A DNA stretch of 59,428 bases, from positions 1 to 59,428 of the forward strand of contig JAHFUR010000025.1 of the NCBI GenBank assembly GCA_023264995.1, given 5' to 3'. The notes under the pieces were generated by a model. The model was not told the origin of the DNA. It worked only from the letters and a program-made list of their open reading frames with translations, and made no database searches. The position numbers and the translations under genes were made by a program. This DNA is from Acidimicrobiia bacterium (lineage in GTDB: Bacteria; Actinomycetota; Acidimicrobiia; Acidimicrobiales; AC-14). Shown here one piece after another: positions 1 to 59,428 of this stretch. Position 1 is the first letter of the stretch. Each line of letters begins with the position of its first letter.

Positions 1-2
1 AT

Positions 3-140
3 CCGAGTTTCGAACCCACTGCGAAGCAGTTGGCGCTCCAGATCGGGCGGGTCATTGCAGCGCCGATCGTCGAGGTGTTCGATGCCGAGCACCTGCCGAC
101 GTGGCCAGACCTCGTCGGCCACACTCCGCCTGCCCCATAA
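3..140 (+). CDS. C-terminal fragment of an unrecognised protein (cut by window edge)
   Basis: The frame is open from the first bases of the window and ends with TAA, giving 45 residues that finish in a proline-rich tail (GHTPPAP). The stretch before it (AKQLALQIGRVIAAPIVEVF) looks like a folded helix/strand segment of a real protein. The start lies outside the window and the fragment is too short to assign a family. It is followed by about 60 bases without a gene before the end of the opposing toxin-antitoxin module. Confidence 0.5.
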   Translation, partial: PSFEPTAKQLALQIGRVIAAPIVEVFDAEHLPTWPDLVGHTPPAP

Positions 141-204
141 GCACGCCGACGTCCGCCCAACCATCGCGCCCCTGATCGCCGGGTCCCGGGCGCTCGCTGG
201 CAGG

Positions 205-642
205 TCAGGGCATCGAGGCCACGATTTGGAACGACACGCCCTCGGCGCGCATCGCATCCTCGAGGCGAGGCGAGCTCACCGACAGAGCCACCGTGGCGTT
301 TAGGTACACCGCTGCGGCGAGGGCCTCGACACTGAGGATGTTCAGCTGATGCCGAGCCCGAAGACGACCGATCACAGGCCCGAGCTCGCGCAAGCTGACG
401 AGGCCGATCTCCTCGGGCAGCTCCAGGGCAGCGGCGATCGCCTGTTCACGGCGACCGCTCGCCAGTGCCATGAACGGGCCTGAGAGCGTTCCGGTCCTGT
501 CGGCGACGCCCAGAACGGCCTGGCAGAGGCGGACATACCAGTATCCGGTCGTGGCGATGGTGGGGTCCGAGCTCAGCGGCGCCGGGACCTCGTCGCCCCG
601 GAGGACGATGCCCAGGAGCTGGTCGTCGAGGAGAAGCGTCAC
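205..642 (-). CDS. PIN-like toxin-position protein with degenerate acidic residues
   Basis: This 145-residue protein starts at a GTG that overlaps the TGA of the upstream AbrB-type gene (GTGA), the usual arrangement of a type II toxin behind its antitoxin. The N-terminus (TLLLDDQLLGIVL) resembles strand 1 of a PIN ribonuclease with its first aspartate, and the C-terminal third (VEALAAAVYLNATVAL, then SPRLEDAMRAEGV) follows the PIN outline. Where PIN nucleases carry later metal-binding aspartates (the D-x-x-x-A-x-A and T-x-D motifs), this protein has serines (ILSVEAL, LSVSS). It may be inactive, act differently, or belong to a PIN-like family with other ligands. The toxin role is inferred from context; family assignment is tentative. 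Confidence 0.6.
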   Translation of the reverse strand: MTLLLDDQLLGIVLRGDEVPAPLSSDPTIATTGYWYVRLCQAVLGVADRTGTLSGPFMALASGRREQAIAAALELPEEIGLVSLRELGPVIGRLRARHQLNILSVEALAAAVYLNATVALSVSSPRLEDAMRAEGVSFQIVASMP

Positions 643-881
643 TCCGTGGCGAGGTCGTCGTCGCCGAACCCGGCTCTGGCGTTCGCCCAGTCCTCCCCGG
701 TGACCGCATCCAGCAGATGTCGCCGCAAGGTGGCAACTCCCCCCGGGATGAGCAGGACCGCATCCCCGAGATCGAGGTACCCGACCTCGCCACCCTCGTC
801 GAGACCCCACCGGCGCCTCGTCGAGGCCGGCAGGCTCATCTGGCCACGCTGGGACACCCGGAGCTCCCCTGTCTGTCTCAT
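639..881 (-). CDS. AbrB/SpoVT-type antitoxin
   Basis: This 80-residue protein has a swapped-hairpin AbrB-like N-terminus: strand (LRVSQRGQMSLPAS), then the W-G-L-D-E-G-G-E-V-G-Y-L turn-strand segment typical of AbrB/MazE/VapB DNA-binding domains. Its C-terminal half would be the toxin-binding tail (WANARAGFGDDDLATE). In such modules the antitoxin neutralises the toxin and represses the shared promoter. It overlaps the downstream PIN-like gene by four bases. The ATG lies 6 nt from a TAGACT hexamer with no Shine-Dalgarno sequence, so the mRNA is probably leaderless. Confidence 0.75.
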   Translation of the reverse strand: MRQTGELRVSQRGQMSLPASTRRRWGLDEGGEVGYLDLGDAVLLIPGGVATLRRHLLDAVTGEDWANARAGFGDDDLATE

Positions 882-887
882 GGCTTG

Positions 888-920
888 AGTCTACAAGGCG
901 AAGGTGCACGCTGCCTTGTA
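888..920 (-). promoter_or_regulatory. Leaderless promoter and palindromic operator of the AbrB module
   Basis: On the minus strand a -10 hexamer TAGACT (893..888) ends 6 nt before the antitoxin ATG. Next to it is an inverted repeat with perfect 8-bp arms TACAAGGC (892..899) and GCCTTGTA (913..920), with a GTGCAC palindrome near the centre (904..909). The repeat spans the -10/-35 spacer, the expected position for autoregulation by the antitoxin complex. The operator role is inferred. Confidence 0.55.
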
Positions 921-1113
921 CCGGAGACCGCCCGTCGATGACCGAGTCGTAGCCGGCGTCGATCCCAGGCGATACCGCACACAGCCTTGGACGTCCTGCG
1001 GTTGGCTGAAGGCGACGTGGCGCTGTATCCGTACGGCCGGACGCGCCCTCTATGCACGGCTGTCCACCCAGCCTCACACCGTCCCCGAACGCCGGCTGAT
1101 GGGCACGCGTGTG
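921..1113. other. Non-coding gap between two TA modules
   Basis: About 190 bases between the AbrB operator and the end of the GNAT toxin gene. Both strands were read for coding and RNA structure. Open frames here have poor codon character and overlap neighbouring genes in the wrong register. No tRNA, terminator or repeat was recognised. Confidence 0.4.
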
Positions 1114-1626
1114 CTATCGACCGGCGGTGAGACTGGCGCGGATGTCCTTCATCCTCCGGTAGAGGCGCATGGGATGTTCGGGCGCGGCGACGAACCCGTG
1201 ATGAGCGTAGAAGGTGGCGGCCTCGTCGTCGATGGCGTCGACGACCACCAGCCGGGCCGCAGCAGCCTCCCCGGCGGCAACCGCCTTGCGGAGGGCCTCG
1301 GCAAGCAGGAGCGCGCCGTGACCCTCGCCCTGGTGCAGGCGGTGGACGGCGAGGCGGGCGAGCAGGACCATACCGACGGGATACGCGGGCATCGCCCGGA
1401 CCAGTCTCGCCGGCGCGTCCGCACGTCGAACGGAACCCATGGTGAGGCTGAGGTAGCCGATGACACCGTCGTGTCCGACGAGGACGAACGTTCGTGCCGA
1501 GTCCATGTCCTGAGCCGCCAGACCATGGCGGCGGATCCAGCCGTCGAGAGTGTCTTGGCCCGAGGTGAAGGCGGTGATGTCGTGCTGGGGGCCGAGGCGT
1601 TCGAGCCGAAGACCTTGCCGGATCAA
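1114..1626 (-). CDS. GNAT acetyltransferase toxin, TacT-like
   Basis: This 170-residue GCN5-related N-acetyltransferase has the compact size of TacT/AtaT toxins, which block translation by acetylating charged tRNA. The acetyl-CoA loop H-Q-G-E-G-H-G lies at residues 98-104 after the strand MVLLARLAVH. The C-terminal core A-T-F-Y-A-H-H-G-F carries tyrosine 140 in the position of the TacT catalytic tyrosine. The ATG overlaps the stop of the DUF1778 gene by four bases (ATGA), giving the standard antitoxin-then-toxin order. The acetyltransferase fold and toxin class are well supported; the exact tRNA target cannot be read from sequence. Confidence 0.85.
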   Translation of the reverse strand: MIRQGLRLERLGPQHDITAFTSGQDTLDGWIRRHGLAAQDMDSARTFVLVGHDGVIGYLSLTMGSVRRADAPARLVRAMPAYPVGMVLLARLAVHRLHQGEGHGALLLAEALRKAVAAGEAAAARLVVVDAIDDEAATFYAHHGFVAAPEHPMRLYRRMKDIRASLTAGR

Positions 1627-1913
1627 TCCCCGGGGAGCTTCGGGTTCGAGCGAAACAGCTCAGTGAGCTCAGCCACGGGCTCGGGCGGGCGGTCCAGCTC
1701 GGCGATGAAGCGGTCGAATGTCTCGTTGGACAGAACCACGTCCTGATGTTGGCGCAGCACACGCCGGGCCCGGGTAATGGTCGTGTCCATGACGAAGGCG
1801 GTGATGGTTGTCCCCTCGAGGTCGGCGGCCTCGCGGATCAGGGCGTCCTGTTCTGGGCTGACGCGCACCTCGATACGGTGCCGGCGGTGGTCGGCCGGCG
1901 CTGCCTCACTCAT
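1623..1913 (-). CDS. DUF1778 ribbon-helix-helix antitoxin, TacA-like
   Basis: This 96-residue protein has the DUF1778 ribbon-helix-helix pattern: strand (HRIEVRVSPEQDALI), helix (REAADLEGTTITAFV), then the A-R-R-V-L-R helix and a C-terminal toxin-binding tail with FDRFIAELD. DUF1778 proteins pair with GNAT toxins and repress their own operon. The gene starts 6 nt downstream of a TAGAGT -10 hexamer, so it is probably leaderless, and it overlaps the toxin gene by 4 nt. Confidence 0.88.
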   Translation of the reverse strand: MSEAAPADHRRHRIEVRVSPEQDALIREAADLEGTTITAFVMDTTITRARRVLRQHQDVVLSNETFDRFIAELDRPPEPVAELTELFRSNPKLPGD

Positions 1914-1919
1914 GCCACC

Positions 1920-1946
1920 ACTCTAGCGGTCCGGACGCTGTCCGGA
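1920..1946 (-). promoter_or_regulatory. Leaderless promoter and repeated TCCGGA operator of the DUF1778/GNAT module
   Basis: TAGAGT (1925..1920, minus strand) ends 6 nt before the antitoxin ATG. Two identical self-palindromic hexamers TCCGGA occur at 1930..1935 and 1941..1946, 11 bp apart and so on one face of the helix, covering the -10/-35 spacer. This fits two ribbon-helix-helix dimers binding side by side. The role is inferred from position. Confidence 0.5.
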
Positions 1947-2065
1947 TGATGCTGATGTCGATCGGTCGGCACTGTCCCCGAACAACGGCTCCCAAGTGGC
2001 TCTCTCACCGCCCCGTATCGCCGGGCGGTGGACACCCAGCTGACTCGCCTGCGGCCTCGCCAAAC

Positions 2066-2087
2066 ACTACTACGGTAGTAGTAGAGT
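2066..2087 (+). promoter_or_regulatory. Palindromic operator and -10 of the RHH/PIN module
   Basis: A 17-bp perfect inverted repeat (arms ACTACTAC and GTAGTAGT around one base) covers 2066..2082. It runs directly into TAGAGT (2082..2087), which lies 6 nt before the ATG at 2094. The same hexamer and spacing serve the DUF1778 gene. This geometry decides the start codon: ATG 2094 rather than the in-frame ATG 2088. The palindrome is the likely antitoxin binding site. Confidence 0.55.
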
Positions 2088-2093
2088 ATGAGC

Positions 2094-2363
2094 ATGCCTC
2101 GTGGGAGACCCTCGCCGAAGCTGGCGATCACCGTTGACGCCGGTGTGCACGAGCAAGTCCTGGCCGCCGCTACCGAGGAGGGGGTCAGCGTCTCGGCCTG
2201 GATGACCGAGGCGGCCCGCCGGTCGCTTCTTCTCCGAGACGGCCTGCGCGCAGTCTCGGAGTGGGAGCAGGAACATGGCCCCCTCACCGCAGAGGAGCTG
2301 GATGCTGCTCGCCGTCGGGTCGCGAGTGATGTCGCCGCCGCTTCCCAGGCGCGACCGGCGTGA
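2094..2363 (+). CDS. Ribbon-helix-helix antitoxin, VapB-like
   Basis: This 89-residue protein starts with a basic arm (MPRGRPSPKL), the RHH strand (AITVDAGVHEQVL), and helix-turn-helix residues ending in VSAWMTEAARRSLL, as in CopG/VapB-type antitoxins. An acidic tail (EQEHGPLTAEELDAARRR) would bind the toxin. Its stop overlaps the GTG of the PIN gene (GTGA at 2360..2363). ATG 2094 was chosen because of the -10 hexamer 6 nt upstream; starting at 2088 would add two residues. Confidence 0.82.
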   Translation: MPRGRPSPKLAITVDAGVHEQVLAAATEEGVSVSAWMTEAARRSLLLRDGLRAVSEWEQEHGPLTAEELDAARRRVASDVAAASQARPA

Positions 2364-2737
2364 GCTTTGTCTACGACGCCGGCGTGTTCGTGGCCGCCGA
2401 GCGCAACGACCGCGACGTCTGGGCAGATCATCGGGCTCGTTTGGAGCTCGGGCTCATCCCGCGGACGACTGCACCTGTCGTCGCCCAGGTCAGCCGCTCG
2501 CCGCGGCAGGTACAGCTTCGGCGCATGCTGCGGGGTTGCGACATCGTCGGGTTCGCCCCGGATGACTCCCATGAGGTCGGCGCTCTCGCGGGCAAGGCCT
2601 TGACGTCCGATGTGGTCGACGCCCATCTCGCCATCGTCGCTTCCAGGCGTCAGGCCACAGTCCTCACGTCGGACGTCGAAGACCTCCGGCATCTTGCCGA
2701 CCAGTTGCCGAAACCCATCGGGATTCAACGAGTCTGA
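2360..2737 (+). CDS. PIN-domain ribonuclease toxin, VapC-like
   Basis: This 125-residue PIN domain has all the acidic landmarks: aspartate in the first strand (SFVYDAGVFVAAE), a glutamate-rich middle, aspartates in LTSDVVDAHLA near residue 87, and TSDVEDLRHLA near residue 108. VapC toxins are Mg2+-dependent endoribonucleases that cut tRNA or rRNA. The GTG start overlaps the antitoxin stop by four bases, giving a complete and probably functional module. It contrasts with the degenerate PIN-like protein at 205..642. Confidence 0.88.
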   Translation: MSFVYDAGVFVAAERNDRDVWADHRARLELGLIPRTTAPVVAQVSRSPRQVQLRRMLRGCDIVGFAPDDSHEVGALAGKALTSDVVDAHLAIVASRRQATVLTSDVEDLRHLADQLPKPIGIQRV

Positions 2738-3012
2738 TCTCGGATTGAAGCCGACGGCGCCTCCGCGGCGTGTCCCATATGGACAGCCATGGAAGGTGAT
2801 GCTCGACGCTCCCCGAGACCACGCGTGCGGCAACCCGGTGCACAGCGCTCGGCCGGGCGTAAGTTCAAGTAGGCGCCTGAGCTGCCAAGCCGGGCGTGAT
2901 CATTCGGCCGTGGAGCAGCGGACCGGGACACCGTTTCCCCGACCGCAGCGTTCCGGCAGTGCGGCTTGCGGCGGCAAGATTTCAGACAGTCTGGCGGGCG
3001 ACCGGCGTGCCC
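2738..3012. other. Gene-free stretch after the TA modules
   Basis: About 275 bases between the PIN toxin stop and the 3' end of the opposing DUF1345 gene. No open frame has credible composition. No tRNA, repeat or terminator hairpin with a U tract was recognised on either strand. Confidence 0.4.
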
Positions 3013-3654
3013 CTACTTGAACAGCCCGGCCACCACGTTGATGGTGAGGCCGACGATACAGACGCTGAACAGGTACGACAGGAGCGCCTGGTGCAGCGCG
3101 GTGGCCCGCACCGCCGATGCGGTCAGCTCCGTGTCTGACACCTGGAACGTCATGCCGATGGTCAGCGCCAGGTAGGCGAAATCCCGGTACGCAGGCTCCT
3201 CGTCCCCGGGGAAGACGATGCCGCCGGCCCCGCCGGCGTAGTAGAGCCGGGCGTACCTGAGCATGAAGACGGTGTGGACCACGAACCACGAGAGGGCCAC
3301 GCTGGCCGTGGCCAGGGCCACCAGCACGCCCTTTTCGGTCCCGTTGGCGTTGGCTGCCTCGACGAGGGTGAAGCCCGTCCCGAGCAGGCTGGCCACGCTG
3401 GCCGCCAGGAGGAGCAGGTCCGCCGCCGCCCGATTGGGGTCCTCGCGCCGGGCCACGACAGCGGCCTGGGCCGGCGACAAACGCGCCACGCCAGCCCACA
3501 CGCCGGCCGTGAACACGAGAGCCAAGCCGTCCCACCCGGCGAGGAGCGCGACATGCCAGGCGGTCGACCGGGCCGCCGCCAGCCCGCATGCCACGCCCGC
3601 CAGACCGGCGACGGCGATGCGCTGGGCGGCCGATGCAGTCGCTGCGCCCCGCAC
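3013..3654 (-). CDS. DUF1345 family integral membrane protein
   Basis: About 213 residues with four or five hydrophobic segments and the DUF1345 landmarks: W-D near the end of the first pair of segments (LLAGWDGLALVF), an RREDPNR loop, FVVHTVFMLRYARLYY, and a C-terminal D-F-A-Y-L-A-L-T-I-G-M-T-F-Q-V-S-D-T motif. The family function is unknown. GTG at 3654 was chosen because the family usually begins shortly before the first membrane helix; the open frame extends upstream to 3951 but that extension looks non-coding. The gene is divergent from the barrel protein at 3843. Confidence 0.85.
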   Translation of the reverse strand: MRGAATASAAQRIAVAGLAGVACGLAAARSTAWHVALLAGWDGLALVFTAGVWAGVARLSPAQAAVVARREDPNRAAADLLLLAASVASLLGTGFTLVEAANANGTEKGVLVALATASVALSWFVVHTVFMLRYARLYYAGGAGGIVFPGDEEPAYRDFAYLALTIGMTFQVSDTELTASAVRATALHQALLSYLFSVCIVGLTINVVAGLFK

Positions 3655-3736
3655 GTCCGCCGAGCGTACCGGGCCGCTGGTATACCCGTGACTTCCCTTC
3701 TCGAAACAGGATTCTTGCCGTGTCAAGCAGGGACAC

Positions 3737-3820
3737 TCGCCGATGACGGCGAACTTCCTACCCCTGAGGGGGAGCCACCCAGGGCGCGCGAACACACCAC
3801 GGAGCGTGGGAGGGCGCGCC
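3737..3820 (+). promoter_or_regulatory. Hairpin-rich leader upstream of the glycosidase-like gene
   Basis: Three consecutive potential stem-loops precede the gene at 3843. The first is TCGCCG-ATGA-CGGCGA at 3737..3752. The second is a C4/G4 hairpin around 3761..3772. The third is a long nested stem with GGCGCGC (3783..3789) pairing with GCGCGCC (3814..3820) and an inner stem CCACG-GAG-CGTGG (3797..3809). This much stacked structure suggests an RNA leader or riboswitch, but it does not match a class I can name. A c-di-AMP element was considered and lacks that family's conserved blocks. Confidence 0.35.
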
Positions 3821-3842
3821 GGCGGGGTTCTCGGGGGTTGCC

Positions 3843-4946
3843 ATGCTGGAGCTGCAAGACCGACCACTGCCCGAACCTCGGCCGATGGTCGCCGGCCTGG
3901 CCGGCCGTGCCGAGGCCGAGGCGGCACCGCGGGCCCGTCCCGCGCGGTCACGGCTGCGCCCGTGGACGCGGGCCCAGGAGCGGACCCTGGCCAGCGCCAA
4001 CCTGGTCACCGTCGCCATCCTGCTGGTGGTGAGCGTCAGCGCCGCGGCCGGGGTCACTCCGTTGGAGGCGCCAGCGGCCGTCGGCCGCTTCGTCGGGTCG
4101 ACGCTGGGCCTGATCCCCCACGCCGAGGCGACGGTCGCCCGGCGGCTCCCGGTCACCGACCTCCTGCCCTACGGCAAAGGCATGTGGATCTACGAGCCCG
4201 ACAAGACCGAAGGGGGCGACGTCGCCGCCATCGTGGCCAAGGCCAGGGCCGCCGGCCTGAGCCACCTCTACGTCCGCACCGGTTCGAGCTGGGACGGCTT
4301 CTACGCTGCGCCCTTCCTCGACCGGCTCCTCCCCGCCGCCCACGCCGCCAACCTGCTCGTCTACGGGTGGGACTTCCCTCGGCTCATCTCCTGGCCCGAC
4401 GACGTCGCCCGGGCCAAGGCCGCCATCGACCACCGCACGCCCACCAAGCAGCGCCTCGACGGCTTCTCGGCCGACATCGAGACCCGCAGTGAAGGGACGA
4501 GCATCTCCCCCCAGGCCGCCGCCGCCTACGGGAAGGCCCTGCGCGACGCGGTGGGCTCGTCGTTCCCCCTCATCGCCACCGTCCCTCGGCCGTCGCCGGC
4601 CCAGAACTACCCCTACGCCGAGGTGGTGGCGTCCTTCGACGCCATCGCCCCCATGGTCTACTGGCTCAACCGCCAGCCCGACACCGACGTGGCCGGCGCC
4701 CTGCGCGACCTGGCCCCGTTCGGCAAGCCCGTGTTCCCGGTGGGCCAGGCCTACGACGGGGGCCCGGAGGGGGGCCGGGCCGGCGTGCCCCCGCCCGAGG
4801 AGCTGTGGCGGTTCATGCGGGTCGGCCAGGCCAACGGCGCCCAGGGCGTGTCGTTCTGGTCCTGGCAGGCCGCCAACCCGAAGGCCTGGGCCGCCATCAC
4901 CGAGGCCGAGGAGTTCCGTGCCCCGGCCCCATGGATGGTCAAGTAG
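3843..4946 (+). CDS. Membrane-anchored glycosidase-like TIM-barrel protein
   Basis: This 367-residue protein has a cytoplasmic Pro/Arg-rich N-terminus, one membrane segment (about residues 51-70, ANLVTVAILLVVSVSAAAG), and an extracellular domain with barrel signatures: GKGMWIYEP, SHLYVRTGSSWDGF, LVYGWDFPR, LDGFSADIE (probable catalytic acids at a strand end), FDAIAPMVYW and GVSFWSWQAA. The pattern resembles glycoside-hydrolase-like proteins of unknown substrate that act at the cell wall. Its 3' end overlaps the opposing acyl-CoA dehydrogenase gene by 8 bp. It sits behind a hairpin-rich leader. The fold is fairly clear; the substrate is unknown. Confidence 0.72.
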   Translation: MLELQDRPLPEPRPMVAGLAGRAEAEAAPRARPARSRLRPWTRAQERTLASANLVTVAILLVVSVSAAAGVTPLEAPAAVGRFVGSTLGLIPHAEATVARRLPVTDLLPYGKGMWIYEPDKTEGGDVAAIVAKARAAGLSHLYVRTGSSWDGFYAAPFLDRLLPAAHAANLLVYGWDFPRLISWPDDVARAKAAIDHRTPTKQRLDGFSADIETRSEGTSISPQAAAAYGKALRDAVGSSFPLIATVPRPSPAQNYPYAEVVASFDAIAPMVYWLNRQPDTDVAGALRDLAPFGKPVFPVGQAYDGGPEGGRAGVPPPEELWRFMRVGQANGAQGVSFWSWQAANPKAWAAITEAEEFRAPAPWMVK

Positions 4947-6162
4947 GTCGGTCGCTCCTCGTCACATCCCGGAACGGCATGCTGGCGTCCGTCCTGGGCT
5001 CGGCGGGCAGGCCGAGCACCCGCTCGGCAATGACGTTCTTGAGGATCTCGTCGGTACCCCCGGCGATCCGGGTGGCCGGCGCCCAGAGCTGAGCCGGCGT
5101 GTACTCGTCGCGGACCATGGCGCCGGCACCCCGGACGGCGTCAGCCAGTTCGTCCCACCGCCGGGAGACCCGACCGGCGGCCAGCTTGGCCAGCGCCGCC
5201 TCCGGCCCGGGCCCGGCGCCGGCGTCGGCCAACGAGAGCATGCGCCAGCCCAGGTGCCGGGCGCACCGGGCCTCGGTCACGAGGCGGGCAGCGAGCTGGC
5301 GGACCACCGGGTCGTCGGCCAGCCCCCGAGGCCGGATCTCGGCCAGCAGCCGTTCCACGCTCCCGCCGGCCCGGGCCAGGCCCAGCCCGAGGTGCAGCCG
5401 TTCGTGCCTGAGGGCGGTCGTCGCCACCGCCCATCCCGCCCCTTCGTCGCCGAGCCGGAGCCCGTCGGGGGTGCGGGCGCCGGCCAGGACGACGTCGCTG
5501 AAGGCTGAGCCGCCGGTCATCTGGCGCACCGGCGCGACGGAGATACCCGGCTGGCGCATGTCGACCAGGAAGAACGTGCAACCCCGGTGCTTGGGCGCAT
5601 CCCAGTCGGTACGGGCCAGCAGGATGGCGAAGTCGGCGTAATGGGCGCCCGAGGTCCAGGTCTTGTGGCCGTCGAGGACCCAACCGTCGCCGTCCCGGCG
5701 AGCCGTCGTCGTCACCGCCGCCAGGTCGGACCCCGCACCGGGCTCGGTGAAGAGCTGGCACCACAGCTCGTCGGCCTCGAGGATGGGGGCCAGGAACCGG
5801 CGCTTCTGGACTTCAGTGCCATGGTCCAGCACCGTCGGCCCGACGACGGTCTCCCCCAGCAGGTTGATGGGCGGCGGCATGCCGGCGACGCTCAGCTCCT
5901 CGGCCCACACCGCTCGGAGGGCGAGGGGCAGGTCGCGACCCCCGTAGGCCTCCGGCCAGCCGAGACCGGCCCATCCGCCCGCCCTGAGCTCGGCCTGCCA
6001 GGCCCGGCCCCGATCAACCCAGGTCGGGTCACCCGCATCGGCGAAGACGACCGAAGGGAGGTCGGGGCTCGCCGAGGGCCGGTAGGGGCCGGCGTGGGTG
6101 GCCAGCCAGGCCCGGGCCTGGGCCCGGAACGAGGCGGGGTCGGGCTCATCGGGCGCGGCCAT
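4939..6162 (-). CDS. Acyl-CoA dehydrogenase family protein
   Basis: This 407-residue flavoprotein follows the acyl-CoA dehydrogenase order. The N-terminal helical domain contains WPEAYGGRD. The middle beta domain has CQLFTEPGAGSDLA (flavin and substrate contacts) and DGHKTWTSGAHYADF. The C-terminal helical domain has RHERLHLGLGL and ends with RIAGGTDEILKNVIAERVLGL, the usual FAD-binding tail. It would oxidise an acyl-CoA thioester to the enoyl-CoA; the architecture resembles mycobacterial FadE paralogues of steroid or branched-acid breakdown, but no pathway partners are nearby. ATG 6162 was chosen because the frame's extension to 6246 has no domain character. Confidence 0.9.
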   Translation of the reverse strand: MAAPDEPDPASFRAQARAWLATHAGPYRPSASPDLPSVVFADAGDPTWVDRGRAWQAELRAGGWAGLGWPEAYGGRDLPLALRAVWAEELSVAGMPPPINLLGETVVGPTVLDHGTEVQKRRFLAPILEADELWCQLFTEPGAGSDLAAVTTTARRDGDGWVLDGHKTWTSGAHYADFAILLARTDWDAPKHRGCTFFLVDMRQPGISVAPVRQMTGGSAFSDVVLAGARTPDGLRLGDEGAGWAVATTALRHERLHLGLGLARAGGSVERLLAEIRPRGLADDPVVRQLAARLVTEARCARHLGWRMLSLADAGAGPGPEAALAKLAAGRVSRRWDELADAVRGAGAMVRDEYTPAQLWAPATRIAGGTDEILKNVIAERVLGLPAEPRTDASMPFRDVTRSDRPT

Positions 6163-6248
6163 GGTGTGCCCATCCTGACGCGCCCCGGTTGGCCCTGCCC
6201 CGGACCGGGGTAGGTACCAGCTGTCCATCGACAAAAGGAGCGACACCC

Positions 6249-6470
6249 ATGTCGAACACGGAACGGGACCGCGACGACCGGGCGCCTAGCCAGGCCGACA
6301 ACCCCGACAAGGGCCCGACCATGACGAGCGCCGGCGCCCAACCGTCGGGGAGCGGCATGGACCACTGGGCCACCGCCCAGCCGAACACCGATGCCACCAA
6401 GCCCGAGACCATGCCGCACACCCCGTCGACCCCGATGCCCGGGGAGACGGAGGACCGAGAGCCGGTCTAG
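6249..6470 (+). CDS. Small disordered hydrophilic protein, unknown
   Basis: 73 residues, rich in Asp, Pro, Thr, Ser and Gln, with no hydrophobic core (N-terminus [11 protein letters not shown]-terminus GETEDREPV). It is probably intrinsically disordered. A strong Shine-Dalgarno sequence AAAGGAG (6234..6240) lies 8 nt before the ATG, which is the main reason to call it real. The last four bases overlap the end of the opposing zinc-ribbon gene. No family recognised. Confidence 0.6.
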
Positions 6471-6637
6471 ACCGTCCGTCCGCAGCCGGGGCAGGTGGCA
6501 TAGACCCGCGCCACCGCCCGGCCGCAGCCGGCGCACAGGCGAGGGCGGGCCTGCCCCCGGCGCAGGCGCGTGACGGCAGAGACGAACATGCCACCCACCG
6601 CGACAGCGAGCAGGACGTCGAGCAGGTCACGCACCAT
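6467..6637 (-). CDS. Tiny membrane-anchored zinc-ribbon protein
   Basis: A 56-residue frame begins ATG-GTG-CGT and has one hydrophobic helix ([18 protein letters not shown]), a basic stretch ([10 protein letters not shown]), and two CxxC knuckles (LCAGCGR and TCPGCGR) 14 residues apart at the C-terminus. This is a zinc-ribbon tail anchored to the membrane. Its composition is strongly protein-like even though it is short. It converges on the small gene at 6249 with a 4-bp overlap and is divergent from the YyaL-like gene (28 bp between starts). Confidence 0.6.
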
Positions 6638-6664
6638 CGCGACCAGTCTCTACGCTCTCGGACC

Positions 6665-8641
6665 ATGAACCGCCTCGCGGAAGAATCCAGCCCCTACCTG
6701 CAGCAGCACAAGGACAACCCGGTCGACTGGTACCCCTGGGGCGACGAGGCGTTTGCCCGGGCCAAGGCCGAGGACAAGCCCATCCTGCTGTCGGTGGGCT
6801 ATGCCGCGTGCCACTGGTGCCACGTCATGGCCCACGAGTCCTTCGAGGACGAGGCGACGGCGGCGGTGATGAACGACCTGTTCGTCAACGTGAAGGTCGA
6901 CCGCGAGGAGCGGCCCGACGTCGACGCCATCTACATGGAGGCGGTCCAGGCCCTGAGCGGCCATGGCGGCTGGCCCATGACCGTCTTCCTGACCCCCGAC
7001 GGCCGGCCGTACTTCGGCGGCACCTACTACCCGAAGACGCCCCGCCACGGCCTCCCCAGCTTCACCGAGGTGTGCCAGGCCATGGCCCACGTCTGGGACG
7101 AGCGCCGGGACGACGCCGTGCAGCAGGCCGACGAGCTCACCGCCGCCCTCGGCCGGGCCTCGCAGATCACGGCTTCGGGCGGTCCCCTCCCGGGCCCCGA
7201 GCTCCTCGCCGCCGGCCGGGACACCTTGCGGGCCCGGTTCGACAATGCGTGGGGCGGGTTCGGGCCGGCGCCCAAGTTCCCCCAGCCCGACCTGATCGAG
7301 CTGCTGCTGCGCGCCCACGCTCGCGACGGCAGCGACGACACCCTGGCCTTGGCCACCTTCACCCTCGACGCCATGGCCGCCGGCGGCATCTACGACCACC
7401 TCGGCGGCGGGTTCGCCCGCTACTCCACCGACGTGGAGTGGCTGGTCCCCCACTTCGAGAAGATGCTGACCGACCAGGCCCTCCTGGTGGCCGAGTACCT
7501 CCACGCCTGGCAGGTGACCGGGGAGGACCGGTACCGCCAGGTCCTGTCCGAGACCGTCGACTACGTCCGTCGCGACCTTCGCCATCCCGACGGCGGGTTC
7601 TACTCCTCCGAGGACGCCGACTCCGAGGGCGTCGAGGGCAAGTTCTACGTCTGGTCCGAGGCCGAGCTGCGGGGCCTCCTGGGCGACCGGGCCGACGAGG
7701 CCATCGCCTGGTGGGGCGTCACGCCGGCGGGCAACTTCGAGGGGAAGAACATCCTCCGCCGGCCCCTCGGCGGCGAGCTGGCCCGCCCGCCGGCGGTCGA
7801 GGAGGCCCGCCGGGCCCTCTTCCAGGCGCGCACGGCCCGGGTGCGGCCCGGGCTGGACGACAAGGTCCTCACCGAGTGGAACGGCCTGTTCCTCGCCGCC
7901 CTGGCCCAGGCCGGTGCCGCCCTTGGTCGTGCCGACTGGCTCGACGACGCCCGGGCCGGCGCCGAGTTCCTGCTGGCCAACCTGCGCCGGCCCGATGGCC
8001 GCTGGCTGCGGGCCTGGCAGGGCGGCCGGCCCGGCCGGCACCTGGGCTTCGCCGCCGACTACGCCGCCGTGGTCGACGCCTTCACCCGTCTTGGCGAGGC
8101 CACCGGCGAGGCCCGCTGGACCGCCGAGGCCCGGACCGCGGCCGACGCCATGCTGGAGCTGTTCTGGGACGACGGCGCCGGCGGCCTGTTCACCAATGGC
8201 GCCGACGCCGAGGCGCTCATCACCCGGAGCAAGGACCTCATCGACAATGCCGTGCCGTCGGCCAACGCCAACGCGGCGCTGGCCCTCCTCCGCCTCGGCG
8301 CGCTGGTCGGCGAGGGCTACTACACGCAGCGGGGGGAGGACATCCTGGCCCTGCTCGCCGGCCTCGTCACCCAGCACCCGACCGCGTTCAGCCGCACCGT
8401 GGCCGCCGTCGACCTCTCCACGGCCGGCGTCACCGAGGTGGCGATCGTGGGCGACCTCCCCGACCTGGTCCGGGCCGTGCAGGCCCGCTACCTCCCCAAC
8501 GCCGTGCTGGCGTGGGGCCAGCCCTACCCGTCGCCCCTCTTCGAGGACCGCAAGGACGGGCTGGCCTACGTCTGCCGCGACTACGCCTGCCAGGTGCCCG
8601 TCGCCGATGTCGGCAGCCTGCTGGCGCAATTGGGCGGCTGA
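6665..8641 (+). CDS. Thioredoxin-domain protein of the YyaL/DUF255 (spermatogenesis-associated 20-like) family
   Basis: 658 residues. The N-terminal DUF255 thioredoxin-like domain starts with the hallmark [21 protein letters not shown] and has a C-H-W-C active site at residues 49-52 and [13 protein letters not shown]. The rest is an alpha/alpha barrel with catalytic-looking histidine, acid and glycine-rich motifs ([31 protein letters not shown]). The length is normal for the family, which is widespread but functionally unclear (possibly a redox-linked sugar epimerase-like enzyme). A TACGCT hexamer lies 8 nt before the ATG and no SD is visible, suggesting a leaderless mRNA. Confidence 0.93.
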
Positions 8642-8670
8642 GGCTGGCGCCGCGCCCGCCCGTCCGGGAG

Positions 8671-8979
8671 TCAGGTCTGGCGCCGGCCCCGCCTGACACC
8701 CAGCTTGAAGCCGGCCCAGCCGGCGACGGCGGCCACGGCCACCAGCTCGAGGATGCGGAGGACCGCGAAGAAGGCCGCCAGCACCCACCCGAAGACCACG
8801 AAGCCCACGACGACGAGCACGGCCAGCCCGGCGAGGTTCGCCGTCAGGCCGGCGCCTCCCCGGCCCGGGCGCCGGCCGGGGCCCGGTGCCGGCAGCACCG
8901 TAGGCTCGAGGACCCGGCAGATCTGGCAGGTCGCCGGGGCCAGGCCATGGGGGCAGATCGTCGGGGCCACTCCCTCCAT
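8671..8979 (-). CDS. Small membrane protein with N-terminal Cys/His motif
   Basis: 102 residues. The N-terminus has C-P-H-G-L-A-P-A-T-C-Q-I-C, a compact zinc-knuckle-like motif. It is followed by a Pro/Gly/Arg linker and two closely spaced hydrophobic segments (LAGLAVLVVVGFVVFGWVL and FAVLRILELVAVAAVAGWAGF) and a basic tail. This looks like a membrane-inserted hypothetical protein. The start is 20 bp from the divergent gene at 9000, so the two share a promoter region. No known family. Confidence 0.65.
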   Translation of the reverse strand: MEGVAPTICPHGLAPATCQICRVLEPTVLPAPGPGRRPGRGGAGLTANLAGLAVLVVVGFVVFGWVLAAFFAVLRILELVAVAAVAGWAGFKLGVRRGRRQT

Positions 8980-8999
8980 GGTGGCGCGACAATCGGTCG

Positions 9000-9377
9000 A
9001 TGGCCTCGACCTCGTCGTTCCCGATCCGCTATGGCCTGTTCCGGCCCCTGCTGACGGTGCTCGGCGCCGGCCCCCGCCACTCCGGGGTCGAGATCGCCGA
9101 CGGGTGCCTCCGGGCCCGGATGGGCTGGATGTTCCGGGCCGAGATCCCCCTCGGCGCGGTGGTGTCGGCCACGCCGTACTCCGGGTTCGTCGGCGGGATC
9201 GGCGTGCACGGCGGGCGGGGCCGGTGGCTGGTCAACGGCGCAGCACGCGGCCTGGTGACCATCGCCATCGAGCCGGCGGCCCGGGCACGGGTCCTGGGCG
9301 TCCCGGTACGGCTACGGATGCTGCGAGTGAGCCTCGAGTCGCCCGAGCGGCTCCTGGCCGCCCTGGGCCGACCCTGA
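9000..9377 (+). CDS. Conserved hypothetical protein, PH-like beta fold
   Basis: 125 residues, beta-rich, with alternating strands (GVEIADGCLRARMGWMFRAEIPL, VVSATPY, GRWLVNGAARGLVTIAIEP, VRLRMLRVSLESPERLLAAL). The pattern resembles small actinobacterial PH-like proteins. A GACAAT hexamer (8988..8993) ends 6 nt before the ATG, indicating a leaderless transcript. It is divergent from the small membrane protein at 8979. Function unknown. Confidence 0.62.
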   Translation: MASTSSFPIRYGLFRPLLTVLGAGPRHSGVEIADGCLRARMGWMFRAEIPLGAVVSATPYSGFVGGIGVHGGRGRWLVNGAARGLVTIAIEPAARARVLGVPVRLRMLRVSLESPERLLAALGRP

Positions 9378-9380
9378 GCC

Positions 9381-9965
9381 TCACCAGCGCCCGCGATGGA
9401 CGGCCTCCTCCGGGCCGCGCCGGCGGCGGGCAGTGACCGAGGACGACGGGCGGTCCGGGGCCGGGTGGCCGATGGCCACCGTCCCGACCGGGCTGAACGC
9501 CGACGGGATGCCGAAGGCGGCGCGGAGCGCGGGCACGCCGTGGGTCTCGAAGAAAAGTGCGCCGAGGCCGGCGTCGGCCGCCGCCAGCTGGAGCAGGAGG
9601 GCGGCGAAGGCGGCGTCGACGTGCCACCACGGCACCCCGAGCGCCGATGACGACCGGGCCTTGTCGGCCTCGGCGTAGCGCCGGCGGTAGGCCTCCTCCG
9701 AGGACAGCACCACCACGAGCAGCGGGGCCCGGAGCAGGCCGGGCCACGGGAAGCCGGCCCGCTTCCCCGCGGGAAGAGCGGCGTCCCAATACCGCCCGGT
9801 CTCCTCCGGCCCCTGCAGCGCCAGGAGGTCCACGCCCTGGGTGAAGCCGGCGGACGGGCCCCGGAGGCCGGCGGCGAGGAGCCGCTCGACGACAGGCGGG
9901 GCCACGTCGCCGTCACCGAAACTGCGTACCATCCGGCGCTTCCGCAGCATTTCTGTGAACTCCAT
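9381..9965 (-). CDS. Nitroreductase family protein
   Basis: 194 residues with nitroreductase features. The N-terminal FMN phosphate-binding motif is RKRRMVRSF and is followed by L-L-A-A-G-L-R-G-P-S-A-G. A central dimer/flavin segment (WWHVDAAFAALLLQLAAADAGLGALFFETHG) and C-terminal GTVAIGHPAPD complete it. Such enzymes use FMN and NAD(P)H to reduce nitro compounds, quinones or F420-like substrates. A long artefactual frame runs upstream to 11456; ATG 9965 is chosen because the motif begins there. The promoter overlaps that of the acyltransferase gene. Confidence 0.88.
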   Translation of the reverse strand: MEFTEMLRKRRMVRSFGDGDVAPPVVERLLAAGLRGPSAGFTQGVDLLALQGPEETGRYWDAALPAGKRAGFPWPGLLRAPLLVVVLSSEEAYRRRYAEADKARSSSALGVPWWHVDAAFAALLLQLAAADAGLGALFFETHGVPALRAAFGIPSAFSPVGTVAIGHPAPDRPSSSVTARRRRGPEEAVHRGRW

Positions 9966-9970
9966 GGAAC

Positions 9971-9980
9971 AGCGTACGAT
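9971..9980. promoter_or_regulatory. Overlapping divergent -10 elements
   Basis: The 10-bp block AGCGTACGAT contains TACGAT on the plus strand (9975..9980), 6 nt before GTG 9987. It also contains TACGCT on the minus strand (9976..9971), 5 nt before ATG 9965. The two hexamers overlap by two bases, so one site could open in both directions and give two leaderless mRNAs. Confidence 0.5.
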
Positions 9981-9986
9981 TCCGCC

Positions 9987-11906
9987 GTGCCCGTCGGCGA
10001 CCGGCCGCGTCTCCCCCACCTCCCAGCCGTCGACGGCCTCCGGGCCCTCGCCGTCGCGGCCGTCTTCGCCTACCACGCCGACGTCCGGTGGGCGCCCGGC
10101 GGGTTCCTCGGCGTCGACGTCTTCTTCGTCGTCAGCGGCTTCCTCATCACCGCCTTGCTCCTGGCCGAGTGGCGGCGGGACGAATGGCTCGACGTCGTCC
10201 AGTTCTGGAAGCGCCGGGCGCTCCGCCTGCTCCCGGCACTGGTGGTCCTGCTCCTGGCTGTCTGGGTGATCGTGCCGTTCCGGGCACCCGACCAGGCAGG
10301 CAGGCTCCGGGGCGACGTGCGGGCCGCCCTGGCCTACGTCAGCAACTGGCGCCTCATCTTCCAGCACCAGTCCTACTTCGAGGCCACCGGGCGCCCGCCC
10401 CTGCTCCAGCACCTCTGGAGCCTCGCCGTCGAGGAGCAGTTCTACCTGGTGTGGCCACTCCTCCTGTGGATGGGGCTCGGCATCTGCCGGACGGCCCGGA
10501 AGCTGGTCTGGCCCATCGTGGTCGCGGCGGTGGCCTCCGCCGGCCTCATGGCCTATCTGTACGCGCCCGGAACCGACCCCTCCCGGGTCTACTACGGCAC
10601 CGACACCCGGGCCGCGGCCATCCTGATGGGCGCGGCCCTCGCCTGCCTCTGGAAGCCGGCGACGTTGAAGGTGGCACCACGACGAGCCGGCCGGCTGCTC
10701 CTCGGCACCGCCGGCCTGGCCGCCTTCGCCGGGTTGGGCTGGTGCGTGGGCAACCTCAACCAGTTCTCCGAGCAGCTGTACCGAGGCGGCTTCCTCGCCG
10801 TGGCCGCCCTGGCCACCGTGCTGGTGGCCGTGCTGGCCCACCCGTCGACCCCGTTGATCAGCCGGGTGCTCGCGGCCCGGCCCCTGGTCTGGCTGGGCAA
10901 GCGCTCCTACGGCATCTACCTCTTCTACTGGCCGGTCATCATGCTGACCAGGGCCTACTACGACGTGCCGGTCTCGGGGAACGCCCTCCTCGCCCTCCGC
11001 GCCGCCATCACCGTCTCGCTGGCCGCGGCGTCGTACCACCTCGTCGAGTCGCCCGTGCGGAACGGGGCGCTCGGCCGGCTGTGGGCCGACCTCCGCCGCC
11101 GCGGCCCGTTCGCTCCCCCGGCCCGGGCCTGGGTCGCGGTCCGTGCCGCCGTGCTCGGCATGGCCCTGGCCACGGTGGGTGTCACCCTTGTCGTCGCCCG
11201 CCCCGCCCCGTCGCCGCCCAGCGTCCTCGTCGTGAACGCGGCCGAGGCGGCGTCCCCCGCGCCGACACTGACGACGGCCACGACCCTGGTGGCCAAGGCG
11301 ACGACGACGACCACGCCGTCGGCGCTGGCGGTGGCGACGCCTCCGGGCGTGGCCCCGCTCCCGACGACGCCGGATCCCCCGTCCACCACGTCGAGCACGG
11401 TGCCCCTGCCGGTCCCGGCGCTCCCCCCGCCGGCCACGTCGCTCCCCCAATGGCACGTGAGCGGGCTCGGCGACTCGGTCCTGCTCGAGGCCAAGGCCGA
11501 GCTCGAACGGCGCCTCCCCGACGCGTCGATCGACGCCGAGGTGGCCCGCCAGTTCAAGGAGCTGCTCGCCGTCGCCAAGGGCCTACGCGACAGCGGCCGG
11601 CTGGGCCAGGAGGTCATCCTCCAGCTCGGGAACAACGGCCCCGTCACTGCGTCCCAGTTCGACGAGATCATGGACGTCCTGCGGGGGGCACAACGGGTCG
11701 TCGTCGTCAACGTGAAGGTGCCCCGCCCCTGGGAGGGGCCCAACAACGCCATGATGGCCGAGGGGGTGACCCGCTGGCCGAACGCCGTCCTCGTCGACTG
11801 GCACAAGCAGGGTGCGGCCCGGCCCCAGCTCTTCGGCGATGACGGTACCCACATGGTGCCCTCGGGCGTGAGCGTGTTCGTCGAGCTGATCCTGTCGAGC
11901 CTCTAG
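9987..11906 (+). CDS. OatA-like O-acetyltransferase (acyltransferase-3 membrane domain plus SGNH domain)
   Basis: 639 residues. Residues 1-370 are an acyltransferase-3 membrane domain with about ten helices and the landmarks DGLRALAV, H in FAYHADVRW, G-V-D-V-F-F-V-V-S-G-F, WSLAVEEQFY and SYGIYLFYWPV. A Pro/Thr/Ala-rich linker (about 400-485) leads to an extracellular SGNH-type domain with G-D-S-V, the LGNNG block and the DDGTH dyad. This is the OatA architecture, in which acetyl groups pass through the membrane and are transferred to peptidoglycan or surface glycan. GTG 9987 is supported by a TACGAT hexamer 6 nt upstream. Confidence 0.9.
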   Translation: MPVGDRPRLPHLPAVDGLRALAVAAVFAYHADVRWAPGGFLGVDVFFVVSGFLITALLLAEWRRDEWLDVVQFWKRRALRLLPALVVLLLAVWVIVPFRAPDQAGRLRGDVRAALAYVSNWRLIFQHQSYFEATGRPPLLQHLWSLAVEEQFYLVWPLLLWMGLGICRTARKLVWPIVVAAVASAGLMAYLYAPGTDPSRVYYGTDTRAAAILMGAALACLWKPATLKVAPRRAGRLLLGTAGLAAFAGLGWCVGNLNQFSEQLYRGGFLAVAALATVLVAVLAHPSTPLISRVLAARPLVWLGKRSYGIYLFYWPVIMLTRAYYDVPVSGNALLALRAAITVSLAAASYHLVESPVRNGALGRLWADLRRRGPFAPPARAWVAVRAAVLGMALATVGVTLVVARPAPSPPSVLVVNAAEAASPAPTLTTATTLVAKATTTTTPSALAVATPPGVAPLPTTPDPPSTTSSTVPLPVPALPPPATSLPQWHVSGLGDSVLLEAKAELERRLPDASIDAEVARQFKELLAVAKGLRDSGRLGQEVILQLGNNGPVTASQFDEIMDVLRGAQRVVVVNVKVPRPWEGPNNAMMAEGVTRWPNAVLVDWHKQGAARPQLFGDDGTHMVPSGVSVFVELILSSL

Positions 11907-12514
11907 ACGTCCAGCCCCTGGCTCCGCAGCCACGCCGCCAGCGCCGGCGCTCCGACGAAACGGTGGGCCCGCAACCCGGCTGCTTCGGCCCCCCGCACGT
12001 TGGCCTGGGCATCGTCGACGAACAGCGTCTCGGCCGGGACCAGGTCGAACCGGGCCACGAGCCGGGCGAAGATCTCCGCCGAGGGCTTCAGCACCCCCTC
12101 TTCACCCGAGACGACGGCGCCGTCGAACTGGCGCAGGACCGCATATCGCCGGCGCCGGGCCGCGTAGACATCGGCGGGCATATTGGTCAGCAGGTACAGC
12201 GGCATGCCGAGATCGCGGAGGGCGCCCACCAGGGCCGCGGTGCCGGTGATCTCGCCGGCAATCATGTCGTCCTGCCGCCTCCACGCCTCCACCAATGCCG
12301 TATATGCCGGGTACCGCGCCACCAGCTCGGCGCAGGCCACGTCGAAGGGTAGGCCGGCGTCCAGGGTGCTGTTCCACTCCGGGGTGCACACCTCCGAGAG
12401 GAACCACGCCAGCTCGCCTGAGTCTGCGACCAGCTCTCCGTACACCAGCCGCGGGTCCCACTCGAGGAGCACGCCGCCGATGTCGAACACCACGGCGCGC
12501 ACTGCCTCCCCCAT
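11903..12514 (-). CDS. HAD-superfamily hydrolase (haloacid dehalogenase/phosphatase-like)
   Basis: 203 residues with the HAD motifs in order: motif I VVFDIGGVLLEWDP (nucleophile D in F-D-I-G-G), motif II LYLLTNM, motif III lysine in GVLKPS, motif IV LFVDDAQANVRGAEAAG. The short cap fits subfamily I dehalogenase or sugar-phosphate phosphatases. The second conserved D of motif I is replaced by G (DIGGV), as seen in the YihX-type group. It ends 4 bp inside the end of the acyltransferase gene (convergent). Confidence 0.9.
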   Translation of the reverse strand: MGEAVRAVVFDIGGVLLEWDPRLVYGELVADSGELAWFLSEVCTPEWNSTLDAGLPFDVACAELVARYPAYTALVEAWRRQDDMIAGEITGTAALVGALRDLGMPLYLLTNMPADVYAARRRRYAVLRQFDGAVVSGEEGVLKPSAEIFARLVARFDLVPAETLFVDDAQANVRGAEAAGLRAHRFVGAPALAAWLRSQGLDV

Positions 12515-12611
12515 GGCTTGAGCATGGCAGCACGGCGCCGGGCCGGTCAGTTCTGGCTCGGCATTTCCGACCATCCACCACTTTGGGTGGCCAAGGGTGC
12601 ACGATTTCCTC

Positions 12612-13265
12612 ATGCGAACCGAGGTGCGATACCGGGTCGCGATCGCCGGCGCCGAGTTGCGAATGCTGGTTCTCGCCACGCAGCCCGATGGATGTGTCGG
12701 TATTGATCTCGATTCCGGCGCTTTCGTCCGAGCCATCTACCCCACTGGGAGTGGTGAGCAACTCGAAGCGTTCGACGTGACGTCGGCGCCGATCGGGGAG
12801 TCGCTCGACCCGCCCGACACGGTCCGGCCCGAAGCGGTGGCCTTGGCCCGGGCCCCCGAGCGGGTCGGCAGCCTGTCCGTCCGTCGGGCCGAGCGGTACC
12901 TGCAGGCCCTCCGCCACCCGGCCCACGGGCCGCTCCTGGGGTTCGCTGGCGTGAGCGTGCCCTACTGGACCCTGGTGGGCGACCGGCCCTCCCTGGCCCT
13001 CGTCGAGCCCTCCGAAGGGCCCATCGTGATGGCCGGGGCGGCGGGCTACGAGTGCCGGTTCGGATGGCAGGGCGCTATCCACCAGCTGCCCCTCGGGGAC
13101 CGCCGCCTCGCCGCCGACCTGGTGCGGCTGCGCCGGCGGCGCTCGTCACCCCGCGAGCTCACCCGCATCCTGGGCTACCGGCCGGGCCGCCTCCTCGTCG
13201 TCGTGGCCGGGCCGACCGACGGCCACTGCACCAAGCAGGTGGCCGCCCTCCTCCCCAGCCGCTAG
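12612..13265 (+). CDS. Conserved hypothetical protein
   Basis: 217 residues, beta-rich N-terminus (EVRYRVAIAGAELRMLVLA, then VGIDLDSGAFVRAIYP) and a helical, basic C-terminal part (RRLAADLVRLRRRRSSPRELTRILGYRPGRLLVVVAGP). No family recognised and no membrane segment. ATG 12612 is preferred over in-frame GTG 12597 because CACGAT lies 6 nt before it, matching the leaderless spacing elsewhere. Its stop overlaps the 3' end of the Uma2 remnant on the other strand. Confidence 0.65.
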   Translation: MRTEVRYRVAIAGAELRMLVLATQPDGCVGIDLDSGAFVRAIYPTGSGEQLEAFDVTSAPIGESLDPPDTVRPEAVALARAPERVGSLSVRRAERYLQALRHPAHGPLLGFAGVSVPYWTLVGDRPSLALVEPSEGPIVMAGAAGYECRFGWQGAIHQLPLGDRRLAADLVRLRRRRSSPRELTRILGYRPGRLLVVVAGPTDGHCTKQVAALLPSR

Positions 13266-13459
13266 CGGTCGAACAGCCCGTCCAGGTCGAGGGCGAAGCC
13301 GGGCAGCAACGGCGTCGTCACGCACTGCCCGCGGGCAATCTCGCTCGCCACGTCGAAATCGGTCGTCCGGGCCGTCGACCGGCGGTACACCAGCACCACG
13401 TCGGCCGCGATGTCGACCAACCACAGCTCCGCCAAGCTCAGCGACAGGCGGGATGGCGG
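13262..13459 (-). pseudogene. Remnant of a Uma2/DUF820 family nuclease (C-terminus only)
   Basis: Downstream of, and in frame with, the stop codon of the gene at 13460 there are 65 open codons with a clear Uma2 C-terminal pattern: ELWLVDIAADVVLVYRRS, FDVASEIARGQCVTTPLLPGFALDLDGLF. In intact Uma2 proteins this segment carries the last strand of the restriction-endonuclease-like core and the closing L-P-G-F-x-L-x-L motif. There is no start codon with a ribosome site and no N-terminal catalytic part, so it is a truncated relic. It converges with the gene at 12612. Confidence 0.6.
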
Positions 13460-14131
13460 CTACTTGGCGGCGCGGGCGGCCAGGTACTCGGCCATGGCCC
13501 AGCCGAAGCCGATCAGCGCATCGCCCCGTGGGCGGTCGAGATCGGCGAAGAACGCGGTCACGGCCGGGTCGAGGGTGGCCGGGTCGACGCACTCGTGGTC
13601 GAGCGCCGGCTGGGTGTCACCGGTGCCGGTGATGAGGAAGGTGCGGTCGTCGACCCGGCCCTCGGCGCCGAAGCGCTTGGCCAGGCGGCGGCCCCACGCC
13701 CGTTCCTCACCCGAGGCCTTGTGGCCCGGCCGGGGCACGATGTCCTCCAAGCCCTCGAAGGCGGCAAAGGCAGCGGGGTCGAGGAGGCGGGTGCCGACCA
13801 GGACGTCCTCGTCGGGGAAGGCCAGGACGGCCCGGCGCAGCTGCTCGCCGACCAGACAGCGCAGGACCGCATCACGGCGAGGGCTCCGCTTCACCGACGC
13901 CATGCCGATGATGACCGAGGGCGTGCCCCCGATCCGCTCGAGCGTGCAGAAGGAGAAGGCGCTGAGCTTGACCCCGTCACGCACCTGGGTGACGAGCACC
14001 CACTCCTCCACCTGCTTGGACAGGATCCCGACGTCGTAGCCTGCCGGCCCGTCCGCGCAGATGTCGGCCATCTCCGACAGCTCTGAGTCGCTCAGGCCGG
14101 TGCAATCTTTGGTCTCTGCTGTTAATGCCAC
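13460..14131 (-). CDS. Conserved hypothetical protein, possibly GNAT-related
   Basis: 223 residues. The middle (VEEWVLVTQVRDGVKLSAF, GGTPSVIIGMASVKRSPRRDAVLRCLVGEQLRRAVLAFPDEDVLVGTRL) has strand-helix order reminiscent of N-acetyltransferases, and the protein ends in a helical WAMAEYLAARAAK tail. No family is certain. GTG 14131 was chosen since it follows a GGGGGAG stretch 11 nt upstream and removes a non-coding-looking extension. It lies 31 bp downstream of dnaE on the same strand. The frame after its stop is a Uma2 fragment of unrelated family. Confidence 0.65.
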   Translation of the reverse strand: MALTAETKDCTGLSDSELSEMADICADGPAGYDVGILSKQVEEWVLVTQVRDGVKLSAFSFCTLERIGGTPSVIIGMASVKRSPRRDAVLRCLVGEQLRRAVLAFPDEDVLVGTRLLDPAAFAAFEGLEDIVPRPGHKASGEERAWGRRLAKRFGAEGRVDDRTFLITGTGDTQPALDHECVDPATLDPAVTAFFADLDRPRGDALIGFGWAMAEYLAARAAK

Positions 14132-14162
14132 GGGTCGCCGCGCTCCCCCTGATCGGTGCCTG

Positions 14163-17100
14163 CTAGCCCAGTAGTCCATTCGGTCCGAGCAGCTCGCGCA
14201 ATTCGGCGACCAGCCCGTTCCCTGCGTCCACCCGGAACTCGTCCGGAAGACGGAGGATGGTTGAGTCTAGATGGACAAACACGGGTTGGCTCCCGGGGTG
14301 CCCGCGAAGCACCTCCTTGAGGCGGGCCAGACCGCTGCCGGTGAGGGCCGAGGAGTCCAGCTTGATCCGCACGGGGCGGCTGTGGTCGGGGCTCAGGTCA
14401 GGCCGCTTGAGCTCCATGCAGATGATCTTGGCCGGCTCCTCCCGCAAGTCGATCCGGCCCTTGACGCACACCACGGCGTCGTCGGACAGCAGGGCGCCGA
14501 AGTCGAGCATGGTCCGGGGGAACACAAAGACCTCGATGGCCGACTGGAGGTCTTCCAGTACGAACGTGGCCATGAGGTCGCCCTTCTTCGTGTACTTCCG
14601 CGAGAGCGAGGTGACAACTCCGCCGACCCAGCGCATCTCGCCGTCGCGCAGCTCACGGAGGTCGTTGATGGTGCAGTCGGTATGCCGGCGGAGGGCCGCC
14701 TCCACACCGAACAGCGGGTGGCTGCTCACGTACAGGCCCAGCATCTCCTTCTCGTGGGCCAGCCGCTCGGTGGGGTCGAACTCGAGGTCGGGGATGGGCA
14801 TGCGTTCGTCGAGAACGGACCCCGGTCCATCGGCCAGGTCGCCGAACAGGGACTGGATGCCCAGGTCGCGCTCGCGCCGGCGGGCCAGGGTGCGGTCGAT
14901 GACCTGCTCGAAGACCATCAGCAGGCCGCGGCGGGGGTGGCCGACGGAGTCGAAGGCACCGGCCTTGATGAGCGATTCCACCGAGCGCTTGTTCAGCACC
15001 ATGGGGCTGACCCGCAGGCAGAAGTCGTAGAAGTCGGCGAAGGCGCCGTTGACCTCGCGCTCGGAGACGATCTGGGCGACCAGGCCCTCGCCCACGTTGC
15101 GGATGGCCGACAGCCCGAACGGGATTCTCTTCTCCACGGCGACAAAGTCGGACATGGACCGGTTGATGTCGGGCACCATGACCTCGACGCCCATGGTGCG
15201 GCACTCGGCCAGGTAGACGGCCGTCTTGTCCTTGTCGTCCTTCACCGACGTCAGGAGAGCGGCCAGGTACTCCACCGGGTGGTTGGCCTTGAGCCAGGCG
15301 GTCTGGTAGGCCACCTTGCCGTAGCAGAAGGCGTGGGACTTGCGGAAGGCGTAGTCGGCGAACGGCTCGATGATGTCGAAGATGGTGACGCCGAGCGCGG
15401 CGCCGTAGCCGTTGCGTTCACAGGCGGCGACGAACTTCTCCCGCTCGGTCGCCATGAGCGAGCGGATCTTCTTCCCGCACGCCTTCCGGAGCACGTCGCC
15501 CTCGTAGGCGGAATAGCCGGCGAAGCGCTCGGCCACCCGCAGGAGGCCCTCCTGGTAGATCATGAGCCCGAAGGTGTCGGCCAGCACCTCGCAGAACTCC
15601 GGGTGGGGGCCGGTGACGGGCTTGCGCCCGTTCTTGCGGTCGGCGAAGTCGTTGTGCATGTTCGCCGCCATGGGGCCCGGGCGGTAGAGGGCGACGAGGG
15701 CGCCGATGTCCTCGAAGCAGGTGGGGGCCAGGGAGCGCATCAGGGCGCGCATCGGCCCGCCTTCGAGCTGGAACACCCCCACCGAGTCGCCCCGGCGCAA
15801 CATCTCGAAGGTCTTCTCGTCGTCGAGAGGGACGTGGTCGATGTCGGGCCGGCTGCCGGTGGTCGCCAGGATGAGGTCGAGCGCCTTCTCGATCACCGAA
15901 AGGTTGCGCAGGCCCAGGAAGTCCATCTTGAGCAGGCCGAGGTCGGCCACGCCGTGCATCTCGTACTGGGTGACGATCGGGGCGTTGGTGAGGTCGCCGT
16001 CGGGCCCAGGCTTGCGCTGGACGGGCAGGTACTCGGTGAGCGGCTCCCGGGTGATGACCACTGCGGCGGCGTGGATGCCGTCCTGGCGGCGCAGGCCCTC
16101 GAGGCCGCGGGCGACGTCGACGACCTTCTTGGCGTCAGGGTCGGTCTCGTAGAGGGCCCGTAGCTCGGCGGCCATCTTGTAGCCCTCGTCGTAGCCCGGC
16201 GTCGGTTCGAGGCAGGCGGCCAGGGGCGTGTCGCGTCCCATGATGAGCGCCGGCATCAGCTTGGCGATGCGGTCGCCGACCGCGTAGGGGTAACCGAGGA
16301 CGCGCGACCCGTCGCGCACCGCGGCCCGGGCCTTGATGGTGGAGAACGTGACGATCTGGGCGACGTGGTCGGTCCCGTACTTCTCGGCCGCGTAACGGAT
16401 CATCTCCGCCCGGTAGCGCTCGTCGAAGTCCATGTCGATGTCGGGCATCTCCCGCCGGCCGGTGTTCAGGAAGGCCTCGAAGAGGAGGTCGTAGGCCAGC
16501 GGGTCGAGGTCGGTGATGCGCAGGCAGTAGGCGGCGCAGGACCCGGCCGCCGAGCCGCGGCCCGGTCCCACGCGGATGCCCCGCTCGCGGGCGTAGCGCA
16601 TGAGGTCCCAGACGATCAGGAAGTAGCTGGAAAAGCCCATCTCGGCGATGACGCCGAGCTCCCGGACCAGGCGCTCGGACACGTCGCCGGGCACGGGGTC
16701 GCCGTAGCGGTGCCGACCGCCCTCGAAGGCGAGATGGCGGAGGTACTCGTCGTCGGAGGTGAAGGGCGCCGGCAGGGGGAAGTCGGGCAGCTCGACCTTG
16801 CCGAACTCGATCTCGACGTTGGCCCGCTCGGCGATCAGCAGGGTGTTGTCGCACGCCTCGGGGACCTCGCTGAAGAGGGCCCGCATCTCGGCCGCGGTCT
16901 TGAGGTAGTGCTCCTCACCCTCGAACTTGAACCGCTTGGGGTCGTCGACCAGGGCGCCGGTCTGGACGCACAGCAGGGCGTCGTGGGCCACGGCGTCTTC
17001 CCGGTGGACGTAGTGGCTGTCGTTGGTGGCCAGCAGGGGGAGGTGGAGGTCGCGGGCGATCTCGATGAGGTGGCGGTTGGTGCGGTGCTGCTCGGCCAGC

Positions 17101-17675
17101 CCGTGGTCCTGGATCTCCACGAAAAGGCCGCCGGGGCCGAAGATGTCGCTCAGGCGCGAGGCGAGCTTGGTGGCCAGAGGGATGTCGTCGCGCAGGAGGG
17201 CCTGGTTGACGACGCCACCCAGGCAGCCGGTCGTGGCGATGACGCCCTCGTGGTGGCGCTCGAGCAGCTCCCAATCTACGCGCGGTTTATAATAATAACC
17301 CTCGAGGTATGCCGAGGAGGACAGTTTCATCAGGTTCTTGTAGCCGGCGTTGCTCTCGGCCAGCAGGGTCAGGTGGTAGTAGAGCTTCTCGCCTTCGCCG
17401 CCCTCGCCCCCGGTGTCGTCGACCCGGCCGCGCCGGACCGGCCGCTCGAACCGGCTCTCGGCGGCCATATAGGCCTCGGTGCCGATGACCGGGTTGATGC
17501 CGGCCTTGCGGGCCGCGCTGTAGAAGTCGAGGACGCCGTACATGTTGCCGTGGTCGGTGATCCCGATGGCCGGCTGGCCGTCGGCCACCGCGGCGGCCAC
17601 GACCTCGTCGATCCGCGCCGCCCCGTCGAGCATGGAGTACTCGGTGTGGACGTGAAGATGGGCGAAATCCCCCAC
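14163..17675 (-). CDS. dnaE: DNA polymerase III alpha subunit
   Basis: 1170 residues, the replicative C-family polymerase. The PHP domain starts at FAHLHVHTEYSMLDGA with metal ligands H-x-H and GITDHGNMYG. The polymerase core contains GPGRGSAAGSC and the catalytic PDIDMDFDE near residue 411, then GVFQLEGGPMRALMRSL and the fingers with RKACGKK. A helix-hairpin and tau-binding OB region ends the protein (WVGGVVTSLSRKYTKKGDLMATF). Length and order are normal for DnaE1. GTG 17675 has an AAGGGG Shine-Dalgarno sequence 7 nt upstream. Two DnaA-box-like sites lie in the leader. Confidence 0.97.
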   Translation of the reverse strand: MGDFAHLHVHTEYSMLDGAARIDEVVAAAVADGQPAIGITDHGNMYGVLDFYSAARKAGINPVIGTEAYMAAESRFERPVRRGRVDDTGGEGGEGEKLYYHLTLLAESNAGYKNLMKLSSSAYLEGYYYKPRVDWELLERHHEGVIATTGCLGGVVNQALLRDDIPLATKLASRLSDIFGPGGLFVEIQDHGLAEQHRTNRHLIEIARDLHLPLLATNDSHYVHREDAVAHDALLCVQTGALVDDPKRFKFEGEEHYLKTAAEMRALFSEVPEACDNTLLIAERANVEIEFGKVELPDFPLPAPFTSDDEYLRHLAFEGGRHRYGDPVPGDVSERLVRELGVIAEMGFSSYFLIVWDLMRYARERGIRVGPGRGSAAGSCAAYCLRITDLDPLAYDLLFEAFLNTGRREMPDIDMDFDERYRAEMIRYAAEKYGTDHVAQIVTFSTIKARAAVRDGSRVLGYPYAVGDRIAKLMPALIMGRDTPLAACLEPTPGYDEGYKMAAELRALYETDPDAKKVVDVARGLEGLRRQDGIHAAAVVITREPLTEYLPVQRKPGPDGDLTNAPIVTQYEMHGVADLGLLKMDFLGLRNLSVIEKALDLILATTGSRPDIDHVPLDDEKTFEMLRRGDSVGVFQLEGGPMRALMRSLAPTCFEDIGALVALYRPGPMAANMHNDFADRKNGRKPVTGPHPEFCEVLADTFGLMIYQEGLLRVAERFAGYSAYEGDVLRKACGKKIRSLMATEREKFVAACERNGYGAALGVTIFDIIEPFADYAFRKSHAFCYGKVAYQTAWLKANHPVEYLAALLTSVKDDKDKTAVYLAECRTMGVEVMVPDINRSMSDFVAVEKRIPFGLSAIRNVGEGLVAQIVSEREVNGAFADFYDFCLRVSPMVLNKRSVESLIKAGAFDSVGHPRRGLLMVFEQVIDRTLARRRERDLGIQSLFGDLADGPGSVLDERMPIPDLEFDPTERLAHEKEMLGLYVSSHPLFGVEAALRRHTDCTINDLRELRDGEMRWVGGVVTSLSRKYTKKGDLMATFVLEDLQSAIEVFVFPRTMLDFGALLSDDAVVCVKGRIDLREEPAKIICMELKRPDLSPDHSRPVRIKLDSSALTGSGLARLKEVLRGHPGSQPVFVHLDSTILRLPDEFRVDAGNGLVAELRELLGPNGLLG

Positions 17676-17693
17676 CGGCGAACCCCTTCATCC

Positions 17694-17734
17694 TGTGGAC
17701 GAGCCTGTGGACGAGTTACAGAGGTGTCATTCTA
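17694..17734 (-). promoter_or_regulatory. dnaE promoter with two phased DnaA-box-like sites
   Basis: On the minus strand TAGAAT (17734..17729) is a good -10 hexamer and would give a leader of about 47 nt. Inside the leader, TCGTCCACA occurs twice (17702..17694 and 17714..17706), exactly 12 bp apart. This matches the actinobacterial DnaA box TTGTCCACA except for one base, and fits a Y-Y-G-TCCACA form. Binding of DnaA here could link dnaE expression to initiation; this is inferred. Confidence 0.45.
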
Positions 17735-19225
17735 CCGAACCGGGCCGGGCGCCGGCTGACGACCGGCGGCGACCAGGGCCTCGCAGGTCCGGACGAGCAC
17801 CCGGGCCGCCTCCACCGCCGGCCCGATGGCGATGGGGTTCTCGGCCCGGCGCTGCCACCGGTCGAGGGCGCCGGCCAGGGCGGCGTCGACCTCGGCGTCC
17901 TCCGCCGACGGGCCCAGGCCCAACCGGGCCCGCACGTCGGCCCCGCCGGCGCCCAGCAGGCGGGCGGCCTCGTCGCCCTGGGTGCCCGGCAGCGCCACCT
18001 CTCCGGCCCGTAGGGCGTTCAACAGGCGCATCTCGGCCAGCTCGTGGGCCCCGGCTTGGATCCGCTCGACATCGGCCTCCAGGGCCTCGCTCCGGGCCAC
18101 CGGGACGGTGCGGGCCAGGTCGGCCAGGGCCAGGAGGGCGGCCCGGCCCTTCAGCAGGTCGCTCCGGCCAGCGAACTGAGCACCCAGGAGCGCGCGGAGC
18201 TCCTCCACCCCGCTGACGGCAAGGAGCGCATCGGCCAGGTCGGCGGCGGTCGCGCCCCGGCCGTCGCGCACGATGGCCACCGCAGTGCGGGTGCCGAAGA
18301 TGCCGAACCGGCGCAGCAGCTGGGCCCGATCGGCCGCCGGCGCCGGCCCCGGCCGCACCGCGAACCGGTCGACCGAAAGGAGCAGCTCCTCCAGCTCGGT
18401 GCCCGGCAGGTCGGCGAGCTGGCGGAAGAGGCGGAGCTCGTCCTCCCGCAGGGTGACGGCGGCCTGGGCCAGGAGCCCGGCGACCGGGACGACGGTCTGG
18501 CACAGCCGGCTCAGGCGGCGGTCCTGGCGGTAGCGCTCGGCCACCCGGCCGGCCGACTCCATGGCGTCGAGGCGGCCGACGCCCAGCTCGTCGGCCCGGG
18601 AAAGGACGGCGATGGTGTTCACCGGCGTGGCCCCGGCGTAGGCGTCGTCGGTGAAGGACTCGAGGAAGCCGACGTCGGCGGCGTGGAGGTGGCGCATTAG
18701 GTAGATGACCGCGTCGGCGGGGCCGGTGCGCTCGTCGTCGGGTGCGAAGAAGCGCTCGGCGGCCTCGGTCAGGCTGGGCGTGGCCGAGGCGATGCCCGGG
18801 GTGTCGATGAGGGTGACCGACCGCAGGGCACGGCTGGGCCACTCGACGTCGATGTGGTCGAGGTCGGCGGCGGCCAGGTCGCCCAGGTCGATGTCGAGGG
18901 CGCCGTCGGTGCGGGTGAAGCGGGCGGCCTGGGCCGGCCCGGTGGCGGGGTGGAGGGTCGCCCGATAGGTGAGCCCGTCGCGGAACCACCACGGCACGCG
19001 GGTGCACTCCCCGGCGTCGGTCGGCGCCAGCTCCTCGCCGACCAGGGCATTGAGGAGGGTCGACTTACCGGCCTTGACCTTGCCGGCGATGGCCACCCGG
19101 AGCGGCCCGGCCAGGCGGGCCGCCACCTCGTCCACCCGGGCCTGACCGGCGGTGCCGGCGTAGATCTCGCCGGCGGTCCGGACCAGGGCGGCCACCTGGC
19201 CGACGAACCCGTCGGGCCCGCTCAC
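17732..19225 (-). CDS. Dynamin-like GTPase (first of a pair)
   Basis: 497 residues. The G domain has P-loop GKVKAGKST (residues 48-56), switch I threonine in ECTRVPWWF, the DTPGIA G3 motif and an S-R-A-D G4-like motif (AVLSRADELG). The remainder is helical and Ala/Leu/Arg-rich, as in bacterial dynamin-like proteins of the IniC/DynB type that remodel or repair membranes. No membrane segment is obvious, so it may act as a partner of the second GTPase. Its ATG overlaps the stop of the next GTPase gene (ATGA), so the two are translationally coupled. Confidence 0.85.
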   Translation of the reverse strand: MSGPDGFVGQVAALVRTAGEIYAGTAGQARVDEVAARLAGPLRVAIAGKVKAGKSTLLNALVGEELAPTDAGECTRVPWWFRDGLTYRATLHPATGPAQAARFTRTDGALDIDLGDLAAADLDHIDVEWPSRALRSVTLIDTPGIASATPSLTEAAERFFAPDDERTGPADAVIYLMRHLHAADVGFLESFTDDAYAGATPVNTIAVLSRADELGVGRLDAMESAGRVAERYRQDRRLSRLCQTVVPVAGLLAQAAVTLREDELRLFRQLADLPGTELEELLLSVDRFAVRPGPAPAADRAQLLRRFGIFGTRTAVAIVRDGRGATAADLADALLAVSGVEELRALLGAQFAGRSDLLKGRAALLALADLARTVPVARSEALEADVERIQAGAHELAEMRLLNALRAGEVALPGTQGDEAARLLGAGGADVRARLGLGPSAEDAEVDAALAGALDRWQRRAENPIAIGPAVEAARVLVRTCEALVAAGRQPAPGPVR

Positions 19226-21000
19226 CCGCCGGCCGCCAGGTTGTCGGCCCGGCGGGCCAGCGTTTCAAGTCGGCCCAGCCGGTCGGCCAGCTCCCGGCGG
19301 CGGCCCTCCCGGTCCGCGCCGTCGGCACCGATCGTGCGCTCGGCGGCGGCCAGTGCGTCCTGCGCCGACCGCAACAGGGCGTCGGCCCGGCGCTGGTAGG
19401 TCGTACCCAGGTCACGGCGGATGCGGCGGGTGGTGGACTTGAGCTCGCGGTCGGCGGCCTGCACCGCGTCGTGGACGTACTGGGCCACCGACTCCGTCGC
19501 CTGCTCCCGCCGGCGCTCGACCTCGCGCCGGCGGGCGTCGCGCAGGGACTTACCGCCGATGAGGGCGCCGATGACCAAGGAGAACGGGTTGAACAGGCTG
19601 ATGGAGGTGAAGGTGAGGATGCTCCCCATCACCCCCAGTGCCTCCAGCCCGCCCCACCCAGCCTGGACCAGCACCCCCCGCCACGGCGTGCCGGCCGGGA
19701 GGAGGGTGGGCGGGGCCTCCCCATCGAGCGCCGGCGGCGCCGGCGCGATGACCAGCGGGGCGATGGCGGCTTCGTGAGCCGCGAACTCGTCGGCCAGGCG
19801 GGCGGCCAGGTCCGTGGCCATGGCGCTCAGCTCCACCGTGACCGCCGACACCTCCTCGCTGACCCGGCGGGCCAGGGTGGCGCCGAACTCGTCCCAATGC
19901 GAGGCCGGGTCGGTGGTCCGCACCGTCTGCTCGGCCTCGGCCAGTACGGCTTTCGAACGCCGGGCCAGCTCCCGCTCCACGTGGGTCTCGGCGTCGACCA
20001 TCCCGTCGTCGAGGACGGCCGCCCAGTCGGCATCGGAGGTGAGGGCCCGAGCCCGCTCGACGGCCCGGGCCCGCTCCTCGATGGTCGCGACCGGGTCGGC
20101 GAGCGCGTCGTGCTCAGCCCGCAGCGGCCCGGCCAGCTGGCCAAGGACGGCGCCGGCGTCAGCCAGAGCGCCGGCGGCCAGCACCCGGCCGTAGCGGTCG
20201 GCCACGTCGTCGAGGCGGGCGACCAGGGCGGCCATCCCCGATTCGGTCCGCAGGTCGGCCCGGTCGAGGAGGTCGCCCTGCCGTTGCAGCGCGGATGACG
20301 TCGGGACCGGGGCTCCGCTCACCCCGGCCTCGGCCAGCCAGCCCTCGTCGAGCGCGAGGATCCGCCGCCACGCCGGGACCACGTCGACCTTGCTGAGGAC
20401 GGCGACGACCTCCGGGCAGGCCTGGCGGGCCGCGGCAAGGAAGTCGAGCTCGGGGCGGGTGTACTCCTGCGACGCGTCGGACACGAACAGGACGGCATGG
20501 GCCATGGTCAGCGCCGTCATGGTGGCCGCGGCGTAGGTCGAGCGCAGCCCGCCCACGCCCGGCGTGTCGACGAGGACGAGCCCGCCCCGCAGGACCGGCG
20601 CCGGCAGCCCGACCTCGACGATGCGGACCTCCTCGCGGTTGTCGGGGTTCCCCTGCTCGGTGACGTAGGCCGCCACCCGGTCGATGGCCTCCGCGCCGTC
20701 GTGGCCGTTCTCGGCCCGCCGGGCGTGCACGGCCGGCCCCGGGGCGTAGCGGACCAGCGTGGGGACCGACGTGGCCACGTCGTCGTCGACGGGGCAGACG
20801 TCGGCACCGACCAGGGCGTTGACCAGCGAGCTCTTCCCGGCCTTGAACTCGCCGGCCACGACGACGCACACCTCGGGCGCGGCGAGGCGGGCGGACTGCG
20901 CCCCGATGCGCTCGGCCAGGTCGGCACGGCCGGCAGCGACGGCCAGGTCGGCCACCTCGGACAGGAGGCCGAGCACGTCGGCAGAAGACCCCACGGGCAC
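19222..21000 (-). CDS. Dynamin-like GTPase with hydrophobic membrane hairpin (second of a pair)
   Basis: About 592 residues. P-loop GEFKAGKSS at 50-58, G3 DTPGVGGL, G4 S-K-V-D (AVLSKVDVV). A long helical region follows. Near residue 410 there is a hydrophobic segment (LGVMGSILTFTSISLFNPFSLVIGALIGG) suited to a membrane-inserting paddle, then a basic coiled region (RDARRREVERRREQATES). This matches IniA/DynA-type bacterial dynamins. The first GTG (21000) was taken; a second GTG six bases downstream is equally possible. It is divergent from the Hsp70-propeller gene with only 40 bp between starts. Confidence 0.85.
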   Translation of the reverse strand: MPVGSSADVLGLLSEVADLAVAAGRADLAERIGAQSARLAAPEVCVVVAGEFKAGKSSLVNALVGADVCPVDDDVATSVPTLVRYAPGPAVHARRAENGHDGAEAIDRVAAYVTEQGNPDNREEVRIVEVGLPAPVLRGGLVLVDTPGVGGLRSTYAAATMTALTMAHAVLFVSDASQEYTRPELDFLAAARQACPEVVAVLSKVDVVPAWRRILALDEGWLAEAGVSGAPVPTSSALQRQGDLLDRADLRTESGMAALVARLDDVADRYGRVLAAGALADAGAVLGQLAGPLRAEHDALADPVATIEERARAVERARALTSDADWAAVLDDGMVDAETHVERELARRSKAVLAEAEQTVRTTDPASHWDEFGATLARRVSEEVSAVTVELSAMATDLAARLADEFAAHEAAIAPLVIAPAPPALDGEAPPTLLPAGTPWRGVLVQAGWGGLEALGVMGSILTFTSISLFNPFSLVIGALIGGKSLRDARRREVERRREQATESVAQYVHDAVQAADRELKSTTRRIRRDLGTTYQRRADALLRSAQDALAAAERTIGADGADREGRRRELADRLGRLETLARRADNLAAGG

Positions 21001-21005
21001 AGACT

Positions 21006-21031
21006 GGCCCGGCCGGGCCGTTCGGTACAAT
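21006..21031. promoter_or_regulatory. Divergent promoter region with 14-bp palindrome
   Basis: The perfect palindrome GGCCCGGCCGGGCC (21006..21019) lies midway between the two divergent starts. TACAAT (21026..21031, plus strand) is a good -10 for the Hsp70-propeller gene and ends 9 nt before its GTG. A shared repressor at the palindrome could co-regulate both directions. High GC makes such palindromes less surprising, so this is a candidate only. Confidence 0.4.
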
Positions 21032-21040
21032 CCCCGCGCC

Positions 21041-23170
21041 GTGGACAATGTTGGCCGAGGATATGCACTAGGCATCGACCTCGGTACGACGTTCTCCGGC
21101 GCCGCCATCGCCCGTAACGGCCGAGCCGAGATGGTGGCCCTGGCCCACAGCACGTCGACGGTCCCCTCCGTGCTCTTCCTTCGAGAGGACGGCACCTTCC
21201 TGGTGGGCGACGCGGCGGCGCGCCGCGGCCTCCAGGAACCGGGCCGGCTTGCTCGCGAGTTCAAGCGGCGCTTCGGTGACACCACCCCGCTCCTCCTCGG
21301 CGGGTCGCCCTGGTCGGCCGACGCCCTGAGCGTGCAGCTCCTGCGCCACCTGGTCGAACTGGTGACGGCCCAGGAGGGCGGCCCTCCCGACGCCGTCACC
21401 GTCACCCACCCGGCCAACTGGGGCCGGTACAAGGTGGACCTCCTCCGCCAGGCGGTGCGCACTGCCGGCCTGGGCGACGCCGGCCTGCTCACCGAGCCCG
21501 AGGCCGCGGCCGTGCACTACGCGTCGACCGAACGGATGGAGCCGGGCGAGGTGGTGGCCATCTACGACCTGGGCGGGGGCACCTTCGACGCCGCCGCCCT
21601 GCGTCGTACCGCCACCGGCTTCGAGCTGCTCGGCACAGCCGAGGGCATCGAGCGGCTGGGCGGCATCGACTTCGACGAGGCCGTCCTGGCCCACGTGGTC
21701 TCCTTCGCCGGGCCGGCCGTGGCCGACCTGGACCCGGCCGACCCGGCGGCGCTGGCCGCCCTGGCCCGCCTGCGGGCCGAGTGCGTGGCGGCCAAGGAGG
21801 GCCTGTCGGAGGACACCGAGGTGTCGATCCCGGTGGTCCTCCCGTCGCTGCAGACCCAGATCCGCCTGACCCGCTCGGAGTTCGAGGACATGGTGCGGCC
21901 CACCATCGCCGAGACGACGTCGGTCCTGAGCCGTACGTTGCGCTCGGGAGGCGTGGAGCCCGAGCAGGTCAAGGCCGTGCTGCTCGTCGGCGGGTCGTCG
22001 CGCATCCCTCTCGTCGGCCAACTGGTGGCCGCGGAGATGGGCCGGCCGGTGGCGGTCGACGTCCACCCCAAGCACGCGGTGGCGCTGGGTGCGGCCCTCG
22101 ACGCGGCCGCGGCCGGCCAGCCGGCGGTCGCCGCTGCACCGGTCGCGCCGGTCGCCCCGCCGGCACGACCGCGGACGGTGGCGCCGCCACCCTCGGTCGT
22201 CCCGACCGTGGCCGTCGAGGCCAAACCGGGGCGGGGGCGCCTGGTGGCCGGCGCCGGGGCGGCGGTTGTCGCCATCATCGTGGCCGCCGCCGTCGTGCTC
22301 TCACGGGGCGGTGACAAGGTCCCGCCGAGACCCATCCCCGAGGTGCCGACGTACGAGGTGCAGGACTCGGTGATGAGCATGGCCCAGGGCGCGGGCGCCA
22401 TCTGGCTGGCCGGCCCCAACGGCGTCAGCCGGTTCGACCCGGCCACGAACAGCGTCACCCAGGCCCTGCGCGTGGGCAAGACCGGCGATACCCGGCGGGT
22501 CACCTTCGGGGCGGGCCTGGTGTGGGTCACCGACCAGGAGGAGTCGACCCTCGCCCGCATCGACCCCGCCACCAACGCCGTGGTCGGCACCGTCACCCTG
22601 AGCGGCAAGCCGCAGGATGTCCTCTTCGCCGGCGGTGCGGTGTGGGTGACACTGCCCGAGAGCGGCGTGGTGCTGCGGGTCGACCCGGGTACCCAGCAGG
22701 TCACGCCGGTCCCTGTCCGGGGACGGCCGACGAACCTGGCGTTCGGCTCGGGCACCCTGTGGGTGAGCGACCCGGCCAACAACACCCTGGCCAAGGTCGA
22801 CCCGGTGCGCCTGGCCGTCACCGGCGACGCGGCCACCGGCGGCTGCCCGGACTACGTGGCCGCCGACGACACCGCGGTGTGGGTGCAGGACGAGTGCAAG
22901 ATCACGACGGTGTTCCGCGTCGACCCCACGACCGGGAAGGTGTCGGGCATGGCCGCCGTGGGCAAGGACGCCAAGGCCGTCGCCCTCACCGGCGGGACGC
23001 TGTGGGTGGCCAACGTGACCGACAACACCGTGTCGGTGGTCGACGTCGCCTCCATGTCGGCCCGCCGCACGGTCCGCGTCGGCTCCTACCCGTCCTCGTT
23101 CGTGGCGGTCAACGGCGTCATGTGGGTGGCCAACCAGGGCGACAGCACCATCTCCCGCATCGACCCGTGA
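21041..23170 (+). CDS. Hsp70 ATPase domain fused through a membrane segment to a seven-bladed propeller
   Basis: 709 residues. Residues 8-370 are an Hsp70/actin-fold ATPase with phosphate-1 GIDLGTTFSG (11-20), phosphate-2 IYDLGGGTFDAAAL and adenosine motif VLLVGGSSRIPLVG. The Hsp70 substrate-binding domain is absent. A Pro/Ala/Val linker leads to a single membrane helix (about 401-422, GAGAAVVAIIVAAAVVLSR). Residues 445-709 hold seven repeats of about 40 residues, each with an aromatic strand of the type G-x-[LVI]-W-V (AIWLAG, LVWVTD, AVWVTL, TLWVSD, AVWVQD, TLWVAN, VMWVAN), i.e. a YVTN/Vgb-like propeller outside the cell. GTG 21041 fits the -10 spacing; the frame upstream is non-coding. Confidence 0.9.
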   Translation: MDNVGRGYALGIDLGTTFSGAAIARNGRAEMVALAHSTSTVPSVLFLREDGTFLVGDAAARRGLQEPGRLAREFKRRFGDTTPLLLGGSPWSADALSVQLLRHLVELVTAQEGGPPDAVTVTHPANWGRYKVDLLRQAVRTAGLGDAGLLTEPEAAAVHYASTERMEPGEVVAIYDLGGGTFDAAALRRTATGFELLGTAEGIERLGGIDFDEAVLAHVVSFAGPAVADLDPADPAALAALARLRAECVAAKEGLSEDTEVSIPVVLPSLQTQIRLTRSEFEDMVRPTIAETTSVLSRTLRSGGVEPEQVKAVLLVGGSSRIPLVGQLVAAEMGRPVAVDVHPKHAVALGAALDAAAAGQPAVAAAPVAPVAPPARPRTVAPPPSVVPTVAVEAKPGRGRLVAGAGAAVVAIIVAAAVVLSRGGDKVPPRPIPEVPTYEVQDSVMSMAQGAGAIWLAGPNGVSRFDPATNSVTQALRVGKTGDTRRVTFGAGLVWVTDQEESTLARIDPATNAVVGTVTLSGKPQDVLFAGGAVWVTLPESGVVLRVDPGTQQVTPVPVRGRPTNLAFGSGTLWVSDPANNTLAKVDPVRLAVTGDAATGGCPDYVAADDTAVWVQDECKITTVFRVDPTTGKVSGMAAVGKDAKAVALTGGTLWVANVTDNTVSVVDVASMSARRTVRVGSYPSSFVAVNGVMWVANQGDSTISRIDP

Positions 23171-23188
23171 CCATCGTTGGGCTTCAGG

Positions 23189-23204
23189 TACCGCTGCTGC
23201 GGTA
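23189..23204. terminator. Hairpin between convergent genes
   Basis: TACCGC-TGCT-GCGGTA forms a perfect 6-bp stem with a 4-base loop 18 bp after the Hsp70-propeller stop and 29 bp from the end of the opposing glycosyltransferase gene. It has no U tract, as is common in high-GC actinobacteria, and could act in both directions. Confidence 0.4.
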
Positions 23205-23233
23205 GTCCCTGGCCCGGAGGACGAGGACGAGCC

Positions 23234-24352
23234 CTACCCGGCACGCGCCTGGCCCTGTTCGAGGACGCGAGCGTAGAAGGCCCGGTGAGCGGTGGCCGCC
23301 GCCTCCCATGTGTGGCGGGCGGCCAGGGCTCGGCCCCGGGCCGCCAGCGCCGGCGCCGGCTCGTCGAGCGCGGCGGCGACCTGGGCGGCGAAGCCCTCGG
23401 GGCTTGAAGCGAAGCGGGCGGCGCCGTAGAAGATGTCGCCGAGAACAGGCAGGTCGCGCATGACGACGGGGACGCCGGCGGCCAGGGCCTCCATGGCCGC
23501 CATGCCGAAACCCTCCCTGGTGGACGGGAACGCGAACACCGCCGCCCCGGCTACCAGCGCCGGCAGGCTGTCGTAGGCGACAGGACCGAGCACGATCGGC
23601 TCGACGCCCAGCTCCGCACACCGGCGCTCGACCTCGGCCCGGTAGGGGCGGTGGTCGAACAGCGTTTCGCCGCCGGCGATGACCAGGACCGGCTCGGGGT
23701 GGGTCGACTGCAACCGGGCCCAGGTCTCGACCAGGTCCAGGGTGCCCTTCCGGGGCTCGATACCGCCCACCGCCAGCACGTAGGGCCGGCCGATGCGCTC
23801 GGCCCACGCCGCCCGGCCCGCGACATCGGTCGTCGCGCGCGCGAAGCGGTCGAAGTCCACGCCGTTGGGGATGACCGTCGCCCGGTAACCCCAGCCCGCC
23901 ACCAGCTCGGCGGCGACAGCCCGGGAGACGCAGACATGGGCGATGGGCCGGCGGATGGCCCGGTCGTGGCAGGCCACGAGCTCGGGAGTGGTGAACGTAT
24001 CGAGGTGGTGGACGGTACGGACGCAGCGGGGGACGGCGTTGGCCGCGATGCAGTCCTGGGCGTGGACCACGTCGGCGGAGGAAACCTCAACAGCGTCGGC
24101 CAGCGCCCGGATCGACCCGGTGACCCGCCGGCCGAAGTCGTCCTCCCGGGCCGGCGCCGGCACGACCCGCACCCGGACCGCCGGGTCGACGGGCCGGAAG
24201 ACGCCGTCGTCCCCATCACGACCCAGGGCCCACACGGTCACGTCCTCACCTTGGGCGGCCAGCGCCTCGGCCAGGGCCAGGGTGTGCACAACCGAGCCAC
24301 GGGGCCGGGTGGAGTAGGTGACGAATGAGATGCGCACGCCGCTCAGCCGCAC
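23234..24352 (-). CDS. Family-4-type glycosyltransferase, MSMEG_0565-like
   Basis: 372 residues with GT-B fold marks. The N-terminal domain contains GSVVHTLALAEALAAQG and HAQDCIAANAVPRC. The linker has VIPNGVDFDRF. The C-terminal donor-binding domain has YVLAVGGIEPRKG and the E-x7-E block REGFGMAAMEALAAG. A glycosyltransferase of this family accompanies actinobacterial and cyanobacterial nitrilase (Nit1C) clusters. It is the last gene of the operon. GTG 24352 overlaps the end of the inactive nitrilase gene by 10 bp; an internal GTG at 24337 is a possible alternative. Confidence 0.85.
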   Translation of the reverse strand: MRLSGVRISFVTYSTRPRGSVVHTLALAEALAAQGEDVTVWALGRDGDDGVFRPVDPAVRVRVVPAPAREDDFGRRVTGSIRALADAVEVSSADVVHAQDCIAANAVPRCVRTVHHLDTFTTPELVACHDRAIRRPIAHVCVSRAVAAELVAGWGYRATVIPNGVDFDRFARATTDVAGRAAWAERIGRPYVLAVGGIEPRKGTLDLVETWARLQSTHPEPVLVIAGGETLFDHRPYRAEVERRCAELGVEPIVLGPVAYDSLPALVAGAAVFAFPSTREGFGMAAMEALAAGVPVVMRDLPVLGDIFYGAARFASSPEGFAAQVAAALDEPAPALAARGRALAARHTWEAAATAHRAFYARVLEQGQARAG

Positions 24353-25173
24353 CCGTACGCCGCCGGCCGGCGGTCAGCCAGGTGATGGAGCACCCGCCGT
24401 GCCCGGGACAAGTCGTGGTCGAGGTCGATGTCGGCTACGGCCAACCCGGCCTTTGCCGAGGTCCGGGCCAGGATGTCGCCACCGGGACCGACAACCTTGG
24501 CCCGGCCCAGGAAACGCAGCCGGCCGTACGTACCCGTTTGGTTGGACGACACCACGACCACCTGGTTCTCGGCGGCCCGGGCGCAGTCGTACAGGTCGAA
24601 GAGGCGGGTCTGGCGGTCGGTGACCAGGCGGGGGGCCTGGTTGGTGAGGCTCGCCGGCCAGGCCGACAGGAACGCCAGCATCGTCGCTCCGTCGAGGGCC
24701 AGAGTGCGGGCCGCCTCGGGGAACGTCTTGTCGTAGTCGATCAGCATGCCCATGCGCCCGAGGGGGGTGTCGAACGCGGCGAACCTGTCGCCGGCGCCGT
24801 AGACGGCCGGTTCCCCGGCGGGCTGGTGGACCTTGCGGTGGCGTCCCAGCACCCCGTCGCCGGACACGCACACGGCGGCGTTGAAGCGGACGTCGCCGTC
24901 GCGCTCGCAGTAGCCGGCGCAGACCACCCGGCTGCCGGCCAGCTCCACCAGGCGCTTCACCTCCGGCCCGTCCGGGTCAATGGCGTCAGGTCGGTCGGCG
25001 GCGTCGCTCGGTGCGAAGCCGGCGAGGTACCCGCCCAGGGCGGCATCGGGAAGGACGACGAGGTGGGCGCCCCGCTCGGCCGCGTCGGCCACCAGGGCCT
25101 CGATGCGGGCCAGGCAGGCGTCGATGTCGCGACCGAAGTGGGCGGCGGCCGCGGCGACGCGGATGAGAGCCAC
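24343..25173 (-). CDS. Catalytically inactive nitrilase-superfamily paralogue
   Basis: 276 residues, almost the same length as the nitrilase at 26646 and similar along its whole length (shared AGYCE-DG, VCVSGDGVLG, RKVH, FPEAARTLALDGA, LSAWPAS, GRAKVVGPGG). The catalytic triad is changed: the glutamate is Asp43 (VVLPDAALGGYL), lysine is kept (Lys114 in RHRKVH), and the nucleophilic cysteine is Asp146 (GMLIDYDK). Without the cysteine, normal nitrilase or amidase chemistry is not possible. It may be a structural or regulatory partner, since nitrilases assemble into spirals. GTG 25173 begins 7 nt after the FAD enzyme's stop. Confidence 0.85.
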   Translation of the reverse strand: MALIRVAAAAAHFGRDIDACLARIEALVADAAERGAHLVVLPDAALGGYLAGFAPSDAADRPDAIDPDGPEVKRLVELAGSRVVCAGYCERDGDVRFNAAVCVSGDGVLGRHRKVHQPAGEPAVYGAGDRFAAFDTPLGRMGMLIDYDKTFPEAARTLALDGATMLAFLSAWPASLTNQAPRLVTDRQTRLFDLYDCARAAENQVVVVSSNQTGTYGRLRFLGRAKVVGPGGDILARTSAKAGLAVADIDLDHDLSRARRVLHHLADRRPAAYGCG

Positions 25174-25180
25174 GCCCGGT

Positions 25181-26620
25181 TCAACCGGTACGGCCGAGCG
25201 CTGGTGCCGGGACGGCGCCGCCGGCGATGGCAACGAGGTCGTCGTGCGACGGCGCGGGCAGGGCGGGAGGACGCCAGTCGCCGGCGACGACAGCCCGCGT
25301 CCGGGCAACGATGTCGGGGTCGTCCAGCACCGCGCTTGGCAGCTCCAGCAACTGCTGTGCGCGAGTGAAGGCGTGCCAGACGACGGGGTCGCGCTGGGCC
25401 CCGAGGTTGGCCTCAGCGTTGCTCACCGTGGTCCGGCCGCCGGACCGGACAGCTTCGTCCGGCCGCCACCGGGACAGGCGGCTTGCATCCTGGTCGACGG
25501 AGTCCCAGAACCAGGGTTCGCCGGACCGGCGTAGCTCGGCATCGACGGCGAGAGCCCGGCTCTCGGCGTCGTCATGCGCGTCGACGGCCCGAGCCACGGC
25601 CAGGGCGGAGGCTATGGCGAGGGTCGACCCCCGGGTGTGCGCCGGGTTGGTGATGCACGCCGAGTCGCCGGCGGCGAGCACACCGAGGGCGACGGGCCGC
25701 CCGCGCTCGACGAGAGAGCGGAACCGGTTCTCCAGCCCCCGCATCGTGGCCACGCTCGAGATGGGCTCGGCGTCGTCGGGGTCGAGCCACTCGGAAACGA
25801 CCGGGACCGCTCGGGCCGCGGCGAGGAACGCCGCTCCGTCATGCAGGGCCCGCATGTCTCTGTCCTCGGGCAGGATGCCGAACGTCACCGAGAAGGTGCC
25901 ATTGTCGGCCGGGAACGCGAGGCACGAGTACCGGTCAAAGGAGCCGCCGGCCACGTAACCCCGGTTCAGGGGCGCCGGCGAGGCACCGGACCGGCGGCGG
26001 AAGAACCGGGAGCAGTAGGCGATCCCGCACGGAACGACGACCTCGTCGGGCACCGACGCCCCGCACTCGGCCAACCAGCTCGGCACCATCGATCGGCGAC
26101 CACCGGCATCGACCACCGTCTCGGCCGTCACGGCCGAGCCGTCGTCGAGGTGCACGCCCCGCACGACAGGGACCGGACCGTCCACGCAGACGAGCCCCGT
26201 GACGGCCACGCCGGCCCGAAGTGTGACGCCCGGTTCGGCCTGTACGACCCGGCGGAGGGCCCACTCGAAGACCGAGCGGCGCACGGCCAGCACGACCAGG
26301 TCGGGATCGGGCGCCGGCGGGGTGGTCAGCGTGGCCGGAGGGGCGGCGCACAGGTCGATCTCCTCGGCGCCGGCATCCCGGACTGCGGCGAGCACGTCGG
26401 GGGCCTCGGCGGCGAGAAGCTGGCGGCACAGGGCCACGAAGGCGTGCGACTGACCGGCCTGCGGCGTCCCCCGCCGAGCCCACCCCGGGACGGCGTCCAC
26501 CGTGGCGGGGGGCGGGGCCGGGTCGCGCTCGAGGAGGGTGACGGAGTGGCCCCGGCGAGCGAGGAACAGCGCGGCGGCCAGACCGCCCAGGCCCCCGCCC
26601 ACGACGGCGGTCGTGGTCAC
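25181..26620 (-). CDS. FAD-dependent oxidoreductase of the nitrilase cluster
   Basis: 479 residues. The Rossmann start is VVGGGLGGLAAALFLARRGHSVTLLERD; the second FAD motif is the G-D-S block ALGVLAAGDSACITNPAHTRG. The arrangement resembles geranylgeranyl reductase/halogenase-type flavoproteins. Nit1C clusters usually contain an FAD enzyme in this role, although this one seems to be from a different flavoprotein branch. GTG 26620 was chosen because the glycine motif begins right after it. It is the second copy of a duplicated 27-base sequence; starting at the first copy would end after ten codons. Confidence 0.85.
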   Translation of the reverse strand: MTTTAVVGGGLGGLAAALFLARRGHSVTLLERDPAPPPATVDAVPGWARRGTPQAGQSHAFVALCRQLLAAEAPDVLAAVRDAGAEEIDLCAAPPATLTTPPAPDPDLVVLAVRRSVFEWALRRVVQAEPGVTLRAGVAVTGLVCVDGPVPVVRGVHLDDGSAVTAETVVDAGGRRSMVPSWLAECGASVPDEVVVPCGIAYCSRFFRRRSGASPAPLNRGYVAGGSFDRYSCLAFPADNGTFSVTFGILPEDRDMRALHDGAAFLAAARAVPVVSEWLDPDDAEPISSVATMRGLENRFRSLVERGRPVALGVLAAGDSACITNPAHTRGSTLAIASALAVARAVDAHDDAESRALAVDAELRRSGEPWFWDSVDQDASRLSRWRPDEAVRSGGRTTVSNAEANLGAQRDPVVWHAFTRAQQLLELPSAVLDDPDIVARTRAVVAGDWRPPALPAPSHDDLVAIAGGAVPAPALGRTG

Positions 26621-26661
26621 CGGACGGCGACCGGGGCGGTCGTGGTCACCGGACGGCGACC
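26606..26661. repeat. 29-bp tandem duplication at a gene junction
   Basis: A 27-base sequence (26606..26632) is repeated exactly at 26635..26661, giving a 29-bp period. On the minus strand each copy carries GTCGCCGTCCGGTGACCACG, which is at once the end of the nitrilase (V-A-V-R-stop) and the start of the FAD enzyme (GTG-ACC-ACG). Before the duplication the genes would have overlapped as GTGA. Now the nitrilase stops in one copy and the oxidoreductase starts in the other. Confidence 0.85.
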
Positions 26662-27479
26662 GCCATGTCATAGGCGTCCGGCCGGCGGTCATGCAGGTGG
26701 CACATCACCCGTCGGGCGGCGGCCAGCGAGGCCGGCACGTCCACGTCGGCGACGGCCAGCCCGGCCGAGGTCCCGGTGGCCGCGAGGACCTCCCCACCCG
26801 GGCCGACGACCTTGGCCCGGCCCACGAACTGCATCGTGCCGAAGACACCTGACTGGTTGGCCGAGACCCACACGACCTGGTTCTCCAGCGCCCGGACCTG
26901 GTCGAAAAGGTCAAAACGCCGGGCCCACCGGTCCTCGGCCAGCACTGGCGCAGGGTCGGTCCGGCTCGCCGGCCAGGCCGACAGGCACGCCACGATCTCG
27001 GCGCCGTCGAGCGCCAGGGTGCGGGCCGCCTCGGGGAAGGCCTTGTCGTAGCAAATCATCATCCCCAGGCGGCCGACCGGGGTGTCGAACGCCGTGAAGC
27101 GGTCGCCGGCGTCGTAGCTGGCCCCCTCGGCCAAGGGGTGGTGGACCTTGCGATGGTGACCGAGCACGCCGTCGCCCGACACGCACACGGCGGCGTTGTA
27201 CCGGGCCGCCCCGTCGCCCTCGCAGTAGCCGGCGCATACCACCACGTCGCCGGCCAAGCGGGCCAGGGCGGCGATCTCCGGGCCGGCGGGACCGAAGGCC
27301 GGCGGGAGGTCGGGCGGGCCGCCGGGGCCGAGATGGGCCAGGTACCCGCCGAGGGTGGCCTCGGGGAAGACGACGAGGTCGACGCCGGTTGCCCGGGCGT
27401 GGTCGAGGACGGACTCGATGCGGGCGAACGCCGCTGACAGGTCGCGGCCGAAGTTGTCGGCCACCGCCATCGCCTTCAC
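26646..27479 (-). CDS. Nit6803/Nit1-type nitrilase (carbon-nitrogen hydrolase)
   Basis: 277 residues with the full catalytic triad Glu40 (VVFPEATLGGYL), Lys111 (GHHRKVHHP) and Cys143 (GMMICYDKAFPEAAR). Nitrilases convert nitriles to acids and ammonia through a thioimidate on the cysteine. The surrounding genes (radical SAM, GNAT/AIR synthase, NitB) identify the Nit1C cluster, linked elsewhere to growth on cyanide and to nitrogen starvation. GTG 27479 overlaps the stop of the upstream fused gene (GTGA). The C-terminus lies in the 29-bp duplication. Confidence 0.92.
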   Translation of the reverse strand: MKAMAVADNFGRDLSAAFARIESVLDHARATGVDLVVFPEATLGGYLAHLGPGGPPDLPPAFGPAGPEIAALARLAGDVVVCAGYCEGDGAARYNAAVCVSGDGVLGHHRKVHHPLAEGASYDAGDRFTAFDTPVGRLGMMICYDKAFPEAARTLALDGAEIVACLSAWPASRTDPAPVLAEDRWARRFDLFDQVRALENQVVWVSANQSGVFGTMQFVGRAKVVGPGGEVLAATGTSAGLAVADVDVPASLAAARRVMCHLHDRRPDAYDMAVAVR

Positions 27480-28879
27480 GCCGCACCGAGCCCCGTGGCC
27501 GGGCCGGCGACGGCGACGGTGCGCTCACCGTCGGGCCAGACCAGGGTCACGCCCTGACCGGGGACCAGCCGACCGCAGACCGCCGAGGTGGCCGGCCCCG
27601 CGTCGATCGACGGGGCGCCCGGCCGGCCGGCGGTGAGCATCCCGAAGCCGGGGAAGCAGGTGAGCCAGTCGCCCGTGGCGACGCCGGCCGGCCGGGGCAC
27701 GCGGGCGACATCGAGCTCGGCCCCACAGCCGCTGGCCTCGGCCAACATGGCCAGGGTGCCCACGATGCCCGCCATGCTCACGTCCTTGGCCGCGGCTGGC
27801 CGGGCGTGGGCGACTGCACCGACCATGGCGGCCAGCTCGGGGGGTTGGCGGGTGGTCGTCGAGTCCCACTGGAGCCCGGTGTACCCGGTCCGCCAGTCCC
27901 CGCCGAGGTCGACGGTGAGGGTGACCGCGTCGCCGGGTCGACCGCCGCCGGCGGGCACGGGATGCGCCGTGCGACCGAGACCGGAGGCGTACAGCGACGG
28001 GGGCACACCGATCTGGGTGTGGCCACCCAGCACGGGGACACCGTAGGCGTCGGTCGCGGCGCGGATACCGCCGAGCACCCGGCTCACTTGGGAGAGCGTC
28101 CTGCCGGCGACCGCGTCGAGGACCCCGACCGGGGCGGCGCCCATGGCCGCCAGGTCGTTGACAGTGACGAGCACCGCGCACCACCCGGCCCAGAACGGGT
28201 CGCGCTCGACCATCGAGGGGACGATGGCGTCGCAGGTGGCGACGAGATCGGACCCGGGCACAGGCACGCCGTCATCGCCCACGAAGCCGTCGCCACCAGG
28301 CCGGAGGCCGTCGAGGAGGCGGGCGATGTCGCCCTTGGCCGTCGTGACGAGCGCCTGGATGCGGTGGATGGGCCAGCGCATCAGCACGTGCGGGCGTCCA
28401 GCAGCGCTCACACCCCGCACGGTGTCCCAGCCCAGCCGGTGGAACAGCCGCTCCCGGGCCGGCTGCACGGTGGCATCGAAGCGCAGTGCCCCCTCCCGCT
28501 CGGCCCGGGCGCAGGCGGCGCGAACAAGGGCGTGGCCGACGGCGGCGAAGCCGCGGGCGTCGGTCCGTACGGCCAACCGGCTCCCTGTCCACCAGCCCAC
28601 CTCCGGGGGCGGCCCGACCGGGGCGACCCGCACGCCGCCGAGCACCCGACCGTCACGGTCACGGGCGACAAGAACGATCGTGCGGGCGTCGAGGTCGAGG
28701 TCGTCGAGGTCGTCACCCCGGAACATCCCCTGCTCGGCGACGAACACCGAGAGCCGGATGCGCCGGTACTCGGAGACCTCGCCAGCATCGGCTTGGCCGA
28801 TGAGGAACGGCGGCCGGCGGGCGAGGGTGGCGGTGTCGCCCAGGAGGGTCAGGATGTCGGCCACGTCGGTACCGGTCAT
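27476..28879 (-). CDS. Fused GNAT acetyltransferase and AIR synthase-related protein (MSMEG_0567 + Sll0787-like)
   Basis: 467 residues that join two genes usually separate in Nit1C clusters. Residues 18-180 form a GNAT domain (YRRIRLSVFVAEQGMF, VLVARDRDGRVLGGVRVAP, GHALVRAACARAEREGALRF). Residues 190-460 form a PurM/AIR-synthase-like domain (VGDDGVPVPGSD, VTVNDLAAMGAAPVGVLDAV, GHTQIGVPPS, AKDVSMAGIVGTLAMLAEASG). AIR synthase-like proteins bind ATP and activate carbonyl or amide oxygens. ATG 28879 overlaps the radical SAM stop by four bases. The fusion implies that the two activities work on one intermediate. Confidence 0.88.
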   Translation of the reverse strand: MTGTDVADILTLLGDTATLARRPPFLIGQADAGEVSEYRRIRLSVFVAEQGMFRGDDLDDLDLDARTIVLVARDRDGRVLGGVRVAPVGPPPEVGWWTGSRLAVRTDARGFAAVGHALVRAACARAEREGALRFDATVQPARERLFHRLGWDTVRGVSAAGRPHVLMRWPIHRIQALVTTAKGDIARLLDGLRPGGDGFVGDDGVPVPGSDLVATCDAIVPSMVERDPFWAGWCAVLVTVNDLAAMGAAPVGVLDAVAGRTLSQVSRVLGGIRAATDAYGVPVLGGHTQIGVPPSLYASGLGRTAHPVPAGGGRPGDAVTLTVDLGGDWRTGYTGLQWDSTTTRQPPELAAMVGAVAHARPAAAKDVSMAGIVGTLAMLAEASGCGAELDVARVPRPAGVATGDWLTCFPGFGMLTAGRPGAPSIDAGPATSAVCGRLVPGQGVTLVWPDGERTVAVAGPATGLGAA

Positions 28880-29931
28880 GCGCCGGCCGCCGCCAGGGCG
28901 CTGCACGCCCCGCACGCCGCGCAGCCGGCGCCCTGGTCGCGCCCGAACATGCCCGCGGCCTGCAACTCGGCCGCCACCTCCAACGTGACCCGGCCCACCA
29001 GCTCGGCGGGCGGGGGCCGGAGCCCGTCGGCCTCGGCCAGCGTGCCGTGGAGCGGGCGAACCGGGACGACGAAGGGGTAGACGCCCATCTCGATCAGCCG
29101 CCGGGCACCGGCGACCAGCTCGTCGGGATCCTCGCCCAAGCCGACGAGGAGGTAGGTCGACACCCGGTTGGGACCGAACAGGCGCACCGCCTCGGTCCAG
29201 GCCGCGTCGTACTCCGCCAAGGTGACGGTGGCCTTGCCCGGCATCCAACGCCGGCGGACCGCGTCGTCGAGGCTCTCGACGTGGATACCGATGGCGGTGA
29301 CGCCGGCGTCGCGCAGGTCGGCGAGGGCCCTCGGGTCAGCCGGCGGCTCACACTGCACCTGGATGGGCAGGCCCGGCACCGCGGCCAGCACGGCCCGTAC
29401 GCAGCGGGCCAGGTAGCGGGCCCCCCGGTCGGCGGTGGCCGTGGTGCCCGTCGTCATGAGCATCTGCGTCACGCCGTCGAGCCGCACCGCGGCCTCGGCC
29501 ACCTCGGCCAACTGTGCCGGCGTCTTCACCCGCGTCGTGGCCCCCGCGGTGAGCGACTCCTCGACGGCGCAGAAGCGGCACCGGTCCTCGGGGTCGTAGC
29601 GCACGCAGGTCTGGATGACGGTGGTGGCCAGGACATCGCGGCCGTGGAGCCGGGCCAGGTGGTGGTACGGGATGCCGTCGGCCGTCTTCAGGTCGTAGAA
29701 CGCGGGACGGTCGACGGCCTCCACCTCGAGGCCGAGGTCGGCACCGTCGAGGTACAGCCGGCCGCCGGCGACGGTGAACGGGCTGCTGAGGTCTATCGGC
29801 AGCGCCGCGGCCTGGCCGGCGAGGATGACGTGCCCGTCGTCGCTGGGGCCGGCGCCGGCGCGCCGGCGGACCGGCGCGTCGACTCTGACCCCGCGGACGG
29901 CGACGTCGACCCGGGTGGTGAAGATGGTCAC
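28876..29931 (-). CDS. Radical SAM enzyme, MSMEG_0568 family
   Basis: 351 residues. The [4Fe-4S] ligands appear as C-V-R-Y-D-P-E-D-R-C-R-F-C, an eight-residue then two-residue spacing instead of CxxxCxxC. Barrel segments follow: MLMTTGTTATADRGARYL, PIQVQCEPPADPRAL, AIGIHVESLDDAVRRR, STYLLVGLGEDPDELV. Extra cysteines near the C-terminus (GAGCAACGACSAL) could hold an auxiliary cluster. Radical SAM enzymes with this partner set are part of the conserved Nit1C operon; the substrate is unknown. Its GTG shares a base with the NitB stop (TAGTG). Confidence 0.9.
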   Translation of the reverse strand: MTIFTTRVDVAVRGVRVDAPVRRRAGAGPSDDGHVILAGQAAALPIDLSSPFTVAGGRLYLDGADLGLEVEAVDRPAFYDLKTADGIPYHHLARLHGRDVLATTVIQTCVRYDPEDRCRFCAVEESLTAGATTRVKTPAQLAEVAEAAVRLDGVTQMLMTTGTTATADRGARYLARCVRAVLAAVPGLPIQVQCEPPADPRALADLRDAGVTAIGIHVESLDDAVRRRWMPGKATVTLAEYDAAWTEAVRLFGPNRVSTYLLVGLGEDPDELVAGARRLIEMGVYPFVVPVRPLHGTLAEADGLRPPPAELVGRVTLEVAAELQAAGMFGRDQGAGCAACGACSALAAAGA

Positions 29932-30443
29932 TAGAACATGTAGGTCGAGTTGATGATGGCGCCCTTGCGGGCGTAGTGGATCAAGGCGTCCTGGACGTCG
30001 AGGGGGTGGGCGGGGATGACGCCCTCCATCAGGTCCTCCTCGCGCAGCCCGTGCAGGGAGAGCCCGAACCGGCAGCAGTAGACCTTGCCGCCTTCCTGCA
30101 TGAACGTGGCCAGCTGGCTGTTGATGTTGTGCTCGCCGGGGAACGCCGAGTTCCCCGTGGTCGGGAAGCCGCGGGTGGCCATGCAGTTCATGGACCCGGG
30201 GCCGTAGAAGTAGATGGCCGACTCGAAGCCTTTGCGCAGCGCTCTCGTGGCCTGGAGGATGGCCACGAAGCTCACCGATGATTCATGGGCGATGCCGTGG
30301 ACCAGGGTGAAGTACGACTGGCCCGGCTCGGCCTGGTAGTCGGGGAAGATCTTGGTGCCGCCATAGAGGTTGCTGCCCTGGGGCAGCGACGGGTGGGGGA
30401 TCTCGTCGAGGCTGACCTTCTCGGCGTCGGTGAGTTCCATCAT
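29931..30443 (-). CDS. MSMEG_0572/Sll0783-type nitrogen-starvation response protein (NitB)
   Basis: 170 residues matching the small conserved protein that opens Nit1C clusters: NLYGGTKIFPDYQAEPGQSY, FTLVHGIAHESSVSF, AIYFYGPGSMNCMATRGFP and GKVYCCRFGLSLHG. The fold resembles DsrE-like sulfur-relay proteins (cysteine-containing small alpha/beta). In Synechocystis the homologue responds to nitrogen starvation. ATG 30443 has AAAGGA about 9 nt upstream; a second ATG follows immediately. Confidence 0.9.
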   Translation of the reverse strand: MMELTDAEKVSLDEIPHPSLPQGSNLYGGTKIFPDYQAEPGQSYFTLVHGIAHESSVSFVAILQATRALRKGFESAIYFYGPGSMNCMATRGFPTTGNSAFPGEHNINSQLATFMQEGGKVYCCRFGLSLHGLREEDLMEGVIPAHPLDVQDALIHYARKGAIINSTYMF

Positions 30444-30447
30444 GGTT

Positions 30448-31278
30448 TCAGTCCTTTCCGTACAGGGTCTCGAAGTTGCTTTGGAACACATGCCGCCCGA
30501 GCTCGCCGTCGCCCACGGCCGCCACCATGCGGGCCAGCTCCCCCTCACGGTCGCTCCACGGCTCGTCGCTGGCGAAGAGGATCCGGTCGTGGCCGATGCC
30601 TCGCCGCTCGATCTCGGCCACCAGCCAGCGGGGGGCGAACCCGATGGCCCACGACGCGTCCGTGTACACCCGCTTTCCCGCTTCCACCCAGTCGAAGAAG
30701 CGGCCCCCGATCAGCTTGATGTGCCCGCTGGCGCCGCCGCCCATGTGCACCAGGTGGATGGCCACCCGGTCGCCGTACCAATCCACCAGGTTGCCGACCT
30801 GGTCGATGTCCGACGCCCCGCCCGGCGACGTGTGGACGTGCACGACCAGGTCCCGCTCGGTGGCCGTGGCAAAGATGCGGTCGAGCCCGGGCCGACAGGC
30901 GGGGTCGGTGGGTGAGCCGCCCAGGAGGAAGCTGAGCTTGAGCGCAACCACGCCGGCCTCGCCGGCGAGGGCCAGTGCCTTCTCGGTGCGAGCTTCGTCG
31001 TCGGGACGGGGTGACACCCACAATGCGCAGCGCACCCGGTCGTCAGCCGCCGCAGCCTCGAGGCACAGCTCGTTGAGGGCGAAGGCGGCGTCGGGGTCGG
31101 GCACGCCGTAGTTGGGGAGCACGACCGCCCGCTCCGTGCCCTCGACGTCGAGGTCGCGGAGGAGGCCGGCGACCGTCGCCTGCTGCCGGGTGGCGGGCTG
31201 CACTTCGGGGCCCCCGTAGAAGGGCCACGCCGGCAGGGCGCCGAGGTGGCGGTGTGCGTCGGAGACGGCGAACCTCAC
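30448..31278 (-). CDS. Amidohydrolase-family metal-dependent hydrolase
   Basis: 276 residues with a TIM-barrel amidohydrolase-2 pattern: an H-R-H ligand pair near the N-terminus (SDAHRHLGAL), VVALKLSFLLGG, VVHVHTSPGG, AIHLVHMGGG, VYTDASW and ILFASDEPW (metal-binding aspartate). The family hydrolyses C-N bonds or decarboxylates. It is the first gene of the nitrilase operon, 4 bp upstream of NitB, so it probably acts on a substrate or product of the same pathway. It is not part of the standard seven-gene Nit1C set. Confidence 0.82.
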   Translation of the reverse strand: MRFAVSDAHRHLGALPAWPFYGGPEVQPATRQQATVAGLLRDLDVEGTERAVVLPNYGVPDPDAAFALNELCLEAAAADDRVRCALWVSPRPDDEARTEKALALAGEAGVVALKLSFLLGGSPTDPACRPGLDRIFATATERDLVVHVHTSPGGASDIDQVGNLVDWYGDRVAIHLVHMGGGASGHIKLIGGRFFDWVEAGKRVYTDASWAIGFAPRWLVAEIERRGIGHDRILFASDEPWSDREGELARMVAAVGDGELGRHVFQSNFETLYGKD

Positions 31279-31323
31279 GACCTCATCAAACCGCCGGCCG
31301 GTTACACCGAGGTCATGGCAAGA

Positions 31324-31761
31324 TCAACGTGAGGGCACGAGTTGCTGTCCCGCCGCTGACCTGGCCACTCGCCACGCCCACACGACCAGGGGGATCTGGA
31401 GGGGTAGGCGGGCCCACGCCACCGCGGCTGAGCCGAGGGGGAACGAGGCTCCGGGAAGGCCACCGTCGAGCGCCATCTGCACGTTGGCCGGGAAGACGGC
31501 GACGAACAGCCCGGCCGTGGCGATGGCGGCGGGCCGGCGGGTGCGAGGAAAGGCCACCAGGCCGGCGCAGATGATCTCGGCCACCCCGCTCCACCGGACC
31601 CAGAACGCCGGGTCGGCCAGAAGGCGGGGCACGATCCGCTGGTAGGAGCGGGGGACCACGAAGTGGGCACTGCCGGCGACGAGGAGGAAGGCGGCCAGTG
31701 CGAACGCCGGCGCCGACGAGCGGCGCGGCGGTCGACGGTCCATGCCCCCATTGTTCGGCAC
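31324..31761 (-). CDS. DoxX family membrane protein
   Basis: 145 residues with four hydrophobic helices and DoxX marks: FLLVAGSAHFVVP, RWSGVAEIICAGLVAF (helix with the conserved G-x-x-E), VAVFPANVQMAL. DoxX-like proteins sit in the membrane and are associated with thiol/redox stress. GTG 31761 was chosen because GGAGG lies 8 nt upstream; ATG 31743 would shorten the protein by six residues. It runs in the same direction as the nitrilase operon but ends 45 bp before its first gene. Confidence 0.75.
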   Translation of the reverse strand: MPNNGGMDRRPPRRSSAPAFALAAFLLVAGSAHFVVPRSYQRIVPRLLADPAFWVRWSGVAEIICAGLVAFPRTRRPAAIATAGLFVAVFPANVQMALDGGLPGASFPLGSAAVAWARLPLQIPLVVWAWRVARSAAGQQLVPSR

Positions 31762-31874
31762 CGGGCCGCCCTCCGTATGGGGCGTTCCCGACAGGTGCCC
31801 GTGGTCAGGGGGCACAGTACGCTGCGGACCGGGCCGTACGGCTCGAAACTGGTCCGTCCGTGGGGGGCACTGAG

Positions 31875-33443
31875 ATGATGAACGCGCGTCGCGCGCTGCG
31901 TCTGGTCGTGGCGAGCATCCTGGCCGGCGGGGTGGCCGCCGGGTGCTCGTCGGGCACGACGTCGGTCGTAGTGGGGCGGTCGACGGTGGTCACCGACGAG
32001 CCGCGACTGTCGCGCACCCACGAGGCGCCCAGCCTGCTCGTCGACCGGAAGGACCCCGACACCGTCTACCTGGCCGACGTCGAGCTGCAGGCGGGCGAGG
32101 ACCGCTTCTACATCTCGTCGAACCGGGGCGCGACCTGGAAGCAGTCCGAGGGCCCCAAGCTGGCCCCGTTCACCGACGGCGGCCTGGGTGCGGGCAACCC
32201 CAAGAACGTCCGCACCGAGCTGGCCCAGGACTCCAAGGGCACGATCTTCTACCTGTTCCACGCCCAGGACCCCAAGGCCGGCGGGGCCCGCAGCGTGCTC
32301 CTTGGCCGCTCGACCGACGGCGGCATCAGCTGGAAGACCACGGCGGCCTACACCGCGCCGGCGGGCACGGACGACCTCACCGAGCTCAACTGGCAGGCCC
32401 ACATCGCCATCGACCCGGCCAACGAGCAGCGGGTCTACGTCACGTGGCGGCGGGCCTTCCAGACGCCGGCCGGTGCCCCGTCCCGGCCCGTCCGCCCGTT
32501 CCTGGCCACCTCTGACGACGGCGGTGCCACCTTTGCCGCCCCGGTCATGCTCATGGACAAGGCCACCGGGTTCGAGGCGCCCCGGCTGATCGTGCGTGAC
32601 GGCAAGCTGTTCGCCTTCTACCGGCTGAACGCCCCGGCGGCCGGCGCCGGCGTGCCCGAGCCCCGCCTCACCACGATCGTGGCGTCGGTCTCCGAGGACG
32701 GCGGCAAGACCTGGAAGGACACCGAGGTCGCCGGGGCGCGCGATGCCAGCGAGCCCGTCTTCGCCTACGACAGCGACCGCAAGGAGTTCTTCCTGGTCTG
32801 GCACGACAACCGGAACCAGGACCTCGACATCTTCTTCTCGAAGTCGGCCGACGGGGCGAAGTGGAGCGAGCCCCGCCAGCTCAACGACGACCCCAAGGGC
32901 GCCCGGATCGGCCAGTTCTACCCGAAGATCTCCCTGGTGCCCGGGGGCCGGATCGACGTGGCCTGGTACGACTTCCGCAACGACCCGTTCCCGGCGCCCA
33001 CGGTCGCCCCCACGGCCACCGCCCCCTTCCTCGGCCTCACCACCGACGTGGGCAAGTTCGACGCCGCCTACATCACGTCGTCGCTGGACGGCGGGGCCAC
33101 CTGGTCGAAGAACCTCCGGGTGAGCGACGTGCCCAACGACCGGACCCTGGGCACGGCCGGGCCCCAGTTCTTCGTGCAGGTCCCCCTGGCCGTGGCGTCG
33201 GGCAAGGACTGGAGCGTCGTGGCCTGGTCGGACACCCGCAACGGCAACCTGGACAACTCCACCCAGGACATCGCCAGCAGTGTCGTCGACATGGCCGCCA
33301 CCACGCCGGGCGGCTACCGGTCGAGCGACGTGGCCTTCGGGATCCTGGGGGGCGTGGTCTTCGGCGCCGGCGTGGCCATGTGCCTGGCCGTCGCCAGCAG
33401 CCGGCGGGCCTCCCGGGCCGGGGCGGCGAAGACGCCGGCGTAG
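31875..33443 (+). CDS. Secreted BNR/sialidase-like lipoprotein with C-terminal membrane helix
   Basis: 522 residues. A signal peptide (ARRALRLVVASILAGG) ends in V-A-A-G-C, a lipobox-like site at residue 23. The body has repeated Asp-box motifs (S-x-D-x-G-x-x-W): SSNRGATWK, STDGGISWK, TSDDGGATF, SEDGGKTWK, SSLDGGATWS, with intervening propeller strands (VYVTWRRAF, FFLVWHDNRN, DVAWYDFRN, VVAWSDTRN). A late hydrophobic segment (VAFGILGGVVFGAGVAMCLAV) suggests a second membrane anchor. Such propellers bind or cleave surface sugars. Catalytic sialidase arginines are not apparent. The next gene is the reverse transcriptase. Confidence 0.8.
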   Translation: MMNARRALRLVVASILAGGVAAGCSSGTTSVVVGRSTVVTDEPRLSRTHEAPSLLVDRKDPDTVYLADVELQAGEDRFYISSNRGATWKQSEGPKLAPFTDGGLGAGNPKNVRTELAQDSKGTIFYLFHAQDPKAGGARSVLLGRSTDGGISWKTTAAYTAPAGTDDLTELNWQAHIAIDPANEQRVYVTWRRAFQTPAGAPSRPVRPFLATSDDGGATFAAPVMLMDKATGFEAPRLIVRDGKLFAFYRLNAPAAGAGVPEPRLTTIVASVSEDGGKTWKDTEVAGARDASEPVFAYDSDRKEFFLVWHDNRNQDLDIFFSKSADGAKWSEPRQLNDDPKGARIGQFYPKISLVPGGRIDVAWYDFRNDPFPAPTVAPTATAPFLGLTTDVGKFDAAYITSSLDGGATWSKNLRVSDVPNDRTLGTAGPQFFVQVPLAVASGKDWSVVAWSDTRNGNLDNSTQDIASSVVDMAATTPGGYRSSDVAFGILGGVVFGAGVAMCLAVASSRRASRAGAAKTPA

Positions 33444-33476
33444 GCCCGCGGCGCGGTAACGTCCCCGGCGCGAGCG

Positions 33477-33500
33477 GGAGGGATGCCTTCGGGCGCCTCC
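33477..33500 (+). promoter_or_regulatory. UUCG-loop hairpin upstream of the reverse transcriptase
   Basis: GGAGG-GAT-GCC-TTCG-GGC-G-CCTCC folds into a stem with a UUCG tetraloop and a small internal bulge, 34 bp after the preceding gene. It could be a terminator, an attenuator or part of an RT-associated RNA. A second pairing, GGAGG (33544..33548) with CCTCC (33564..33568), would fold the RT gene's ribosome site and start codon into a loop. Confidence 0.4.
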
Positions 33501-33556
33501 GGGCGGAGCAGCGCATGGCCGTCGCGATGTTTGATCGATCCCTGGAGGCGGATGTC

Positions 33557-34909
33557 ATGCGTACCTCCGAGTGCGGCTATGCCGCTTCAAAGCGACCTCC
33601 CTCCCGCTCGCCGCTCGATGCTCAGGCCCCCAGCTCGCCGCTCGATGCTCAGGCCCCCAGCTCGCCGCTCGAGGGGCTCGGCACCGACGCCCCGTGGGTC
33701 GATGCGGTCGAGGCCTTCCGGGCCCGGTGCCCCCGCCGGCGGGAGCGTCTCGACGCCTACGACCGGCTACTTGTCTCCGGCACCCACCTCCGCATCGGCG
33801 CCGACGTGCTCGCCGGTCGCCACCAGCCGGCGCCTCCGGTCGAGGGGTGGCTGAACAAGCTCGACGGGCGCAAGAAGCGGGTGTTCCAGTACCCGCCGGC
33901 CGACGAACTGCTCTTCCGCACCGTCAACCGCCTCGTGCAGCCGGCGGCGGCCGAGGCGGCGTCGCCGTGGTGCCGGTCGTTCCTGCCCGGCGGCGGGGCC
34001 CGGGCCACCTTCCGGGGCCTCCTGGCCGACGACGGCCTGGCCGCCAAGGCCGCCCTCCGGTTCGACGTACGGGACTATTTCAACTCCATCGACGTCGTCG
34101 ACCTGCTGGCCCGCCTGCCGGGCCCGTTCGCCGGCGGGCCGCTGCGGGCGCTGCTCGACGCCGCCCTCCTCGACGGCCGCGTCCAGAGCGGCGGGGAGGT
34201 GGTCGCCGGCGGTCGCAAGGGCGTGATGGCCGGGACGCCCCTGGCACCCCTGCTGGCCACTCTGTACCTGCGCGAGCTCGACACCGAGGTGGCCGGCACC
34301 GGCGCCACCTACGCCCGCTACAGCGACGACATCGTCGTCCTGGCCCCGCCCGACGACCTGCCCGGCCTGGCCCGGCTGGTCCGGGCCCGCCTGGCCGAGC
34401 GGGGCCTGGAGGTCAACGAGGCCAAGTCGGCCATGGCCCCGGCCGGCGGGCCGTGGGACTTCCTGGGCTTCCGGTACCGGGCCGGCGTCATCGGGCTGGC
34501 GCCGGTCACCGACCGGAAGCTCCGGGCCCGGGCCACCCGCCTGGCCCGGTCCCTGCTGCGATGGCAGGAGCGCAGCGGCGCCGGCGCCGACCGGGCGCTG
34601 GCCGCCTTCGTCCGGCGCACGAACCGCCGGCTCTACGGCGTGCCCACCGAGCGCAGCGACTTCTCGTGGGCCACCTGGTTCCTGCCCATCCTCGACGGCG
34701 CCGACGGTCTCGACGCGCTGGACGGGCACGTCCAGCGCGAAGCCCGCTACGCGGCAACCGGCCGGCGCACGGCCCGGGCCCGGGGCACAGTGCCGTACGA
34801 CGCCCTGGTGCACGCCGGCTACGTGCCGTTGGTGCACGCCTTCTGGGCTATGCAGCAGGGGCCAGCCACCTACGAGGCCCTCGTCGCCCGGCGGGCCGGC
34901 CTGGTCTGA
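33557..34909 (+). CDS. Stand-alone reverse transcriptase (RNA-directed DNA polymerase)
   Basis: 450 residues from ATG 33557, which has GGAGG 8 nt upstream; in-frame ATG 33515 with GGAG 7 nt upstream is an alternative. RT motifs are in order: early finger motif KKRVFQYPPADELLFRTVNRLV, motif A FDVRDYFNSID (Asp170), the GTPLAPLLATLYLRELD motif near 226, the active site A-R-Y-S-D-D-I-V-V-L (Y-S-D-D at 255-258), then GLEVNEAKS and FLGFRYRAG. There is no maturase, endonuclease, integrase or Cas1 domain. The G-T-P-L-A-P motif differs from group II intron P-Q-G and DGR forms. The N-terminus carries SPLDAQAPS repeats. The family (UG, retron or DRT-like) cannot be set from this view. Confidence 0.88.
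   Translation: MRTSECGYAASKRPPSRSPLDAQAPSSPLDAQAPSSPLEGLGTDAPWVDAVEAFRARCPRRRERLDAYDRLLVSGTHLRIGADVLAGRHQPAPPVEGWLNKLDGRKKRVFQYPPADELLFRTVNRLVQPAAAEAASPWCRSFLPGGGARATFRGLLADDGLAAKAALRFDVRDYFNSIDVVDLLARLPGPFAGGPLRALLDAALLDGRVQSGGEVVAGGRKGVMAGTPLAPLLATLYLRELDTEVAGTGATYARYSDDIVVLAPPDDLPGLARLVRARLAERGLEVNEAKSAMAPAGGPWDFLGFRYRAGVIGLAPVTDRKLRARATRLARSLLRWQERSGAGADRALAAFVRRTNRRLYGVPTERSDFSWATWFLPILDGADGLDALDGHVQREARYAATGRRTARARGTVPYDALVHAGYVPLVHAFWAMQQGPATYEALVARRAGLV
33606..33672. repeat. 27-bp in-frame tandem repeat in the RT N-terminus
   Basis: A 27-base unit occurs at 33606..33632 and 33633..33659 as exact copies, with a partial third copy to 33672. It encodes nine residues (SPLDAQAPS) per unit and keeps the reading frame. 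It lies just after the RT start, before any RT motif. Confidence 0.85.
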
Positions 34910-34915
34910 CCGGTG

Positions 34916-35512
34916 TCAGCCGGCGGCGAGCTGGGCGGCGACGGCGCCGGCCAGCGCGGCACCCGCAGCGCTGTCGAGCCCTCTGGTCTCGAGCACCACC
35001 TGCTGCGGGCCGGCGGCGAAGAGGACGAGAGCCCGGCCGTCGGGCAAGGCCGCCTCCCACGCGCCCTCGACCGCCGCCATGGGGGCAGCGCCGGCCGGCG
35101 GCGCCCACTCGCGCTGGTCGGGGTAGAGCCGGTAGAACAGGCCGACGGCCCGGTCCCCCGCCGTCCAACGCCGGCCCATACCGAAGGGCTCCTCGACGAT
35201 CTCGCTCCGAGTGGTGTGGGGCACGCCGGCCCGGTCCCGGTCGGCGATGGGCAGCACCGCGGCCGGGTCGGTGAGGCCTTCCTCCCGCCAGCCCGGGCGG
35301 CCCAGCATGCCGGGCTGGTACGGCGTGCCCATGACCGGGTCGGCCGTCGGTGCCCCCGACGGCCCGCCACCACCACCGCCGCCGCCACTGCCCCCGCCGC
35401 CAGAGGCGCGCGCCCGGGCGTCGCCGAGGGCGCCCTCGGCCGCCTCCCGGGCCTGCTCGGCAACTTCCTTGGCCTGCTCGGCCAGCTTCTTCGCTTTATC
35501 GAGGAACCCCAC
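34916..35512 (-). CDS. Coiled-coil protein with glycine-rich linker, unknown
   Basis: 198 residues. The N-terminus is an amphipathic coiled-coil repeat (KAKKLAEQAKEVAEQAREAAEGAL). It is followed by a run of glycine and serine (about residues 38-52) and a globular C-terminal domain with RSEIVEEPFGMGRRW, LFYRLYPDQREWAPP and ALVLFAAGPQQVVLETRGL. The last part resembles small beta-sandwich domains. No family recognised. GTG start. It converges on the RT gene with 6 bp between stops. Confidence 0.65.
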   Translation of the reverse strand: MGFLDKAKKLAEQAKEVAEQAREAAEGALGDARARASGGGGSGGGGGGGGPSGAPTADPVMGTPYQPGMLGRPGWREEGLTDPAAVLPIADRDRAGVPHTTRSEIVEEPFGMGRRWTAGDRAVGLFYRLYPDQREWAPPAGAAPMAAVEGAWEAALPDGRALVLFAAGPQQVVLETRGLDSAAGAALAGAVAAQLAAG

Positions 35513-35587
35513 GGCGCAACGCTATCGTGCGCTCCGACCGGGATGGGCTACCAGGCGGGCCGGCGGCCGCCGGCGGAGGAAGGTCGT

Positions 35588-36613
35588 TTGCTCGTTCGGT
35601 GGGCGTGCGTGGTCGCCGGGCTGGCCCTCCTCCTCTCCGGGTGCGCCGGCCCCCCACCTCCCCCACCGCTGTTCGGCCAGGCCCTCCCCACCGCAGTCGG
35701 GCCGCCGCCGGCCGTCGATGCCCACGACGGCAGCATCGTCCAGGACGGGGCCACCTTCTGGATGTACGGCACGTCGTACCAGTGCGGGTTCGCCCTGGGG
35801 CGGGCCGGGACGAAATGGTGCGGGATCCTGGCCTTCTCGTCCACCAACCTGGTCGACTGGTCGCCCCGGGGCCAGGCCGTCGCCCCCACCCCACTGTGGC
35901 AGCAGCGCTGTGCGCCGCCGCGGTTCGGGTGCTTCCGGCCCCACGTCGCCCGCGCCGCGTCGGGGCAGTGGGTCATGTGGGTGAACACCTACGACTCGGC
36001 CGCGGGCTACCGCGTGCTCGTCGCCGGCTCGCCGGCCGGGCCGTGGTTGGAGACGGCCCAGCCGACCTTGGCGCTCGGCGGGCGGGCGGTGCCCGGCCGG
36101 GGCGACCACGACCTGTTCGTCGACTCCGCCGGGCGGGGCTGGCTGGCCTACACCCTCATCGAGAAGGGCCTACCAGCGGCCATCGCCGTCGAGCGGCTCA
36201 ACCCCGAGCTGACTTCGGGTACCGGCGCCTTCGTGACCCTGCCCCTCGGCGTGGTCGAGGCGCCGTCACTCTTTGAGCGCGACGGGCGGTTCTTCCTGGT
36301 CTACTCCGACCCGGCCTGCCCGTACTGCCCTGCCGGCACCGGGCTGGCGTCGGCACCGTCGCCGCTGGGGCCATGGACCGTCGCCCCGACGCTGTCGACG
36401 ACGTCGTGCGGCGGGCAGCCGGCGGAGGTGGCCAAGCTCCGGCTGGCCGACGAGACGGTGTGGCTCTACATGGCCGACCGGTGGGAGAAGGGCAACCCCA
36501 ACCAGGGCCGGGCCCGCACCTGGTGGGAGCCGCTGGCCTTCGGGGCCAACGGGCTCCCGCTCCCGCCCCGGTGCGTCACGCCGGCGCCGAGCCTGCCCGG
36601 CACTCGGCGCTGA
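35588..36613 (+). CDS. GH43-like five-bladed propeller lipoprotein
   Basis: 341 residues from TTG 35588, which has GGAGGA 7 nt upstream and directly starts a lipoprotein signal (LLVRWACVVAGLALLLSGC). ATG 35543 would add 15 residues in front of the signal. The mature part follows glycosyl hydrolase family 43: DAHDGSIVQDGATFWMYGT (catalytic-base aspartate), the DW strand, CFRPHVARAASGQWVMWVN, GRGDHDLFVDSAGRGWLAY (probable D), VEAPSLFERDGRFFLVYSD (probable catalytic E). It would act on polysaccharide outside the cell, on an unknown substrate. Confidence 0.78.
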   Translation: MLVRWACVVAGLALLLSGCAGPPPPPPLFGQALPTAVGPPPAVDAHDGSIVQDGATFWMYGTSYQCGFALGRAGTKWCGILAFSSTNLVDWSPRGQAVAPTPLWQQRCAPPRFGCFRPHVARAASGQWVMWVNTYDSAAGYRVLVAGSPAGPWLETAQPTLALGGRAVPGRGDHDLFVDSAGRGWLAYTLIEKGLPAAIAVERLNPELTSGTGAFVTLPLGVVEAPSLFERDGRFFLVYSDPACPYCPAGTGLASAPSPLGPWTVAPTLSTTSCGGQPAEVAKLRLADETVWLYMADRWEKGNPNQGRARTWWEPLAFGANGLPLPPRCVTPAPSLPGTRR

Positions 36614-36674
36614 CGCGGCGCTACATTCCGCTCACGCGGGTGGCGCCCGTCGCCCGGCCAGAGGGGGTCCTCCT

Positions 36675-36980
36675 GTGAGTGTCATCGTCATCGCCCACTT
36701 CAGCGTGCCGGACATGGACAAGACCATGGCCGTGCTGGCCGAGCATGCGGCCCTGCTGGACTCGGTCACCGAGTACGCCAAGGGTGTGGGCGCCATCCAC
36801 CACCGCTTCATGGCCGGCGACGGCGAGCTGGTCGTGCTCGACGAGTGGGAGTCGCCCGAGCAGTTCCAGGCCTTCTTCGAGGGCAACGCCGACGTGGAGA
36901 CCATCACCATGGCGGCCGGCGTGACCGGGCCGCCCCGCGTCGAGGTCTATGGGGCGGTCGAGGCCGCGGGCACCTTCTAG
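36675..36980 (+). CDS. Antibiotic-biosynthesis-monooxygenase-like (ABM) domain protein
   Basis: 101 residues with a ferredoxin-like alpha/beta layout: VIVIAHFSVPDMDKTMAVL, GAIHHRFMAGDGELVVLDEWESPEQFQAFF, then VETITMAAGVTGPPRVEVYGAV. The W-x-S-x-E-x-x-x-x-F pattern after a D-E strand is typical of ABM/dimeric alpha-beta barrel proteins that act as cofactor-free monooxygenases or heme-related enzymes. GTG start. It converges with the DUF421 gene, overlapping by 4 bp. Confidence 0.72.
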   Translation: MSVIVIAHFSVPDMDKTMAVLAEHAALLDSVTEYAKGVGAIHHRFMAGDGELVVLDEWESPEQFQAFFEGNADVETITMAAGVTGPPRVEVYGAVEAAGTF

Positions 36981-37561
36981 CTCGACGGTACGGGCCCGCC
37001 TGGCGCCGCCGCCAGGCGGGCCACCATGGCCGTCAGCTCGGTGAGCTGGCGGCTCAGGTCCATGAACCGCATCGCGTCCCGGTCCATCTCCTTCAACCGG
37101 GTGATGATCGTGCCGTTGGGCTCGAGGACGGCCTCCTCCACGTCGTCGAGGCCGCCGGCGCCCTGGGTGGCGATGGCCGCCATGAGCTGGTCGATCGTCA
37201 GCCGCTCCTTGCGCAGCGCGTCGTGGTCGACCTGGCCCATCGAGATCAGCACCCGGGGCGTGCCCTCGGTCAGCCGGCGCAACCTCGGGCTCCGGAAGAG
37301 GATGACGGCCAGGGTGCCGTTCAGCACGAAGAGCGCGGTGGCACCCAGCACTCCGCCGGTCACCGTGTTGTCGGCCCCGATGATCCCGTTCTGCACGGCG
37401 TTGGCGACGGCCAGCAGCACCACGAAGTCCAGCGAGTTGAGCTGGGCCAGCTCGCGCTTGCCCGCCAGGCGCAGGGCGACGGCCAGGAAGGCGTAGATCA
37501 GGACCGGGCGGAGCAGCTTCTCGAGGACGGAGACGTCGAGGTGGAACATGTCATGCCACAT
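36977..37561 (-). CDS. DUF421 (YetF-like) membrane protein
   Basis: 194 residues. Three N-terminal hydrophobic helices carry the family marks LIYAFLAVALRLAGKRELAQLNSLDFVVLLAVAN, then a cytosolic domain with GTPRVLISMGQVDHDALRKERLTIDQLMAAI and VEEAVLEPNGTIIT. DUF421 proteins have this membrane-plus-alpha/beta arrangement; their function is uncertain. A C-terminal coiled segment (LSRQLTELTAMVARLA) is added. The ATG at 37561 is 50 bp from the divergent gene at 37612. Confidence 0.88.
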   Translation of the reverse strand: MWHDMFHLDVSVLEKLLRPVLIYAFLAVALRLAGKRELAQLNSLDFVVLLAVANAVQNGIIGADNTVTGGVLGATALFVLNGTLAVILFRSPRLRRLTEGTPRVLISMGQVDHDALRKERLTIDQLMAAIATQGAGGLDDVEEAVLEPNGTIITRLKEMDRDAMRFMDLSRQLTELTAMVARLAAAPGGPVPSS

Positions 37562-37611
37562 GGCGGCACCATACGCGGGCGGCCCCCAGGACGTGACTAC
37601 CGTGGGTTGCG

Positions 37612-38073
37612 TTGCGGCGCACCATCACGGGGTTCCACCAGGACGACGGCGGCGAGTGGGTCGCCGAGCTGTCGTGCCTGCACGGTCAGCACGTCCGCCA
37701 CCGGCCACCCTTCCAGGTGCGCAGCTGGGTGCGCAGCGAGGACGGGCGGGCGGGCCGGGCCGGCACCGAGCTGGACTGCCCCCTGTGCGACCGCGCCGAG
37801 CTCCCCGCGGGGCTCCGCGTGTCCCGGACGGCCGGGCCGTTCGATGCCGCCACCGTGCCGGCCGGGCTCCGCAACGCCCACCGCGTGCCCGAGGGCACAT
37901 GGGGGCTCCTCCGGGTGATCGAGGGGTCGGCGTCGATCGTCATAGAGACCGACCCGCCGCTGGCGGCCCGGCTCGACGCCGGCGACGCCCAGCCGATCCC
38001 GCCGGGAGTGCCCCACGCGGTATCGGTGGAGGGCCCGGTACGGCTCACCGTCGAGTTCCTCGTCCGGGAGTAG
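37612..38073 (+). CDS. DUF3565 zinc-ribbon fused to a DUF1971/TehB-like cupin domain
   Basis: 153 residues with two families joined. Residues 1-62 match DUF3565: ITGFHQDDGGEWVAELSC, HGQHVRHRPP, then the C-x2-C motif DCPLCDR. Residues 75-153 match DUF1971, a small cupin found at the C-terminus of tellurite-resistance TehB proteins (VPEGTWGLLRVIEGSASIVIE, QPIPPGVPHAVSVEGPVRLTVEFL). The role may be metal or oxyanion response, by family only. The start is a TTG; a TACCGT hexamer sits at 37598..37603. Confidence 0.82.
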   Translation: MRRTITGFHQDDGGEWVAELSCLHGQHVRHRPPFQVRSWVRSEDGRAGRAGTELDCPLCDRAELPAGLRVSRTAGPFDAATVPAGLRNAHRVPEGTWGLLRVIEGSASIVIETDPPLAARLDAGDAQPIPPGVPHAVSVEGPVRLTVEFLVRE

Positions 38074-38091
38074 CGTGCCCGGCCGGCGCGA

Positions 38092-38481
38092 TCAGCCCGC
38101 CGGCGGGGGCCAGCCGCCGGGTAGCGGTTGCAGGCCGTCGACCGGCCCCAGCCACTCATAGGCGATCGCCGGCCCGCCCGAGGTGACCACCGTGACCCGC
38201 CGGTAGAGGGTGCCCTCCTCCTCGATCTCGTCGAGCACCTCAACCGCCTCCTCGGCCCGGTCGGCAACCAGGTGGACGAGCACGCCCGGCACGGTGCCGG
38301 CGGCGGCGGCGAACCGGACGGCCGGGTACCCCCGCCCGGTGTCCCACAGCCGGCCGGGTACGACGGCCGGCTCCCACCGGGCCGCGAACGGCGCCAGCGC
38401 CGGCCACAGGCCGTGGCCGGGCATCAGGGTGCCATAGACGAAGAGGCGGTCGGGGGCGTCCACGGCCCGATTGTGGGGCAT
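38092..38481 (-). CDS. Gamma-glutamylcyclotransferase-like (GGCT/AIG2) protein
   Basis: 129 residues with the family signature FVYGTLMPGHG close to the N-terminus and the typical PGRLWDTGRGYPAV segment. The catalytic glutamate position falls in the LDEIEEEGTLYRRV block. These enzymes release 5-oxoproline from gamma-glutamyl amines, or have related roles. ATG 38481 was chosen; an in-frame GTG at 38463 is also possible. Confidence 0.85.
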   Translation of the reverse strand: MPHNRAVDAPDRLFVYGTLMPGHGLWPALAPFAARWEPAVVPGRLWDTGRGYPAVRFAAAAGTVPGVLVHLVADRAEEAVEVLDEIEEEGTLYRRVTVVTSGGPAIAYEWLGPVDGLQPLPGGWPPPAG

Positions 38482-38561
38482 CGCCGGCCGGCCGGGAGAA
38501 AATCGCTCAAGTGCCGGGGCGCACGCGCCGATCATCTCGTCAGCGTTTCGTCGGTTCTCGT

Positions 38562-38909
38562 GTGGCGGACGAACGAAGGGAGCTCCCCACGGCAGCAGGT
38601 AGCGAGCGAGCGCCGGGTGCCGAGCACCCGACGTCGCGTCTTAGCATCAGCCGGGCGGGCGGGACCGTCATCGTCAGCGTGCAGGGACAGGCGGCGGCCG
38701 ACGACTGGGCCCGGGTGTCGGCCGTCCTGGCCGACCTCATCGACGCCCAGGGGAACCTCGACGTCGTCCTCGACCTGGGCCAGGTCGTGAGCCTGCAACG
38801 CGACGCCGTCCCGCTGATCGTCAGCGCCGCCCACCGGGCCCACGACCATGGCGGCCGGCTGCGCCTGGCCGACCGGGCCTGCCACGACCACCGCGAGGCC
38901 GGCGCCTGA
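38562..38909 (+). CDS. STAS-domain protein (anti-sigma-factor antagonist-like)
   Basis: 115 residues. After a polar N-terminus the STAS fold appears: LSISRAGGTVIVSVQGQ, ADLIDAQGNLDVVLDLGQVVSLQRDAVPLIVSAAHRAHDHGGRLRLA. The serine or threonine usually phosphorylated in SpoIIAA-like antagonists (D-[ST]-S-G) is not seen; the loop reads S-L-Q-R-D. It may be a non-phosphorylated or regulatory variant. The start is uncertain: GTG 38511 gives 17 extra residues. Confidence 0.75.
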   Translation: MADERRELPTAAGSERAPGAEHPTSRLSISRAGGTVIVSVQGQAAADDWARVSAVLADLIDAQGNLDVVLDLGQVVSLQRDAVPLIVSAAHRAHDHGGRLRLADRACHDHREAGA

Positions 38910-38936
38910 CCCGAGGCCCGGCATACCATGCGCCCG

Positions 38937-39368
38937 ATGCGGAGGGCGTGGGTGGTCCTGACGGGGATGGCGGCGCTCGTGCTGGGGGCGTGCGGCGACG
39001 GGTCGTCGGCCGCCCCGTCCACCAAAGCCGGGTGGACGGCCAGGCACGGCGCGGCCATGACCGCCCTCAAGGCCGACCTGGCCACGGCGCGCACGACCCT
39101 GTCGTCGCTCCAGCGGCCCAACATCCTGGGCACCTGCACCCAGCTGCGCGACAGCCTGGGCGAGGCCCGCAAGGGCCTGCCGGTGCCTGACGCCGGCGCC
39201 GACGTCGCCCTGCGGACGGCCCTCGATGCCATCGGTACCGGCACCGACGACTGTGTCGAAGGGGCACGGGGCCCGAACATCCCCCAGCTCGAGAAGTCGT
39301 TCTCCGAGCTGCGGGAGGCCAGCACGCTCCTGGAGGTCGCCACCCGCACCCTCGACGCCTGGACCTGA
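38937..39368 (+). CDS. Putative lipoprotein, unknown
   Basis: 143 residues. The signal peptide RRAWVVLTGMAALVLGAC has a clean lipobox (V-L-G-A-C). The mature domain is mostly helical with two cysteines (LGTCTQLR and DDCVEGAR) about 40 residues apart that may form a disulfide. TACCAT (38924..38929) lies 7 nt before ATG 38937, supporting this start over the ATG at 38928. No family recognised. Confidence 0.68.
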   Translation: MRRAWVVLTGMAALVLGACGDGSSAAPSTKAGWTARHGAAMTALKADLATARTTLSSLQRPNILGTCTQLRDSLGEARKGLPVPDAGADVALRTALDAIGTGTDDCVEGARGPNIPQLEKSFSELREASTLLEVATRTLDAWT

Positions 39369-39428
39369 CGCCGGCGCCAACTGGTGACGCCCGCGCCGGG
39401 CGGCGCCCCCAGGTCGGTCACCAGTTCG

Positions 39429-39917
39429 CTACAGGTAGGTGCCTGGGCGAGCCGACGCGCTGTCGCCGGGCTCGGCGCCGCCCGGGGGGAGGCCCGGCCG
39501 GCGCATCTGCTGGAGCTGGGCCTGGGCAGCCATCTGCTGGGAGAAGAGGGCGGCCTGGATGCCGTGGAACAGGCCCTCGAGCCAGCCCACCAGCTGGGCC
39601 TGGGCGACGCGGAGCTCGGAGTCGCTCGGCGTGTCGGTGGAGAACGGTGAGCTGAGGCGGGCCAGCTCGTCACGGAGGTCACCCGACAACCCCTCGGCCA
39701 GCTCCCGGACGGAGGTCTCGTAGATCTCGCGGAGGCGGGTGCGGCCGGCGTCGTCCAGCGGGGCCCGGCGCACCTCCTCGAGCAGCTCCTTGGTCATCGA
39801 CCCGATGCGGAGCACCTTGGCCGGCGACGCGACCGACTCAGTGACCTCCTCGGCCGGCTCGGGCGCCACGATCACGGGCGCAGGCGGGTCGGGGACGGCA
39901 GGTTTCTGGTCGGCCAT
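39429..39917 (-). CDS. bpa: Bacterial proteasome activator Bpa/PafE
   Basis: 162 residues. A disordered Pro/Ala/Glu N-terminus is followed by the Bpa four-helix core with VLRIGSMTKELLEEVRRAPLDDAGRTRLREIYETSVREL, ELARLSSPFS, and VGWLEGLFHGIQAALFSQQMAAQAQL. The C-terminal end is G-T-Y-L, close to the G-Q-Y-L docking motif that inserts into the 20S proteasome alpha ring. Bpa forms a dodecameric ring that opens the proteasome without ATP. The presence of this gene implies a 20S proteasome elsewhere in the genome. Confidence 0.9.
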   Translation of the reverse strand: MADQKPAVPDPPAPVIVAPEPAEEVTESVASPAKVLRIGSMTKELLEEVRRAPLDDAGRTRLREIYETSVRELAEGLSGDLRDELARLSSPFSTDTPSDSELRVAQAQLVGWLEGLFHGIQAALFSQQMAAQAQLQQMRRPGLPPGGAEPGDSASARPGTYL

Positions 39918-39936
39918 CGTGCGATCCTCCCCCAGT

Positions 39937-41061
39937 TCAGCCCCGGCTGGCCAGCAGGGGGACCAGCATCTCGGCCGGCGTCAACGACCCGTGCCGGCAG
40001 CGCATCCACTGCTCCCCCGGGTCGGCGGGGTCGAGAAGGGCGATGGCGTCCCGGGCCACGATCGCCACGTCGCCCAGGCGCTCGGCGACATGGGGCGCCA
40101 GCGGCCCACCGAACCAGCCCTCGGCGACGGCCTCGGCCCGGGCCCGCACCCACGCCACGCCGTCGTAGTGGCGGTGGGCGGCGGCCGTCAGCCGGTCGAG
40201 GGCCCCGGGCCGGGCGTGGAGCCACCGGAAACGGCCCTCCCCCGAGAGCAGGTCGGTCAGGTCGGCCACCTCGGGGTGCAGGGTGACAACGCGGTCACCG
40301 ACGTCGACCTGGCCATGGTCGGACACGACCACGAGCGCAGCGCCGGCCGGGAGCACGCCGATCAGGTCGTGGACCAGGCGGTCGGCAGCCACCACCTCGG
40401 CGTCGTAGGTGGGCCCGAACCCGAACTCGTGGGCCACCTTGTCGACACCGTCGTAGTAGGCGTAGACGAACCGCTCGCCGTCGCGCAACAGCGCGGCCAC
40501 GGTGGCGACGATGGTGGAGGGCATGCGCCAGCCGTAGAGGCGGCCCCCGGCCATGTGGGCCCGGGTGAAGCCCGACTCGGCCACGTCGGCCCGGGTGACG
40601 ACCGGCGGCTTGACCCCGGCGAAGGGAGCGAGGGGCTGGAAGCCCTCCGGTGGGATCTCGCTGCGGGCGTCCCCGTCGCCGGTCTTCCAGCGCAGGACGT
40701 TGAGGACCCGGTGACCCTCGACCCTCATCCGGTACCCGACGATCCCGTGGGTCGCCGGCGGGGCACCGACGGTGATGGTGGTGAGGGCGACCGCGGTGGT
40801 GGACGGCGCCACGGTGGTGATCGGGCCGCCGGCCATGGCGTTCATGGTCGGGGCCAGCCCGGGCCGCTCCTTGAGCTGGGCCCAGCCCAGGCCGTCGAGC
40901 ACGAGGAGGACGACCTGGTTGGCGCCGACCGCGGGCTGCGGCAGCCACGCCGGCAGCGGTGCGGGTGGGGCGTAGCGGCCGCTCCGGGTGGCGGCGGCGA
41001 CCACCTGGTCGATGCAGGCACCGCCGTAGTCCGGCAGGGTTGGCTGGTCGCTGTCCCCCAT
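39937..41061 (-). CDS. Alkaline-phosphatase-superfamily phosphodiesterase (nucleotide pyrophosphatase-like)
   Basis: 374 residues. The metal-binding first aspartate is in VVLLVLDGLGW, the nucleophile threonine in VAPSTTAVALTTI, and further metal ligands in YAYYDGVDKVAHEFGFG (D and H) and ALVVVSDHGQVDV (D-H-G). This matches the type I phosphodiesterase / nucleotide pyrophosphatase family. No signal peptide is seen. TAGTTT (41076..41071) lies just before the ATG, so the mRNA is nearly leaderless. It is divergent from the Rrf2 regulator. Confidence 0.87.
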   Translation of the reverse strand: MGDSDQPTLPDYGGACIDQVVAAATRSGRYAPPAPLPAWLPQPAVGANQVVLLVLDGLGWAQLKERPGLAPTMNAMAGGPITTVAPSTTAVALTTITVGAPPATHGIVGYRMRVEGHRVLNVLRWKTGDGDARSEIPPEGFQPLAPFAGVKPPVVTRADVAESGFTRAHMAGGRLYGWRMPSTIVATVAALLRDGERFVYAYYDGVDKVAHEFGFGPTYDAEVVAADRLVHDLIGVLPAGAALVVVSDHGQVDVGDRVVTLHPEVADLTDLLSGEGRFRWLHARPGALDRLTAAAHRHYDGVAWVRARAEAVAEGWFGGPLAPHVAERLGDVAIVARDAIALLDPADPGEQWMRCRHGSLTPAEMLVPLLASRG

Positions 41062-41070
41062 CGGCCGCTC

Positions 41071-41115
41071 AAACTAGACCGCCTCCACCCGCAGCCGCCG
41101 CAGCCGCCGTACAGT
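41071..41115. promoter_or_regulatory. Divergent promoters of the phosphodiesterase and Rrf2 genes
   Basis: Minus strand: TAGTTT (41076..41071), 9 nt before ATG 41061. Plus strand: TACAGT (41110..41115), 7 nt before GTG 41123. Each has no Shine-Dalgarno sequence. The region is 61 bp and no clear palindrome is seen. Confidence 0.45.
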
Positions 41116-41122
41116 GGTGGCC

Positions 41123-41650
41123 GTGAAGGTGTCCACGAGAGGCGACTACGCGAGCCGGGCGCTGCTTTCCTTGGCCCTGCACGCCGACGGGGCCCGGCCC
41201 ACGTCGGTGCGCGACATCGCCGAGCGCACCGGCCTGCCCCAGCCCTACCTGGAGCAGATCCTCCTCGCCCTCAAGGGCGCCGGCCTGGTCCGCTCGAAGC
41301 GGGGCGTCGGCGGGGGCTACGTGCTGGCCCGCCCTCCCGCCGAACTGACCCTGAGCCAGATCGTCAGCGCGGTCGACGGCCCCATCGTGGCCGGCGACTT
41401 CGGCGAGCCCCACCAGAACGGGGCCTGCAGCCACGAGGGCCAGTGCGTCCTCCTGTCGGTGTGGGCCGACGTCGGCGAGCACATGCGCCAGCACCTCGAC
41501 TCCTTCACCCTGGCCGACATGGTGTCCCGGTCACGGGGCCAGGGCCCGAGCGGCCCGCGAAGCGGGAGACAGGGCCCCGTGGCGGCGCCCGTCGCCGACT
41601 TCGTCGAGGAGCCCGCCGACCTGCGGGTGGGCCAAACCATCTCCGGCTGA
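41123..41650 (+). CDS. Rrf2 family transcription regulator
   Basis: 175 residues with the winged-helix signature STRGDYASRALLSLALHADG, TSVRDIAERTGLPQPYLEQILLALKGAGLVRSKRGVGGGYVLARPP. The sensing region has only two cysteines (GACSHEGQC); Fe-S-binding IscR/NsrR types have three, so cluster binding is doubtful. GTG 41123 is chosen by its -10 spacing over the two GTGs just upstream. It may regulate the divergent phosphodiesterase or itself. Confidence 0.88.
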   Translation: MKVSTRGDYASRALLSLALHADGARPTSVRDIAERTGLPQPYLEQILLALKGAGLVRSKRGVGGGYVLARPPAELTLSQIVSAVDGPIVAGDFGEPHQNGACSHEGQCVLLSVWADVGEHMRQHLDSFTLADMVSRSRGQGPSGPRSGRQGPVAAPVADFVEEPADLRVGQTISG

Positions 41651-41702
41651 GCGGGGCGTTCCTTCACGTCGCAATCGTCGCGGCATCACTACGGTGCGCG
41701 GC

Positions 41703-42350
41703 ATGGGGATTGCCATGGAGTTGGTCCCGCCGGCGCTCACCGTCGACCCGGGGCACCTGGGCAGCATGAAGGTCCACCTCACCAACAGCGGCCCGGATGC
41801 CTGCGAGGTGGCAGTGGAGCTCCCGCAGGGCGACCGTGACTGGTCGTGGGTGCACCCCGAGTCGTGCTCGGTCACCCCGGGCGAGGAGGTGGTGGTGGCC
41901 GTGTACTTCAAGCCCCGGCTCGGCCCGCACCCCACGGCCGGCCCCCACAGGGTCGACATCGTGGCCCGCGCCGCCGCCGGCTCGGTCGAGGGCCAGGGCA
42001 CGGTGGAGGTCGGGCCGTTCGTCGACGCGGTGGGCACGCTCCACCCGATGGTGGCCTACGACCCGATGGGCGCGTCCTACACGTTCGACCTCGAGAACCG
42101 GGGCAACGTGGCCGTCTCGGCCGCGCTCAGCACCGACGACCCCTCCGGTGACCTGCAGGTGGAGGTGGCCCCGCCCCGGGTCAGCGCCGAGCCGGGCCAG
42201 ACCACCACGGCAACCGTACGGGTCCACGCCCGCAAGAAGCTCAAGAAGGGCGAGCACACCTACCGGGTGTGCGTGCTGGCCAAGGTCGACGGCGGTTCCG
42301 ACCTGCGGATCGAGGGTGCCTTCCGCCAGCAGGGCGTGAAGGGGCGCTAG
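41703..42350 (+). CDS. Immunoglobulin-like beta-sandwich protein, unknown
   Basis: 215 residues made of two beta-sandwich domains of Ig/CARDB type: MELVPPALTVDPGHLGSMKVHLTNSGPDACEVAVEL then PHRVDIVARA, and YTFDLENRGNVAVSAALSTDDPSG then QTTTATVRVHARKKLKKGEHTYRVCV. There is no signal peptide or membrane helix, so it is cytoplasmic or exported by another route. No enzyme motif. Unknown role. It may share the direction of the Rrf2 gene, 52 bp upstream. Confidence 0.62.
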   Translation: MGIAMELVPPALTVDPGHLGSMKVHLTNSGPDACEVAVELPQGDRDWSWVHPESCSVTPGEEVVVAVYFKPRLGPHPTAGPHRVDIVARAAAGSVEGQGTVEVGPFVDAVGTLHPMVAYDPMGASYTFDLENRGNVAVSAALSTDDPSGDLQVEVAPPRVSAEPGQTTTATVRVHARKKLKKGEHTYRVCVLAKVDGGSDLRIEGAFRQQGVKGR

Positions 42351-42351
42351 G

Positions 42352-43131
42352 TCAGCCCGGGCGCATGGCCGGGTCGTTGGCCGTCGCCACTTCTTCGGGC
42401 CGCAGGCCCCGGTAGAGCGCGTCGGCGCCCGGCGACGCCGTGCCGGCCACGTCGACCAGTCGGACCTCGGGCCGGGCGGCCAGCGCCTTCAGCGCCGCCG
42501 CCGGCGCCCGGACGACGAAGCCGAAGACCAGGGTGGAATCGGGGGCGAAGCCCTTGACGGCCTTGTCGAGGCGGGCCACCTCGGCGGTGTAGAACGCCTT
42601 GAACCCGGCGTCGGTGACGGTGGGGATCAGCTTCTTGATCTCGTCACGCTCGGCCGCCGTGGCCGCCGTCTGGGTCTTCGACCACTCGGCCAGGTCGCCG
42701 GCGACAACCGCCGGAGCGATCCCCGGCGGGGCGACCAGCAGGGCCATGACCGTCGCCGTGCCGGCGAGGGCCTTGGCCTGCGCCGGGGTGGAGTACTTGG
42801 CCAGGGACACCACCGCCACCCGGTCGTCGGCCACGGAGGCGAGCGCGGCCTTGCGGGCCGAGACGTAGCCGGTCAGCTCGGTCCCTGCCGCGGGGCCGAC
42901 GGCCACCGGCGCCGGCAGCGTGGTCACCGTCTCGACCGAGACCGGCGGGGTGGCGGCGGTCGGCTTCACGTCGTTGTTGTGGACGGCGACCAGGCTGGCG
43001 AAGACCGTGACCGCCAGGACGGCGATGAAGAGGGCCACGGCCAGGAAGCGCAATGTCCGCCGGGCGGCCCGCTCGTCTCGGTCGTCGCCGGCCTGGACGG
43101 GCTCGGCCCGGGTGTCACTGTAGGGGTACAA
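42352..43131 (-). CDS. Single-pass membrane protein, unknown
   Basis: 259 residues. A short cytoplasmic N-terminus (RDERAARRTLR), one membrane helix (residues 28-50, RFLAVALFIAVLAVTVFASLV), and an extracellular domain rich in Ala, Val and Pro with VALASVADDRVAVVSLAKYST-like strands and VFGFVVRAPAAALKALAARPEVRLVDVAG. The last segment has ACT-like or anti-sigma-like strand-helix features, not assignable. TTG start (43131) overlapping the rluD-family stop by 17 bp. Confidence 0.62.
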   Translation of the reverse strand: MYPYSDTRAEPVQAGDDRDERAARRTLRFLAVALFIAVLAVTVFASLVAVHNNDVKPTAATPPVSVETVTTLPAPVAVGPAAGTELTGYVSARKAALASVADDRVAVVSLAKYSTPAQAKALAGTATVMALLVAPPGIAPAVVAGDLAEWSKTQTAATAAERDEIKKLIPTVTDAGFKAFYTAEVARLDKAVKGFAPDSTLVFGFVVRAPAAALKALAARPEVRLVDVAGTASPGADALYRGLRPEEVATANDPAMRPG

Positions 43132-44050
43132 GCACGGCCTCCAGGTCGGCGGGCAGTGGGGACTCGAACTGGCAGCGCTCCCCCGTCGCCGGGTGGTCGA
43201 ACGCCAATTGGGCGGCGTGCAGGAACGGGCGGCCGACCGGCACGCTGGGGCGGCCGCCGCCGTAGCGGCTGTCGCCCACCACAGGATGGCCGATGGCGGC
43301 CAGGTGGACGCGCACCTGGTGGGTCCGGCCCGTCTCGAGCTTGCACTCGACCAGGGTGAGGGCGGCCGGCTCGGCGAAGCGGGCCAGCACCCGGTAGTGG
43401 GTGCGGGCCGGGCGACCGCCGGCCACGACGGCCATACGGGTACGGTCGTTTGCCCGCCGGCCGACCGGGGCGTCGACCACGCCGGCGTCGGTCTCGAAGT
43501 CGCCGACGGCCAGGGCCAGGTACCGCCGGTCGACGGTGCGGGCGGCCAGCTGGGCGACGAGGGACTCGTACGCCAACGGCGAGCGGGCCACGACGAGCAG
43601 GCCTGACGTCCCCTTGTCGAGGCGGTGGACGATGCCGGGCCGGGCCGGGTCGCCAGTGCCGGCGATGTCGGGGAACCGGCCGAGCAGGGCCTGGGCCAGC
43701 GTACCGGTGGACCGCCCGGCCCCAGGGTGGACGACGAGGCCGGCGGGCTTGTCGACCACGATCACGTGGTCGTCGACGTGGGCCAGAGCCAGGTCGTCGC
43801 CACCGGCCTCGCCGGCCAGGGCGGTGGCGGCCTTGGCCCCAGGCAGCACGACGGCCAGCTCCTGGCCGGCGACCACCCGCCGGGCGCGGGTCACCATGGG
43901 CAAGCCGTCGAGCTGGACCGCGCCCGAGGCGATCAGCTCGGTGGCCTCGGAGCGGGGCAGGTCCCAGATCAGGCAGAGCACCCGGTCGAGGCGCTCGCCG
44001 TCGAGGGTCGGCGGGATGGGCAGGCGCTGCGCCTCGGGGGCGGCGCTCAC
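43115..44050 (-). CDS. RluA/RluD-family 23S rRNA pseudouridine synthase
   Basis: 311 residues. An S4-like N-terminal domain ([34 protein letters not shown]) is followed by the catalytic domain with [31 protein letters not shown] (catalytic aspartate in HRLD) and [22 protein letters not shown]. It isomerises uridines in 23S rRNA. GTG 44050 overlaps the lspA stop (GTGA), which excludes the longer frame to 44428. Confidence 0.92.
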
Positions 44051-44610
44051 TCCCGCGCCCGGCTGGCCAACAGCAGCAGGATGCACCCGACCGTGATCGC
44101 CGCGTCGGCCAGGTTGAACACGGGCCAGAACCGGAAGTCGACGAAGTCCACGACCGCGCCGCGAAGGAACCCGGGCGAGCGGAACACCCGGTCGACGACG
44201 TTGCCAAACGCACCGCCGAGCACCAGGCCGAGGGCGATGGCCGTGGGGACCTTGGCGCTGGCCGACCCGACGGTGACCATCACGACCACCAGGACCAGGG
44301 CACCGACGGCCAGGAAGGGCACGAACGCCCCGCCCAGGCCGAAGGCCGCCGCCTTGTTGTGGACGAGAGCGAACCGGACCGGTCCGACGATGCGCACCGG
44401 CCCGTCGGCCAGGGCCGACATGGCCCATTGCTTGGTGAGGGCGTCGAGCACCAGGACCGCGCCCGCCACTGCCGCGACCAGGCCGGTGCGGCGCCGGGGG
44501 TCGGGGCGCGCCGGCTCGGCAGGGGCCGGCCCGCCTTGCTCGCGGGGCCGGCCGGCGGTGTCAGCGACGCGACAGCCCTCCGCTCTTGCAGGCCACGCAC
44601 AGGGCCGCAT
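44047..44610 (-). CDS. lspA: Lipoprotein signal peptidase
   Basis: About 187 residues. Four membrane helices and the two catalytic aspartates in GNVVDRVFR and [11 protein letters not shown], plus the [10 protein letters not shown] motif, identify prolipoprotein signal peptidase II, which cleaves before the lipobox cysteine of the many lipoproteins in this window. The start is unclear: no ATG/GTG follows the DksA-like stop before the first helix. ATG 44610, inside the DksA-like gene, is taken. GTG 44469 would cut into the first helix. Confidence 0.85.
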
Positions 44611-45028
44611 AGGGGAGGGCCTTGAGCCGGGCCTTGGGGATGGGGTTCCCGCAGCGCTCGCACACGCCGTAGGTGCCGGCGTCCATCTTGGCCAGGGCAT
44701 GGTCGATCTCGTCGACGGCGGCCCGGGCCTGGGCGCTGAGGGCCAGGTCGCGCTCGCGCTCGACGTTGAGGGTGTCGCCCTCGCCGGACTCCTCGTCGAA
44801 CTGGATATCGCCCGGCTCCATGTCCTCAGCCAGCATCTCGGCCTCGAGGCGCAGCGACTCGGCCGCCTCGACGTAGTTGGCCCGCTCGGTGACCAGCTCG
44901 GCCCGCTGCTCGGCCAGGAACCGGTCGACGGCGGGCGCGTGACCGCCGTCCTTCGCCGCCGCCTTGGTTGACGGCTCAGCCTTCGTTGACTGCTCAGCGG
45001 GTACTGCTTTCGTGGTTCTCGGCATCAC
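44561..45028 (-). CDS. DksA/TraR-family zinc-finger protein
   Basis: 155 residues with a Lys/Ala-rich N-terminus, a coiled-coil with acidic tip ([30 protein letters not shown]), the conserved DQ-like loop (DALAK), and a C-terminal C-x2-C...C-x2-C zinc finger ([28 protein letters not shown]). Such proteins bind RNA polymerase through its secondary channel and shift promoter choice, with ppGpp in some relatives. It overlaps the probable lspA start and shares its operon. DksA-like proteins in actinobacteria are often named RbpA/CarD-like, but the zinc motif favours the DksA/TraR family. Confidence 0.85.
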
Positions 45029-45070
45029 AACCGCTCCTGGAGCGAGATTGGGATGTGATCCTAGTCCGGA

Positions 45071-45454
45071 TCAGACTCCTGGGCGGGGCTGCCGGGGCTC
45101 CGGGCCGGTCGTGGCGCTGGCGCCGGGGCGGGCGCCGCCGGCCGACACCCGCTCGAGCTGGGTCCGGAACCCGTCGAGGTCGAGACCGGTGAGCTTGAAC
45201 TGCTTGGCCCGGCTGCCGGCGCCGCCGGCCAGCTCCACCTGGGCCCGCTTCAGCCCGAACGTCTCCGCCAGCAGGTCGGCGCAGGCCTCGTTGGCCCGCC
45301 CGCCCTCGGGCACGGCCGCCACCCGCACCTTGAGCGCCGCCCCGTGCCGGCCGACGACCGCGGACCGGCCGGCGCCCGGCTGGACGTGCACGGCCAGGAC
45401 GACTGCATCGTCACCCTCGGCGCGGTAGAGATCGCCGATGTGCGACGTGGGCAT
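45071..45454 (-). CDS. DUF167/YggU family protein
   Basis: 127 residues. The small YggU fold is clear: VVLAVHVQPGAGRSAVVGRHGAALKVRVAAVPEGGRANEACADLLAETFGL, then VELAGGAGSRAKQFKL. Function unknown; the family is often next to yggT/proC genes. A 28-residue Pro/Gly tail (GPEPRQPRPGV) extends the C-terminus. ATG 45454 was chosen as the frame before it is non-conserved. Confidence 0.85.
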   Translation of the reverse strand: MPTSHIGDLYRAEGDDAVVLAVHVQPGAGRSAVVGRHGAALKVRVAAVPEGGRANEACADLLAETFGLKRAQVELAGGAGSRAKQFKLTGLDLDGFRTQLERVSAGGARPGASATTGPEPRQPRPGV

Positions 45455-45559
45455 AGCATCGACCCTAGTGCCTGCCTGGCCGGCGCCGGTCAGCCCGGAT
45501 CGATCTGGCGGCACTGACGGTCCAATAGGCACGCAGGTGCAGCCAGAACGAATGGACGG

Positions 45560-45586
45560 GGGCGCGGGAGCGCCCTGGCTTACTGT
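45560..45586 (+). promoter_or_regulatory. ileS promoter with adjacent hairpin
   Basis: TACTGT (45581..45586) ends 5 nt before ATG 45592, which points to a leaderless mRNA. Upstream, GGGCGC-GGGA-GCGCCC (45560..45575) is a perfect inverted repeat over the -35 region, a candidate operator. No T-box sequence (TGGNACCGCG) was found. Confidence 0.4.
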
Positions 45587-45591
45587 TGACC

Positions 45592-48690
<3,099 letters not shown>

Positions 48691-48724
48691 GCCCGGAAGG
48701 CCGGCGGGCGGGCCGCGCCGCGGG

Positions 48725-50020
48725 CTAGGGCCGCTTGGCCGCCCGGGCCTTCTTCACTGCCGCCTTCATCGGCGTGGGCTCGGCCGCTGGGGCGGCCGCC
48801 TTGCGGGCCGGGGCCTTGCGGGCCGCGGCCGCCTTCTTGACGGCTTCCTTCATCGGCGTGGTGGCCGGCGCCGCCGGCGCGACCTTGCGGGCCGCGGTCT
48901 TCCGGGCCGCGGGGGCCTTGGCTGCCGGCGCCTTGGTGCTCGCCGCCTTGCGCGCCGGGGCGGGCCGGGCCGGGGCCGCGGCGGGCATCGGCATGGCCCG
49001 GCTTGACCGGGCAGCCAGGCGGTCGACCCGGTCGAGGATGGTGCCGCGGGCCCGGCCCTGCTGTTCGCGAGCGCGGACCTGGGCCAGCTCGCCGGCGTCG
49101 AGGTCGCTCAGGCGGGGCAGGATCTGGCCGACGGTCAGCGTGTCGTAGCCACTGATCGGGAAGTCGCCGGCCGGTGCCACCAGCTCGTCGACATCGTCGT
49201 CGAGCTCGGCGTCCTCGTCGTCGTCGTCCTCGTCGGCAAAGGCGTCGGCGACCTCGAGCTCGTCGTCGGCCTCCTCGTCGTCCTCGTCATCCTGGGCCAC
49301 GACCGGCTCATCGCCGTCGTCGGAGCCCCAGTCGTCGTCGTCGACCGCCCACGCCGGCTCGGCCTTGGCCGCCAGCAGGGTGTCGACCCGGCTCAGGATG
49401 GTGAAGCGGTTCTTGCCGGCCGTCTCCCGGTCGCGCACCGCCTCGAGCTGGCTGCGGTCGAGCGGGCCCAACTGGCGGAGCAGGTCGGTGGCCCGCTGCT
49501 GGTCGTAGCCGGCGATGGGGAAGTCGTCATCGTCGTCGCCCCCGACGGCGGGCATGGCCATGGTGACCGGGCCGTCATCGTCGGCCGCAGGCCCGTCCGC
49601 GCTGCCGGCGGACCGGCCCCGCAACCGGCCGAGCAGGGCGGTGCCGGCGGCCTTGTTGGCCGCGCTGTCCGACGCCACTGGCACCTGCGCCGACGCCGAC
49701 GCCGTAGCCGGCGGCGTGAACGTGGGCGGGGGCGCCGGCACGCTGGCCGACGGGTAGGTGCTGGTGGTGGCCGGCTCGGCCCCGAACGACCCGACGGAGG
49801 CGGGCACGGGTGGTGCCGATGCCGGCGCCGAGAAGGGGCGCCCGACCGGCGCCGCCTTGGGCTCGGGCCGACCGCGCAGCACAGCCACGGCGAGCACGAC
49901 GCCGGCCAGCACGCTACAGCCGATCGACAGGTAGATGAGAGTCAGTCCCGACTGCAGGAGCCCGACGACAAGCGTCACTGCAGCAGCCAGGACGAGCACG
50001 AAGCTCACCAGAACCAACAC
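48725..50020 (-). CDS. Membrane protein with two tandem DUF8129-like repeats and a basic Lys/Ala tail
   Basis: 431 residues. The N-terminus has two membrane helices (residues 3-22, 27-48). A Pro/Ala/Ser linker leads to two copies of a helical repeat of about 50 residues: FPIAGYDQQRATDLLRQL ... TILSRVDTLL and FPISGYDTLTVGQILPRL ... TILDRVDRL. They are separated by a long Asp/Glu run (about residues 220-290). The C-terminal 110 residues are Ala/Lys/Arg/Pro-rich and histone H1-like. It occupies the site where DivIVA often lies. No named family is certain; a role in chromosome or pole organisation is only a guess. GC codon use matches neighbours. Confidence 0.72.
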   Translation of the reverse strand: MLVLVSFVLVLAAAVTLVVGLLQSGLTLIYLSIGCSVLAGVVLAVAVLRGRPEPKAAPVGRPFSAPASAPPVPASVGSFGAEPATTSTYPSASVPAPPPTFTPPATASASAQVPVASDSAANKAAGTALLGRLRGRSAGSADGPAADDDGPVTMAMPAVGGDDDDDFPIAGYDQQRATDLLRQLGPLDRSQLEAVRDRETAGKNRFTILSRVDTLLAAKAEPAWAVDDDDWGSDDGDEPVVAQDDEDDEEADDELEVADAFADEDDDDEDAELDDDVDELVAPAGDFPISGYDTLTVGQILPRLSDLDAGELAQVRAREQQGRARGTILDRVDRLAARSSRAMPMPAAAPARPAPARKAASTKAPAAKAPAARKTAARKVAPAAPATTPMKEAVKKAAAARKAPARKAAAPAAEPTPMKAAVKKARAAKRP

Positions 50021-50096
50021 GTCACCATCCCAATCTCTCTAGTACGACCGGGCGCATCCTAAACGCTGCGCTCCACCGCCCAACCCGGCAACGGTA

Positions 50097-50354
50097 CTAA
50101 CAGATGATGCCTTGCAGAATCGTGATCCCGAAGAACACCACGAGGGGCGACAGATCGAGCCCCATGCCACCCATCCCCATCGGCGGGATCACCCGGCGGA
50201 TCGGCGCCAGCACCGGCTCGGTGATGGAATAGAGGAACCCGTACACCGACGCCAACCCGGAGCCCGGGTTCACTGGGAACCACGAGAGGATGATCCGGGC
50301 GAACATCACGATCATGTAGGCCTGCAGGAGCCTGCAGAGGAGAGTCTGGATCAC
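50097..50354 (-). CDS. YggT family membrane protein
   Basis: 85 residues, two hydrophobic helices with the family marks LLQAYMIVMFARIILSWFP, YSITEPVLAPIRRVIPP and SPLVVFFGITILQ. YggT proteins sit next to sepF in most actinobacterial and cyanobacterial division clusters and are linked to septum placement or osmotic tolerance. GTG start, 1 bp after the sepF stop. Confidence 0.9.
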   Translation of the reverse strand: MIQTLLCRLLQAYMIVMFARIILSWFPVNPGSGLASVYGFLYSITEPVLAPIRRVIPPMGMGGMGLDLSPLVVFFGITILQGIIC

Positions 50355-50355
50355 G

Positions 50356-50985
50356 TCAGGAGCGGTACAAGCCGCGCTCTTGCAGGCGACGCTTCTCTTC
50401 CGGGGACACCTCGACGTTGGACGGCGTGAGCAGGAACACCTGGTCGGCCACCCGCTCCATGGCCCCGCCCAAGCCGTAGGTGAGGCCGGAGGAGAAGTCG
50501 ATCAAGCGGCGGGAAAGCTCGCGGTCGATCCCCTGGAGGTTCACGATCACTGGCTGGTTGGCCTTCAGCTTGTCTCCGATCTCCTGCGCGTCGTTGAACC
50601 CTACCGGCACGGTGACATGGACCTTGGCCGACTGGGGCTGCGTGAACGGCCGCACCACCGACGGCCGTGGCTGCACCGTGACCGCGCCGCTCCCGCCCAT
50701 GCTGTTCCCCATGCCGCTCCCTCCGAGGTTCCTGGGTTCGATGCTCCGCGAATCAGCGAGGCTCCGAGGTTCACTGCCATCGTCGCGGGGCAGCGTGCGC
50801 ACGCCCGTCGGCTCCGGGTCGTACATGTTGTCGGGCGGTTCGGCCATCATCCGCGTCCCACGGCGCAACGGCGGCGCCTGGGTCTGGGCCTGCGGGTGGG
50901 GCTCGTCGTAGGGCTCGTACTCCTCGTATTCCTCGTCATCGACCAAGCCCAAATAGACCATGGTCCTTCGCCAGATTGATGCCAT
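50356..50985 (-). CDS. sepF: Cell division protein SepF
   Basis: 209 residues. The N-terminal membrane-targeting helix (MASIWRRTMVYLGLVDDEEYE), a variable disordered linker and the C-terminal SepF dimer domain with KVHVTVPVGFNDAQEIGDKLKANQPVIVNLQ and RRLIDFSSGLTYGLGGAMERVADQVFLLTP. SepF tethers FtsZ to the membrane; in actinobacteria it is essential in place of FtsA. A strong AAGGAGG lies 7 nt before the ATG. Confidence 0.95.
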   Translation of the reverse strand: MASIWRRTMVYLGLVDDEEYEEYEPYDEPHPQAQTQAPPLRRGTRMMAEPPDNMYDPEPTGVRTLPRDDGSEPRSLADSRSIEPRNLGGSGMGNSMGGSGAVTVQPRPSVVRPFTQPQSAKVHVTVPVGFNDAQEIGDKLKANQPVIVNLQGIDRELSRRLIDFSSGLTYGLGGAMERVADQVFLLTPSNVEVSPEEKRRLQERGLYRS

Positions 50986-51012
50986 ACCCGTCGCCTCCTT
51001 GGCTTCCTGAGC

Positions 51013-51726
51013 CTATCGCCGCAACGTCGGCGCGACGGGCCGCGCCCCGAAAAGCCCGCGCCCGACCCGTACCATCGTCGACCCCTCCTCGACCGCCACA
51101 TCGAGGTCGTTCGTCATGCCCATCGAGCGCTCCACCAGGCCCAACTGGTCCGCCAGTTCAGTGACTCGCCGGAAGCCGGGGCGAGCCCGCTCGGGCGCGC
51201 CCGGAGGCCCGACGGCCATGAGGCCACGCACGTCGAGCCCCAGACCGTCGAGGCGCTCGACCAGCTCGGCGACATCGTCCGGGGCGCACCCGTTCCGGTC
51301 CAGAGAGGGCGCCGGCCCGCCCGGGGGGCCGCTGGGCAGGGTGCCCTCCCCTTCGTCGATGCGCACCTGGACGAGCACCTTGGCCCCCGGCGCCCGGCGG
51401 GCGATCTCCTCCCCCGCCGCCACCCGGTCGACGCCCTGCCACAGGTGCACGGCGGCGGCGATGGACCTCACCTTGTTGCGCTGGACATGGCCGAGGAAAT
51501 GCCACCGCCGGCCCTGGCCGGGCGACGCCTGCCACTTGTCGGCCAGCTCCTGGGCGTAGTTCTCCCCGACATCGGCCAACCCGGCGGCGGCGGCGGCCTC
51601 CACCGCGTCGACACCGAAACCCTTTGTGACCGCGACCACGGCAACCTCGTCGGGCAACCGGCCGGTGGCGGCAATGCGCTGGCGCACCTCGGCCAACCGG
51701 TCGGCCACCTGCATGGCGTCGATCAT
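51013..51726 (-). CDS. YggS/PLPBP pyridoxal-phosphate homeostasis protein
   Basis: 237 residues. The family signature VVAVTKGFGVDAVEAAAAAGLADVGENYAQE includes the PLP-binding lysine (T-K). The barrel continues with WHFLGHVQRNKVR, VLVQVRIDEGEG and SMGMTNDLDVAVEEGSTMVRVGRGLFG. It balances PLP and amino-acid pools. In this cluster position it is the usual neighbour of sepF. ATG 51726 overlaps the pgeF stop (ATGA). Confidence 0.92.
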   Translation of the reverse strand: MIDAMQVADRLAEVRQRIAATGRLPDEVAVVAVTKGFGVDAVEAAAAAGLADVGENYAQELADKWQASPGQGRRWHFLGHVQRNKVRSIAAAVHLWQGVDRVAAGEEIARRAPGAKVLVQVRIDEGEGTLPSGPPGGPAPSLDRNGCAPDDVAELVERLDGLGLDVRGLMAVGPPGAPERARPGFRRVTELADQLGLVERSMGMTNDLDVAVEEGSTMVRVGRGLFGARPVAPTLRR

Positions 51727-52427
51727 CGCCAGATCACCGCCGCTTGGCGCTGGGGCTCGCGACGCGCCCGCCACGAGAAGTGGTCCGCCGAGCAGGCGGT
51801 GCACACACCGACGTCGGCCACCGCGGCCGGGCCCACGCCGGCGGCGGCCAACGCGGCCCGCACGGCGGCGGGGAGGTCGAGCGCAGGGCGGCCGGCGGTG
51901 GTCGTGGCCCGGACGGCGGCTCCCATGCGGCCGGCGACGACATCGAGGTCGTCGATGCCGAACTCGTAGCAACCGGGCCGGATGCACGGGCCGATGACCG
52001 CTTCGATCTCCGTCGCCCCCAGGGCCCGCATCTCGCTCACGGTGGCTTCGAGCACGCCGGCGACGAGGCCCCGCCAGCCGGCGTGGGCCATGCCGATCAC
52101 GCCCTCGGCGCTGGCCAGCGCCACCGGCGCGCAGTCCGCCGTCAGGACGGCGAGCGCGCAGCCGGCGCCGGCGGTGACCGCGGCGTCGGCCACCGCCCCG
52201 GCCTGGTGGCCGGGGCCGGCGACGCGCACCACGCTCGCGCCGTGGACCTGGCGGAGCCACGTCCACGGCAGGTCGACGACGCCGCGGCGCCGTTCGGCGA
52301 CGTCGGCCACAGCGGTGCCGGCCACAGCCGCGCCGTGGCCCATGTCGCCCGCGGCCCGGCCCGTGAACGCGACCGAGGCGGACGACAGCACGAGCTGGGG
52401 CAGGAGGGCGGCGCCCCCGGGCCTCAT
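51723..52427 (-). CDS. pgeF: Peptidoglycan editing factor / multicopper-like purine nucleosidase (PgeF, YfiH)
   Basis: 234 residues with the YfiH motifs: RQVHGASVVRV (His), LTADCAPVALA (Cys-Asp), HAGWRGLVAGVLEATV (HAGWRG) and IGPCIRPGCYEFG (Cys). The zinc-binding cysteine/histidine residues catalyse purine nucleoside phosphorolysis and limit mis-incorporation into peptidoglycan precursors. It follows ftsZ by 14 bp. Confidence 0.92.
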   Translation of the reverse strand: MRPGGAALLPQLVLSSASVAFTGRAAGDMGHGAAVAGTAVADVAERRRGVVDLPWTWLRQVHGASVVRVAGPGHQAGAVADAAVTAGAGCALAVLTADCAPVALASAEGVIGMAHAGWRGLVAGVLEATVSEMRALGATEIEAVIGPCIRPGCYEFGIDDLDVVAGRMGAAVRATTTAGRPALDLPAAVRAALAAAGVGPAAVADVGVCTACSADHFSWRARREPQRQAAVIWR

Positions 52428-52440
52428 CGAAGGATCAGGC

Positions 52441-53601
52441 TCACTTCAGGAACGAGGGGACGTCGAAGTCGTCGTCGTCGGACCCGAGGTCGAGGTCGTC
52501 GTCGGCCGGGCCGAAGATGTCGTCCCGGCTGCGCTCGGGCTCACGCTCGCGCTCCCGCCGGCTGCCGAGGCCGAGGATCGGCCCCCTGCTGGTGCCGGCG
52601 CCGGGGGCCGGCTTGGCCACCGGCTCCTCGCGCACGCGGTCGCGGCCCTCGTCCCAACGGTCGAAGCCGGCGGCGATGACGGTGACCCGCACCTCGTCAC
52701 CCATGGCGTCGTCGATGACCATGCCGGCGATGATGTTGGCATCGGGGTGGGCCACCTCGTGGATGATCTCGGCCGCCTCGTTGACCTCGAAGAGGCCGAG
52801 GTCGCTGCCGCCGGAGATGTTGAGGAGGATGCCACGGGCGCCCTCGATCGACGCCTCGAGCAGCGGGCTGGCAATGGCGGCCCGGGCCGCATTGAGGGCC
52901 CGGCCCTCGCCCGACGCGTAGCCGATGCCCATGAGCGCCGAGCCGGCGTTGGTCATGATCATCTTCACGTCGGCGAAGTCGGTGTTGATGAGGCCCGGCG
53001 TGTTGATCAGGTCGGTGATGCCCTGGACACCCTGCAGGAGGACCTCATCGGCCATCTTGAAGGCGTTCAGCGCCGACGTCTTGTCATTGGAGACAGAGAG
53101 CAGCCGGTCGTTGGGGATGACGATGAGAGTGTCGACCTTCTCCTTCAGCTTGGCGATGCCCGCCTCGGCCTGGACCGAGCGCCGGCGACCTTCGAAGGCG
53201 AACGGGCGAGTGACCACGCCGACGGTGAGGGCGCCCAGGCCCTTGGCGATCTCGGCCACGACGGGCGCACCGCCGGTGCCGGTGCCACCGCCCTTGCCCG
53301 CCGTGATGAAGACCATGTCGGCGCCCTTGAGCACTTCCTCGATCTCGTCACGGTGCGCCTCGGCCGCGGCGGCGCCGACATCGGGGTCGCTGCCGGCGCC
53401 GAGGCCCCGAGTCAGCTCCCGACCGATGTCGAGCTTCACGTCGGCATCGCTCATGAGCAAGGCCTGCGCATCGGTGTTGACGGCGATGAACTCGACGCCC
53501 CGCAACCCGGCGTCGATCATCCGGTTGACGGCGTTGACGCCGCCGCCCCCGATACCGACCACCTTGATGACAGCCAGATAGTTCTGTGGTGCGCCGATCA
53601 T
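52441..53601 (-). CDS. ftsZ: Cell division GTPase FtsZ
   Basis: 386 residues. The tubulin signature [12 protein letters not shown], nucleotide motifs [14 protein letters not shown] and NTDAQAL, T7 loop NTDFADVK and C-terminal tail ([11 protein letters not shown]), which binds SepF. The linker is rich in Arg/Glu/Asp. ATG 53601 has AGGAGGG 3 nt upstream; the frame continues upstream to 53712 without FtsZ similarity. Confidence 0.97.
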
Positions 53602-53724
53602 CGGCCCTCCTGACGGTTTGACGTTCTTGGGACGAGCCTTCGCCGGGGCTGTGCCGATCTTCCTGTTAGCCAGGGATCGCCCTGCGGTACCTGCAACTCC
53701 ACTGACAGCCACGGACTCGCACCC

Positions 53725-53745
53725 ACCTCTACGTCGACTTGAGGT
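53725..53745 (-). promoter_or_regulatory. Imperfect palindrome in the ftsZ leader
   Basis: ACCTC ... GAGGT arms flank a GTCGAC core (minus strand ACCTCAAGTCGACGTAGAGG, 53745..53726). It lies 124-144 bp upstream of ftsZ and 12 bp after the ftsQ stop. A TTGACA sequence (53760..53755) precedes it but no -10 is well placed. Upstream control of ftsZ at this spot is common in actinobacteria. Candidate only. Confidence 0.35.
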
Positions 53746-53756
53746 TGAGAGTTATG

Positions 53757-54569
53757 TCAACCTACCCTTGGGGTCGAAACTTTACTGGGGACTTCACGGC
53801 GCGTCAACACGGGACTATCCGGGCGGCGCACATCGATGACGGCGAGGTTCCGGAGGTCGACCTGGGCCAGTACCGCCCGGACAGCAGTGAACTTGCGGTC
53901 GAGGTCGTCGGGCGGGCCGAGACGTACGATGCCGTCGGCGTCGGGGCCGTCGGTGCGCAGGTGGATGTCCACTTCACCTCTGCCCCCGCCGGCGGGTGAG
54001 ACGCCGGCGGCCCGGGCCCGGAGCTCGGCCGGGAGGGCCACGGCCACGGCCAGGGCGGCCGTCCCCTCGGCGCCGAGCGTCGAGCCGGGCGGGCCGGCGG
54101 GCGGGAGCCCGGCGAGCGCGCCCAGGCCAGGGGGCGGGACGTCGACCCACGCCAGGATCCGTCCGCTGAGGTCGACCAGGGCGGCGTTGCCGGCCTGGGA
54201 GACGGTGAAGGCGACGGGCTGGCGCTCGACCACCCGGATGCGGACGGTGCCCGGCCAGCGCTTGGACACCATCGCCGACTGGACCCAGGGCAGCGTCCCC
54301 ACGCCCCGAACGACAACGCTGTCATCGACGTCGAGCATGCGCTCACCCCGGTGCAGGCCCGATGCGAAGCGGATGTCGTCCGGCCCGCTGTGCACCGCCC
54401 CTTCAATCACCATCTGGTCAAGGTCGAGGAGCGACGAGCCCGTCGCCGCCCACCCGGCCAGCCCCACGGCCGTCACCGCGGTGACGCCGATGAGGACCCG
54501 GAACCGGCGGCGTCCCTCCTCTCGACGAACCTCTACTCGACGTCGATGAATGCGAGGATCCATGCTCAT
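53757..54569 (-). CDS. ftsQ: Cell division protein FtsQ/DivIB
   Basis: 270 residues: short basic N-terminus, one membrane helix (24-42, VLIGVTAVTAVGLAGWAA), POTRA domain (LDQMVIEGAVHSGPDDIRFASGL) and the FtsQ domain with SKRWPGTVRIRVVERQPVAFT and RNLAVIDVR. It recruits FtsBL/FtsWI to the septum. Its ATG overlaps the murB stop by 4 bp (ATGA). Confidence 0.93.
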   Translation of the reverse strand: MSMDPRIHRRRVEVRREEGRRRFRVLIGVTAVTAVGLAGWAATGSSLLDLDQMVIEGAVHSGPDDIRFASGLHRGERMLDVDDSVVVRGVGTLPWVQSAMVSKRWPGTVRIRVVERQPVAFTVSQAGNAALVDLSGRILAWVDVPPPGLGALAGLPPAGPPGSTLGAEGTAALAVAVALPAELRARAAGVSPAGGGRGEVDIHLRTDGPDADGIVRLGPPDDLDRKFTAVRAVLAQVDLRNLAVIDVRRPDSPVLTRREVPSKVSTPRVG

Positions 54570-55528
54570 CCTTCACTCAAAGGTAAGGGTTCGAACCCGA
54601 CGAGCCGATTTTCGAGCTGCAGTTCGATGCCAAAGCGGTCTTTCACGGTCATCCGCACCTCTTCGATGAGGGCGTGGACATCGTCGGCCGACCCACCCTC
54701 GTCCACCTGTACGAAGTTGGCATGCTTGGGCGAGACAGTCGCGGACCCCCGCCGGAAGCCCCGCAGCCCGGCCGCGTCGATGAGCCGCCCGGCCGAATCC
54801 CCCTCGGGGTTGGCAAAGACGGAGCCGGCGTTCGAGCCCCCGGGCTGGTGCTCGCGCCGCCAGTGCACGACGGCGGCCACCTCGCGCTCGGCGTCCTCAC
54901 GGCGCCCGGCCGTGACGGCCAGCTCGGCGGCCACGACGATGTGCAGCGGCCCCAGTGAGGAGCTCCGGTAGCCCAGGCCAAGGTCGGCCGCGGCCATCTC
55001 CATGCCGCCGTCACCGTCGCTCCCGGCCAGGTCGAAGACCCAGGCCCGCACCAACGACGCGGCCACGTCGGAGCCGTGCCCGCCGGCGTTCATCCGTACC
55101 GCGCCGCCCACCGACCCGGGCACACCCACGGCCCACTCCAGGCCACGGAAGCCGACCGCGGCGGTCCGCCGGGCCAGCACCGGGAAGCTCACCGCCCCGC
55201 CGGCGCGGGCGGCGGCCGGCTGACCCAGGTCGCCCGGCTCGTCGAGGTGGATGGCGGCGAAGGCCTCGCCCAGGGTGATCACCAGGCCGGGGAAACCTCG
55301 GTCGGCCACCAGGACGTTCGAGCCCCGGCCCAGCACCAGCACCGGGACGCCGCTGGCCGCCACCGCCCGGCGAGCCAGGGCCAGGTCGTCCGGCCCGCAG
55401 CCGCCGAGGAACAGCGCGGCCTTACCGCCGACGCCGTAGGTGGTCAGCGGCCCAAGGGGCACATGGCGCTGCGCTCGGTCGCCCAGCACCGCGTACGCGG
55501 CCCGCAGGACCTCGTGGTGCGGCTTCAT
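54566..55528 (-). CDS. murB: UDP-N-acetylenolpyruvoylglucosamine reductase
   Basis: 320 residues. FAD-binding motif TTYGVGGKA, LGRGSNVLVADRGFPGLVI, GLEWAVGVPGSVGGAVRMNAGGHG (catalytic region with N and G) and the serine/glutamate segment SNAGSVFANPEGDSAGRLIDAAGLRGFRRG. It reduces the enolpyruvyl group in UDP-MurNAc synthesis. The ATG lies at the end of a 29-bp repeat array; the N-terminus MKPHHEV resembles the repeat-encoded MKPHRLM. Confidence 0.95.
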   Translation of the reverse strand: MKPHHEVLRAAYAVLGDRAQRHVPLGPLTTYGVGGKAALFLGGCGPDDLALARRAVAASGVPVLVLGRGSNVLVADRGFPGLVITLGEAFAAIHLDEPGDLGQPAAARAGGAVSFPVLARRTAAVGFRGLEWAVGVPGSVGGAVRMNAGGHGSDVAASLVRAWVFDLAGSDGDGGMEMAAADLGLGYRSSSLGPLHIVVAAELAVTAGRREDAEREVAAVVHWRREHQPGGSNAGSVFANPEGDSAGRLIDAAGLRGFRRGSATVSPKHANFVQVDEGGSADDVHALIEEVRMTVKDRFGIELQLENRLVGFEPLPLSEG

Positions 55529-55615
55529 GCCGTGCCCATGAGCCGGTGCGGCTTCATGCCGTGCCCGTGAGCCGGTGCGGCGTCATGCCGTGCCCATGAA
55601 CCAGTGCGGCTTCAC
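55516..55615. repeat. 29-bp tandem repeat between murC and murB
   Basis: Three full 29-bp units (55516..55544, 55545..55573, 55574..55602) with 1-3 mismatches and a partial fourth to about 55615. On the minus strand each reads RTGAAGCCGCACCGG: stop-start codons repeated. The murC TGA overlaps one copy as GTGA, so the ancestral murB start was GTGA-coupled; murB now begins at the last copy, about 85 nt later. Confidence 0.85.
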
Positions 55616-57042
55616 GTCGCCTCCTCCAACAGCTCGTCGGCGAGGGTGGTCAGGTCGCCGGCGCCCAGGGTGAGGCACAGGTCGCCGGGCCGCAGCTCTG
55701 CCCGCAGGAAGGCGACGACGCTGGCCCGGTCGGGAGCCCATTCCACCCGCGCCGCGGGATGGGCGTCGCGGACGGCGTCGGCCACCAGGCGGCCTGACAC
55801 CCCCGGCCGGGCCGGCTCGCCCGCGGCGTAGATGTCGGTGATGACCACCACGTCGGCGTCGGTGAAGGCGTCGGCGAAGTCGGCCCAGAGGGCCTCGGTC
55901 CGGCTGTAGCGGTGGGGCTGGAAGACGCACACGACCCGGCCCCACTCGCCCTCGCGGGCCGCGGCCAGGGCGGGCGCCACCTCGCCGGGGAGGTGGGCGT
56001 AGTCGTCGACGAAGGTCACGCCGGCGCGTTCGCCCCGCCGCTGCGAGCGCCGGCCCACGCCGGCGAAGCCGGCCACGCCGGCGGCCGCGGCGGCGAACGG
56101 GGCGCCGGCCAGGAGCGCGGCGCCAAGGGCGGCCGTGGCGTTGCGGGCATTGTGGCGACCGGGCATTGGCACGCGGACCGGGCCGCGCACCCCGCTCAGG
56201 GGGCCGCTCGGGCCGCGCACCCCGCTCAGGGGGCCGCTCGGGCCCGGGTCCGAGCCAACCAGCGTGAACGAAGTCCCGCCGCCCGCCGGCTCGTACCCGG
56301 CGATCTCCAGGTCGGCGCCGGCGGCGAACCCGTACGTCGTCGCCCCGCAGGCTGCGGCCAGCGCCGCGGCCTGCGGGTCGTCGGCGCACACCAACCGGCC
56401 GCCGCCGGCGCCGGACAGGAACAGGGCGAACGCGTCGACCAGGTGCTCGAAGCTGCCGTAGTGCTCGAGGTGGTCGGGCTCGACGCTGGTGACCACGGCG
56501 ATCTCGACGTCGAGGTCGAGGAAGGTCCCGTCGCTCTCATCGGCTTCGACCACGAGCCACTCCCCGCTCCCCCACCGGGCCCCCGTGCCGAACGCGGCGA
56601 TCTCCCCGCCGACCACGAACGACGGGTCGGTCCCGGCCGCGGTCAGGGCGCACGCCAGCAGGGCCGAGGTGGTGGTCTTCCCGTGGGTCCCCGCCACGCC
56701 GATCGTCCGGCGCAGCCGGGTCAGGGCGCTGAGCACGTCGGCGCGGCGCAGCACAGGGATGCCCAGCCGGCGAGCGGCGAGCACCTCGGGGTTGTCGGGG
56801 CCGATGGCGGTCGAGACGGCGACAGCGTCCAGCCCCGCGGCGACGTGGCCCGCGTCGTGGCCCACCTGGGCGTCGACGCCGGCGGCCCGCAGCCGGTGGA
56901 GCACCGCCGACCCGGCGGCGTCGCTGCCTGACACCTGGTGGCCCATGGTGGCCAGGACCTCGGCGATGGCGCTCATGCCTGCGCCCCCCACACCGACCAC
57001 GTGGACGCGCAGGGGCGACGACAGGTCGACCGGCTCAGCCAC
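55612..57042 (-). CDS. murC: UDP-N-acetylmuramate-L-alanine ligase
   Basis: 476 residues. N-terminal Rossmann region VVGVGGAGMSAIAEVLATMGHQVSGSD, ATP loop VAGTHGKTTTSALLA, central EADESDGTFL and VVTSVEPDHLEHYGSF, C-terminal PGRHNARNATAALGAAL and FVDDYAHLPGEV. It adds L-Ala to UDP-MurNAc. GTG 57042 overlaps the murG stop by 8 bp. Residues about 267-287 are a duplicated GPLSGVRGPS loop not found in standard MurC. Confidence 0.95.
   Translation of the reverse strand: MAEPVDLSSPLRVHVVGVGGAGMSAIAEVLATMGHQVSGSDAAGSAVLHRLRAAGVDAQVGHDAGHVAAGLDAVAVSTAIGPDNPEVLAARRLGIPVLRRADVLSALTRLRRTIGVAGTHGKTTTSALLACALTAAGTDPSFVVGGEIAAFGTGARWGSGEWLVVEADESDGTFLDLDVEIAVVTSVEPDHLEHYGSFEHLVDAFALFLSGAGGGRLVCADDPQAAALAAACGATTYGFAAGADLEIAGYEPAGGGTSFTLVGSDPGPSGPLSGVRGPSGPLSGVRGPVRVPMPGRHNARNATAALGAALLAGAPFAAAAAGVAGFAGVGRRSQRRGERAGVTFVDDYAHLPGEVAPALAAAREGEWGRVVCVFQPHRYSRTEALWADFADAFTDADVVVITDIYAAGEPARPGVSGRLVADAVRDAHPAARVEWAPDRASVVAFLRAELRPGDLCLTLGAGDLTTLADELLEEAT
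56180..56242. repeat. 30-bp in-frame tandem duplication within murC
   Basis: A 30-bp unit (56180..56209 and 56210..56239) repeats exactly with a few bases of a third copy. It encodes ten residues per unit (GPLSGVRGPS) in the surface loop before the PGRHN motif, so the reading frame and catalytic parts are kept. Confidence 0.85.
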
Positions 57043-58156
57043 GGGCGTGCTCCTCAACCAGGGTGGCGACCGCTTCGGCCGCGTCGCGGCGGGCGACCCC
57101 GGCGGCGGCGGCCTCCATGGCGTCGAGCCGGGAGGGGTCGCCCAGCAACCCGTCAACCTCACGGACTAGGCGTGCCGCGGTGAGCTCGGCGTCGGCGACG
57201 AGGACCGCCGCGCCCGCACCCGCCAGCGGTCGGGCGTTGGCCGTCTGGTGGTCGCCCGGGGCGCCGGGCAGAGGCACCAGCACCGACGGCAGCCCGACCG
57301 CGGCCAGCTCGGCCACGGTGTTGCCGCCGGCCCGGGACACGGCCAGGTCGGCGGCGGCCAGCGACAGCTCGCGCTGGTCGTCGTAGCGCACCGGCTGGTA
57401 GAAGACGCCGCCGGCGGCTCCCTCGCCGGCCTGGCCGGTCACCAACGACCAGTCGCGCTCGCCGATGACGTGGCGCACCGCCAGGTCCTCCCGGTCGGCC
57501 CAGGTCTCGAGGGCACCGAGGACCGCGGTGTTGAGCCGCAACGCCCCGAGCGAGCCGCCGAAGACGCAGACGACCCGCCGGCCCTCGGGCAGGCCCAGGG
57601 CGGCGCGGGCCGCCGCTCGCCCGGCCGGGCTGCGGTCCACGGCGAGGATCGCCGACCGCACCGGGTTCCCGGTCACCACCGCCCGCGGCAGTGGAGTTCC
57701 GGGGAACGGCACCGCGCAGGCCTTGGCGAAGCGCCCGACCAGGCGGTTGGCCGCCCCCGGCACCGCGTTCTGCTCGGCCACGACCACCGGCACCCGCTGG
57801 GCCACGGCGGCCAGGGCGCAGGCCACGCTGGCCCACCCGCCCATGGCCAGCACCAGCGCCGGCCGTCGGACGCGGACCAGCGACATGGCCTCGGCGCCGG
57901 CCCGGGCCAGGCCCCACGCCGCCCCCAGGTTCTCGGCGGTGAGCCGGCGCTGGATCCCCCGGCCGGGTAGCAGGGTGATGGCGAACCCGGCCTCGGTCAC
58001 CATGGCGCCCTCGGTACCCCGCCGGCCACCGACCCAACCGATGGTGGCCGGGTCGTGGCCCCGGGCCACCAGGGCGCGCGCCACGGCCAGGCCGGGGACC
58101 ACGTGCCCCGCCGTCCCTCCGCCGGCGATCAGCACCCAGGTGCCACCCGCGCTCAC
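57035..58156 (-). CDS. murG: Lipid II synthase (GlcNAc transferase) MurG
   Basis: 373 residues: N-terminal GGGTAGHVVPGLAVARAL, GGWASVACALAAVAQRVPVVVAEQNAVPG, C-terminal VCVFGGSLGALRLN, GVFYQPVRYDD and SRAGGNTVAELAAVGLPSVLVPLPGAPGDHQTANA. It adds GlcNAc to lipid I at the inner membrane face. GTG 58156 overlaps the ftsW stop (GTGA). Confidence 0.96.
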   Translation of the reverse strand: MSAGGTWVLIAGGGTAGHVVPGLAVARALVARGHDPATIGWVGGRRGTEGAMVTEAGFAITLLPGRGIQRRLTAENLGAAWGLARAGAEAMSLVRVRRPALVLAMGGWASVACALAAVAQRVPVVVAEQNAVPGAANRLVGRFAKACAVPFPGTPLPRAVVTGNPVRSAILAVDRSPAGRAAARAALGLPEGRRVVCVFGGSLGALRLNTAVLGALETWADREDLAVRHVIGERDWSLVTGQAGEGAAGGVFYQPVRYDDQRELSLAAADLAVSRAGGNTVAELAAVGLPSVLVPLPGAPGDHQTANARPLAGAGAAVLVADAELTAARLVREVDGLLGDPSRLDAMEAAAAGVARRDAAEAVATLVEEHARG

Positions 58157-59388
58157 GCGCGCGCGGTGGCGGCGGGACGGACCTGGCGGGCGACGTTGAG
58201 CAGGATGCCGGTGGCGACCATGGTGACGACGAGCGACGAGCCGCCGAAGGACACGAACGGCAGCGGCACGCCCGTCACGGGCAGCAGGCTGGTCACCGCG
58301 CCCATGTTGACGACCGCCTGGCCACAGACCCAGGCGGTCACGCCGGCGGCCAGGAGGGCGCCGAAGCGGTCCGGCGCCCGGAGGGCGGTCCGCACGCCCA
58401 GCACGGCGAACACCACGAACAGGCCGACGACGGCGAACGTGCCGATGAGACCCAGCTCCTCGCCCACGATGGCGAAGATGAAGTCGGTGTGGGCGTTGGG
58501 CAGGTACCCCCACTTGGCCCGGCTGGCGCCCAGCCCGACGCCACCGACATGGCCGGTGCCCAGGGCGACGAGGGACTGCGCCACCTGGTAGCCCGAGTTG
58601 GCGAAGTCGCCGAAGGGGTTGCGGAACGACGAGACCCGTTCCCACCGGTACCCCTCGACCTTGGCCAGGCCCACCGCGGCAACCGCCGCCGCCACGCTCA
58701 GGCCGGTCATGGGGAGGAGTGGGATGCCGCCGACGAACATCAAGACGAAGGCGATGAAGATCATCAGCAGGGCGGTGCCCATGTCCGGCTGGAGCAGCAC
58801 CAGGCCGGCGACCAGCCCGGTGGTCAGCAGCAGCGGCCGCATGACATGGCGCCAGTCCCGCACCAGGTCGGCCCGGCGGGCCAGCAGCTCGGCGCCGAAC
58901 AGGAGGATGCCCAGCTTGGCGAACTCCGACGGTTGGATGCGGAAGGACGCCGTGCCCAGCCACCGCGACGACCCGCCGGCCGTGATGCCGACACCGGGCA
59001 CCAGCACGAAGAGCAGCAGGACGAACGACCCGCCGAGGACCGGGAGGACGGCGCGCCGCCAGTGGTGGTAGTCGAGGACCGACGCCCCGAGCAGGGCCAC
59101 GGAGCCGATGCCCACCCACATCATCTGGCGCTCGAAGAACACCCACGCCCCGCCGTAGCTGCGCAGCGCCTCGACCGACGACGCCGACAGCACCATCATC
59201 AGCCCGATGGTGCACAGCATGGCCACGATGGCGGCCAGCAGCATCCATCCGGAGTCGGGCTCCGGCGGCCCGGTCCGGGCGGCACGGGCCGGCCGGCCCC
59301 GGCCCGCGGGCTTCCCGGCCGGCGCCGGGGGACGGGGGCGCGTGCCCCGGGCCGGCGGGGCGGTCCGCGTCAGGATGTCAGTGGGCAT
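58153..59388 (-). CDS. ftsW: Cell division SEDS protein FtsW
   Basis: 411 residues. A Pro/Arg-rich cytoplasmic N-terminus of about 45 residues and about ten membrane helices with SEDS marks: FERQMMWVGIGSVALL, SSRWLGTASFRIQPSEFAKLG, LLQPDMGTALLM (catalytic D), NAHTDFIFAIVGEELGL and VTGVPLPFVSFGGSSLVV. It polymerises lipid II at the septum with its partner PBP. ATG 59388 overlaps the murD end. Confidence 0.95.
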   Translation of the reverse strand: MPTDILTRTAPPARGTRPRPPAPAGKPAGRGRPARAARTGPPEPDSGWMLLAAIVAMLCTIGLMMVLSASSVEALRSYGGAWVFFERQMMWVGIGSVALLGASVLDYHHWRRAVLPVLGGSFVLLLFVLVPGVGITAGGSSRWLGTASFRIQPSEFAKLGILLFGAELLARRADLVRDWRHVMRPLLLTTGLVAGLVLLQPDMGTALLMIFIAFVLMFVGGIPLLPMTGLSVAAAVAAVGLAKVEGYRWERVSSFRNPFGDFANSGYQVAQSLVALGTGHVGGVGLGASRAKWGYLPNAHTDFIFAIVGEELGLIGTFAVVGLFVVFAVLGVRTALRAPDRFGALLAAGVTAWVCGQAVVNMGAVTSLLPVTGVPLPFVSFGGSSLVVTMVATGILLNVARQVRPAATARA

Positions 59389-59428
59389 GTCGGGCCTCCA
59401 GGAGGGCGTGGACGGCGGCGGCGAAGTC
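59378..59428 (-). CDS. murD: C-terminal end of UDP-N-acetylmuramoylalanine-D-glutamate ligase (partial)
   Basis: Only the last 16 codons (DFAAAVHALLEARHAH) before the TGA are inside the window, overlapping the ftsW start by 11 bp. The helix D-F-A-A-A-V-H-A-L fits the extreme C-terminus of MurD. The assignment rests mostly on the conserved murD-ftsW-murG order. Confidence 0.6.
   Translation of the reverse strand, partial: DFAAAVHALLEARHAH

Follow-up and report, generated by a model that had tools for sequence, protein, structure and literature searches.

Genes for a pair of dynamin-like GTPases and for a membrane protein with an Hsp70-type ATPase domain are coupled in Actinomycetota, a link strongly supported by a conserved gene neighbourhood and by co-occurrence across genomes. 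This suggests that actinobacterial dynamin systems of this kind regularly include the Hsp70-like protein, a component so far overlooked. The locus was identified in a contig of an Acidimicrobiia bacterium (JAHFUR010000025.1; the whole analysed stretch of 59,428 nucleotides is called the window here). An initial annotation described two overlapping dynamin-like genes divergent from an Hsp70-propeller gene, with 40 bp between them, and the open reading frames match that description (Table 1).

Locus layout and encoded proteins

Table 1. Features of the dynamin–Hsp70 locus, in coordinates of the window.
Feature	Coordinates	Strand	Details
IniC-type dynamin-like GTPase	17732..19225	-	497 aa, GTG start; Dynamin_N 3.3e-12
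IniA-type dynamin-like GTPase	19222..21000	-	592 aa; GTG 21000; Dynamin_N 5.1e-22
Moderately hydrophobic segment, IniA-type protein residues 464-482	19555..19611	-	Hydropathy peak 1.59
Divergent intergenic region	21001..21040	.	40 bp
Candidate -10 box TACAAT	21026-21031		Kept in L004 amid otherwise diverged sequence
Hsp70-ATPase-domain/membrane helix/propeller protein	21041..23170	+	709 aa, GTG start
Hsp70 nucleotide-binding domain, residues 8-360	21062..22120	+	Pfam HSP70 4e-54
Single transmembrane helix, residues 401-419 (hydropathy) or 405-422 (model)	22241..22297	+	Hydropathy 2.72
Seven-bladed YVTN-type beta-propeller, residues 437-709	22349..23167	+	beta_rpt_yvtn 3.3e-15; predicted outside

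The start of the IniC-type gene overlaps the stop of the IniA-type gene by 4 bp, and the latter has a second candidate GTG start at 20994. No full sigma-70 promoter pair was found between positions 20700 and 21400; the TACAAT hexamer in the divergent region may serve as the -10 box of an Hsp70 transcript that would be near-leaderless.

The GTPases had been likened to IniA and IniC; by sequence they are true members of that family. The IniA-type protein matches the Mycobacterium smegmatis IniA structure 6j72 over residues 10–590 (phmmer, E = 1.3e-67) and has 31% identity over its length to the IniA-position gene of a mycobacterial locus with a genuine IniR, and across 466 columns the IniC-type protein shares 42% identity with the gene at the IniC position in a mycobacterial iniBAC locus. 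GTPase motifs G1, G3, and G4 read GEFKAGKS, DTPG, and SKVD in the IniA-type protein; those of the IniC-type protein are GKVKAGKS, DTPG, and SRAD. Full-length homology and GTPase motifs, the sequence features used to judge IniA-family membership, are present, as is the adjacent IniC-type partner expected of an IniA/IniC pair. A segment of the IniA-type protein first described as a hydrophobic paddle (residues 464–482) has no more than moderate hydrophobicity (at best a mean of 1.59 over 19 residues), yet in the alignment it falls on the matching loop of mycobacterial IniA, and it is a candidate membrane-contact loop. An anti-phage system was also considered for this locus. The GTPases have similarity to LeoA of LeoABC in PADLOC (3.4e-19 for the IniA type and 3.9e-12 for the IniC type), with best stretches that cover only parts of the profiles, and they match IniA and IniC far more strongly.

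The divergent gene encodes a protein with all three of the Hsp70 ATPase motifs originally reported (GIDLGTT, DLGGGT, and VGGSSR). Alignment indicates that D13, T16, K75, E152, D176, and T181 are retained, at positions defined by DnaK residue numbers that we take to be the catalytic ones. The modeled ATPase domain superimposes on DnaK (4rtf) with a TM-score of 0.87 by target length and an rmsd of 3.0. As proposed, a helix and propeller replace the substrate-binding domain: the DnaK linker motif is absent from the 709-aa protein, the best Pfam HSP70 stretch stops at profile position 373 of 599, and in the AlphaFold2 model (mean pLDDT 86.8) residues 361–404, mostly below a pLDDT of 50, lead into the helix and propeller. 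The model has 28 strands from residue 437, which we read as seven four-stranded blades with the first strand (437–439) closing the ring, in agreement with the predicted seven repeats and with propeller-type Pfam matches in the C-terminal part. Among solved structures, the nearest relative of the propeller by sequence belongs to a surface-layer protein (1l0q, E = 9.3e-13). A MAG from another species of Acidimicrobiia (L004) encodes the same fusion at full length (714 aa, 80% identity); the fusion is therefore real, and a sequencing error joining two genes was ruled out.

Association of the Hsp70-type gene with IniA and IniC

A sample of 396 genomes from the phylum Actinomycetota, to which the window belongs, was searched with an IniA profile. 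At a threshold of 1e-20 this yielded 67 places, 24 of them with at least 400 bits. Twenty-two of the 24 have an IniC neighbour (partial in L064), and the other two (L066 and L067) have neither IniC nor Hsp70. A non-DnaK Hsp70, defined as one with no DnaK linker motif, occurs within 10 kb of 21 of these 22 pairs (IniA above 400 bits). The sole exception (L061) is 1.8 kb from a contig start, and an Hsp70 there, partial at the end of the region, was classed as DnaK by sequence. The label non-DnaK also takes in a DnaK fragment that lies on the edge of L070, a locus with two further non-DnaK Hsp70s. The 22 pairs represent eight families and 12 genera, with nine pairs in one genus. This spread across Actinomycetota loci extends the neighbourhood well beyond the genome in which it was noticed and rules out that it is private to it.

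The broad Hsp70 profile was iterated on the loci themselves; a profile built without them had earlier picked up five of these (L059, L060, L064, L065, and L068). The best broad-profile match is the Hsp70 near IniA in 19 of the 21 genomes with an IniA/IniC pair of this strength (the exceptions are G243 and G375). With the narrow profile, all eight matches above 430 bits, from seven genomes, are within 4 kb of IniA, and the next match scores 312. In the genus g81, labeled mycobacterial on the basis of an IniR match (1414.9 bits, L070) and IniB matches, an Hsp70 lies within 10 kb of 46 of 56 IniA matches, a count that excludes Hsp70 matches weaker than 1e-84, and 38 of the 46 are divergent and upstream. 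Of the 10 misses, three are well inside contigs, and seven fall within 6 kb of a contig start, a possible but not certain reason for them. A broad-profile Hsp70 occurs in 63 genomes of this genus, nine of which lack an IniA match.

The genes also co-occur when they lie apart. No dynamin was found in the fetched flanks of 20 of the 48 Hsp70-type loci, and IniA was identified elsewhere in all 19 of the 19 genomes tested (L051 was left out), with more than 440 bits in 18 and in two fragments in one. By comparison, only 22 of the 396 genomes in the phylum sample have an IniA above 400 bits. Gene order around IniA, IniC, and the Hsp70 varies between loci, so the Hsp70–dynamin link survives rearrangement, and one genome (G083) carries the complete set twice (L056 and L057). 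The set also occurs in culturable genera such as Asanoa, Salinispora, and Saccharopolyspora. Mapped on a tree, the label "linked" changes nine times compared to 20.5 in shuffles, none of which (0 of 500) was as low. Three DnaKs within the tree join long branches, and no inference was drawn from their placement. One locus (L049) comes from a single MAG that is labeled Chloroflexota, and its contig may have been mis-binned.

Weaker dynamins were treated separately. For the 43 IniA places below 400 bits, regions were examined around 13 loci. None of 11 distant-dynamin controls (L079–L089, best matches 116–183 bits) has an Hsp70 nearby, with the region of L081 ending 1.2 kb past its match. A weaker pair at L069 (241 and 275 bits) has no Hsp70, and L078 has one 122 bp away. 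In G157, which has no IniA match in the sample search, a broad-type Hsp70 (L063) is near IniC-like pieces only.

Variation among family members and relation to known systems

The Hsp70 domain is constant among members and a membrane helix is usual, and the outer part is exchangeable. Other members have a different outer domain or a proline- or glycine-rich tail, which rules out the propeller as a common denominator. The initial view of an Hsp70-membrane-propeller receptor thus holds for the Hsp70 domain and usually the helix, but the propeller does not define the family. After the ATPase domain, simple hydropathy picks out a membrane-helix-like stretch in 44 of 47 linked full-length proteins; those without it are L059, L064, and L078 (borderline). 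A recurrent "GGFHLHI" outer domain (model pLDDT 76.5) matched no Pfam family at E 0.05 except Myb at 0.04 in one of 12 members, and no PDB entry at E 0.001 (best 7.2e-3). A side clade of Hsp70-type proteins, mostly without dynamins nearby, has an FHA domain.

ATPase residues were compared in 28 of 45 possible narrow-family rows and in seven mycobacterial rows from six of nine loci. Catalytic positions are invariant in all 28 narrow-family members, including the protein in the window, and are lost in the mycobacterial members aligned, which are predicted pseudo-ATPases. An ATP-driven function, as first suggested, therefore fits the protein in the window but not the aligned mycobacterial partners. 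These losses and the helix-less proteins of L059, L064, and, as a borderline case, L078 indicate that ATP hydrolysis is not a universal requirement, nor is an outer domain. The mycobacterial partners inspected have proline/threonine-rich outer tails.

Using profiles built from these same loci, an IniB-N-like gene was identified in 18 of the 22 pair loci (three matches are weak, at 25–27 bits) and an IniR-like gene in 16, which makes both less constant than the Hsp70. The IniB-like protein of Asanoa (L005) received no name from Pfam or NCBIfam and matched weakly by iterated profile (E 1e-7). Three mycobacterial loci (L070, L071, and L075) have the order Hsp70, IniR, second Hsp70.

The closest known system is mycobacterial iniBAC/IniR, which, in the available text of PMC6715688, PMC5760070, and PMC11077946 and the structure 6j72, shares adjacent, co-directional IniA- and IniC-type GTPases with the window. 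Mycobacterial iniBAC loci also have a non-DnaK Hsp70 near iniA, and relatives of the window elsewhere have IniB-N and IniR-like genes. In contrast, a profile search of the window found no IniB- or IniR-like gene, and the Hsp70 partner encoded there, which bears a propeller, keeps its ATPase residues. DnaK/Hsp70 chaperones share the ATPase-domain fold and catalytic residues, but the protein in the window has a membrane helix and propeller instead of a linker, substrate-binding domain, and lid. The conflict systems of DO-GTPases, as far as they are described in the available text of PMC7159879, likewise combine paired GTPases with Hsp70, including HSP70 without the peptide-binding domain. However, DO-GTPases are assigned there to a distinct TRAFAC family that is partnered by GAP1, neither "dynamin" nor "IniA" occurs in the main text, and the GTPases in the window match Dynamin_N. 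In the available open-licence literature, the only mention of an Hsp70–dynamin link of this kind that we found is a passing sentence that places a dnaK-like gene next to iniR in M. smegmatis (PMC5760070).

Possible roles of the Hsp70-type partner

We incline, if modestly, to read the locus as a reduced iniBAC-type system of IniA and IniC in which a transmembrane Hsp70-type switch reads the envelope and controls membrane remodelling by IniA/IniC. The 709-aa protein would sit in the cytoplasmic membrane with its ATPase domain presumably inside and its propeller outside. The propeller may bind a component of the cell envelope, or lose contact with it upon envelope damage, and the ATPase domain would respond with a change of nucleotide state or conformation. 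It may then recruit, load, or restrain the GTPases on the adjacent membrane, and IniA/IniC would deform or cut the membrane, leading to repair or vesicle release. Available text reports that M. smegmatis IniA severs membranes in vitro when supplied with GTP (PMC6715688) and that IniA and IniC together support vesicle release (PMC11077946). With respect to the ATP-driven signal across the membrane coupled to remodelling that was first proposed, the genetic coupling is strong, and we infer the mechanism, including the direction of the signal and its link to remodelling.

The protein could instead be a tether or scaffold that uses its propeller or proline-rich tail to anchor and position IniA/IniC between the membrane and the wall or surface layer, with the Hsp70 fold as a structural hub and nucleotide state of minor importance. 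The predicted pseudo-ATPases with proline/threonine-rich tails in mycobacteria, the free variation of outer parts, and the surface-layer relative of the propeller are consistent with this, but the invariant catalytic positions of the 28 narrow-family members and the lack of a helix in L059 and L064 make it unlikely. Somewhat less probable again is that the protein senses envelope stress and controls an IniR-type regulator, and hence dynamin expression, with no direct action on the GTPases. IniR-like genes in 16 of 22 loci and the Hsp70-IniR-Hsp70 order at three loci point in this direction; however, over the stretch examined, six of the 22 loci, that of the window among them, lack an IniR-like gene, yet the Hsp70 is kept in five of these six, and an IniR-like query against the window's own genome produced matches only to its DNA-binding end.

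Hsc70 disassembles clathrin coats, and an Hsp70 domain acting in a chaperone-like manner on dynamin polymers would be a parallel that we consider improbable. The ATPase domain is of the DnaK type, and a Nostoc dynamin beside BDLP1 has a DnaJ-like domain, an independent genetic link between dynamin and Hsp70 machinery in the available text of PMC6104087, though as a J-domain fusion in another phylum and with no Hsp70 receptor. Against such a role, both the substrate-binding domain and the DnaK-type linker are missing and the HPD motif is absent from both GTPases in the window. Chance proximity or general conservation of gene order, with no functional link, seems very improbable. The sampled genomes are related, as the nine pairs from one genus illustrate, but the association is conserved and gene order is not, co-occurrence extends to all 19 genomes with the genes apart, the "linked" label changes less than half as often as in shuffles, and the 11 loci with weaker, distant dynamins have no such neighbour.

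A broader form of the switch reading, for which our confidence falls a little short of even, is that an Hsp70 ATPase domain without its chaperone half serves as a single-pass receptor that switches a dynamin fission pair. This receptor would be the regular partner so far missing from the picture of IniA/IniC throughout Actinomycetota, and also of mycobacterial iniBAC, where it may be a pseudo-ATPase, with outer domains exchanged to read different envelopes.

Bacterial dynamins cut, fuse, or vesiculate membranes, and mycobacteria induce iniBAC upon envelope damage. To our knowledge, little is established about the cue for where and when bacterial dynamins act. An Hsp70-type partner that is conserved and spans the membrane, if true, would be an input for IniA/IniC and make the question of place and timing testable. 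It would also represent an Hsp70 domain employed as a signalling module with no chaperone function, and it indicates an overlooked component of the mycobacterial iniBAC system.

The IniA/IniC pair and its Hsp70-like neighbor

The window is GC-rich (67-78%) and contains two GTPase genes that share a four-base overlap and face an Hsp70-like gene across 40 bp, as the initial annotation had described. The closest relative at the locus level, L004, carries the label Acidimicrobiia, and the phylum was accordingly taken to be Actinomycetota. The 592-aa GTPase aligned over almost the full length of the M. smegmatis IniA structure 6j72 (E = 1.3e-67). The 592-aa and 497-aa proteins have 31% and 42% identity, respectively, to the IniA- and IniC-position genes of a reference locus whose regulator scored 1414.9 bits on the NCBI IniR model (cut-off 750). 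Based on this match and these identities, the pair is by sequence an IniA/IniC pair. An adjoining run of six enzyme-type genes lies outside this locus, and we take its gene row to resemble the Nit1C nitrilase cluster.

Coordinates of features in the window and in compared loci
Feature	Location	Strand	Pfam
IniA-type GTPase, 592 aa	window, 19222-21000	minus	Dynamin_N
IniC-type GTPase, 497 aa	window, 17732-19225	minus	Dynamin_N
Hsp70-like protein, 709 aa	window, 21041-23170	plus	HSP70
Glycosyltransferase, nitrilase-type hydrolase, FAD-dependent oxidoreductase, second nitrilase-type hydrolase, GNAT + AIR-synthase ORF, radical SAM	window, 23234-29931	minus	
Acidic, repeat-rich ORF, 815 aa	Saccharopolyspora locus L014, 11911-14355		
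Tandem Hsp70-membrane protein pair	locus L020, 6555-12277		
Tandem Hsp70-membrane protein pair	locus L062, 5314-8408		
Small outer domain	locus L005, 11579-12013		

An AlphaFold2 model of the 709-aa protein has, in order, an Hsp70 nucleotide-binding domain, a disordered linker, one helix, and a beta-propeller. The nucleotide-binding domain resembles DnaK 4rtf (TM-score 0.87 by target length, rmsd 3.0), and structure comparison gave Z values of 40.9-44.2 among the 50 Hsp70 entries listed. Neither a DnaK linker nor a substrate-binding domain was found in the protein by motif check and in the model. The helix is compatible with a membrane span (hydropathy 2.72). Seven four-stranded propeller blades were counted from the model strands, the last closed by the first strand (residues 437-439), and sequence relatives are YVTN-type, such as surface-layer protein 1l0q. 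The model, the 4rtf match, and the hydropathy bear out the earlier description of an Hsp70 ATPase domain in which a membrane helix and seven-blade propeller replace the substrate-binding domain. The ATPase fold begins at residue 8, leaving no space for a signal peptide, and the propeller should therefore lie outside the membrane.

Association between Hsp70 and dynamin genes

A genome scan with the 709-aa protein identified 48 loci, of which 28 have an IniA- or IniC-type gene (>150 bits) inside the fetched flanks; the other 20 are partly on short contigs. Whole-genome searches for 19 of these 20 found IniA elsewhere in every case, at >440 bits in 18 and as two fragments in one (genome G479). 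For comparison, only 22 of 396 genomes in the phylum sample have an IniA match of at least 400 bits. In Frankia sp. QA3, IniA is ~12 kb upstream of the Hsp70, barely past the stretch fetched, if the chromosome record of that locus (L035) is contig C1, which its size suggests. The arrangement thus occurs in many genomes rather than one, and the suggested co-occurrence is seen across Actinomycetota.

The reciprocal test began from IniA, and all 24 matches >400 bits in the 396 genomes were examined. IniC is a neighbor in 22, representing eight families and 12 genera, with one genus supplying nine. An Hsp70 lacking the DnaK linker motif is at most 10 kb away in 21 of these 22 pairs; in the exception (L061), IniA is 1.8 kb from the contig start. 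Of the 21 nearest Hsp70 genes, 15 are divergent from IniA and the rest same-strand or convergent, and in 19 of 21 genomes the one near IniA is the top genome-wide match to a broad Hsp70 profile. Since the IniB N-terminal domain (18 of 22) and an IniR-like gene (16 of 22) are less frequent, Hsp70 accompanies IniA/IniC pairs more constantly than any other gene found. No Hsp70 was found in two loci with IniA but no IniC (L066, L067), in one weaker pair (L069), or at the 11 loci fetched for distant dynamin-like proteins (L079-L089, best matches 116-183 bits); a weaker, broken pair (L078) has one 122 bp away.

Genome G083 contains two complete IniR-like/IniB-N/IniA/IniC/Hsp70 loci (L056, L057), as though the whole set were duplicated together. 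The acidic ORF in L014, which has a counterpart in the Saccharopolyspora locus L016, lies between Hsp70 and IniA in the place IniB occupies elsewhere, and has no family match. The tandem Hsp70-membrane protein pairs have no dynamins within the fetched stretch.

In a mycobacterial genus (78 genomes searched), 56 IniA matches were identified in 55 genomes. An Hsp70 of this kind is at most 10 kb from 46, and is divergent and upstream in 38 of those. There are 115 such Hsp70 matches over 63 of the 78 genomes (~5-6 Mb each), and we estimate that chance would place one at most 10 kb away in ~1 case in 100. Of the ten IniA matches without a nearby Hsp70, seven are <6 kb from a contig start and three (G460, G422, G436) are well inside contigs. 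Nine genomes have such an Hsp70 and no IniA match, and many carry additional copies elsewhere. Three loci (L070, L071, L075) have one Hsp70 before IniR and a second after.

Constant and exchanged parts of the Hsp70 partners

The Hsp70 domain is constant among the partner proteins, and the segment beyond the membrane helix is exchanged. Simple hydropathy identified a membrane-helix-like stretch after the Hsp70 domain in 44 of 47 full-length proteins linked to a nearby dynamin gene. Outer parts include a YVTN propeller (the window, its nearest relative L004, and, by Pfam, L018 and L044), a PQQ/BamB-like propeller (recognized by Pfam in L024 and by sequence in its sister L033, neither with dynamins in its flanks), a small domain of no known family with a GGFHLHI or HVHFFFD motif (many loci), glycine-rich or proline/threonine-rich tails (some members), and an FHA domain (a side clade; Pfam matches in L036 and L041). 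In L005 and relatives (alignment A6), the small domain has an HLHI, HAHFF, or HLHFF motif and two invariant cysteines, with no Pfam match and no confident PDB match. The FHA side clade of the same subfamily (L036, L040, L041, L042, L043, L045, L047) mostly lacks a clear membrane helix, and L043 is its only member flanked by a dynamin gene. In a tree built from 74 Hsp70 domains, dynamin linkage changes nine times versus 20.5 in shuffles, with none of 500 shuffles as low.

ATPase positions are invariant across 28 aligned rows of the narrow family that includes the window protein, partly lost in L059, L060, L064, and L065, and lost in all seven aligned mycobacterial rows. Catalytic-position changes in the Hsp70 partners near mycobacterial iniA (L068, L070, L072-L075) are D to S, K to V, E to D, and T to G, scored only where the aligned row has a residue. 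The proposed ATP-driven signal accordingly fits the window protein, which retains every catalytic position checked, but does not extend to the mycobacterial rows. Because these positions are kept in one and lost in the other, ATPase activity is probable for the window protein and improbable for the mycobacterial partners, which are predicted pseudo-ATPases.

Proposed role of the Hsp70-type membrane protein

With a domain predicted outside, a nucleotide switch predicted inside, and a gene almost always beside the pair, the Hsp70-type protein would most simply be a receptor or regulator of the dynamins. The predicted pseudo-ATPases of mycobacteria favor a role mainly as a tether, which we consider unlikely. 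For a receptor or regulator, a variable outer part and constant inner part would be expected if inputs differ between envelopes but act on one unchanging inside partner. Hsp70 and both GTPases can persist where IniR and IniB are absent, as in the window, which argues that this inside partner would be the IniA/IniC pair. IniA cuts membranes in vitro with GTP (PMC6715688), and a review describes mycobacterial IniA with IniC as supporting the release of vesicles (PMC11077946).

The separate parts, namely IniA/IniC dynamins, Hsp70 domains, and propellers, were known before. Other work describes an independent Hsp70-dynamin link, in which a dynamin from a cyanobacterium carries a DnaJ-like domain (PMC6104087), and another class of GTPase-centered systems that also has an Hsp70 without a peptide-binding domain (PMC7159879). 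In agreement with the initial annotation, no described system coupling a dynamin to an Hsp70-propeller protein was found in the open-licence literature. Searches there found no account of an Hsp70-type membrane protein as a regular IniA/IniC-family partner beyond one sentence placing a dnaK-like gene beside iniR in M. smegmatis (PMC5760070). Against that literature, what appears new is the combination of parts, together with the place of an Hsp70-type membrane protein among the regular companions of IniA/IniC dynamins.
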